This document shows, piece by piece, positions 1 to 33,556 of a stretch of DNA of 33,556 nt; within the stretch, counting starts at the first letter, position 1, and each line of letters opens with the position of its first letter. The DNA lies in assembly GCA_009693245.1 (NCBI GenBank), contig SHXO01000025.1, positions 1 through 33,556 of the forward strand, written 5' to 3'. Source of the DNA: Betaproteobacteria bacterium (GTDB taxonomy: Bacteria > Pseudomonadota > Gammaproteobacteria > Burkholderiales > SHXO01). The notes under the pieces are model-generated. The model saw nothing but the letters and a program-made list of their open reading frames with translations, did not search any database and was not told the DNA's origin. A program made the translations under genes and the position numbers.

Positions 1-1
1 A

Positions 2-130
2 ATCCGTGTGCAGTTGGGTAAGTTTGATACAAAGCCAGTGAAGAGGCTCGCAAAACGCCTTGAAAGGCGAGAAATAACCCGACTGAAGGTCACCTGGCCG
101 AGAATGAAACTCATTTCGCTAACGCGGTAA
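2..130 (+). CDS. Possible C-terminal end of a gene entering from the left edge
   Basis: An open frame runs from the left edge to a TAA at 128-130, giving about 42 residues rich in Lys and Arg with no start codon in the window. It resembles the basic tail of a protein but I recognise no family. An open frame this short can arise by chance, so confidence is low. Confidence 0.22.
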   Translation: MRVQLGKFDTKPVKRLAKRLERREITRLKVTWPRMKLISLTR

Positions 131-161
131 GAGATCCGTCGTAGAAAAGGGATTATTAGAG

Positions 162-368
162 GTGCCCTTAAGTCTCGCCAACGGCGGCGAAAACAAAACC
201 GGATGCGAGGTGGTGTGGATCTCGCCGGAGGACAAGCTCTACTGTTTCGTGAATGAAACGGCGAAGAACGAGTTGGTCAAGGATGCCACGCGCAACATTC
301 GAAAGGCCAAGGCCTTCTGGGAGGATCCTGCTTTCTGGGAGAAACTCAAGAAGGAAGAGGAATCCTAG
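162..368 (+). CDS. Small hypothetical protein (68 aa)
   Basis: A GTG-started ORF with no in-frame ATG near its beginning and only weak purine-rich sequence upstream. The product is charged and soluble, with no signal peptide or membrane segment. The C-terminal half is rich in Lys, Glu and Trp and looks helical. I do not recognise a family. Its stop codon overlaps the stop of the convergent Lrp-type regulator by 4 bp, so the two genes end tail to tail. Coding status is plausible because the frame is open from just after the upstream stop codons and composition matches its neighbours, but function is unknown. Confidence 0.45.
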
Positions 369-889
369 GCCCGCGCCCAGCGTTTACGACGCGTTGAACG
401 CTCGCCCGGTGGCTTGACGGACGGCAAGGGCAATGCGGTTTGATACTTCACCTGCTTCAGCGCGAAACTCGACTTGATATTTCCCACGCCAGGCACCTTC
501 GATAGAAAGGCGAGGATGAAGCGCTCCAAGGCCTGCAAATCTGGCACCACGACGCGCAGCAAATAATCCGCATCGCCCGTCATCAGATAGCACTCCATCA
601 CCTCGGGCCGGTCGCGGATGGCGGATTCGAACTTCTCCAGACTTGCCTCGATCTGCTTCTCCAAGGTCACTTGAATGAACACGCTCACCTTCAATCCGAC
701 CTTGATGGGGTCCAGCAGCGAAACGTGCCGGTGAATATATCCCGCCTCTTCAAGCGCTCGCACGCGCGCGAGACAAGGCGATGGCGAGAGGCCCACGGCA
801 TGCGCCAAGTCCACGTTGGACAACCGGGCGTCGTTTTGCAGCAACCCAAGGATTTTCCAGTCTGTCGTATCGGGCTCGTCTTTCGGCAT
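365..889 (-). CDS. Lrp/AsnC-family transcriptional regulator (MdeR-like)
   Basis: A 174-residue protein with the standard Lrp/AsnC layout: an N-terminal helix-turn-helix at about residues 8-55 ([17 protein letters not shown] then [11 protein letters not shown]), followed by a RAM/Lrp effector domain at about 65-145 (including [13 protein letters not shown]). A Pro/Arg-rich tail of about 20 residues follows. Lrp-family proteins form octamers or dimers that bind amino acids or related metabolites. The gene is divergent from the homodimeric 2-oxoacid dehydrogenase E1 at 1038, with 148 bp between the starts. Divergent Lrp regulators commonly control the adjacent gene. The pairing resembles mdeR/mdeB of Pseudomonas putida methionine catabolism, so it probably responds to an amino acid or 2-oxoacid. 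The exact effector is inference. Confidence 0.9.
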
Positions 890-1037
890 AAAGTACCTTT
901 AACTTCCAAAATTGAAGCATTCTATGCCGAATATTTGCCTTAACGCTACAGTTAACAAAACCACGTTTCGTGCCGAAAAGAGTACGATCCGCCGCTGAAA
1001 AATATCCCCAACCGCCCTAAATCCAAGCGCGTTAACC
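890..1037. promoter_or_regulatory. Divergent control region, Lrp regulator / E1 dehydrogenase
   Basis: This 148-bp spacer is AT-richer than the flanking genes and must hold promoters for both directions. An AT-rich block lies at about 898-960. A related motif, GCCGAAT at about 927 and GCCGAAA at about 972, occurs twice, and two GTTAAC palindromes lie near 951 and 1031. Such AT-rich repeated sites suit Lrp-type binding, but I cannot assign an exact operator. The E1 start has no strong Shine-Dalgarno sequence. Confidence 0.5.
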
Positions 1038-3746
1038 ATGACCGATTTGTCGCAACCCTCCAAGTTCAACGAACTCGCCCATGCCGGTTTCTGGCGCGTG
1101 TTGCCGAAGGATACCGACCCCACCGAAACCAAGGAGTGGCTCGACGCCCTCACCGCGGTCCTGGAGGAAGTGGGACCGGAGCGCGCGACCTATCTGCTGC
1201 GCAAGCTTCTGGATCACGCACGTGCCAAGCGCGTACCGTTGCCGCCGGTACTCAACACGCCTTACTGCAACACCATTTCGCTGGCCGAGCAACCGCAATT
1301 TCCCGGCAATCTGGAAGTCGAGGCACGGCTTAGCGCGCTCGTGCGCTGGAACGCCCTTGCTATGGTGGTGCGCGCCAACCGCGACAATCCCGAACTGGGC
1401 GGGCACATCGCCACTTACTCGTCGGCGGCGGACCTCTTCGATGTCGGGTTCAATCACTTTTTCCGCGCGGGCCAAGAGGGCGACGTGGTGTTTTTTCAGC
1501 CCCACTCCGCCCCCGGCGTGTATGCGCGCGCCTACTTGGAAGGCAGGTTGAGCGAAGAGCAACTCGCCAATTACCGCAGAGAAACCGCCGGCAAGGGATT
1601 GTCGTCCTATTGCCACCCGTGGCTGATGCCAAGCTTCTGGCAATTCCCCACGGGCTCCATGGGACTTGGTCCCATCACCGCCATCTACCAAGCGCGCTTC
1701 ATGCGTTATCTCGAAGACCGGGGCGTGCTCAAAACAACCGGGCGCAAGGTGTGGTGCTTCCCAGGCGATGGCGAGATGGACGAACCCGAGTCCATCGCTG
1801 GCTTGGCCGTGGCCGCGCGCGAAGGCCTGGACAATTTGATCTTCGTGGTCAACTGCAATCTGCAACGCCTGGACGGCCCCGTGCGGGGCAACGGCTCCAT
1901 CATCCAGGAACTCGAAGGCCTCTTCGCCGGTGCCGGCTGGAACGTGATCAAGTTGATGTGGGGCTCGGATTGGGATTCCTTGTTCTTGCGCGACACCGAG
2001 GGCATCCTCCTCAAGCGCTTGCACGAAACCGTGGACGGCGAGTTTCAAAAATACGCCGCCACCGACGGCCAATTCAACCGCGAGCACTTCTTCAACAAGT
2101 ACCCGGAATTGCAAGCGCTCGTGGCGCATCTCTCCAACGAGGATATCGACCGTCTCAAGCGCGGAGGCCACGACTCCGTCAAGATCTACGCCGCGTACCA
2201 CGCCGCCATGGCGCATGCCGGGCGCCCCACGGTGATCCTGGCGCAGACCAAGAAGGGCTACGGCATGGGGCATTGGGGCCAGGGCAAGATGACCACGCAC
2301 CAGCAAAAGAAGTTGGATGATGAAGCGTTACGCGCCTTCAGGGACCGCTTCTCGGTGCCCATTTCCGATGAGGATGTGAGCGCGCTGCGCTTCTTCAAAC
2401 CCGCCGGGGACAGCGCCGAGATGAAGTATATGCACGCCCGCCGCCAGGCACTCGGTGGCTACATGCCCGAGCGCAAGGGCAAGGCGGAGAGTTTCAGCGT
2501 GCCCGCCCTCGCCTCCTTCGCGAAGTTGCTGGAGGGCACCGGCGAGCGTGACCAGTCCACCACCATGGTTTTCGTGCAGATGCTGTCGCAAATTCTGCGC
2601 GACAAGAATTTTGGAAAGCACATCGTCCCCATCGTCGCGGACGAGGCGCGCACCTTCGGCATGCAGTCGCTGTTCCGCCAAGTCGCGATCTACTCGCCCT
2701 TCGGACAGCTCTACGAACCGGAAGACCGCGACGAATTGCTCTACTACAAGGAGGCGAAGGACGGCCAGATTCTGGAGGAAGGCATCACGGAAGCGGGCGC
2801 CATATCCTCTTGGATCGCCGCGGCCACTAGCTATAGCACGCACGGCGTCCCCATGCTGCCCTTCTACATCTTCTATTCGTGCTTCGGCTTTCAGCGCATT
2901 GGCGACCTGATATGGTCGGCGGCCGATTCGCGCGCGCGCGGCTTCTTGCTGGGCGCGACCGCGGGACGCACCACGCTCTCTGGCGAAGGTCTCCAGCACG
3001 AAGATGGTTCCAGTCACCTGTTATTTTCCACAGTTCCAAATTGCGTGGCCTACGACCCCAGTTTCGGCTACGAAGTCGCGACCATCATCCAGGACGGAAT
3101 GCGCCGCATGTTGGAGGCACAGGAAGACGTGTTCTATTACGTGACGGTGATGAACGAGAATTACGTTCATCCCACCATGCCGGAAGGGGCGCGAGAAGGT
3201 ATTCTGCGGGGAATGTATTGCGTGCGCGAGGCGCGAGGCGCGAGGCGCGAGGCGTCCGTGCAGTTGCTGGGATCGGGGACGATACTGCGCGAGGTATTGG
3301 CGGCGGCCGAGTTGCTGGAAAAAGACTGGAACGTACCGGCCAGTGTGTGGAGCGTGACGAGCTTCACCGAATTGCGCCGCGACGGCTTGGCCGCGGAGCG
3401 CTGGAACCGGCTGCACCCGGGCGAGAAATCACGCGAGACATGGGTCGAACAGTGCCTAGACAAAACCATCGGCCCGGTCATCGCCTCCACGGATTACATG
3501 CGCACCGTGCCAGATCTCATTCGTACCTGGGTGCCGCGCCGCTATGTCACCTTGGGCACCGATGGCTTCGGCCGCAGCGATTCACGCGCCGCGCTACGCA
3601 ATTTCTTCGAGGTGGACCGGCATCACGTCGTGACCGCCGCGCTCGATGCACTGGCCGGCGAGGGCAGCGCGGATCGCAAGCTCGTGAAGCAGGCCATCGA
3701 AAAGTACGCGCTGAACACCGAGGCGCCCAACCCCTGGGATGTGTGA
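1038..3746 (+). CDS. Homodimeric-type 2-oxoacid dehydrogenase E1 (AceE/MdeB family)
   Basis: A 902-residue thiamine-diphosphate enzyme close in length to E. coli AceE (887). The ThDP/Mg motif is complete: GDGEMDEPES from residue 243 and NCNLQRLDGPV from residue 272. VADEARTFGM, the region of the catalytic Glu in AceE, and the QLLGSG C-terminal domain are also present. E1 decarboxylates a 2-oxoacid and passes the acyl group to the lipoyl domain of E2. No E2 or E3 gene is adjacent, unlike aceEF operons. Together with the divergent Lrp regulator this favours the MdeB branch (2-oxobutyrate in P. putida; some members are labelled 2-oxoglutarate dehydrogenase) over the housekeeping pyruvate enzyme. 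Substrate is inference. A short 7-bp tandem repeat lies inside the gene near 3224. Confidence 0.93.
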   Translation: MTDLSQPSKFNELAHAGFWRVLPKDTDPTETKEWLDALTAVLEEVGPERATYLLRKLLDHARAKRVPLPPVLNTPYCNTISLAEQPQFPGNLEVEARLSALVRWNALAMVVRANRDNPELGGHIATYSSAADLFDVGFNHFFRAGQEGDVVFFQPHSAPGVYARAYLEGRLSEEQLANYRRETAGKGLSSYCHPWLMPSFWQFPTGSMGLGPITAIYQARFMRYLEDRGVLKTTGRKVWCFPGDGEMDEPESIAGLAVAAREGLDNLIFVVNCNLQRLDGPVRGNGSIIQELEGLFAGAGWNVIKLMWGSDWDSLFLRDTEGILLKRLHETVDGEFQKYAATDGQFNREHFFNKYPELQALVAHLSNEDIDRLKRGGHDSVKIYAAYHAAMAHAGRPTVILAQTKKGYGMGHWGQGKMTTHQQKKLDDEALRAFRDRFSVPISDEDVSALRFFKPAGDSAEMKYMHARRQALGGYMPERKGKAESFSVPALASFAKLLEGTGERDQSTTMVFVQMLSQILRDKNFGKHIVPIVADEARTFGMQSLFRQVAIYSPFGQLYEPEDRDELLYYKEAKDGQILEEGITEAGAISSWIAAATSYSTHGVPMLPFYIFYSCFGFQRIGDLIWSAADSRARGFLLGATAGRTTLSGEGLQHEDGSSHLLFSTVPNCVAYDPSFGYEVATIIQDGMRRMLEAQEDVFYYVTVMNENYVHPTMPEGAREGILRGMYCVREARGARREASVQLLGSGTILREVLAAAELLEKDWNVPASVWSVTSFTELRRDGLAAERWNRLHPGEKSRETWVEQCLDKTIGPVIASTDYMRTVPDLIRTWVPRRYVTLGTDGFGRSDSRAALRNFFEVDRHHVVTAALDALAGEGSADRKLVKQAIEKYALNTEAPNPWDV
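3224..3251 (+). repeat. Heptanucleotide tandem repeat inside the E1 gene
   Basis: Four perfect copies of GCGCGAG stand head to tail, followed by a partial GCG. They encode the Arg/Ala/Glu-rich stretch REARGARREA at a loop that in AceE precedes the VQLLGSG strand. Because 7 is not a multiple of 3, gain or loss of one unit would shift the frame. Confidence 0.9.
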
Positions 3747-3817
3747 CCGCCCTGGCATCATGGGTTACTTGTTATGATGCTCGCGCTTCGCTGGTACCCA
3801 CTTATAAAGGAGAACAC

Positions 3818-4267
3818 ATGAAGGTCATTCTGGCATCCCTCGGGATGGTGGTAGCGTTGTCCGCAACGAGCAGTGTCTTCGCGCAGGCCAAGCCCGAGGA
3901 CGCCATCAAGTATCGAAAATCGGTGTATGCCATCATGGGCTGGAACTTTGGGCCCCTCGCCGCCATGGCGAAGGGCGACAAACCCTACGACAAGGACGAG
4001 GCCATTCGCCGCGCGGCGAATATCGCGTTCGTGAGCAGGCTGCCCTTGGAGGGCTTCATCCCCGGCTCGGAGTCCGGCGACACCAAGGCCAAGCCCGAGA
4101 TCTGGCAAAACATGGACGACTTCAAGGCGAAGCTGGAGAAGATGCAGCAAGAAACCGCCAAGCTGGCGGAGGTCGCGAAGGCTGGCGACTTCAACGCCCT
4201 AAAAGCGCAGTTGGGGGAAACGGGCAAAGCTTGTAAGGCGTGCCACGACAACTATCGCAACAAATAA
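3818..4267 (+). CDS. Cytochrome c' (periplasmic, class II c-type)
   Basis: A 149-residue protein starting at the ATG that follows a good Shine-Dalgarno AAAGGAG (about 3806-3812). A cleavable signal peptide with an SSVFAQA end covers roughly residues 1-22. The mature part is a helical bundle with the single haem motif CKACH close to the C-terminus, as is diagnostic for cytochrome c'/c-556 proteins. These periplasmic cytochromes bind NO or CO or shuttle electrons. The gene converges on a cytochrome b561 gene 41 bp beyond its stop, so a membrane b-type partner is next door although transcribed oppositely. A TATGAT hexamer at 3773-3778 may serve as a -10 element. Confidence 0.93.
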   Translation: MKVILASLGMVVALSATSSVFAQAKPEDAIKYRKSVYAIMGWNFGPLAAMAKGDKPYDKDEAIRRAANIAFVSRLPLEGFIPGSESGDTKAKPEIWQNMDDFKAKLEKMQQETAKLAEVAKAGDFNALKAQLGETGKACKACHDNYRNK

Positions 4268-4282
4268 GCGCCGAAGGCGGGG

Positions 4283-4306
4283 CGGCCACGGTTCCGCCGC
4301 TGGCCG
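4283..4306. terminator. Hairpin between convergent cytochrome genes
   Basis: CGGCCA (4283-4288) pairs with TGGCCG (4301-4306) around a 12-nt loop, in the 41-bp gap where cytochrome c' and cytochrome b561 converge. There is no T-run on either side, so this is at best a weak or factor-dependent terminator. Confidence 0.3.
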
Positions 4307-4308
4307 AT

Positions 4309-4998
4309 TCAGCGCACCAAAAAATACACGGCGGCCACGCAGGCGGCCAATAGGATGGCCGCCTGCGGCAGCAGCCCGCCTGCGTGCTCCGTGGAGGCCG
4401 AATTGTCCGCCACCTGCTTACGTCCGGTGATCATCGGCGCAATCAAATTGTCGCGCTTGGCGATGAGGTAATAGAGCACGGCGCCGGTATGAAGAACGAT
4501 GAGCGCCAGGAGCACGCTGGAGTTCGCGTGATGAATTCTGGTGATGGCATCGCTGGCGTCCTTGGAAATCCACTTCACCAGCGGCCCCTCCATCATGATA
4601 TCGTCGTTGGAGAACAGACCGGTGCCCGCTTGCACCAGCAGGCACGCCAGCATCGCCAGGACAGACCACGCGCCCAGCGGGTTATGCCCCACGAAGGCGA
4701 GCGGCCTGGCGGCACGCAGGGATAGGAAATACCGCCACAGGGCTCCGGGGCCGCGCACGAAGTTGGCAAAGCGTGCATGGTGAGAACCGAAAAATCCCCA
4801 CAAGATTCGAAACAGCACCAAAGTCAGAATGGCAAGTCCGCTCGACTCGTGGATTTCCATGGCGTTGCCGCCTATCTGAGCACAAGTCCACGAGGTGATG
4901 ACCAATACCACCAGCAACCAGTGGAACAGCCGCAAGGCCAAGTCCCATACGAGAACGGTGGGAGACTTCGCGCTTCCCTTCCCTTGTTCCGCACTCAC
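4309..4998 (-). CDS. Cytochrome b561 family membrane protein
   Basis: A 229-residue integral membrane protein. The start has the family signature VWDLALRLFHWLLV, and hydrophobic segments lie near residues 21-41, 53-71, 107-127, 160-183 and 209-226. Candidate haem ligands are the His in LFHW, HESSG, HNPLGA, RIHHANS and VLHTGAVLYY, matching the bacterial di-haem cytochrome b561 family, which moves electrons between the quinone pool and periplasmic c-type partners. A cupin gene lies 7 bp upstream on the same strand, so the two are probably co-transcribed. The nearby cytochrome c' is a candidate redox partner, by inference from proximity only. Confidence 0.9.
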   Translation of the reverse strand: MSAEQGKGSAKSPTVLVWDLALRLFHWLLVVLVITSWTCAQIGGNAMEIHESSGLAILTLVLFRILWGFFGSHHARFANFVRGPGALWRYFLSLRAARPLAFVGHNPLGAWSVLAMLACLLVQAGTGLFSNDDIMMEGPLVKWISKDASDAITRIHHANSSVLLALIVLHTGAVLYYLIAKRDNLIAPMITGRKQVADNSASTEHAGGLLPQAAILLAACVAAVYFLVR

Positions 4999-5005
4999 GG
5001 GTACG

Positions 5006-5326
5006 TCAAGTCTCCGTGACGATCACCGGTTTCTCGGTGGCGGCGTAGAACACCGAATCCTCCAGCGCAACCAAATCGTGCTCCTCGCCTTGGTCGGTAA
5101 ATAAATAATCGCCCGCGCCCAAAGTGTGTCCGCCAATCCTGATCTTGCCGGATATCACCAGAACATCTTCGGGGGCTTGATGAAGATGGCGCTTGGCTTG
5201 GGCACCTTTCTTCAGGCGCACCAATTGAATCCGGCCTTCCTCGGGACTCATGCGCAAAATGGTGCGCTCGGCACCGTCGTACCAGGCGGGAATCAATTGC
5301 ATGCTCTGCGCGCTTTTCGTAAACAT
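5006..5326 (-). CDS. Small cupin-domain protein (106 aa)
   Basis: A single conserved beta-barrel cupin. Motif 1 is visible as HLHQAPEDVLVISGKI (two His and an acidic residue typical of the metal site), followed by a glycine turn and motif 2, GDYLFTDQGEEHDL, with the third His. There is no signal peptide. Small mono-cupins are often ChrR-like or dioxygenase-like metal proteins or sensory domains; the substrate cannot be predicted. It is the first gene of a two-gene minus-strand unit with cytochrome b561 (7 bp apart). Its promoter should lie in the following 296-bp intergenic region. Confidence 0.85.
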   Translation of the reverse strand: MFTKSAQSMQLIPAWYDGAERTILRMSPEEGRIQLVRLKKGAQAKRHLHQAPEDVLVISGKIRIGGHTLGAGDYLFTDQGEEHDLVALEDSVFYAATEKPVIVTET

Positions 5327-5622
5327 AGTAGCTCCTCAAATCGATCCGCTTGGTTCGGTCACGGCCATGGCCACAACCTTGGCCTGCATTGTACTCATGG
5401 GTGGCGCATTCGCCCTGTTCACGCTTAGCATTGTGCGAAGCAGCATGCTAATTCGTGGAGTTTTTTTCTCGATCGATTCTCCGACTATTGACACCGCTAT
5501 GCCATCAGCCTACGCTCACCGGGCCTGAGTATTTCAAGCGCGGCAAGCGCGAGCACAGGTCTGTAGCATTCGCATAGTGTCATTCGTAATTACATTAATT
5601 AATCAGGAGGAGTCGTTAAAAC
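5327..5622. promoter_or_regulatory. Divergent intergenic region with a candidate promoter
   Basis: A 296-bp gap between the cupin (minus) and the amidohydrolase (plus). A sigma-70-like promoter for the plus strand is possible: TTGACA at 5488-5493, 17-bp spacer, then TACGCT at 5511-5516. AT-rich DNA with ATTAATTAAT follows at about 5594-5603, then a strong Shine-Dalgarno AGGAGGAG at 5605-5612, 10 nt before the ATG. Short open frames here lack codon character, and I see no RNA gene. Confidence 0.5.
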
Positions 5623-6948
5623 ATGGAATACAACATCCTTCAGCACTTCAAGGGCCTTGAGCACATGCCCATGGATCCCTTCAATGGAGATGAGGTGGGC
5701 ACCTCCATGTTCCTCGCCGGGAACATGGGACCCAAGATCTCCGACAAGATGGACGATTACGCGAAGAAAGCGGGCATGTCTCGCCGCAACTTCCTGAAGT
5801 CTTCCGTCGGCTTCACGGCAGCCATGGCGGCAGCCAACGAAGTCACCGGCATGAAGTTTTTCGAAGTAGGCGAGGCCGAAGCCGCTGACGCCGACGCCAA
5901 GATCGAGGCCACCCAGGTTGCGCGCGCCAGCAGCGATTTCATCGTCGACGTGCACACCCACGTTTGCACCCGCCCAGGGCACTATGTGGAAGGGGTGAAC
6001 GCAAGCACGCGCGGCATGTGGTTCGTGCAGTTGCTGGACGATCTAGGCAAGGCCTTCGGCATGAAGAACGGCACGAAGGACATGAACGTGGAGAACTACG
6101 GCAAGATGATCCTGAAGGAAAGCGACACCACCTTCGGTATCTTCAACCCCTTCGGCTTCCGCGAGGATTATGGCAACCAGGACATGATCCCCATCGATTA
6201 CCAGGTCAAGGTACGCGATGCATGGCCCGAGTCCACAATGATGCTGGCGGGCGGCCTAACCCCCAACCATGGCCTGAGCGTGACGCTGGACCGCCTACGG
6301 ATGTACGCCGAGCAGTACAAGGTTTCGGGCCTCAAGCTCTACACCTTCGACTCCACGAAGAAGAAAGGCTGGTGGTTCGACGACGAGAAACTCGCCTACC
6401 CCATGTGGGAAGAGTGCCGCAAGCTGGGCATCAAGAACATCGGCTGCCACAAGGGCATTCCGTTCGGCCAGTTCTATGCGCGTTACGCCCACTGCGAGGA
6501 CTTCGACGCCACGGCGGACGACTTCCTGGACTTGAACTTCATCGCCTACCACTCCGCGTGGCCGTATCACGCGGAACTGGGCGCCATGAAGGGCTTCAAG
6601 CCGCAGCGTAAGAACCTGTACTGCGAAGTGGGCTCCACCTTCGCCGCGACGGTGTCAAGCCGTCCGCTGGAGTGCGCCCACGTCATCGGCAGCCTCTTAC
6701 GCGATCTGGGTCCGGACTATGTGTTATGGGGTACCGACTCGCTGCTCTGGGGCAACCCGCAATGGCAGATCGAAGCCTTCCGCAAGTTCCAGATTCCCGA
6801 TCAGTTGGTCGAGGGCCACGGCTATCCCAAGATCACGCCCGAGATCCGCCGCAAAGTCTTCGGCGAAAACGCGGCGCGCATCTGGAATATCGATAAGACC
6901 AAGGCCATGTCGGCCAAAGCGGAAATCATGAAAACCGCCTTCGCCTAA
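5623..6948 (+). CDS. Amidohydrolase (family 2, TIM-barrel) with internal Tat-like motif
   Basis: A 441-residue metal-dependent hydrolase of the amidohydrolase_2 superfamily. The first-strand metal motif VDVHTHV carries His111 and His113. Further barrel features are KLYTFDS, NIGCHKGIP (later-strand His), FIAYHSAWP and the closing VLWGTDSLLWG, whose Asp is the usual last metal ligand. ENAARIWNID is the family-typical end. The family includes decarboxylases and hydrolases of aromatic or lactone acids; substrate unknown. Residues 52-60 read MSRRNFLKS, a twin-arginine motif followed by a hydrophobic stretch. It sits after about 51 residues rather than at the N-terminus, yet the strong ribosome site at 5605 supports this long start. 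First gene of a same-strand cluster reaching 9699. Confidence 0.88.
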   Translation: MEYNILQHFKGLEHMPMDPFNGDEVGTSMFLAGNMGPKISDKMDDYAKKAGMSRRNFLKSSVGFTAAMAAANEVTGMKFFEVGEAEAADADAKIEATQVARASSDFIVDVHTHVCTRPGHYVEGVNASTRGMWFVQLLDDLGKAFGMKNGTKDMNVENYGKMILKESDTTFGIFNPFGFREDYGNQDMIPIDYQVKVRDAWPESTMMLAGGLTPNHGLSVTLDRLRMYAEQYKVSGLKLYTFDSTKKKGWWFDDEKLAYPMWEECRKLGIKNIGCHKGIPFGQFYARYAHCEDFDATADDFLDLNFIAYHSAWPYHAELGAMKGFKPQRKNLYCEVGSTFAATVSSRPLECAHVIGSLLRDLGPDYVLWGTDSLLWGNPQWQIEAFRKFQIPDQLVEGHGYPKITPEIRRKVFGENAARIWNIDKTKAMSAKAEIMKTAFA

Positions 6949-6975
6949 CCAAGGGCGTGATTCTGGTAGGATCGA

Positions 6976-7005
6976 GGGCCGGTTCCGCGTGGGGCCGGCC
7001 CTTTT
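6976..7005 (+). terminator. Rho-independent terminator after the amidohydrolase
   Basis: GGGCCGG (6976-6982) pairs with CCGGCCC (6995-7001) around a 12-nt loop, followed directly by TTTT (7002-7005). It lies 28 bp past the amidohydrolase stop and 22 bp before the FmdB start, so it may attenuate rather than fully separate the downstream genes. Confidence 0.7.
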
Positions 7006-7026
7006 ACGTTGTGGAGGACAACCCAA

Positions 7027-7317
7027 ATGCCTTTTTATGAATATGCCTGTGATCCGTGCCTCACCATCTTCAAGGTCCGGCACGGCATCAACGACGCGCG
7101 TCCCGAAACATGCCCGCAATGCAATAGTGGGCTGCGCAAGGTCATGAGCGCGCCGAACCTGAACACCAAGAATTTCAGCAGCCCCACGGAAGCGAAGTAC
7201 GCCAAGCTCTCGGAAAGCGACGAGATCAAGAAGGAAGCCGCTCTTCAGAAGGTCTACCAGACCATCTGGATTCCTGAAGAAGTAAAGCACAGCCCCTGGG
7301 AAGAACACGATCACTGA
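7027..7317 (+). CDS. FmdB-family zinc-ribbon protein
   Basis: A 96-residue protein. MPFYEYACDPC at the start is the hallmark of the FmdB/CxxC_CXXC_SSSS putative regulatory zinc ribbon, with the second Cys pair in CPQCN (residues about 37-40). The first pair reads C-D-P-C. ATG 7027 is chosen because the conserved MPxYEYxC motif must be N-terminal; upstream in-frame codons add only WRTTQ. The C-terminal half is charged and helical. FmdB proteins were first noted beside formamidase/acetamidase genes, and their biochemical role is unsettled. Its place beside an amidohydrolase recalls that association. The next gene begins 13 bp downstream. Confidence 0.88.
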   Translation: MPFYEYACDPCLTIFKVRHGINDARPETCPQCNSGLRKVMSAPNLNTKNFSSPTEAKYAKLSESDEIKKEAALQKVYQTIWIPEEVKHSPWEEHDH

Positions 7318-7330
7318 CGCGAGTGCCCCG

Positions 7331-8743
7331 ATGAACCGGCAAGGATTTGTTTTCGCGTTGGTCTGTTCGGCGGCCTCTCTGGCCATAGGTAATACCGAAT
7401 CGCTGGACCCTGCCGCTTTATCGGCAGGTAGCTTCACCACCCCGGAAGCCGGCCCCAACGCCTTCGATCTGCCCGTGTCCATGCTGGATAAAGAGCAGAT
7501 GACCGCCTTTGCCATGGGCAAGGAGCAATTCCACGAGCAATGGGTCGTGGCACCGGAGAACGGAGTGTGGGGCTTAGGCCCGACCTTCAACGAAGACCGC
7601 TGCTCCCATTGCCACGAAAACAACGGCCGCGCGGGCGCCACCGAGCACGGCAAGACCGCCGAGCGCGGAGTGCTCGTGCGCCTGAGCATTCCTGGTGCGG
7701 ATAAGAACGGCGGCCCCCTCCCCCACCCCGTCTATGGCGACCAGCTACAGAACCGCGGCGTACCCGGCCGGGTTCCGGAAGAAGGGCAGGCGGTCATCAC
7801 CTACGATGCCAAGGAAGTGGCATTACCCGGTGGCGAAAAAGTCACCCTACGCGTTCCAAAGGTGCGGTTCACCCAATTGCAATTCGGCGATTTGGGCAAG
7901 GACACCCTGTATTCCGTGCGCACCGCTCAGGCCATGGTGGGCATTGGGCTCCTGGAAGCCGTGCCCGAAAAGACGATCCTTGCGCTGGCGAAAACGCAGG
8001 AGCCCCACGGCATGGCAGGAAAGCCCAATTACGTCTGGGACGTTGAGAACGAACTCACCGTGCTGGGACGCTTCGGCTGGAAGGCCAACCAGCCTAACAT
8101 CCGCCAGCAGACCGCGGCGGCGTTCTTCGGCGATGTCGGTGCCACCACCTACCTGTTCCCCGAGGAGAATTGCCCGCCCCTTCAGAAGGCTTGTCTAGAA
8201 CTGCCTTCGGCATCCAAATGCGGCGGCCAAGGTGGCTGTACGGGCAACCAGTTCCGCCCGGAAGTGGTACCCAGCAGGCTCTCCAACATCACGCTCTATC
8301 TGCAAACCCTGGCCGTGCCAGCCCGCCGCAACATCAACGACCCAGCCGTGAAGCAAGGCGAAGCCCTGTTCGCGCAAGCGCAATGCAGCGTGTGCCACGT
8401 TTCCGAGTTGAAGACCGATGCGAAGCCCGCCATTCGCGCCGCCGCCAACCAGGTGATCCATCCGTACACCGATCTGCTGCTGCACGACATGGGCGAGGAA
8501 CTCGCCGACGGCCGCCCCGACTTCAAGGCCAGCGGCCGCGAATGGCGCACGGCCCCGCTATGGGGTGTGGGCTTGTTGCGTACGGTGAACGGGCACAGTG
8601 ATCTGTTGCACGACGGCCGCGCACGGAACGTGACCGAGGCCATCCTCTGGCATGGCGGGCAAGCGGAAGAATCTCGCGAAACGTTCAAGCGGTTTTCCAG
8701 GGCGGAGCGGGAGGCGCTGGTCAAGTTTGTCGAGTCTCTCTGA
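7331..8743 (+). CDS. Di-haem oxidoreductase, DUF1111 family (putative peroxidase-like)
   Basis: A 470-residue exported c-type cytochrome. The N-terminal signal peptide is about 20 residues. Haem motif 1 is CSHCH at residues 91-95 (followed by ENNGRAG) and haem motif 2 is CSVCH at 352-356. The DUF1111 motifs VRLSIPG, PVYGDQLQNR, KPNYVWD and LLHDMGEELADGRPDF, together with LWGVGL and LHDGRARNVTEAILWHGGQAEES, are all present. The last block resembles the MauG/cytochrome c peroxidase C-terminus. The family is annotated as putative di-haem peroxidase or thiol oxidoreductase, and substrates are largely unknown. It lies 13 bp after FmdB and about 11 bp before the VOC-UPF0158 gene, suggesting one transcript. 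Confidence 0.92.
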   Translation: MNRQGFVFALVCSAASLAIGNTESLDPAALSAGSFTTPEAGPNAFDLPVSMLDKEQMTAFAMGKEQFHEQWVVAPENGVWGLGPTFNEDRCSHCHENNGRAGATEHGKTAERGVLVRLSIPGADKNGGPLPHPVYGDQLQNRGVPGRVPEEGQAVITYDAKEVALPGGEKVTLRVPKVRFTQLQFGDLGKDTLYSVRTAQAMVGIGLLEAVPEKTILALAKTQEPHGMAGKPNYVWDVENELTVLGRFGWKANQPNIRQQTAAAFFGDVGATTYLFPEENCPPLQKACLELPSASKCGGQGGCTGNQFRPEVVPSRLSNITLYLQTLAVPARRNINDPAVKQGEALFAQAQCSVCHVSELKTDAKPAIRAAANQVIHPYTDLLLHDMGEELADGRPDFKASGREWRTAPLWGVGLLRTVNGHSDLLHDGRARNVTEAILWHGGQAEESRETFKRFSRAEREALVKFVESL

Positions 8744-8754
8744 GGTGCCGCTTG

Positions 8755-9699
8755 GTGCCAGCTTCCCAGCCAGATCCAATCTCCATCAAGGGTCTTCACC
8801 ACTTCGCTTGGCGCTGTAGAGACGCGGAGGAAACCCGCCACTTTTACGAAGACCTGCTCGGCCTTCCTCTGGCTCACGTCATCAAGTCCGAAGTCGTGCC
8901 CTCGACGGGCGAACGCTGCCCATACGTCCACATCTTCTTCCGCATGGGCGACGGTTCCTGCATCGCCTTCTTCGATCTGGGCGACCGCACGGCCGCCGAA
9001 CCTTCGCCCAACACACCCGCCTGGGTCAACCACATCGCCCTCGAACTGGGTTCGGTCGCGGAAGTGGAAGCCGCCAAGAAGCGCCTCAAGCAAGCAGGGG
9101 TGGCGGTCATTGGCATCACGGACCATCACATCATCCAGTCCATCTACTTCTTCGATCCCAATGGCCTGCGCGTGGAACTCACGGCGCGCAGCGTGCCGCA
9201 AAGTTATATGGACGAAGCCGAGAAGCGCGCTCGCGCCGAACTCGATGCCTGGACGCAAAGCCGGCGTCCGCCAATGGGCGTCCCAGTAAGCTTCGCGGAC
9301 CTGGAGATCGCCTTCTCCTGGGTCAGCTTCGGACAACCGATGGAAAACTCCGCCTACATATCCCGCCTGACCGGAAAAATCCACTGGGTCTCCGAAATCG
9401 CGGACAGCGACGATCCCATCCCAGACGATATAGACGACGGGACCCTCTACATCGCGGTCCCCCACAAGAACGATCTGAATCTCGGCAATAATCTCGCCCT
9501 CGAATTCGCGGCGGAACAACTGCCCGGCTCCTACGACGAGGTGTGCGACTACTTCCGCAAGCGCGGTGCGTACGCGCGCTTCAAGGACCTACTCGAACGC
9601 GAAGACCGCCTGGAAGCTTGGTACGCCTACGAAGCAAAGGAGAGCGAGCGCGCCCTCCGAGAATGGTGCGCCGAAAGCGAAATCTGGCTTCAAGGATAG
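8755..9699 (+). CDS. VOC (glyoxalase-like) domain fused to UPF0158 domain
   Basis: About 314 residues in two parts. Residues about 8-140 form a vicinal-oxygen-chelate domain: LHHFAWRCRD, HFYEDLLGLPLAHV, WVNHIALELG and IYFFDPNGLRVELTAR, with the His and Glu metal positions. Residues about 170-314 match UPF0158: FADLEIAFSWVS, ISRLTGKIHWVSE, DIDDGTLYIAVPHKNDLNLG, LALEFAAEQLP and YFRKRGAYARFKDLLE. VOC enzymes are metal-dependent lyases, dioxygenases or isomerases; UPF0158 has no known function. The two are normally separate proteins of about 130-150 residues each, so the fusion is notable. The start is uncertain: GTG 8755 or the adjoining TTG 8752, both following GAGG at 8742-8745. No stop separates the domains. 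Confidence 0.85.
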   Translation: MPASQPDPISIKGLHHFAWRCRDAEETRHFYEDLLGLPLAHVIKSEVVPSTGERCPYVHIFFRMGDGSCIAFFDLGDRTAAEPSPNTPAWVNHIALELGSVAEVEAAKKRLKQAGVAVIGITDHHIIQSIYFFDPNGLRVELTARSVPQSYMDEAEKRARAELDAWTQSRRPPMGVPVSFADLEIAFSWVSFGQPMENSAYISRLTGKIHWVSEIADSDDPIPDDIDDGTLYIAVPHKNDLNLGNNLALEFAAEQLPGSYDEVCDYFRKRGAYARFKDLLEREDRLEAWYAYEAKESERALREWCAESEIWLQG

Positions 9700-9705
9700 C
9701 CCACC

Positions 9706-9771
9706 TATAAAGTATAGATCTGACCCTATTGTAGAACTATTGTAGAAAAAGGGTCAGATCTATACTTTATA
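9706..9771. repeat. Perfect 22-bp inverted repeat with tandem-repeat loop
   Basis: The left arm (9706-9727) and right arm (9750-9771) are exact reverse complements and include GGGTCAGATCTATAC. The 22-nt loop lies within two near-identical 11-bp units (TATTGTAGAAC and TATTGTAGAAA, 9727-9748). It sits between the convergent VOC-UPF0158 and Vsr-like genes, and the Vsr stop codon (9760-9762) lies in the right arm. It can act as a bidirectional terminator, but its length, perfection and GTAG-containing loop also suit a mobile REP- or MITE-like element. Confidence 0.9.
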
Positions 9772-10224
9772 CCTTGTAAGCAGGGTTGCGACCCGTTTTG
9801 CGGCGCGGTCCACGTTCTTCTCCACGTCGCTCTCCCAAAGACGGATCACTTTCCAGCCGAGGGAGCGCAGTTCTTGGTTGACCTCGGCGTCGCGCTCGGC
9901 CCGGCGTAAGAATTTGGGGATCCAGTATGCCAGCTGTGAGGGCTTGAAGTAGCGCTTCAGTGCCGCCAGGCCTTGCTCGCGTAGCAGCCGTGCGTGCCAG
10001 TAGTCACCGTCCACGAACGCCGCAACGCGCTGCCGGACGAACACTAGATCCTGGCGGCCGGGAAGCTTTTGTACGTATCTTCGATAGCGAAACCCTAGCC
10101 GGTGCAACGCACGGCCAAGATCGCCCTCCACGGCATTACATTCCGAGCGTATCGCGGACATGTTGCGCGCAATTTCAGCGCGCGGCTTTGGGCGGTAAGG
10201 CGTTGCCCGCCTAGCCGAAGTCAC
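9760..10224 (-). CDS. Vsr-like (very short patch repair) endonuclease, divergent
   Basis: A 154-residue protein of the restriction-endonuclease-fold Vsr/DUF559 group. The N-terminal motif ARNMSAIRSE matches the Vsr NMxxIRxK box. Then come ALHRLGFRYRR, DLVFVRQRVAAFVDGDYWH (catalytic-type Asp59 and His77) and the C-terminal LRSLGWKVIRLWESDVEKN. In classical Vsr the FWH motif is followed by zinc-binding Cys residues, which are absent here (ARLLREQGL), so the site may be altered. Vsr nicks T:G mismatches produced by deamination of methyl-cytosine and is typically encoded next to a cytosine methyltransferase, as here: the gene starts 14 bp after the methyltransferase. The last codons and stop fall within the inverted repeat. 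Confidence 0.8.
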   Translation of the reverse strand: MTSARRATPYRPKPRAEIARNMSAIRSECNAVEGDLGRALHRLGFRYRRYVQKLPGRQDLVFVRQRVAAFVDGDYWHARLLREQGLAALKRYFKPSQLAYWIPKFLRRAERDAEVNQELRSLGWKVIRLWESDVEKNVDRAAKRVATLLTRYKV

Positions 10225-10238
10225 GCCGGAGTGGAAAA

Positions 10239-11237
10239 CTAGACTGAAGCACGTGTTGGAGCCAATCCATGAATAGCCCGTGCAATCGCGTTGCCGACCG
10301 CGGCGGCCACGGGTGGCGGAAAAGCATTCCCTACCTGGCGGTAGGCTGCGGTCTTCTTGCCGCAGAACACCCAGTCATCGGGAAAACCCTGTATGCGTGC
10401 CGCCATTCGAACGGTCAGCCGGGGAATGCCGTCAACCGGATAGTCCGCGGGCGGCGCCACATCCGCAACGCCCCAGCCATCGACACCGAGATCCATCCAC
10501 GCCTTGCGTGCCCGCGTGGGCCCCAGGTCCGGGCCGCCGTGAAGTTTGTATCCTCCCACCAGAGTCGGGGCAACGCCCCGCGCTTTGTTCGCCCAGGCAT
10601 GCGCTCCTGGCCAATCCCTCGAGGACATCAAATCCACAAGGGTATCGCCGACGGAAGGAGGCTCTCCCACTGTGGTAGGCCACGCGAAACGCGATGCCGC
10701 CCGTGCGCGCAACCCAACGAGAATAAACCGTGGCCTGAGCTGGGGCACACCAAAGTCGCGCGCGTTCAAGACCCGCGAGAACACGCTATAACCCAACGCC
10801 TGCAATTTTTCGGACAGATGCCGCCGGTATTCCGCGAAGCGCGCGCCCGCAAGACCAGGAACATTCTCCAGCATCACCGCCTTCGGCCGCGCTTCCGAGA
10901 CCAAGCGCAATGCCGTGGGGAAGAGATCCCTGCTGTCATCGGCTCCGCGCTGCTTTCCAGCAACGGAGAACGGCGGGCAAGGGACTCCCGCGGCAAGCAA
11001 TGCCACGCCGGAATAGGCTCGCCCCGATAGCTCGCGAACGTCTTGGTTGATCACGTTCCAGCCTGGTCGGTTCTCTCGCAGCGTTGCGCATGCGGCGGCA
11101 TCGGTCTCGACGGCGGCGGCGTGCGCAAAACCTGCCGCCTCGAGACCAAGGGCCTGGCCGCCCGCACCCGTGCAAAATTCAAATGACGAGAGCGAAGTAT
11201 TCGTGGAGGCAGAAGCGGTGGCTCGCATGTTTGACAT
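10239..11237 (-). CDS. DNA (cytosine-5-)-methyltransferase
   Basis: About 332 residues from the chosen start. C5-methyltransferase motifs in order: motif I FEFCTGAGGQALGLE (SAM binding), motif IV GVPCPPFSVAG with the catalytic Cys, motif VI MLENVPGL, motif VIII VPQLRPRFILVG, motif IX RLTVRMAARIQGFPDDW and motif X YRQVGNAFPPPVA. The target-recognition region between VIII and IX is short. The frame is open to an ATG at 11321, but homology begins well inside. A possible minus-strand -10 (TATAGT, about 11285-11290) lies downstream of that ATG, so I prefer 11237; 11321 is the alternative. It is followed by the Vsr-like gene, and no restriction enzyme is adjacent, so it is probably an orphan methyltransferase with a repair partner. 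Confidence 0.9.
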   Translation of the reverse strand: MSNMRATASASTNTSLSSFEFCTGAGGQALGLEAAGFAHAAAVETDAAACATLRENRPGWNVINQDVRELSGRAYSGVALLAAGVPCPPFSVAGKQRGADDSRDLFPTALRLVSEARPKAVMLENVPGLAGARFAEYRRHLSEKLQALGYSVFSRVLNARDFGVPQLRPRFILVGLRARAASRFAWPTTVGEPPSVGDTLVDLMSSRDWPGAHAWANKARGVAPTLVGGYKLHGGPDLGPTRARKAWMDLGVDGWGVADVAPPADYPVDGIPRLTVRMAARIQGFPDDWVFCGKKTAAYRQVGNAFPPPVAAAVGNAIARAIHGLAPTRASV

Positions 11238-11342
11238 TCTACAAGGCCAAGCGATGCCGGCCCTTACATCCCCGCGCTGCGCACTATACTGTGCCATCGC
11301 ATTGTCATCTCGCCCTTTCACGTAAGCGCTCCGCCAACGCCC
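11238..11342. promoter_or_regulatory. Divergent start region, methyltransferase / enolase-superfamily gene
   Basis: About 105 bp between divergent starts if the methyltransferase begins at 11237. The hexamer TATACT at 11285-11290 reads as TATAGT on the other strand, so one site may serve as -10 for either direction. The -35 matches at proper spacing are poor on both strands. Confidence 0.3.
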
Positions 11343-12437
11343 ATGAAAATAACGTCCATCGAAACGATCTTGGTATGCATCCCCTTTCTACCCACCGACG
11401 GCGATACCGGCTTTGGCGGTAAGACCTGGTCCACCGTGGACACTCTGCTCGTCAAGGTAGAAACGGATGAGGGCATCACGGGCTGGGGCGAAGCCTTCGG
11501 GTACAACGTCATTCCCGCCACGAAGGCGGCGCTGGATCGGATAATCGCACCACTGCTCATCGGGCGCGATGCCACGGCCGGCGGACCCTTGATGGCGGAG
11601 ATGCTGCAGAAGCTGCATCTGTTCGGCCGCGGCGGCCCGGTGATATTCGGCTTGTCGGGGATCGACATCGCGCTTTGGGACATCGCGGGCAAGCGGGCGA
11701 AGCTCCCGGTTAACCAACTTCTCGGCGGCGCCGCGCACGCTTCCCTACCGTGCTACGCGAGCCTCATGCCCTATCACGACTCCAAAAAGGTGGCTGCCGC
11801 GACGACCCGCGCCGTCAAACTCGGATACGAGTACGTGAAGCTGCACGAGATCGCGGTGCCCGAGGTGCGCACCGCCCGGCAGGCGGCAGGCCCTGGCACC
11901 AAACTGATGGTGGACACCAACTGTCCTTGGACACAGGGCGAAGCCGTAAACATGGCAAACCAATTCCGCGAATACGATCTGCATTGGCTGGAAGAGCCGG
12001 TGTGGCCACCGGAGAACTACGCCGCGCTCTCGCATGTACGCAGAACCTGCGGGATTCCCATCTCCGCGGGCGAGAACTGCCCCACCGTAATGAGCTTCCG
12101 GCACATGTTCGAAGCGGGCTCGGTAGACATCGCCCAACCGAGCCCGACGAAGATCGGGGGCATCACGGAGTTGCGCCAAGTGGCGGCCGTGGCGGCGGTG
12201 CACAACGTGCAGGTAATTCCCCATACGCCGTACTTCGGCCCGGGCTACTTGGCGGGATTGCATCTGAGTTCCACCTTTCGCACCGTGACTCCCGTGGAGT
12301 GGCTCTTCGTGGACATGGAGACCACGCTCTACGGCGGTGCCATCGTGCCAAAGCAAGGAAAGATTTCGATTCCCACGGGACCGGGCCTGGGGTTCGACCC
12401 CGATCCCGGCGTGATCGCGCGCTTTCGAAAAGACTAA
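11343..12437 (+). CDS. Enolase-superfamily enzyme (mandelate racemase/muconate lactonizing type)
   Basis: A 364-residue protein with an N-terminal capping domain (about 1-125) and C-terminal beta-barrel. The three metal ligands are visible as Asp191 (VDTN), Glu217/218 (LEEP) and Glu244 (GEN). The barrel continues with PSPTKIGGITE and a His at 294 in IPHTPYFGPG, typical of the mandelate-racemase/acid-sugar-dehydratase subgroup. On strand 2 the usual Lys-x-Lys is Lys166-Leu-His168. Such enzymes abstract the proton alpha to a carboxylate, giving racemisation, lactonisation or dehydration. Its position upstream of a CoA-transferase and an acyl-CoA carboxylase suggests a hydroxy-acid catabolic step; the substrate is unknown. 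Gap to the next gene: 21 bp. Confidence 0.9.
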   Translation: MKITSIETILVCIPFLPTDGDTGFGGKTWSTVDTLLVKVETDEGITGWGEAFGYNVIPATKAALDRIIAPLLIGRDATAGGPLMAEMLQKLHLFGRGGPVIFGLSGIDIALWDIAGKRAKLPVNQLLGGAAHASLPCYASLMPYHDSKKVAAATTRAVKLGYEYVKLHEIAVPEVRTARQAAGPGTKLMVDTNCPWTQGEAVNMANQFREYDLHWLEEPVWPPENYAALSHVRRTCGIPISAGENCPTVMSFRHMFEAGSVDIAQPSPTKIGGITELRQVAAVAAVHNVQVIPHTPYFGPGYLAGLHLSSTFRTVTPVEWLFVDMETTLYGGAIVPKQGKISIPTGPGLGFDPDPGVIARFRKD

Positions 12438-12458
12438 CTCGCCCAAGGTAGCCCGCCC

Positions 12459-13652
12459 ATGAACGCCGGAGCGCTGGATGGCGTGCGAGTGGTGGACCTA
12501 TCGCGCTTCATCGCCGGGCCTTACTGCGCCATGCTCCTGGGCGACATGGGGGCGGATGTCGTCAAGGTGGAACCGCCCGGGCGCGGCGAGAACAGCCGCT
12601 CCTTCGCGCCCTTCATCGAAGGCGAAAGTCTGTACACCATGGTCTTCAACCGCAACAAGCGCAGTCTCACGCTGGATCTGCGCTCGGAGGGGGGAAAGGA
12701 AGTCCTGAAAAAGTTGCTCGGCCAGGCCGACGTGCTCGTCGAAAATTTCGTCCCCGGCACCATCGAGAAGATGGGGTTTGACGAAGCCACGCTCAAGAGC
12801 ATCAATCCACGGCTCATCGTGACCCGCATCTCCGGCTTTGGACAAAGCGGGCCTTTGTCGCGCAAGCCGTGCTTCGATGTGATCGCCCAGGCCATGAGCG
12901 GCATCATGGACATTACCGGCGAGCCCGATGGCCGCCCGACCATGGCCGGCACGTACATCGTGGACTACTCGACCGGCATGTACGCCACAATCGGCACCCT
13001 GGGCGCGCTGCAAGCGCGCCAGCGCACGGGCTTGGGCCAAGTGGTTGGCGTGGCACTGCTCGATGCCGCCATGTCCATGTTAATGACCGCCATCCCCGAA
13101 CAACTCTTACTTGGACGTACGATGGAAAGACGCGGTAATCGCGACCGCTATGGCGCGCCCGCCAACACTTTCCCCACCAGCGATGGCGCCTGGGTACATC
13201 TGGCGACCACGGGCGAGCCCATGTTTCAGGCACTGATGGCGGCCATGGGCCATCCGGAGTTGGCCAACGACCCTCGCTTCAAGGACAACACCTCGCGCAT
13301 GCGGCACGCCGCCGAACTGGAACAACATATCGCCGACTGGACACGCACCCTGACCGCGCAACAACTCCTGGACCAACTCCAGGCCCTGGGCGTGCCCTCC
13401 GCCAAGGTGGCGCGCGTTTCCGATCTCGTCGGTAACCCTCACCTCGCCCATCGCGGACAGATTCTCAACATGGAACACCCCAAGGCCGGCACCGTGCCCA
13501 TGCAAGGTTTTTCCGTCCACTTCGGCGATTCGCCCATGCAGCTTCGCCATCCTTCGCCCATGCTGGGCGAGCATACGAGCGAGATTCTCACGCAATGGCT
13601 TGCAATGAATTCCAGCGAAATCGCCGAGTTGCGCACGCACGGCACCATCTGA
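12459..13652 (+). CDS. Class III CoA-transferase (CaiB/BaiF/Frc family)
   Basis: A 397-residue family III CoA-transferase. The N-terminus GVRVVDLSRFIAGPYC and LLGDMGADVVKVEPPGRGE are diagnostic. VENFVPGTIEKMG, RISGFGQSGP and QAMSGIMDITGEPDGRP follow. The catalytic Asp169, which forms the aspartyl-CoA intermediate in formyl-CoA transferase, is seen in YIVDYSTGM. GALQARQRTGLGQVV and the C-terminal dimer region complete it. The enzyme moves CoA between carboxylic acids, often from succinyl-CoA to a hydroxy or dicarboxylic acid. It starts 21 bp after the enolase-superfamily gene and precedes the acyl-CoA carboxylase by 67 bp, implying activation of an acid to a CoA thioester within one pathway. 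Confidence 0.94.
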   Translation: MNAGALDGVRVVDLSRFIAGPYCAMLLGDMGADVVKVEPPGRGENSRSFAPFIEGESLYTMVFNRNKRSLTLDLRSEGGKEVLKKLLGQADVLVENFVPGTIEKMGFDEATLKSINPRLIVTRISGFGQSGPLSRKPCFDVIAQAMSGIMDITGEPDGRPTMAGTYIVDYSTGMYATIGTLGALQARQRTGLGQVVGVALLDAAMSMLMTAIPEQLLLGRTMERRGNRDRYGAPANTFPTSDGAWVHLATTGEPMFQALMAAMGHPELANDPRFKDNTSRMRHAAELEQHIADWTRTLTAQQLLDQLQALGVPSAKVARVSDLVGNPHLAHRGQILNMEHPKAGTVPMQGFSVHFGDSPMQLRHPSPMLGEHTSEILTQWLAMNSSEIAELRTHGTI

Positions 13653-13719
13653 AAAGCCGGGAAAGGAAAATCTCCTCTGTGTACTCCGCGCCGAAACGCT
13701 TTTACAAAGACCCACCTCC

Positions 13720-16700
13720 ATGACATTGAAGAATCTTCTCATCGCTAACCGAGGCGAGATCGCCATCCGCATCGCTCGTAGCGCCGCGGCACTGGGCATT
13801 CTCTCCCATGCCGTCTTCTCGGAGGACGACGATCACGGCGGCCACGCCAAGAAAGCGGACGAGTCCCATGCACTGGCCGGTCAGGGCCCGGCTGCCTACC
13901 TGGACGCCGCCCAGATCATTCGAGTGGCGATGAATAACCAGTGCGATGCCATTCACCCCGGCTACGGATTCCTGAGCGAGAACGCGCGGTTCGCGCGGCA
14001 ATGCCACGAGGCAGGACTCCTTTTCGTGGGGCCGTCACCCGAGGTGTTGGCCCTCCTGGGCGACAAGGGCCAGGCGCGAAGGCTGGCCATTCAGTGCGGC
14101 GTGCCCGTCCTGCCCGGAACGGATGGCAACACCTCGCTCGCGCAAGCCCGCGAGTTCTTTCATTCGCTGGGTAACAATCCAGCCATAATGATCAAAGCCA
14201 TCGCGGGCGGCGGCGGGCGAGGCATGCGGCCAGTGCACAGTGAGGCGGATCTCGATTCGGCTTTCGCGCGCTGCCAGTCCGAGGCGCTAAAAGCCTTTGG
14301 CAAGGGCGATGTGTACGTGGAAAGACTTCTTCCAAGGGCCCGTCACATCGAGGTGCAGATCGTTGGGGACGGCACCGGCGAAGTCGCGCACCTGTGGGAG
14401 CGCGAATGCAGCCTACAGCGCAACCGGCAGAAGCTGGTGGAGATCGCGCCCGCGCCCAGGCTTGCGTCCGCGCTGCGCGACCGGCTGATAGAGGCGGCAC
14501 TTCTCATGGCGCGCCGCATCCAACTGCGCAGCTTGGCCACGTTCGAGTTCCTTGTGGAGCAAGAAACCACGCAGGCCTCCGAGTTCGTATTCATCGAGGC
14601 CAACCCGCGCCTGCAAGTGGAGCACACGGTCACCGAAGAAGTGACCGGTACTGACCTCGTGCGCGTGCAGTTGGCAATCGCCGGGGGCCACACCTTGCGG
14701 CAACTGGGGTTGCTCGCGGCGCCCTCCCCGCGCGGCATGGCGATGCAGGTCCGGGTCAACTCGGAAACCCTGTCCGCCGATGGAATGGTGCGTCCCGCGA
14801 GCGGCGTACTGGAAGCCTTCGATCTACCCGCGGGGCCCGGCGTGCGCGTCGACACGTGCGGGTACACGGGCTTCCGGAGCAATGCACGCTTCGACTCTCT
14901 TTTGGCGAAAGTCATTGTGCATGCCACGGATTTGAACTCCGTCGTTGCCAAGGCACAGCGCGCGCTGGCGGAGTTTCGCATCTTGGGGATTTCCAGCAAC
15001 CGCGAGTTTCTGCTCAACTTGCTTGCAAATCCTGATGTCGCCAGCGGGCAGTGGTACACGGCATTCATCGAGGATAACCTGGCCTCGCTCTGCGCGCCCA
15101 ACTCCCATCCGCGCCGCTACGCGGAAGCGCAAGCTGCAAGTCCTAGCGCGAGAAAGGTGGATCCCGCCGATCCGCTTGCGATCTTGGCTCATGGCCAGCG
15201 AAGTACCACCTCGGCGCCAAGCGGCGTGCCAATACCCGGTGGCACCCAAGCGATCGCCGCCCCCATTAGCGGAACCATCGTGAGCATCGATGTAGGCGCG
15301 GGAGACTCCGTGCGCCGCGGGCAACAGGTGGCCGTCATTGAATCCATGAAAATGGAGCATGTGGTCGTATCCGGCGTGGCGGGTGCCGTACGCGAGATTC
15401 GAGCGGAGAAAGGCGACACCTTGATGGAAGGCAGCGCCCTCATGATCGTGGATGCCACGGATGCGCGGCAGGATCTCGCCGAACCCGAGGCCTCCATGGC
15501 TCCCGGCCACCTCCGCTCCGATCTTGCCGAACTGCAACAACGCCGCGCTCTCACCCTGGATGCCGCCCGGCCCGATGCGGTGGAGAAGCGGCGCAAGCTG
15601 GGATTTCGCACCGCGCGGGAAAATATCGCCGATCTGTGCGATGAAGGGAGTTTTCACGAGTACGGCGCATTCGCCGTCGCCGCCCAGCGCAGCCGCCGCA
15701 CCCTGGAAGATTTGATGGCGCGTACTCCCGCGGACGGTCTGGTGATGGGCATCGGCCGTATAAACGGCGAACTCTTCCCCGACGTGGATGCGCGATGTGC
15801 CGCCATGTCCTACGACTACACGGTGCTCGCGGGAACGCAAGGCGTCAAGAACCACGAGAAGAAGGACCGCATGTTCGAAGTCGCCGCGCAGTGGCGTTTG
15901 CCGCTCGTCGTCTTCGCCGAGGGGGGCGGCGGGCGCCCCGGCGATACCGACCATCTCACGGCGGGCTGGTTGAACATCAAGGCGTTTACCTTGCTCGGTA
16001 AATTGAGCGGCCTGGTGCCCTTGGTGGCGGTCGTCTCGGGCCGCTGCTTCGCGGGCAACGCCGTGGTCGCGGGATGTTGCGACGTCATCATCGCCACCGA
16101 GAAAACTTCCCTAGGCATGGGCGGCCCCGCCATGATCGAGGGGGGCGGGCTTGGCGTATTTCATCCCGACGAAGTCGGCCCCTCCAGCGTGCAGCGGCGC
16201 AACGGCGTGATCGACATCGTCGTGGCCGATGAAGCCGAGGCGGTGCGCAAGGCCAAACAATATCTGTCGTATTTCCAGGGTTCCCTCAAGGGCTGGACCT
16301 GCCCGGACCAACAAGGGCTGCGTGACAGCATTCCGGAGAACCGGCTGCGCGTCTACGATGTGCGCCGCGTTATCGATCTGCTGGTCGATCACGGCTCCGT
16401 ATTGGAACTACGGCGCGATTTCGGCACCAACATGATCACGGCTTTCGTCCGCATCGAGGGCAGACCGCTGGGACTCATCGCCAACAATCCCATGGTGCTG
16501 GGCGGCGCCATCGACAGCGACGCCGCCGACAAGGCCACGCGCTTTCTGCAACTGTGCGATGCTTTCGACATCCCGGTGCTCTCGCTGTGCGACACACCCG
16601 GCAACATGGTGGGCCCCGAAGCCGAACGTACCGCGCTGGTACGCCACTGCTGCCGCCTTTACGTCGTGGGCGCCAACCTTACGGTGCCGATCTTCTCCGT

Positions 16701-17067
16701 GGTACTACGCAAGGCCTATGGCCTGGGCTCGCAAGGCATGGTGGGCGGAAGTTTTCACCTGCCGATGTTTTCGGTGTCTTGGCCCACCGGCGAATTCGGT
16801 CCCATGAATCTGGAAGGCTCCGTCAAACTCGGCTTCCGCAAGGAGTTGGAAGCCATTACCGATCCGGTGCAGCGCAAGGCCAAGTTCGATGAAATGGTCG
16901 CCGCTGCCTACGAACGCGGCAAGGCGCTGAGCACCGCCACTTTGTTCGAGATCGACGACGTGATCGACCCCGCCGACACCCGCTCATGGGTCATGGCCGG
17001 GCTACGATCGTTACCGCCGGCGGCGCCACGAACGGGAAAGAAACGGGCGTGGGTGGATACGTGGTAA
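13720..17067 (+). CDS. Single-chain biotin-dependent acyl-CoA carboxylase
   Basis: A 1115-residue protein combining all carboxylase activities. Biotin carboxylase (about 1-450): LLIANRGEIAIRIAR, HPGYGFLSEN, glycine loop KAIAGGGGRGMR, EANPRLQVEHTVTE. A biotinyl domain follows with Lys544 in VIESMKMEH. From about 590 to the end is a carboxyltransferase: VVSGRCFAGNAVVAGCCDVI, GPSSVQRRNGVID, NPMVLGGAIDSDAADK, LCDTPGNMVGPEAE and GLGSQGMVGGSF. Acetyl- or propionyl-CoA carboxylases are usually two or more subunits. Single-chain forms of this size are known as the long-chain acyl-CoA carboxylase type, and this fits that architecture. It adds carboxylate to an acyl-CoA using ATP and bicarbonate. The adjacent CoA-transferase could supply or release the thioester. 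Chain-length preference cannot be read from sequence. Confidence 0.93.
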   Translation: MTLKNLLIANRGEIAIRIARSAAALGILSHAVFSEDDDHGGHAKKADESHALAGQGPAAYLDAAQIIRVAMNNQCDAIHPGYGFLSENARFARQCHEAGLLFVGPSPEVLALLGDKGQARRLAIQCGVPVLPGTDGNTSLAQAREFFHSLGNNPAIMIKAIAGGGGRGMRPVHSEADLDSAFARCQSEALKAFGKGDVYVERLLPRARHIEVQIVGDGTGEVAHLWERECSLQRNRQKLVEIAPAPRLASALRDRLIEAALLMARRIQLRSLATFEFLVEQETTQASEFVFIEANPRLQVEHTVTEEVTGTDLVRVQLAIAGGHTLRQLGLLAAPSPRGMAMQVRVNSETLSADGMVRPASGVLEAFDLPAGPGVRVDTCGYTGFRSNARFDSLLAKVIVHATDLNSVVAKAQRALAEFRILGISSNREFLLNLLANPDVASGQWYTAFIEDNLASLCAPNSHPRRYAEAQAASPSARKVDPADPLAILAHGQRSTTSAPSGVPIPGGTQAIAAPISGTIVSIDVGAGDSVRRGQQVAVIESMKMEHVVVSGVAGAVREIRAEKGDTLMEGSALMIVDATDARQDLAEPEASMAPGHLRSDLAELQQRRALTLDAARPDAVEKRRKLGFRTARENIADLCDEGSFHEYGAFAVAAQRSRRTLEDLMARTPADGLVMGIGRINGELFPDVDARCAAMSYDYTVLAGTQGVKNHEKKDRMFEVAAQWRLPLVVFAEGGGGRPGDTDHLTAGWLNIKAFTLLGKLSGLVPLVAVVSGRCFAGNAVVAGCCDVIIATEKTSLGMGGPAMIEGGGLGVFHPDEVGPSSVQRRNGVIDIVVADEAEAVRKAKQYLSYFQGSLKGWTCPDQQGLRDSIPENRLRVYDVRRVIDLLVDHGSVLELRRDFGTNMITAFVRIEGRPLGLIANNPMVLGGAIDSDAADKATRFLQLCDAFDIPVLSLCDTPGNMVGPEAERTALVRHCCRLYVVGANLTVPIFSVVLRKAYGLGSQGMVGGSFHLPMFSVSWPTGEFGPMNLEGSVKLGFRKELEAITDPVQRKAKFDEMVAAAYERGKALSTATLFEIDDVIDPADTRSWVMAGLRSLPPAAPRTGKKRAWVDTW

Positions 17068-17087
17068 CCCGCTACGTGGTAACCCGC
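17058..17087 (+). repeat. 15-bp tandem duplication across a stop codon
   Basis: TACGTGGTAACCCGC occurs twice in immediate succession (17058-17072 and 17073-17087). The first copy contains the carboxylase stop codon TAA (17065-17067). Because 15 is a multiple of 3, the second copy supplies another in-frame TAA five codons later. Confidence 0.9.
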
Positions 17088-17130
17088 CGGCCGCTACAGT
17101 CTGGCGCCCTTCGGTACTTCAAGCGCATCA

Positions 17131-17817
17131 TCACTCATCAATCTTGAATATCACCTCTTGATTCGCCTGGTAACTCGTCCCGTCTTTTTTGAACACATAT
17201 TGGCGCACGCCTTCCAGCACGGCTTCTTCGAACACACCTGGCGGTTCGGCGGCAAGCACGACCGCATCCGTCACGATGCCTTCGGCTGAAACCGTCAGCC
17301 GCACTTTCACGTGGCCCTGGATGTGCTGGCTCTGGGCTTCTTGGGGATATTTGATGCGGACTTTCTTAACCCGCCTGGCTTCTTGAAACACAGAGGGAAG
17401 CAGCGGGGCTTCTGGTTCCGGCTCGGGTTCAGGTTCGGGCTCTTCAGGCTCGGGCTTGGGTTCCGGTTTCAACTCCACCGGTGCGGGGAATTGGATCTTG
17501 GATGGCTTTTCCCCAGGCAAGGGTTTGGGCAACTCGATGGGAGTTAGCGGTAGGCGATCGGCCTTCTTCGGCTTCTCCGGTGGCGGCGGTTCCAGCGGCG
17601 GCGGATCGCGTAACTCCACGATCATCATTTTGGCGGGCGGGGGCTCCTCCCACTTGGGCAAGAAAGTCCAATCCACGCCAAACACCAAGACGGGAAGCAA
17701 CACTTCGAGCAAAGCGGCGAGGGCCGCCGCTTTCCACAATGGCAGCGCACTTCGGTCTTCGTGTTCCGGGCGCGCCCACAGGGCCCCGCGCGCCACCAGC
17801 GCCGCCGTATCGTGCAC
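17131..17817 (-). CDS. TonB-family energy transducer
   Basis: A 228-residue protein with TonB architecture. There is a short cytoplasmic N-terminus, one membrane anchor at about residues 29-48 (KAAALAALLEVLLPVLVFGV), then a long Pro/Glu/Lys-rich periplasmic spacer (KPEPKPEPEEPEPEPEPEPE). A C-terminal TonB domain spans about 150-228: RVKKVRIKYPQEA, QGHVKVRLTVSAEGIV and a terminal beta strand. TonB couples the proton motive force harvested by ExbB/ExbD to outer-membrane receptors. It starts 2 bp after exbD and is the last gene of a minus-strand operon. No TonB-dependent receptor is in the window. Confidence 0.92.
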   Translation of the reverse strand: MHDTAALVARGALWARPEHEDRSALPLWKAAALAALLEVLLPVLVFGVDWTFLPKWEEPPPAKMMIVELRDPPPLEPPPPEKPKKADRLPLTPIELPKPLPGEKPSKIQFPAPVELKPEPKPEPEEPEPEPEPEPEAPLLPSVFQEARRVKKVRIKYPQEAQSQHIQGHVKVRLTVSAEGIVTDAVVLAAEPPGVFEEAVLEGVRQYVFKKDGTSYQANQEVIFKIDE

Positions 17818-17819
17818 GG

Positions 17820-18227
17820 TTACTTCTTGTCCGCTTTCGCCGCGATGCCCACGGTGGTGATGCCGGCACCGCGCACGATGTCCATCACACTGAGCAGGGC
17901 CTGCAAGGACACATCCTTGTCGCCGGCCAGCACGACTTCCACCGGCGGCTTGAGGGCGGCGAGTTTGGCGCGTAGGGCATCCGCGGAGAGCGGTTTGCCT
18001 TCGACCGCGGTCTCGCCAGTCTTGGTCACGCCCACCGTCACCGAGGAGGACTTGATCTGCTGCGTGGTGGCGGAGCCGGGCAACTCCATCGCCACGCCCG
18101 TGCCCGCGATCATTCTGAGGGAGATCACCACGAAGAACACCAGCAGGAACATCATGATGTCGATCATGGGAATGACTTCCACCCGCGGACGGTGTGCCTC
18201 GAAGTACCCAGGACGCGAGCGCATCAC
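17820..18227 (-). CDS. exbD: ExbD/TolR-family biopolymer transport protein
   Basis: A 135-residue protein with one N-terminal membrane segment. VEVIPMIDIMMFLLVFFVV includes the conserved membrane Asp (in PMID) that carries protons in ExbD/TolR. A periplasmic domain follows with PVEVVLAGDKDVSLQALLSVMDIVRGAGI, the peptidoglycan- or TonB-binding fold. It forms the proton channel with ExbB. The gene lies 2 bp downstream of exbB and 2 bp upstream of the tonB-like gene. The neighbouring TonB, rather than TolA or Pal, favours ExbD over TolR. Confidence 0.93.
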   Translation of the reverse strand: MMRSRPGYFEAHRPRVEVIPMIDIMMFLLVFFVVISLRMIAGTGVAMELPGSATTQQIKSSSVTVGVTKTGETAVEGKPLSADALRAKLAALKPPVEVVLAGDKDVSLQALLSVMDIVRGAGITTVGIAAKADKK

Positions 18228-18229
18228 GG

Positions 18230-18925
18230 CTATGCCCTCCCCGCTTTGATGGCGCTCACGCTCGCCGCGTGAGCTTCGCGCACGGGCACGCCGTGATGGG
18301 CCGAGCCGCCGCCGTAGAAGCGGTTGATGAGCATCACCTTAAGCAAGTCCATCTGATGCGCGGCCAAGCGGATTCGCTTATTGAAGTGGTTGAGGAACAA
18401 TACCGCGATGATGGCGATGAGAAGGCCGGCACCCGTGGCCACCAAGGCCTCGGCGATACCTCCGGTGACCATCTGCGTGGCAGCGCCCCCCGCGCCGGAG
18501 GTGCCCAGGATGTCGAAGGCGTGCACCATGCCGATGATGGTGCCTAGCAAACCCATCAGCGGTGCCAGCGTCACGGCCGTGTCCAGCACCCACACGTGCT
18601 TGTCGATCTTGGGCAACTGCCACATGATGGATTCCTCGATGTGGCGGTCCATGGTCTGCGCGTCTTCTCCCCGGCACGCGAGCGCCGAGGAAATAAGCGA
18701 GCGTTGCAAGGAGCCTTCGTAGTGGGCCGCGAGAGTCTGGAGTTTCTCCGCGTTCTGGTATTCCACGAGTTGCAGATCGTGCTCCATGGCCTGGCCGGTT
18801 TTCAGCACCCGGTGAAAAAAGTAAGTGCGCTCGATGATGACCGCCAGAGTGACCAGCAGCACCAGCGCCATCAAGGGCAGCAAGCCGCCTGACATGACGC
18901 TCAAGTGGATGAGTTTTTCTATCAT
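18230..18925 (-). CDS. exbB: ExbB/TolQ/MotA-family proton channel protein
   Basis: A 231-residue inner-membrane protein with three hydrophobic segments: about 14-34 (LLPLMALVLLVTLAVIIERTY), about 110-135 (DTAVTLAPLMGLLGTIIGMVHAF, the conserved MotA_ExbB block) and about 155-180 (IAEALVATGAGLLIAIIAVLFLNHF). The long cytoplasmic loop between the first two contains YEGSLQRSLISSAL. Together with ExbD it uses the proton gradient to energise TonB. It starts 19 bp after the solute-binding protein and leads directly into exbD. Confidence 0.93.
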   Translation of the reverse strand: MIEKLIHLSVMSGGLLPLMALVLLVTLAVIIERTYFFHRVLKTGQAMEHDLQLVEYQNAEKLQTLAAHYEGSLQRSLISSALACRGEDAQTMDRHIEESIMWQLPKIDKHVWVLDTAVTLAPLMGLLGTIIGMVHAFDILGTSGAGGAATQMVTGGIAEALVATGAGLLIAIIAVLFLNHFNKRIRLAAHQMDLLKVMLINRFYGGGSAHHGVPVREAHAASVSAIKAGRA

Positions 18926-18944
18926 TGGATGTCCTGAAAGTCGT

Positions 18945-19925
18945 CTAAAAAGGCGGCATGTAAGGCATGCCGTAGCGCTCCACGATGCGGCGGATCTCGC
19001 CGGACTTGACCATTTGGGCCAAGGCCACGTTAAGGAATTGCATGAGTTCCACTTCCTTCTGCTTCACTCCCCATGCACTGTTCCAGCGCATTTCCGCCAT
19101 GGGCTCGTACCCCTTCACCATTTCGAATTCCGCTTCGGGATGTTCGAGCCGCGCCCGGGATACCGCGCCGGACCAGATCATCGCGACGTTCACCTGGCCT
19201 TTGAGCAAGGCTTCGATGACCATGTGGCTCTGGTAGAAGCCCTCGTACTCGAACCCATTGTCCTGCACATACCGGTAGATGGGCGAATACACGGGCACGC
19301 CGATCTTGATGCCGCGCGCTTTCACATCGTCCAAGATCTTGACGTCTTTCGCGGGCCCTTGCGTCACCAGCACGAAACCCGAACTCATGTAGGGAATGGA
19401 GAACAGCATGGCGTGGCGCGTGAGATGCTGGTCCTCGCCGGTGATGGTCAAGCCGACGAAGACATCGCACACGCCGCGGTCTATGGTGGCATGAAAGGCG
19501 GGGCCTTGGCCGAAACGCGTCCCCGTATTCGCCCAGTTGATGCTGATATCCCAATTATTTCTTTTGGCGACGGCCTGCATGATCTCGATGTCGATGCCGG
19601 CGGGCTCGTTCTTGCGCGCCGTGCGCGAGAAAGGCCAGAACCAACCATCGGCGCACACCAGTATGCGGCCCATTTTCTGGGTGCGCGTCATGGCGTCCAC
19701 CTCCTTCAATTCATCGGGGATGGCCGGGAAGTCGCGGTAACCGGATTGGTAGAACTCGTCGGAGAGCGGATCGAAAACCTCCGGTTTGCGGTAGCCCATC
19801 TTGGGCTTGCGGTTCTTGCCGTAGACGTACTCCGGTTGCAGTTCGAATACTTCTTGCGCGCGCACTTCGGAGATAAAAGAACTCGCCGCTACCCAAAGTA
19901 GCATTACCGTGAAAACTCGAATCAT
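18945..19925 (-). CDS. Periplasmic solute-binding protein, family 3-like
   Basis: A 326-residue exported protein. The signal peptide is about residues 1-23 (ending EVRAQ). After a Tyr-rich leader come the family-3 binding-protein blocks: RILVCADGWFWPFSR, AGIDIEIMQAVAKR, GVCDVFVGLTITGEDQHLT, FSIPYMSSGFVLVT, IKIGVPVYSPIYRYV and EALLKGQVNVAMIWSG. It resembles the binding proteins found with quinoprotein dehydrogenases (MoxJ/XoxJ type), including the VCAD...PFS start. No ABC permease or ATPase is adjacent. It lies 3 bp after ygiQ and 19 bp before exbB, so it is probably co-transcribed with the TonB energising genes. Ligand unknown. Confidence 0.82.
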   Translation of the reverse strand: MIRVFTVMLLWVAASSFISEVRAQEVFELQPEYVYGKNRKPKMGYRKPEVFDPLSDEFYQSGYRDFPAIPDELKEVDAMTRTQKMGRILVCADGWFWPFSRTARKNEPAGIDIEIMQAVAKRNNWDISINWANTGTRFGQGPAFHATIDRGVCDVFVGLTITGEDQHLTRHAMLFSIPYMSSGFVLVTQGPAKDVKILDDVKARGIKIGVPVYSPIYRYVQDNGFEYEGFYQSHMVIEALLKGQVNVAMIWSGAVSRARLEHPEAEFEMVKGYEPMAEMRWNSAWGVKQKEVELMQFLNVALAQMVKSGEIRRIVERYGMPYMPPF

Positions 19926-19928
19926 GGT

Positions 19929-22214
19929 CTAACGCGGCTTTGCCCGTACGGGAGTATGAGTTCCAAATCCACTTGAACGTGGTCTTGCGAGACGTTTCTC
20001 TGGCGGCATGCCAAGCGGTTGCGTGGGCGGCACCAAGTGGTGCTTCGAGCGGCCGATTAAGTCCGCGCGCCCCATGTTGCGCAAGGCCTCCCGCAATAGG
20101 GGCCAATTCTCCGGGTCGTGGTAACGCAAGAACGCCTTATGCAGCCGCCGCGCGCGGCCGCTTTTCACGATGGCGACATCCTCGCTTTCCGGCGTCACCT
20201 TGCGCAGCGGGTTCTTGCCAGAGCGCCACATGGCAGTGGCTAGCGCCATGGGGGTCGGGAGAAAAGTCTGCACTTGGTCCGGGCGAAATTTATTGCGCTT
20301 CAACCATAGGGCCAAGTTCATCATGTCCTCATCGCTGGTGCCCGGATGCCCGGCGATGAAGTAGGGAATGAGGTATTGCTCCTTGCCCGCTTCCTTGGAA
20401 AATTTCTCGAACATCTCCTTGAACTTCTCGTAGGCGCCAATGCCCGGCTTCATCATTTTCGAAAGCGGGCCGGTCTCCGTGTGCTCCGGCGCGATCTTGA
20501 GATAACCGCCGACATGATGCGTCACCAGTTCCTTCACGTACTCCGGCGAACGCACGGCCAAGTCGTAACGCAATCCGGAGCCGATGGTGATTTTCTTGAC
20601 GCCGGGCAATGCACGCGCCTTGCGGTAAAGCGAGATCAGCGGCGCGTGATCCGTATTCAAGTTCTCGCAAATTCCCGGGTATACGCACGACAAACGGCGG
20701 CAAGAAGATTCTATTTTCGGATCCTTGCACGCCATGCGGTACATGTTGGCCGTGGGCCCGCCCAGATCGGAAATCACGCCGGTGAAGCCGGGTGTCTTGT
20801 CGCGGATCTCTTCGATCTCGCGCAATATGGAACTCTCCGAGCGGCTCTGGATGATGCGCCCTTCGTGTTCCGTGATGGAGCAAAACGTGCAGCCACCGAA
20901 ACATCCGCGCATGATGTTCACGGAGAAGCGAATCATCTCCCACGCGGGAATTTTGGCGTTGCCATAACTCGGATGAGGCGCGCGCGCGTAGGGTAATCCG
21001 TACACGCCATCCATCTCCTCCGTGGTAAGCGGAATGGGCGGCGGGTTCAACCACACATCGCGCTCGCCATGGCCTTGCACCAAGGCACGCGCATTGCCCG
21101 GATTGGATTCCAGATGAAACACGCGCGAGGTGTGAGCGTACAACACCGCATCATCCTTCACCTGTTCGTATGAAGGTAGCCGCACCACCTGCTTCGCCCG
21201 CTCCGCCTTGCGCGCCGCCAACTTCTCGGCCCTGGGCATGAACCGCACCGGCACCGCCACAACCTTCCCCTCTCCCCCCGGGAGAGGGGCTAGGGGTGAG
21301 GGCCCTTTCCAATCTCCCCCCGGGAGAGGGGAAAGGGGTGAGGGAGATTTTCCTCCTCGCCCCTCCCCCCTCCCGCCTCCCTCATTGCCCCCCTCCATGG
21401 CATAAGGATCCACATGGGGCTCGATCCGCCCAGGCTTGTCCAACTGAGTGGAATCCACCTCGGCCCAATCCTCGGCTGGCCGCCAGCCGCGCGGCACCAT
21501 GAAGGCCGTACCGCGAACGTCGCGGATATCGCGCGCGCGCTCGCCCTTGGCGATGCGGTGCGCCACCTCCACCAATGCACGCTCGGCATTGCCGAAGATC
21601 AGAAGGTCCGCCTTGGAATCCGCCAGCGCGGAGCGGCGCACCTTGTCGGTCCAGTAATCGTAATGCGCGATGCGGCGCAGGCTGGCTTCGATGCTGCCGG
21701 CAATGATGTTGCTGTCCGAATAAGCCTCGCGGCAACGGTGCGCGTACACGTTTACCGCGTAGTCGGGCCGCTTGTTGGGCGCCGCATGGGGAGTGTAAGC
21801 ATCGTCCGAGCGGATTTTCCGGTCCGCGGTATAGCGGTTCACCATGGAATCCATGTTGCCCGCCGTCACGCCGAAGAACAGGTTCGGTTTACCGAGGGCG
21901 CGGAAGGGATCCGCCGAGTGCCAATCGGGCTGGGAGATGATACCGGCCCGAAACCCCTGCGCTTCCAATAAGCGGCCCACCAAGGCCATGCCGAAGCTCG
22001 GGTGATCCAGATAGGCGTCCCCGGTCACGATGATCACATCGCAAGAATCCCAGCCGAGCGCATCCATTTCCTCCCGCGTCATGGGGAGAAAGGGCGCGAC
22101 ACCGAAGCGCTGGGCCCAGTGCTTCCGGTAGGAAAACAAGGCGCGCGGGGCACGAAGGGGGGCAGGAGTTTCCAAGGCAGGCCGGCGGGTTTGGGGGCGG
22201 AAGTATAGCGCCAC
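19929..22214 (-). CDS. ygiQ: YgiQ-family radical SAM protein
   Basis: A 761-residue member of the YgiQ family. The N-terminal domain has [46 protein letters not shown] and [16 protein letters not shown]. The radical SAM cluster motif is CFGGCTFC (Cys438, Cys442, Cys445), followed by [22 protein letters not shown] and [19 protein letters not shown]. The C-terminus is basic and Pro-rich. The [4Fe-4S] cluster cleaves S-adenosylmethionine; YgiQ's substrate is not established. An insertion at about residues 275-320, encoded by palindromic GC-rich repeats, is not part of the family core. First gene of a tight minus-strand cluster with the binding protein and exbB-exbD-tonB. Confidence 0.95.
21267..21345. 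repeat. Two GC-rich palindromic repeats inserted in-frame within ygiQ
   Basis: Two copies share CTCCCCCCGGGAGAGGGG followed by a GGGGTGAGGG tail (21267-21302 and 21313-21345). Each is a near-perfect palindrome, and a C/T-rich stretch follows to about 21395. Read on the minus strand they encode the low-complexity segments [12 protein letters not shown] and [11 protein letters not shown]. This motif family is widespread as intergenic repeats in proteobacteria; here it keeps the frame open. Confidence 0.88.
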
Positions 22215-22304
22215 CCCTTGCCAGAGCGGCTCTTTTAGCTAAACACCCGCGTTCGATTCAAGAACTACCCTCCGATAAACAAACGCTTGGGAACGTTTTG
22301 GGTT

Positions 22305-22337
22305 CGTTCAGGAAGCGTTCAGCGACCCCTCTTTAAT
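22305..22337 (+). promoter_or_regulatory. PhoP-box-like direct repeat with -10 element
   Basis: CGTTCA (22305-22310), 5 bp, then CGTTCA (22316-22321), an exact 11-bp-period direct repeat like the TGTTTA-N5-TGTTTA PhoP box. A possible -10 TTTAAT (22332-22337) follows after 10 bp, so the box takes the place of a -35 element as in PhoP-activated promoters. It lies 65-82 bp before the first gene of the operon that ends with a response regulator and kinase. The Shine-Dalgarno AAAAGGAG follows at about 22373-22380. The rest of the 172-bp gap (22215-22386) must also drive ygiQ. Confidence 0.6.
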
Positions 22338-22386
22338 CTCTCGCTCAACCCAGCAACCACTGGGCTCACTTGAAAAGGAGCAAATC

Positions 22387-22725
22387 ATGAACGGCAAGCT
22401 GATCTCTCTGGCAATAGGTGCGGCACTGCTAAGCGCGAACGCCGTGGCGGGTGACTTCAAATACCGTGGTTTCGATGACCGCCATGACCGCGACGACCGT
22501 CGCGAACAGCATTATGAACGGCACGATGGCGGACACGGCGACCGTTATAGCGGGCGCAGGCACTGGGCGCCCAGCGAGCACCCCCGCCACGACTATTGGA
22601 AGCATCATCGCCACCAGCACGACCGTTGGTGCAACCACTGGGTGCCGCCCCATCACGCCTTCGGCCCCAGCCACTTCGATGACGGAAGCAGCATCACTTT
22701 CATCTTGCGCGGCGATTTGGACTAA
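22387..22725 (+). CDS. His-rich small exported protein (112 aa)
   Basis: A signal peptide with hydrophobic core LISLAIGAALLSANAVA ends about residue 21. The mature part is extremely rich in His, Asp and Arg (for example DDRHDRDDRREQHYERHDGG and KHHRHQHDRW), with Trp/Pro-containing ends. It has no membrane segment after the signal and a single Cys. This composition suits periplasmic metal binding or an intrinsically disordered stress protein, but I recognise no family. First gene after the PhoP-box-like promoter; the glycine-zipper gene follows 25 bp later. Function is inference from composition. Confidence 0.78.
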   Translation: MNGKLISLAIGAALLSANAVAGDFKYRGFDDRHDRDDRREQHYERHDGGHGDRYSGRRHWAPSEHPRHDYWKHHRHQHDRWCNHWVPPHHAFGPSHFDDGSSITFILRGDLD

Positions 22726-22750
22726 CCCCTGAAACTCGAAAGGAACCCTC

Positions 22751-23329
22751 ATGAACACCAAGCTCACCACCCTGGCCACGGCTCTCGCCTTCCTGGCCCC
22801 CACGGCCTACGCAGGCCATGTCTTCGAAGACTATGCGCGGGTCAAGGACGTGACGCCCGAGTACGAGAAAGTGAACCTCCCGCGCAAGGAATGCTTTTCG
22901 GAGTACGTCCCCGAGCGCTACCGCGAACAGCGCTCCTTGGCCGGCCCCTTGATCGGCGGCGTGGCGGGCGGCATCCTCGGCGCGCAAGTAGGGCGCGGCC
23001 ATGGCCGCGTGGCGGCTTCGGCGGCGGGTGCGGTTGTCGGCGCCATCGTGGGGGACCGTTTGCAGGCCCGCGACCTCTACGACCGAGACGAATATTACGA
23101 GCGCGAAGTCAGGCGCTGCCGCATGGTGGATCATTGGGAGAACCGCATCTCCGGCTATCGCGTGGTCTACGAGTACCAAGGGCACACGTACAATGCGGTA
23201 ATGCCTTACCACCGTGGGACAAAACTCGCGATTAACGTGACCGTGGAACCCGCCGCCATGCGTTCGGATTCCACGGACCGTGACGATGATCGTTACGACC
23301 GGCGCCGCCACGACGACCGCGACGAATAA
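22751..23329 (+). CDS. Glycine-zipper (2TM/SlyB-like) envelope protein
   Basis: A 192-residue protein with a signal peptide (cleavage after about TAYA, residue 20). A glycine-zipper segment lies at about residues 60-100: LAGPLIGGVAGGILGAQVGR then VAASAAGAVVGAIVGDRLQA, with the small-residue repeats of the Gly-zipper 2TM domain found in SlyB and other outer-membrane lipoproteins. A conserved C-terminal region holds CRMVDHWENRISGYRVVYEYQG. The C-terminal tail is Asp/Arg-rich, echoing the composition of the previous gene. No lipobox Cys is seen, so it is probably periplasmic or membrane-associated rather than a lipoprotein. SlyB-type proteins are classically PhoP-regulated, consistent with the promoter proposed upstream. 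Confidence 0.85.
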   Translation: MNTKLTTLATALAFLAPTAYAGHVFEDYARVKDVTPEYEKVNLPRKECFSEYVPERYREQRSLAGPLIGGVAGGILGAQVGRGHGRVAASAAGAVVGAIVGDRLQARDLYDRDEYYEREVRRCRMVDHWENRISGYRVVYEYQGHTYNAVMPYHRGTKLAINVTVEPAAMRSDSTDRDDDRYDRRRHDDRDE

Positions 23330-23341
23330 CCCGCCCTCACA

Positions 23342-23647
23342 ATGACCGCGCCTCTCAAACTCGCTCTCGTTACCGCCATGACCGTGTTGACCGCCGCACC
23401 GTCAGCCCCCCTGGCGGACCGAGGGCGAGAACGCTGGCGTGACGTCATGCCTCACGAGTACGCCCAGGGCAATTCGGCGAACCGGCGCATCGGCATGGAC
23501 GAAGCCATCGCCAAGGTGCAGCGGCGCACGGGCGGGCTGGTGCTGGATGCGCGCGAAACTTCCGATGGTTACCGGTTGAAGGTACTCACTCGCAACGGCG
23601 AAGTGCGGGTGGTCTTCGTGGACCCCGCGACCGGCGAGATGCGCTAG
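23342..23647 (+). CDS. PepSY-like exported protein (101 aa)
   Basis: A signal peptide at about residues 1-25 is followed by a short PepSY-type domain: MDEAIAKVQRRTGGLVLDARET, GYRLKVLTRNGEVRVVFVDPATGEM. The pattern of an amphipathic helix, a strand and a terminal VDPATGEM turn is typical of PepSY domains, which often sit next to PhoPQ-like two-component genes and inhibit peptidases or sense the envelope. It begins 12 bp after the previous stop and ends 20 bp before the response regulator, so one transcript is likely. Confidence 0.82.
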   Translation: MTAPLKLALVTAMTVLTAAPSAPLADRGRERWRDVMPHEYAQGNSANRRIGMDEAIAKVQRRTGGLVLDARETSDGYRLKVLTRNGEVRVVFVDPATGEMR

Positions 23648-23667
23648 CCGACCCTTGGATAATCGCC

Positions 23668-24345
23668 ATGCGCGTACTGGTCGTGGAGGATGAGCCCCAG
23701 TTGCGCGAGCAACTGCGCTCCACCTTACAAACCCAAGGTTACACTGTAGACGCCACGGGCGAGGGCAAGGAAGGATTGTTCTTCGCCACCGAATATCCCA
23801 TCGATGCCGCCGTCGTCGACCTCGGTCTCCCAGGAATCTCAGGCCTAGACATCATCCGGCGATTACGCGGCAAGGGCAGCCGCCTACCCATATTGATTCT
23901 CACCGCGCGCGGCCGCTGGCAAGACAAAGTCGAAGGCTTGGAAGCCGGCGCCGATGATTACCTCACCAAGCCCTTCCAAGTGGAGGAGTTGTTGGCCCGG
24001 CTCAAGGCTCTTTTGCGCCGCGCCGCGGCCATCGCCCAGGAGATCATGCGCTGCGGCCCGCTCGCCATTAACATGAGAGAACAGAAGGTAATGTTGAACG
24101 GCGCGCCAGTCGATCTCACTTCCTTCGAATACCGCTTACTCGAACACCTGGTGCGCGAACGACGCCGCGTGCTATCCAAGGACGAGCTCGCGGCCCATCT
24201 GTATCCTCACGACGAAGAGCGCGACAGCAACGTCATCGAAGTCCTGATCGGGCGCCTGCGCCGCAAGCTCGACCCCGATGGCAGCGTGCAACCCTTGGAA
24301 ACCCTACGCGGGCGCGGGTACCGGTTTGCGCTAAGCGAGAGCTGA
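23668..24345 (+). CDS. OmpR/PhoP-family response regulator
   Basis: A 225-residue response regulator. The receiver has acidic residues VEDEP at 7-10, phospho-acceptor Asp51 in VVDLGLPG, Thr in ILTARG and Lys in LTKPF. The C-terminal winged helix carries MREQKVMLNGAPVDLTSFEYRLLEHL, DSNVIEVLIGRLRRKLD and the terminal TLRGRGYRF. It pairs with the kinase starting 35 bp downstream. PhoP, QseB and PmrA belong to this subfamily, which binds direct repeats with 11-bp period; the repeat at 22305 is its likely operator. It may therefore autoregulate. Confidence 0.94.
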   Translation: MRVLVVEDEPQLREQLRSTLQTQGYTVDATGEGKEGLFFATEYPIDAAVVDLGLPGISGLDIIRRLRGKGSRLPILILTARGRWQDKVEGLEAGADDYLTKPFQVEELLARLKALLRRAAAIAQEIMRCGPLAINMREQKVMLNGAPVDLTSFEYRLLEHLVRERRRVLSKDELAAHLYPHDEERDSNVIEVLIGRLRRKLDPDGSVQPLETLRGRGYRFALSES

Positions 24346-24380
24346 GGGATGCTAAAAGGTAAAGTCGAAACGCTGCTCCC

Positions 24381-25712
24381 ATGCGCTCCTTAAGCACGCG
24401 CGTCACCGTAAGCGCGGGGTTGGTGCTTGCCGTGTTCATAGCCCTATCGGCGCTTGCCTTGGAGCGCGCCTTTCGCGAAAGCGCGCGCGCGGCGCGGCAG
24501 GAACGCTTGCTTGCGCAGGTATATCTCCTCATCGCCGCCACGGAAGTGGACGCCAGCGGCCAGATCACCTTGGGTAGCGGTGCCATGGAACCGCGCCTTG
24601 ATCTTCCTGCATCGGGACTTTACGCCGCCATCAAAACAAAGGGGGACGCCGTGCTCTGGAAGTCGCGCTCTCATCTTTCCCTCAGCGTGCCGGTTGGCCC
24701 CGAGTTGCCGGCCGGCGAAAAACGCTTCGAAGAGCGTGTCGAAAGCGGCAACCGCTACTTTGTCCAAAGTTATGGCATCAGTTGGGCCGTGGGCAAGGCA
24801 AGTTACCCCTTCACCTTTTCCGTGGCCGAGGACACCGCACCGTTTCAAGAACAGCTCGCCGCCTACCGCCAGAGCTTGTGGAGTTGGTTGGGGGGCATGG
24901 CCGTGCTTCTCCTCGCCGCCCAATGGTTGGTGCTGCGCTGGGGGCTCAATCCGCTGCGCAAGGTGGCCCATGAGATCAAACTGCTCCAGCAAGGCGGCAA
25001 GGAGAAAGTCGAAGGCAACTATCCCACCGAACTTAACTTGCTCACCGAAAACCTCAACACCTTGCTGCTGCGAGAACGCGCGCAGCAGCGGCGCTACCGC
25101 GATGCGCTGGCCGATCTCGCGCACAGCTTGAAAACCCCGCTGGCCTTGATTCGCGGCGCGACCTCGGACAAGGATGCGGATCTTCAAGCCTCCTTGGATG
25201 AGCACGTGGATCGCATGGACAAGATCGTGAGCTATCACCTGCAACGCGCCGCCACGTCGGGAAAGCGCGCACTGGCCACCCCCATCCCGCTGCATGGGGC
25301 CGTGCGGCGCACCTTGAATGCCGTGCTCAAGGTCCATGCGGATAAGTCTCTTCAAAGCGAAATTGACATCGGCGCCGAGATCGCCTTTCGCGGCGACAAT
25401 GGGGATTTGATGGAAATCCTGGGCAACGTACTGGACAACGCCTGCAAATGGGCCAAGTCACGCGTTCGCGTGCGCTCCCGCGCGGAAAATCAAACGCTGC
25501 GAATCGAAATCGAAGATGACGGGCCCGGCATCCCAGGGGAAGACGCCCACCGCATCATGGAGCGCGGAGTGCGACTGGACCAAAGCACTCCCGGCCAAGG
25601 GATAGGACTAGCGCTTACGCGCGATATCGTGGATGCCTACGCGGGCCGCGTTTCCATCGAGCGTGGCAGTTTGGGCGGCGCTTGCATCGTCATTACACTG
25701 CCAGCGGCGTAA
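24381..25712 (+). CDS. PhoQ-like sensor histidine kinase
   Basis: A 443-residue kinase with transmembrane segments at about 9-27 (TVSAGLVLAVFIALSALAL) and about 166-186 (SWLGGMAVLLLAAQWLVL). A periplasmic sensor region of about 135 residues lies between them. The HisKA box is ADLAHSLKTPLALIRG with His248. The ATPase domain has the N box DNACKWAKS, G1 EDDGPGIP and G2 GQGIGLAL. The LAHSLKTPL form is typical of PhoQ-like kinases. The sensor domain is acidic in part but no known ligand site is identified. It follows its response regulator, and its stop is 1 bp from the stop of the convergent decarboxylase subunit. Confidence 0.94.
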   Translation: MRSLSTRVTVSAGLVLAVFIALSALALERAFRESARAARQERLLAQVYLLIAATEVDASGQITLGSGAMEPRLDLPASGLYAAIKTKGDAVLWKSRSHLSLSVPVGPELPAGEKRFEERVESGNRYFVQSYGISWAVGKASYPFTFSVAEDTAPFQEQLAAYRQSLWSWLGGMAVLLLAAQWLVLRWGLNPLRKVAHEIKLLQQGGKEKVEGNYPTELNLLTENLNTLLLRERAQQRRYRDALADLAHSLKTPLALIRGATSDKDADLQASLDEHVDRMDKIVSYHLQRAATSGKRALATPIPLHGAVRRTLNAVLKVHADKSLQSEIDIGAEIAFRGDNGDLMEILGNVLDNACKWAKSRVRVRSRAENQTLRIEIEDDGPGIPGEDAHRIMERGVRLDQSTPGQGIGLALTRDIVDAYAGRVSIERGSLGGACIVITLPAA

Positions 25713-25713
25713 G

Positions 25714-26295
25714 TTACTGGTGCGCCTCCCGCCCCATGAGTGCTTCTCTGAACCTACCTCGCAAATAGGGGCCGTCGCGCGGGGGTAGCACCACGGGATT
25801 AGGTTCCGTGGAAATCTTGACCAAACCAAACAGCAATGAAGATGCGAAAAGCTTCCCCGCGAGGGCCTCCAGTTCTTGCTCGGTCCGCACAGTGACCGCC
25901 TCGGGGAAGCCCGCCGCCTTTGCCATGCCGGTCAAATCGACGCCGCGCCCCGTGTGGGTCGCCTGCATTCCCGTTTCAGCGTATAACTCATTGTCTAATA
26001 CCACGATGGCGAGATTGCTTGGGCGTTCCACCGCGATGGTGGCCAGGGCTCCGAGACCCATCAACATTTCGCCATCGCCGGTGATCACGATCACGCGTTT
26101 TTTAGGTTGGGCCAGGGCGATGCCTAATCCCACCATGGCCGCCCCGCCCATGGCACCCCACAGATGGAAATTGGCGGGAGAATCCCCTGCGGCCATCACG
26201 TCGTAACTGGGATTGCCAAGGCCTGTCACCACCAGTGCATCGCCCCGGTCGCGCAAAAGGCACGACGCCACTTTTCTTCGATTGAGTTTTGTCAT
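25714..26295 (-). CDS. Split ThDP decarboxylase, beta (cofactor) subunit
   Basis: A 193-residue protein matching the C-terminal ThDP-binding domain of sulfopyruvate/phosphonopyruvate decarboxylase-type enzymes. The motif GDGEMLMG (from residue 73) ends with Asn100 in VVLDNELYAETG, which binds Mg and diphosphate. GNPSYDV, HLWGAMGGAAMVGLGIALA and KISTEPNPVVLPPRDGPYLRGRF are also family-typical. The partner pyrimidine domain is encoded by the gene that ends 4 bp upstream, so two chains form one active enzyme. Such split pairs decarboxylate 3-sulfo-, 3-phosphono- or related 2-oxoacids; the substrate cannot be decided. Its stop nearly abuts that of the histidine kinase. Confidence 0.88.
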   Translation of the reverse strand: MTKLNRRKVASCLLRDRGDALVVTGLGNPSYDVMAAGDSPANFHLWGAMGGAAMVGLGIALAQPKKRVIVITGDGEMLMGLGALATIAVERPSNLAIVVLDNELYAETGMQATHTGRGVDLTGMAKAAGFPEAVTVRTEQELEALAGKLFASSLLFGLVKISTEPNPVVLPPRDGPYLRGRFREALMGREAHQ

Positions 26296-26299
26296 GGCA

Positions 26300-26827
26300 T
26301 CACTTCAGAAATTTCTTGGTACCCACCACGCGCTGGGCGATCAGCACCGCGATCACGCGCGAGGAGTTGAAAGCGAGCGCCGCCGCGGCACTCACGGTCT
26401 CTTGCGCTTGCGCGGCATCGTCGCAGCGGTACACATAGGCGCCAGCGGCTTCCAGCACGGCTTGCGTACTCTTGCCCATGGGTACTTGTTGCGGGTTGAA
26501 CTCGCCCCACTCCCCGCGCATGGTCACCAAGGCGAGCAAGGGGATGCGGTATTCCTGCTGTAGCGAAATCATGTTGATGCAATTGCCCACCCCGCTCGAT
26601 TGCATGAGTAGCACGCCGCGCTGGCCGCCCAGCCAGGCGCCGGCCAGCATGGCCACGCCCTCCTCTTCCGTGGTGAGCGATACGGCACGCATGGCGGGCT
26701 CCTGCTCGCACATGCGGATGAGCTGGCTATGCCCGGCATCTGGCACGAAGGCCACTTGCCTGACCTGCGCGGCTTTGAGTTCCTGGAAAATTTGCTCGGG
26801 CCAAGGGATTGTCATGCTCTTAGTCAC
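26300..26827 (-). CDS. Split ThDP decarboxylase, alpha (pyrimidine) subunit
   Basis: A 175-residue protein matching the N-terminal pyrimidine-binding domain of ThDP decarboxylases. The catalytic Glu lies in LTTEEEGVAMLAGAWLGG (about residue 54-56), followed by LLMQSSGVGNCIN and LQQEYRIPLLALVTMRGEWGEFNPQ. The opening FVPDAGHSQLI corresponds to the FGVPDS start of sulfopyruvate and phosphonopyruvate decarboxylases. Two starts are possible (26827 and the Met four codons later, 26815). It is followed by the beta subunit after 4 bp. Upstream lie 170 bp with a hairpin, then the amidohydrolase on the same strand. Confidence 0.87.
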   Translation of the reverse strand: MTKSMTIPWPEQIFQELKAAQVRQVAFVPDAGHSQLIRMCEQEPAMRAVSLTTEEEGVAMLAGAWLGGQRGVLLMQSSGVGNCINMISLQQEYRIPLLALVTMRGEWGEFNPQQVPMGKSTQAVLEAAGAYVYRCDDAAQAQETVSAAAALAFNSSRVIAVLIAQRVVGTKKFLK

Positions 26828-26890
26828 TTACGTTCATTGATAAGAAATTTCGCGAGGCCTTCACGCCGCCACCCCCTGGTTTCGTGGATC

Positions 26891-26912
26891 AACAAGGGGG
26901 ATTCCCCTTGTT
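26891..26912. terminator. Strong hairpin between amidohydrolase and decarboxylase genes
   Basis: AACAAGGGG (26891-26899) pairs exactly with CCCCTTGTT (26904-26912) around a 4-nt loop. It lies in the 170-bp gap after the minus-strand amidohydrolase and before the decarboxylase alpha gene. The T residues are in the stem end, with no clean T-run beyond, so it may be an intrinsic terminator for the upstream unit or an operator for the downstream one. Confidence 0.5.
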
Positions 26913-26997
26913 CGTAACACGTATGTTGCCGAAGCGAGCGCATCCATTTTGATTCGGCTATACCGGCTCCAGGAGGGTTGTGAGCTTCGAAGGGATT

Positions 26998-28245
26998 CTA
27001 TCCCGCGAAAGGCTTGTGGAATTCTCCTTCCTTCATCACCGCCAGGATGTTATCCTCCCCTTGGAGGATGGCGACATCCGCCAGAGGATCGCCCTTCACC
27101 AGAACGAGATCGGCGAGGAACCCGGGCTGCACGCACCCGGTGCGCTCGCTCATGTGCATGATTTGCGCCCCTGATTTTGTCGCGGCCAGGATGGCCTCCA
27201 TGGGCGAGAAACCCAGCAATCGAACGAAGTGATCAAGGTCCCGGGCATTGGCACCGATGGGCGCCCACGCCACGCCGTAGTCGCCGCCAGGCAAAACCCG
27301 AACACCCCGCTTCTTCAGCGCCTTCATGTTCTCGATACCCGTATTCAACTCGTCTTCCATCGCACGCCGTTGTACGGGACTGAACTTGATGCCCCACGAT
27401 TCCGATTCGTGCAACGTCGCGTAAAGGCTGCCCAATGTAGGCGCGACAAACACGCGCTCGCGATTCGCCTCCAATAAATCCCGCGCTTCGCTGTCGATCA
27501 AAGTGGCGTGATAGAGCACATCAACGCCATGGCGCAGTGCGAGCTTCACCGACTCCGCGCTTCGCGTGTGGGCGGCCAGCCGCTTGCCGTGGGCGCGAGC
27601 CACTTCGCTCACTGCCGCGACTTCGGCCTCCGTCATCACTGTCGTATGGGAAGGCGACGCTGGCGTTCCGGCATCGCCAGAAATATTCATCTTGAGCGTA
27701 TCCACCCCCTCACGGCACATGAGCCGCGCGTAACGCCGGAACTCGTCCGCGCCATCCAGTACCACCGCGAAGTTCTCGCGATACAGATGGGAAAGGCGTA
27801 CGTCTCCGAGCCCGGAGGTCACTGTCATTTCCGGTGAAGCCGCCAGCGTTCTCGGCCCCGGAAATTCGCCGGCATCGATGGCATTGCGCAACACCACGTC
27901 AAGCCTGGGCTTCGCTGAAGCCGCGCTGAAGCAACTGGTGAAACCCATGTCCAGCATCTTGCGCGCATTGCGAACCGTGATGAGCATGTGCTCTTCCGGC
28001 GGAATAGATCCCATTTCCACCGAGCGCGTGTAGTTGGTGAACGTGATGTGCGAATGCGGCTCGATCAGGCCCGGCATCAATGTCGCGCCCTTGCCCCCGA
28101 CTATCCTTGCATCGCCCACATTGGCACCCGGCGCGCTAGGCCAAACACCCGCGATGAATTCGTTCTCGACCAGTACCTGGCCGGGAAAGGATGGGTTGCC
28201 CGTGCCGTCCAGGATACGTACGTCCTTGATAAAAGTGCGAGTCAC
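26998..28245 (-). CDS. Amidohydrolase (imidazolonepropionase/prolidase-like)
   Basis: A 415-residue cytosolic metal hydrolase. A small N-terminal beta domain (TFIKDVRILDGTGNPSF) is followed by the metal motif LIEPHSHITF with His64 and His66. Lys185 in TLKMNISGDAG is in the position of the carboxylated bridging lysine of related enzymes. His226 (LAAHTRS), His246 (LYHATLID) and Asp322 (PGGDYGVAW) complete the site. The C-terminus MHMSERTGCVQPGFLADLVLVKGDPLADV is typical. The family cleaves cyclic amides or aminoacyl amides. Its ATG overlaps the stop of the upstream deacetylase fragment by 4 bp, indicating former translational coupling. No signal peptide. Confidence 0.9.
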   Translation of the reverse strand: MTRTFIKDVRILDGTGNPSFPGQVLVENEFIAGVWPSAPGANVGDARIVGGKGATLMPGLIEPHSHITFTNYTRSVEMGSIPPEEHMLITVRNARKMLDMGFTSCFSAASAKPRLDVVLRNAIDAGEFPGPRTLAASPEMTVTSGLGDVRLSHLYRENFAVVLDGADEFRRYARLMCREGVDTLKMNISGDAGTPASPSHTTVMTEAEVAAVSEVARAHGKRLAAHTRSAESVKLALRHGVDVLYHATLIDSEARDLLEANRERVFVAPTLGSLYATLHESESWGIKFSPVQRRAMEDELNTGIENMKALKKRGVRVLPGGDYGVAWAPIGANARDLDHFVRLLGFSPMEAILAATKSGAQIMHMSERTGCVQPGFLADLVLVKGDPLADVAILQGEDNILAVMKEGEFHKPFAG

Positions 28246-28451
28246 GCTTTGTTTCCGCGATTACAGTCCAAGATTTCCTCGCCCCGCCAAAACACGACGC
28301 CGGGTTTTTGCTTGAGGTATTCGTAGACCGCCTCGAAATATTTGATACGGTGCGGCACGCCGCTGATGTAAGGATGGACGGCGATCGCCATGACGCGGGC
28401 CGATTCCTTTCCCTCCTCGTAGAGATCGAAACGTTCGCGAGGTAACTTCAT
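28242..28451 (-). pseudogene. C-terminal remnant of a polysaccharide deacetylase/PuuE-like gene
   Basis: About 69 residues (RFDLYEEGKESARVMAIAVH, PYISGVPHRIKYFEAVYEYL, VVFWRGEEILD) match only the C-terminal end of the polysaccharide-deacetylase family of allantoinase-like enzymes, normally about 300 residues. The catalytic NodB core is missing. The frame continues upstream to an ATG at 28511, but those residues do not look like the family, so the break lies about 28451-28500, next to the end of the GMC gene. It ends by overlapping the amidohydrolase start (ATGA). The original gene was probably the amidohydrolase's operon partner before a deletion removed most of it. Confidence 0.78.
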
Positions 28452-28532
28452 GGGAGCGGGAGGTATTCTAGCGAGAATAGCTCGCGATAAATCAGCGCCA
28501 TGGTATGGCACCGCTCCGCGTGCCGTAACCCG

Positions 28533-30176
28533 TCAGGCCGTGGCGGTTTCATGGTGGGTAACTCCGGTGCGCCCGAGAATGTGATCCACCGCCTTCTCGG
28601 CGACCATGATCGCGGGCGCGTTGGTGTTGCAGGAGGGCAAGCGCGGCATCACCGAGGCATCGGCAATGCGCAGGCCTTCGATTCCGATCACGCGCAGATC
28701 GGGGGCGACGACGCTCATGGGGTCGCTTGGCGGCCCCATGCGGCAAGTGCCCACGGGATGGTGGTCGGTCTTCGCGCTGCGGCAAGCGTACTCGAACAGA
28801 TCCTCGTCGCTGTTCGCGCGAGGTCCAGGCAGCACCTCGGCGCGTACGAAGCGCTTCAAGGACGGCTGCCTCAAGATTTCACGCGCGATGCGCAAGCCCT
28901 CGAAGGCGAGCTTGCGGTCGCCCGGATCGGCCCAGTAGTTCGGGTCGATCAAGGGTGCCGCGCGGGGGGCGCTGCTGGCCAGCTTGACAGTGCCGCGCGA
29001 ACGCGGCCGCAAGTAAGCGCTGTTCAGTACGATGCCGGAGATTTTCATTTTCGCGACTCCGGCATCGATGCCAGAACCTAACCCCAGGTGAAACTGAATA
29101 TCGGGTGAGCGAGCACATTCATCGGCGTACCAGAAGCCCCCGGTCTCGAAGAGGCTGGAGGCCACGGGGCCAGTCTTTAACAGCAGGTATTGCAAGGCAG
29201 CGCGAGCGGCGTGGTACACACGGTTGTACTTGTCGTAGCTGTGGTCGCCAGTGCATTCGGCGATCGCGAACAAGTTGAGATGATCCTGCAGGTTCGCGCC
29301 GATTCCGGGCAAGTCGTGCACGACTTTCACGCCGGCGGATCGCAGAGGGTCCGAGGGGCCGATGCCGGAGAGCATCAATAGCCGCGGCGAGCCGATGGCA
29401 CCCGATGCGACGATCACTTCGCGCGCCGCGCGTAGCACTTGCGGCGCGCCACCACGCACCGAGACTTCGGCCCCCATGGCACGGCCACTCTCCACGACGA
29501 TGCGTAGCGCCTGCGTGTTGAGCATTACCACGAGGTTCTCGCGGTGCCGAAACGGCTTGAGGTAGGCAGTGGCTACCGACGAACGCTTGGCACCCAATTG
29601 CGTCAACTGGTAGTAGCCGAACCCGGCCTGGCGCTCGCCGTTGAAGTCCGGGTTGAAGGGAATGCCCAGCTCCTGCCAGGCCTGGAAAAACGCTTCGCAA
29701 ACGGGAAGCGGGCTCACGGGATTCGACACGCCAAGGGGCCCGCCGTAGGCGTGAAAGCGATTGGCGAAGCGCTGGTTGTTTTCAGCGCGCTTGAAGTACG
29801 GCAACACGTCCTCATAACCCCATCCGGGGGCACCCGCCTCGCTCACCCATTCGTCGTAGTCGGCCGGATGCCCGCGCGTGTAAATCTGCGCGTTGATGGA
29901 TGAACCGCCGCCGATCACCTTGGCCTGCGTGTAACGCAACGCCCGGCCCTTCAAGTGCTTCTGCGGCACGGTGTGCCAGCCCCAGGAGCCGATGCCCTTC
30001 GTCATCTTCGCAAATCCGGCGGGCAAATGAAAATACGGATGCCAGTCGCTACCGCCGGCCTCGATTAACAGCACGCGAACCGATGGGTCGGCGCTCAGCC
30101 GGTTCGCCAGCACGCATCCAGCGCTGCCACCGCCAGCAACGATGTAGTCGAAAATATTTCTCTTCTTGTCATTCAT
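28533..30176 (-). CDS. GMC-family FAD oxidoreductase (choline dehydrogenase-like)
   Basis: A 547-residue flavoenzyme of the glucose-methanol-choline family, full length. The N-terminal Rossmann motif is DYIVAGGGSAGCVLANRLS, then LLIEAGGSD. The GMC signature 1 is KVIGGGSSINAQIYTRG and signature 2 is ASGAIGSPRLLMLSGIGP. The C-terminus has TDHHPVGTCRMG with the catalytic His and NTNAPAIMVAEKAVD with the catalytic-site Asn. These enzymes oxidise alcohols, with electrons passing to FAD. No signal peptide. A fragment of a second, different GMC gene lies 6 bp upstream, and a deacetylase remnant lies just downstream. The alcohol substrate is unknown. Confidence 0.95.
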   Translation of the reverse strand: MNDKKRNIFDYIVAGGGSAGCVLANRLSADPSVRVLLIEAGGSDWHPYFHLPAGFAKMTKGIGSWGWHTVPQKHLKGRALRYTQAKVIGGGSSINAQIYTRGHPADYDEWVSEAGAPGWGYEDVLPYFKRAENNQRFANRFHAYGGPLGVSNPVSPLPVCEAFFQAWQELGIPFNPDFNGERQAGFGYYQLTQLGAKRSSVATAYLKPFRHRENLVVMLNTQALRIVVESGRAMGAEVSVRGGAPQVLRAAREVIVASGAIGSPRLLMLSGIGPSDPLRSAGVKVVHDLPGIGANLQDHLNLFAIAECTGDHSYDKYNRVYHAARAALQYLLLKTGPVASSLFETGGFWYADECARSPDIQFHLGLGSGIDAGVAKMKISGIVLNSAYLRPRSRGTVKLASSAPRAAPLIDPNYWADPGDRKLAFEGLRIAREILRQPSLKRFVRAEVLPGPRANSDEDLFEYACRSAKTDHHPVGTCRMGPPSDPMSVVAPDLRVIGIEGLRIADASVMPRLPSCNTNAPAIMVAEKAVDHILGRTGVTHHETATA

Positions 30177-30182
30177 GACAGG

Positions 30183-30410
30183 TCATCGCAACACCACGGT
30201 TCGCAGATGATGACCCACGAGCAGGGCTTGCGCGGCAACGGTCAGCGCGGGGTTCACCGCGCCCGAGGACGGAAAGAATCCGGCATCGGCCACGTACAGA
30301 TTATCGTGATCCCATGCCTTGCAAAACGGGTCGAGCGCGGAGGTGGCCGGATCGTTCCCGAAGCGCACCGTGCCGCACTGGTGCGACACGACGTCGGTGC
30401 CGAAACGGCA
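30183..30410 (-). pseudogene. C-terminal fragment of a second GMC oxidoreductase
   Basis: About 75 residues (FGTDVVSHQCGTVRFGNDPA, LDPFCKAWDHDNLYVADAGF, FPSSGAVNPALTVAAQALLV) match only the C-terminal substrate domain of a GMC enzyme, with the His in SHQCGT and Asn in VNPALT. It is a different branch from the adjacent full GMC, which reads HHPVGTCRMG. All upstream parts, including the FAD-binding Rossmann fold, are absent. At about 30401-30412 the sequence changes to a transposase in another frame. The reading frame open to 30560 upstream of that point is not GMC. Nonfunctional remnant. Confidence 0.85.
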
Positions 30411-30598
30411 AGATGCACGTGATTGGAGGTGACGGCGTGGTTGAGTACGCAGATTCCGTATCGCTTTCTCGACTCGAACAACCAGCGCGAATAGACTGCC
30501 CGCTCGCGGGCAAATTGGAACAAGATAGCGCGCTCGTGGCACCAGTGGGTGAGATGCCACACGTGGCCGGGCAAGAAATAGCGACGGGCGCGAGGCAT
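30401..30598 (-). pseudogene. N-terminal fragment of a REP-associated (IS200-like, RAYT) transposase
   Basis: Starts MPRARRYFLPGHVWHLTHWC, characteristic of REP-associated tyrosine transposases, and continues with RERAVYSRWLFESRKRYGIC and the HUH motif HVH in SNHVHLAV (His60, His62). Just beyond, at about 30401-30412, the similarity stops and the DNA is the GMC C-terminal fragment in another frame. The catalytic Tyr region and the rest of the protein are missing. A deletion or recombination joined it to the GMC gene, so it cannot transpose by itself. Confidence 0.85.
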
Positions 30599-30757
30599 TG
30601 TGTGCGGGCTACTTAGCGTCCGAGATTGGGCGAGGAATACGTGAGGCCAAGACCGAAATTTACCCCAATTATCCTGGCTAAGCTGGCCACATCAATAAGT
30701 CACGGTGGTCCGGCCCGGGCCCCGTAGGCCGGTTTCACTTGAGTGTCCAGGACTTGA

Positions 30758-30805
30758 TTGCAGCCAGGTCCATAAGAAGTTATAGTTCCGCGCAACCAGG
30801 AGGAG
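30758..30805 (+). promoter_or_regulatory. Candidate promoter and ribosome site for the enolase-Nramp unit
   Basis: TTGCAG (30758-30763), 17 bp, then TATAGT (30781-30786) resembles a sigma-70 promoter with a weak -35. AGGAGGAG (30798-30805) stands 4 bp before the ATG at 30810 and is a strong ribosome site. The rest of the 211-bp gap from 30599 shows no gene; it is GC-rich near 30710. Confidence 0.5.
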
Positions 30806-30809
30806 CGTC

Positions 30810-31943
30810 ATGAAGATTACAGACATCCAGGTGCTGGAACTAGCGGGCCCGCCGTTGCCTTACCCCATGAAGCCGGCTTGGGCACCGGGCAGTCAATGGA
30901 TGCGTTATGGCGGTACCGTGGTCAAGGTCTTCACCGACGAGGGGATCACCGGTCTGGGATCGCCGGGCTACACGGTCTCACCCAAGATCGATTCCTGGAT
31001 AAAACCTCAGCTCATTGGCCAAGACCCTTTCGCCTTGGAGCGTCACGCCCGCGTATTTCGCGGCGCGGGCGAAGCCTGGGGCGTGGAGATCGCCCTTTGG
31101 GACATCATCGGCAAAGCCTGCAACCAGCCGGTGTACAAACTCTGGGGCGGTTATCGCGACCGGGTCCCCGCCTATGCATCTTGCATCGAAGTGCGAGAAC
31201 CGCTCGCGCGAGCGCGGGATATCGCACTCGTGCAAGCCGGCGGCTGGCGCGCGGCCAAGCTGCGCATTCACGAGCAAACCCTGAAGGCCGACATTGCCCA
31301 GGTGGAAGCGGTGCGTAACGCCGTGGGGAGCGAATTCGCGCTACTGGTGGATGCCAATCAAGCCCAGTTACCCGGCACTCAACAACCCGCGAGAAGCATC
31401 GTTTGGAGTTATGAACGCGCGTTGCACACCGCGCGCGAGCTCGAACGCCTAGGTGTGTACTGGCTCGAAGAACCGCTGGGCCGGTACGACTTCGACAATT
31501 TGTCGCGGCTTGCGGCAGCGGTGGACATCTTGATCGCGGGCGGCGAGAACAATCTCGGCTTGCATGAGTATCGCTGGCTGGTGGAGCGCAATTGCTACGA
31601 CGTGCTGCAGCCGGAAGCCATGGTGGGAGAAACCATGAGCCAGATCCGAAAGGCCTGCGCTTACGCCGAGATGCATCACAAACTCTGCGCGCCGCACCAC
31701 GGTGGCGGCGGAATGGGATTCATAGCTCACCTTCATCTTTGCGCGGCATTGCCTAACTGCCCCTTCGTAGAGGTGTTTCACGATCCGCCCGGATTCACCA
31801 GCGACATCTTCCAGTGGTATCTCGCGCAACCTGTACGGCTGGATCCCACCGACGGCTGCATGCCCGTGCCGGACAAACCCGGTTTCGGCGTGGAGTTGGA
31901 CGAAGACAAGATCGCACGTTACGGGCGAATCCTCGGGTCATGA
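30810..31943 (+). CDS. Enolase-superfamily enzyme (second; acid-sugar dehydratase-like)
   Basis: A 377-residue member of the mandelate-racemase/muconate-lactonizing superfamily. The metal ligands are Asp181 (VDAN), Glu220/221 (LEEP) and Glu246 (GEN). Strand 2 carries Lys150 with Arg152 and His154 (AKLRIHE) instead of the standard Lys-x-Lys. The later barrel region is PEAMVGETMSQIRKACAYAE and a His-rich HHGGGGMGFIAHLHLCAAL. The C-terminus DKPGFGVELDEDKI is family-typical. Distinct from the enzyme at 11343. Its stop overlaps the Nramp-like transporter start by 4 bp (ATGA), so the two are translationally coupled. By inference the transporter imports the substrate or the metal. Confidence 0.9.
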   Translation: MKITDIQVLELAGPPLPYPMKPAWAPGSQWMRYGGTVVKVFTDEGITGLGSPGYTVSPKIDSWIKPQLIGQDPFALERHARVFRGAGEAWGVEIALWDIIGKACNQPVYKLWGGYRDRVPAYASCIEVREPLARARDIALVQAGGWRAAKLRIHEQTLKADIAQVEAVRNAVGSEFALLVDANQAQLPGTQQPARSIVWSYERALHTARELERLGVYWLEEPLGRYDFDNLSRLAAAVDILIAGGENNLGLHEYRWLVERNCYDVLQPEAMVGETMSQIRKACAYAEMHHKLCAPHHGGGGMGFIAHLHLCAALPNCPFVEVFHDPPGFTSDIFQWYLAQPVRLDPTDGCMPVPDKPGFGVELDEDKIARYGRILGS

Positions 31944-33304
31944 GAAAAGACCCTTACTCCTTTGACCCCGCGGCAATCGAAGAACCGCCGAGCACCCTGG
32001 GCGGCACGCTATCGCGTATTGGCCCGGGCATGTTGTTGACCGCGGCAATCGTGGGCACCGGCGAGTTGATCGCAACCACCCGCTTGGGGGCTGACGTGGG
32101 TTACGTAATGCTGTGGATGATTTTGTTCAGTTGCCTCATCAAGACCGTGGTGCAATGCGTTTGGGGCCGTTACACGGTGGCCACTGGTGAAACGGGCCTC
32201 GCCGCGCTCAATCACTTTCCCGGCCCGCGCGCGCGCGGCGTCAATTGGGTAGTGTGGACCTGGGGGATCATCATCTTGCTCTCCTTGCCCTTGATCGGCG
32301 CCATGTATGCCGGTATCGCGCAGGTGATGGTGCAGTTCATCCCCGCCCTGCCCGAAGGGGTGTGGGTCGTCATCCTGACGTTCGTGACATTGGCCGTGCT
32401 GCTGCGAGGCGCTTACAGACACGTCGAGTTCCTCGCCGTATGGATGGTGGCGGTCTTCACCTTGATGACCTTGTGCGCCGCGGCCATCCTCACCAGCCAG
32501 CCGGAATACTTCACCTGGGGACAGATGGCCGGTGGTCTCAAGTTCGATCTCCCGGAAGAAGGCATCGTCGTGGCAATCGCCGTCTTCGGCATCACCGGCG
32601 TTAACGCCGGCGAGCTATCCGCTTACCCCTACTGGTGTGTGGAGAAGGGCTACGCCCGCTTCGTGGGTCCGCGCGAGGAGAGCGAAGCCTGGCGCCGCCG
32701 CGCCAAGGGATGGATACGTGTCATGCACTTCGACATTTTCGTTTCCATGTGCGTGTACACGCTGGCCACCGTGGCGTTCTACATGCTCGGCGCGGGCGTG
32801 CTGCATACCTTGGGACAGATACCCAAGGGCAACGAAACCATCGCCGTGCTCTCCAAGATGTACAGCGAGACCATGGGCAGCTTCGGCTTGTATTTGTTCT
32901 ACGTAGGCGCCATCTTCGTGCTCTACAGCACCGTGTTCGCCGCCACCGCCGCCAATTCCCGAATATTCGCCGACATGATGCGGCTGATGGGACGCTTCAT
33001 GGCCAATGACTACGACGCACGGCTGCGCTACCAGAGACTGTTCACCATCGCGCTCTCCGTGATCCCGTGCATCATCTACTTCGCCACTGGAGAACCGGTG
33101 CAAATGATCAAGGCGGGCGGCGTGGTGCTGGGCTTGATGCTCCCGGTGCTGGCATTCGCGGTCTTGTACCTCCGCTACAAGAAGCTCCCTCCGGACGTAG
33201 CTCCCAGCCAAGTGACGACTTATATTCTGTGGTTCGCTGCCTCCGTCATGTTGGTGACGATGGTAGCGTTTGTATTATTGCAGGTGGGGGTAATTAAGAA
33301 CTAA
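31940..33304 (+). CDS. Nramp-like transporter lacking canonical metal-binding motif
   Basis: A 454-residue membrane protein with about 11 hydrophobic helices. The Nramp fold is recognisable (RIGPGMLLTAAIVGTGELIA, YVMLWMILFSCLIKTVVQCVWGRYTVATGETGL). The hallmark DPGN of TM1 is replaced by GTGE (residues 39-42), and TM6 has ITGVNAGELSAYPYW rather than the Met-Pro-His motif. Canonical Nramp proteins use the TM1 Asp/Asn and TM6 Met for Mn2+ or Fe2+, so this protein probably moves something else, or a metal by another site. The start is ATG 31940, overlapping the enolase stop; an in-frame upstream extension to 31814 lies within that gene. Coupling suggests a substrate-transport role. Confidence 0.88.
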   Translation: MRKDPYSFDPAAIEEPPSTLGGTLSRIGPGMLLTAAIVGTGELIATTRLGADVGYVMLWMILFSCLIKTVVQCVWGRYTVATGETGLAALNHFPGPRARGVNWVVWTWGIIILLSLPLIGAMYAGIAQVMVQFIPALPEGVWVVILTFVTLAVLLRGAYRHVEFLAVWMVAVFTLMTLCAAAILTSQPEYFTWGQMAGGLKFDLPEEGIVVAIAVFGITGVNAGELSAYPYWCVEKGYARFVGPREESEAWRRRAKGWIRVMHFDIFVSMCVYTLATVAFYMLGAGVLHTLGQIPKGNETIAVLSKMYSETMGSFGLYLFYVGAIFVLYSTVFAATAANSRIFADMMRLMGRFMANDYDARLRYQRLFTIALSVIPCIIYFATGEPVQMIKAGGVVLGLMLPVLAFAVLYLRYKKLPPDVAPSQVTTYILWFAASVMLVTMVAFVLLQVGVIKN

Positions 33305-33416
33305 CCCGCATTTATCACAAGCCGCCCCGATGTGCAATGCCTCTTGGTTTTTCCAAGGCTCGCCATGGATCGGACATCACTGCCCTCGCGGACAACGGGC
33401 TGCACGGGAGTCTTAT

Positions 33417-33475
33417 CCAATATGGTTTGAGTCTGAAGGTGGGATCGTATTTCCAACATGGTTTGAGTCTGAAGG
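33417..33475 (+). repeat. Two 23-bp direct repeats upstream of a mobile-element gene
   Basis: CCAAnATGGTTTGAGTCTGAAGG occurs at 33417-33439 (n is T) and 33453-33475 (n is C), 36 bp apart, identical apart from one base. No such repeat was seen elsewhere in the window. It precedes the start codon at 33515 and could be the left-end transposase-binding sites of an insertion sequence. Positions 33305-33416 show nothing I can identify. Confidence 0.8.
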
Positions 33476-33486
33476 GGCGTAATTGG

Positions 33487-33514
33487 GTCGATCATTCTAG
33501 GAATGATGATCGAC
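33487..33514 (+). promoter_or_regulatory. Hairpin abutting the start codon
   Basis: GTCGATCAT (33487-33495) pairs exactly with ATGATCGAC (33506-33514), and the ATG follows at once. The 10-nt loop (33496-33505) contains AGGAATG, the likely ribosome site. This may restrict translation, especially of read-through transcripts, as seen in several insertion sequences. Confidence 0.6.
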
Positions 33515-33556
33515 ATGAACGAAACCAAACTCACGACGCTCGATCAGTTGCGGGCG
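33515..33556 (+). CDS. Start of a possible insertion-sequence integrase/transposase (truncated by window)
   Basis: The first 14 codons, MNETKLTTLDQLRA, of an ORF running off the right edge. The beginning resembles N-termini of integrase-core (rve) transposases that open with a TTLEQxRAFL-type helix, and the repeats and hairpin just upstream fit an IS left end. With only 14 residues this is a weak family assignment. Confidence 0.4.
   Translation, partial: MNETKLTTLDQLRA

Follow-up and report, generated by a model that had tools for sequence, protein, structure and literature searches.

The PF01566 (Nramp) family reaches beyond the canonical Slc11 manganese importers to an outgroup, made up of orphan and NRMT proteins, that is without the manganese and proton features, as set out in Cellier 2022, Cellier 2023 and Shin 2014. 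D56 and H232 of DraNramp are named in a 2026 preprint on BfraNramp (PMC12873925), which describes the Nramp-related groups other than the NRMT-like ones and those of MntG as entirely uncharacterised. According to the NRMT literature, these proteins carry Mg2+, and one Acidobacterium member rescues Mn uptake. An M-box riboswitch precedes a subset of NRMT genes. YcsG/MntG, an Nramp-related protein without the DPGN motif, is claimed as a Mn importer in PMC10448178, so that loss of DPGN alone does not rule out metals. PxpT, an NRAMP-family protein of C. glutamicum, is required for growth on 5-oxoproline (PMC13274462, 2026); its role in uptake is inferred by its authors, who did not exclude metals. 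Among the literature matches listed, Nramp and threonate were co-mentioned in one plant ascorbate review, Nramp appeared with mandelate racemase only in a review on metals, and those on acid sugars, transporters and DUF1537 did not mention Nramp; a search for Nramp with lactate in haloarchaea gave no match, and one for Nramp with glutathione reductase and RidA gave no relevant title.

Results

An MR-type enzyme overlaps an Nramp-related gene

The window, the whole 33,556-nt stretch of DNA analysed here, is the entire contig C25 of a 3.0-Mb genome that is 97% complete. It carries two adjoining genes on the forward strand. The first (30810-31943, + strand), running from ATG at 30810 to TGA at 31941-31943, encodes a 377-residue enzyme; the second (31940-33304, + strand), running from ATG at 31940 to a stop codon that ends at 33304, encodes a transporter of 454 residues. 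The two have 4 bp in common, the sequence ATGA (31940-31943, + strand) in which the stop of one gene meets the start of the other, as a preliminary description of this DNA had stated. The open reading frame list opens the transporter further upstream, at a GTG (31814); the ATG at 31940 is favoured by frame scoring and by the starts of its relatives. Both genes have natural ends, the enzyme stopping at most a few residues away from where its orthologues do and the transporter starting about where its relatives do, and the overlap indicates that the pair is an operon in which translational coupling is likely.

Membership of the enzyme in the enolase superfamily, proposed earlier, was confirmed by Pfam scores of 177 bits for MR_MLE_C and 38 bits for MR_MLE_N (PF13378/PF02746). 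Both domains are present together with the D, E, E pattern of the MR subgroup (putative metal ligands D181, E220 and E246), and K150-x-R152 and H296/H297 are also found, residues to which we assign roles by presumed analogy with mandelate racemase. Glu269 is Asp in aligned PDB relatives, and the motifs are kept in four orthologues. The best NCBIfam scores, for arabinonate (135 bits), talarate/galactarate (125 bits) and galactonate dehydratase (116 bits), are far under the curated cut-offs of 650, 500 and 311; since no curated acid-sugar dehydratase equivalog is passed, the substrate of the enzyme is not assignable.

Upstream of the pair lies a scrambled junction (30183-30598, - strand) that holds a C-terminal fragment of a GMC oxidoreductase (partial PF05199, profile positions 77-139) and an overlapping open reading frame. 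Downstream, two copies of a 24-bp direct repeat, alike at 23 of 24 bases, are found at 33416-33475. Examined by eye, the start of the upstream overlapping frame resembles a Y1 (REP-type) transposase; past the repeat another frame begins and runs off the contig, perhaps as part of a mobile element.

The pair is found in a single genome

Conservation of the pair was investigated by tblastn of the enzyme against transporter loci and of the transporter against enzyme loci. The pair is absent from 80 of 80 loci of relatives (49-56% identity), from all 15 other transporter loci of the order and from the loci of all four enzyme orthologues (76-79%). The 80 are the best of 108 relatives, and many of their loci are truncated by the end of a contig (3 to 19 kb), which can hide a neighbour upstream. 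An enzyme match occurs at one of the 15 order loci (L019, the second locus of this same genome; 29%, ~12 kb off) and at one of the 80 (L069; 25%, ~6 kb off), adjacent in none, and no transporter match occurs at five enzyme loci, namely those of the four orthologues and the genome's own broken copy. Across 399 genomes of the order, this one included, the transporter clade is present in 15 (E 1e-60) and an enzyme orthologue in five (E 1e-80), with this genome in both sets. Three others (G019, G533 and G600) hold both genes, on different contigs in the first, ~2.1 Mb from each other in the second and separated by 345 kb in the third, and G770 has the enzyme without the transporter. When the transporter was sought in 369 sampled genomes of the class (E 1e-40) and 398 sampled genomes of the phylum (E 1e-30), the window's own genome gave the sole match. 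The survey suggested in the preliminary description therefore saw the pair in its own genome only, and for this pair the neighbourhood in other genomes is random; a conserved module was ruled out by its absence from relatives, order loci and enzyme orthologues. As the pair is unique, the argument from this enzyme to the transported substrate is weak.

Somewhat short of an even chance, in our estimate, is the possibility that the pair is an accident of rearrangement, in which mobile elements, whose scars would flank the pair, put an acquired transporter behind the enzyme with no functional link between the two. Such an event would agree with the uniqueness of the pair, with the remnant genes upstream and the repeat, perhaps of a mobile element, downstream, and with the four enzyme orthologues that do without this transporter. 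The exact ATGA overlap between two genes of natural length is instead of the type seen in working operons and is unlikely to come from a random join. An accident would, moreover, say nothing on what the transporter carries.

The transporter lacks the canonical Nramp motifs

The transporter scores 80.6 bits against PF01566 (cut-off 29.8) and 122 bits against NF037982, the general NCBI 'Nramp_1' model (cut-off 50). It fails the curated MntH/nramp models NF001923 (52 against 430) and TIGR01197 (43.4 against 272.5), and no match to PHROGs was found. GTGE (residues 39-42; codons at 32054-32065, + strand) aligns with DPGN in TM1, and ITGVNAGEL (residues 218-226; 32591-32617, + strand) occupies the position of the canonical GATxMPHN in TM6, in agreement with the earlier reading of an Nramp-like protein without DPGN and without the TM6 MPH motif. 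In a 50-row alignment taking in 49 of 57 non-redundant relatives (seven with late or cut starts or ends and one spurious sequence were left out), G39, G41, E42 and E225 are invariant, so that GxGE is a conserved feature of the clade and chance is not at issue. A second alignment, of 89 clade rows (including L023 and L024 from outside the clade) and 24 other PF01566 copies, showed GSGEL (TM1) and ITGV-x-x-x-E (TM6) to predominate within the clade; the window copy has GTGE. Loss of DPGN is not rare, since the other PF01566 copies carry DNDAGG, DDDPSG, GAGD, GPQD, GTGS, GVSH and more. The transporter is without the TM1 and TM6 residues of copies that we take to be NRMT-like from their motifs (DNDAGG or DDDPSG in TM1, APW or SPY in TM6).

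DraNramp residues D56, N59, M230 and H232 align with G39, E42, N222 and G224 of the transporter, the equivalence of N222 and G224 to M230 and H232 being unsure because of a gap in the TM6 alignment. The TM3 acidic pair (the CDLAE stretch of DPGN copies) is replaced by non-acidic residues, a result that depends on the alignment. Judged by its sequence, the view that the transporter is not a canonical Slc11/Nramp Mn importer appears sound. As a PF01566 member with neither DPGN nor MPH, it is, on the same grounds, of a known kind, the Nramp-related or orphan group, which is mostly uncharacterised.

An AF2 model of the transporter (pLDDT 89.6, pTM 0.89) finds its best PDB matches in DraNramp, at Z 37-38 (6c3i_B: Z 38.3, rmsd 2.6 over 385 residues, 16% identity), followed by human NRAMP1, NRMT (7qji_A, Z 34.4) and a YcsG model (9a52_A, Z 33.2); amino-acid carriers of the APC superfamily match at Z 24-28. 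Foldseek was also run, and that a family is missing among the fold matches is no evidence. At E up to 1, the PDB sequence matches of the transporter did not include YcsG, whose chain may lie outside the set searched. The structure prediction of the TM1/TM6 site that had been called for gave the Nramp fold and a break of the TM6 helix at 221-222; E42 and E225 would probably face the central site.

Neighbourhoods of distant relatives and metal markers

The loci of all ten plasmid records matched were read, and eight are of the GxGE type, the motif having been checked for seven of them (L167, like L182-L184 and L186-L191, stood outside this check). Acid-sugar catabolic genes are found at four of the eight, or three of six lineages: Rubrobacter (UxaA family, mandelate-racemase family and lactate-racemase domain), two Streptomyces (four-carbon acid sugar kinase, PdxA, aldolase family and dehydrogenase, the Nramp-like protein being the only transporter annotated in these stretches) and Halocatena (mannonate dehydratase, dihydrodipicolinate-synthase family and aldehyde dehydrogenase). 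Two Skermanella loci have an SLC13 permease and sugar genes, the Microscilla locus has a SusD/GH43 set and the Roseomonas locus a catechol-siderophore set. Neighbours of lactate or keto-acid type occur at four of 13 more distant PF01566 plasmid loci (L185, L189, L190 and L191); the rest comprise one with an amidase (L234), seven with nothing telling and one for which annotation is missing. Since the acid-sugar markers were themselves taken from plasmid loci and the MntR queries from four of the DPGN plasmid controls, the plasmid figures are annotation counts and no independent tests.

Around the window's own clade the acid-sugar markers are no commoner than around controls (MR_MLE 0/80, UxaA 1/80; controls 0-1 of 8-11), and the idea that this clade carries acid-sugar genes was dropped, so that the sugar-acid proposal rests on distant relatives and one unique operon. 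Expansion in copy number as a sign of catabolic use was likewise rejected: 18 of 20 relatives' genomes have one match, G074 two or three and G068 none, within a subtype score band that we set at 59-86 bits.

An MntR/DtxR-type regulator is found at none of the eight GxGE plasmid loci vs four of six DPGN-type plasmid controls, and a heavy-metal ATPase at none vs two of the six, these controls having been hand-picked from 16 listed of 415 records. Near the window's clade, MntR-type genes are absent from 80 and 15 chromosomal loci and a metal ATPase is present at 2 of the 80; since only 1 of 11 acidobacterial DPGN controls has an MntR-type gene nearby, absence from the chromosomal loci is weak evidence. 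No M-box or other metal riboswitch reached the gathering score in the window and 12 other sources. The sole match in these 13 sources was a group II intron, and a riboswitch as pointer to the substrate was discarded.

An alternative that we consider unlikely is that the transporter moves divalent cations through a non-canonical site in which E42 and E225 bind Mn2+, Mg2+ or another cation. Non-canonical PF01566 members, NRMT (Mg2+) and YcsG/MntG (Mn2+; PMC10448178), are reported as metal carriers. The absence of MntR-type genes from all three sets of GxGE loci, the lack of a metal riboswitch and the missing NRMT-like motif argue against this, and the two conserved carboxylates, together with a CNNM/CorC-type gene beside tandem transporter copies at two of the 15 order loci, argue for it. 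The enzyme, as an MR-type protein, is itself expected to need Mg2+, and the glutathione, RidA and Kef neighbours of the relatives would make up an oxidative-stress setting in which Mn import helps.

Relatives in the order are linked to gor, ridA and kef

The order provides 15 loci, each from a different genome. A glutathione reductase gene (gor) lies within ~2 kb of the transporter in 13 of them and a RidA gene in 12; eleven have a YfcG-type glutathione-dependent oxidoreductase, of which the window's own genome shows just a piece, and eight a Kef-type antiporter. The layout is constant, yfcG-like (divergent) - gor - nramp - ridA - (nramp) - kef, and two tandem transporter copies are present at five loci, flanking ridA at four of these. 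Linkage to gor spans five genera of four families; the exceptions are G019, where there are just the tandem copies, and G600, with a 37% relative. The gor gene passes two NCBIfam equivalog models; it overlaps the transporter by 4 bp in G638, by our gene calls, and is separated from it by further genes at L020, L021 and L178. The window's own genome has two PF01566 matches, the second of which (L019) adjoins gor and is cut by the start of contig C60. At 29 control loci, which represent other PF01566 subtypes, neither gor nor ridA nor kef is found; among the 80 relatives from outside the order, gor and ridA are absent and kef occurs once. Of 66 operon-partner genes, 51 were scanned, after removal of 15 near-duplicates that belong to a single syntenic block. 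The preliminary description had read coupling to this enzyme as a clue to the substrate; with the pair unique and glutathione reductase and RidA as the order's recurrent neighbours, that argument is weak.

The order's copies, 17 rows comprising the gor-linked and the G019 tandem copies, form one clade without the window copy (100/99). The window copy sits on a long branch; the careful tree makes it their sister at only 25/93, and the quick tree sets it ahead of both clades. Of 141 clade-conserved positions it differs at 13, among them 36 and 40 in TM1 and 397 in TM10, against a median of 1 for the rows compared (L023 and L024, from outside the clade, included) and 8 for the next true member; these departures fit a shifted substrate or relaxed function. 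Descent of the window copy from a relocated second (post-ridA) copy of the gor cluster was rejected (2 of 13 copy-2-specific residues, AU test p 0.037). That the order's copies move a thiol, disulfide, gamma-glutamyl compound or electrophile handled by glutathione reductase, the YfcG-type oxidoreductase, RidA and Kef, with the window copy as a diverged relative, would explain the recurrent linkage, the overlap with gor in G638 and the truncated copy beside gor in this genome, and is nonetheless improbable, as the cluster is missing around the relatives outside the order, the window copy falls outside the order's clade, other genes intervene at three loci and gor may be merely a stable landing site.

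Discussion

An organic solute is a plausible best guess for what the transporter carries, and we give about an even chance to the reading as a whole, in which a LeuT-fold carrier of the GxGE clade moves an organic solute, probably a carboxylate, and is linked in this genome to an MR-type enzyme. A non-Slc11, Nramp-related carrier from a well-conserved clade would, on this proposal, take a small polar solute by way of the central site, which in canonical Nramps holds Mn2+, with the conserved E42 (TM1) and E225 (TM6) lying in or next to the metal-ligand positions. A diverged member of the clade would have come to lie directly behind a sugar-acid-like enzyme of MR type, and since the two form an operon with likely translational coupling, the solute, presumably imported, may be the substrate of the enzyme or a relative of that substrate. 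That the transporter carries exactly this enzyme's substrate is a faint suggestion.

The loss of the canonical metal and proton residues, the low MntH/nramp scores, the absence of MntR-type genes and the precedent of PxpT all fit an organic solute. Counting against it are the siderophore-neighboured Roseomonas relative, the Mn claim for YcsG (PMC10448178) and the uniqueness of the pair; moreover, a site with two conserved acidic residues would be no less suitable for a cation than for an organic acid. The earlier proposal that the Nramp fold is used here for an organic acid is thus upheld in part, by the non-canonical motifs, the acid-sugar genes at half of the GxGE plasmid loci and PxpT, the picture from the distant plasmid loci being mixed. 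Neither a rearrangement accident nor a glutathione-related cargo would exclude an organic solute, and the latter is partly compatible with it.

A broader and rather doubtful generalisation would be that GxGE proteins are Nramp-fold organic-anion carriers tuned branch by branch, to sugar acids in actinobacteria and haloarchaea, to a thiol, disulfide or electrophile in the gor-nramp-ridA-kef loci of the order and, in this genome, to what an MR-type enzyme acts on. Metal carriage by Nramps would be one specialised function of a site that ancestrally served organic solutes. The public annotation of all ten plasmid matches as 'Nramp family divalent metal transporter' may be wrong for many. The gor-nramp-ridA-kef and acid-sugar clusters offer concrete, testable substrates for a group called entirely uncharacterised in PMC12873925, and they bear on the origin of metal selectivity within a superfamily of organic-solute carriers.

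Compared with known systems, the enzyme resembles the MR-subgroup acid-sugar dehydratases (arabinonate, talarate/galactarate and galactonate) in its metal-ligand pattern and best NCBIfam scores, and differs in missing all their curated cut-offs by far. The transporter is like canonical Slc11/Nramp proteins (MntH, DraNramp) in its LeuT fold, PF01566 match and best PDB matches, but is without DPGN, MPH, the TM3 acidic pair and an MntR-type neighbour. With NRMT (EleNRMT, Mg2+) it has the fold and the absence of DPGN in common, whereas it carries GxGE where NRMT-like copies have their own TM1 and TM6 motifs. Like PxpT/YcsG, with YcsG also a fold match, it is an Nramp-family protein in an operon with an enzyme, theirs being an organic-acid enzyme, 5-oxoprolinase, and that of the window being of MR type. 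It is also like the Nramp-related or orphan Slc11 outgroup, including the 'G-motif' groups of PMC12873925, in belonging to PF01566 without either motif.

Enolase-superfamily enzymes of the same genome

A second copy of the pair's enzyme (84% identity) was found in the window's own genome at L126:8908-10022, on contig C6 of G000. A shift in reading frame and an in-frame TAG disrupt this copy, which adjoins glnD-like and methionine-aminopeptidase-like genes, as named by eye. Besides the pair's enzyme and the broken copy, the genome holds six MR_MLE matches with E values of 1e-25 or lower, including a 364-aa enzyme in the window that is followed directly by a class III CoA-transferase (window:11343-13652).

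Gene neighbourhoods of related transporters

A cluster of yfcG-like, gor, nramp-related, ridA, in some cases a further nramp-related, and kef genes recurs across five genera of the window's order (L019, the genome's own second locus; L020, L021, L176-L181 and L227-L230). At loci with two transporter copies, TM6 is of the GVGATE type in one and of the GVASGE or GVAAGE type in the other, and TM3 positions likewise distinguish them. On a Rhodococcus plasmid (L234:1571-7202), an amidase gene and an orphan Nramp gene overlap by one base. Upstream lie genes for an Lrp-type regulator, a RidA-family protein and an FAD oxidoreductase; RidA therefore recurs beside another orphan Nramp subtype.

Seven acidobacterial loci (L044, L065, L071, L073, L075, L076 and L082) share one syntenic block in which the gene that ends 5-20 bp upstream of the transporter belongs to a single cluster; the one member of that cluster scanned is an FAD-dependent oxidoreductase.

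Lactate-type genes, encoding an FAD/Fe-S dehydrogenase, L-lactate permease or LutB/LutC-type proteins, adjoin the second orphan Nramp of Rubrobacter (TM1, GSGEF) and its haloarchaeal relatives (30-32%) at L189, L190, L191 and L166:12292-15281. A Mesobacillus plasmid (L185:3454-7269) offers a keto-acid setting: there an orphan Nramp with the TM1 motif GTAD starts 31 bp downstream of genes for CoA-transferase A/B and thiolase, and an IclR-type regulator is encoded close by.
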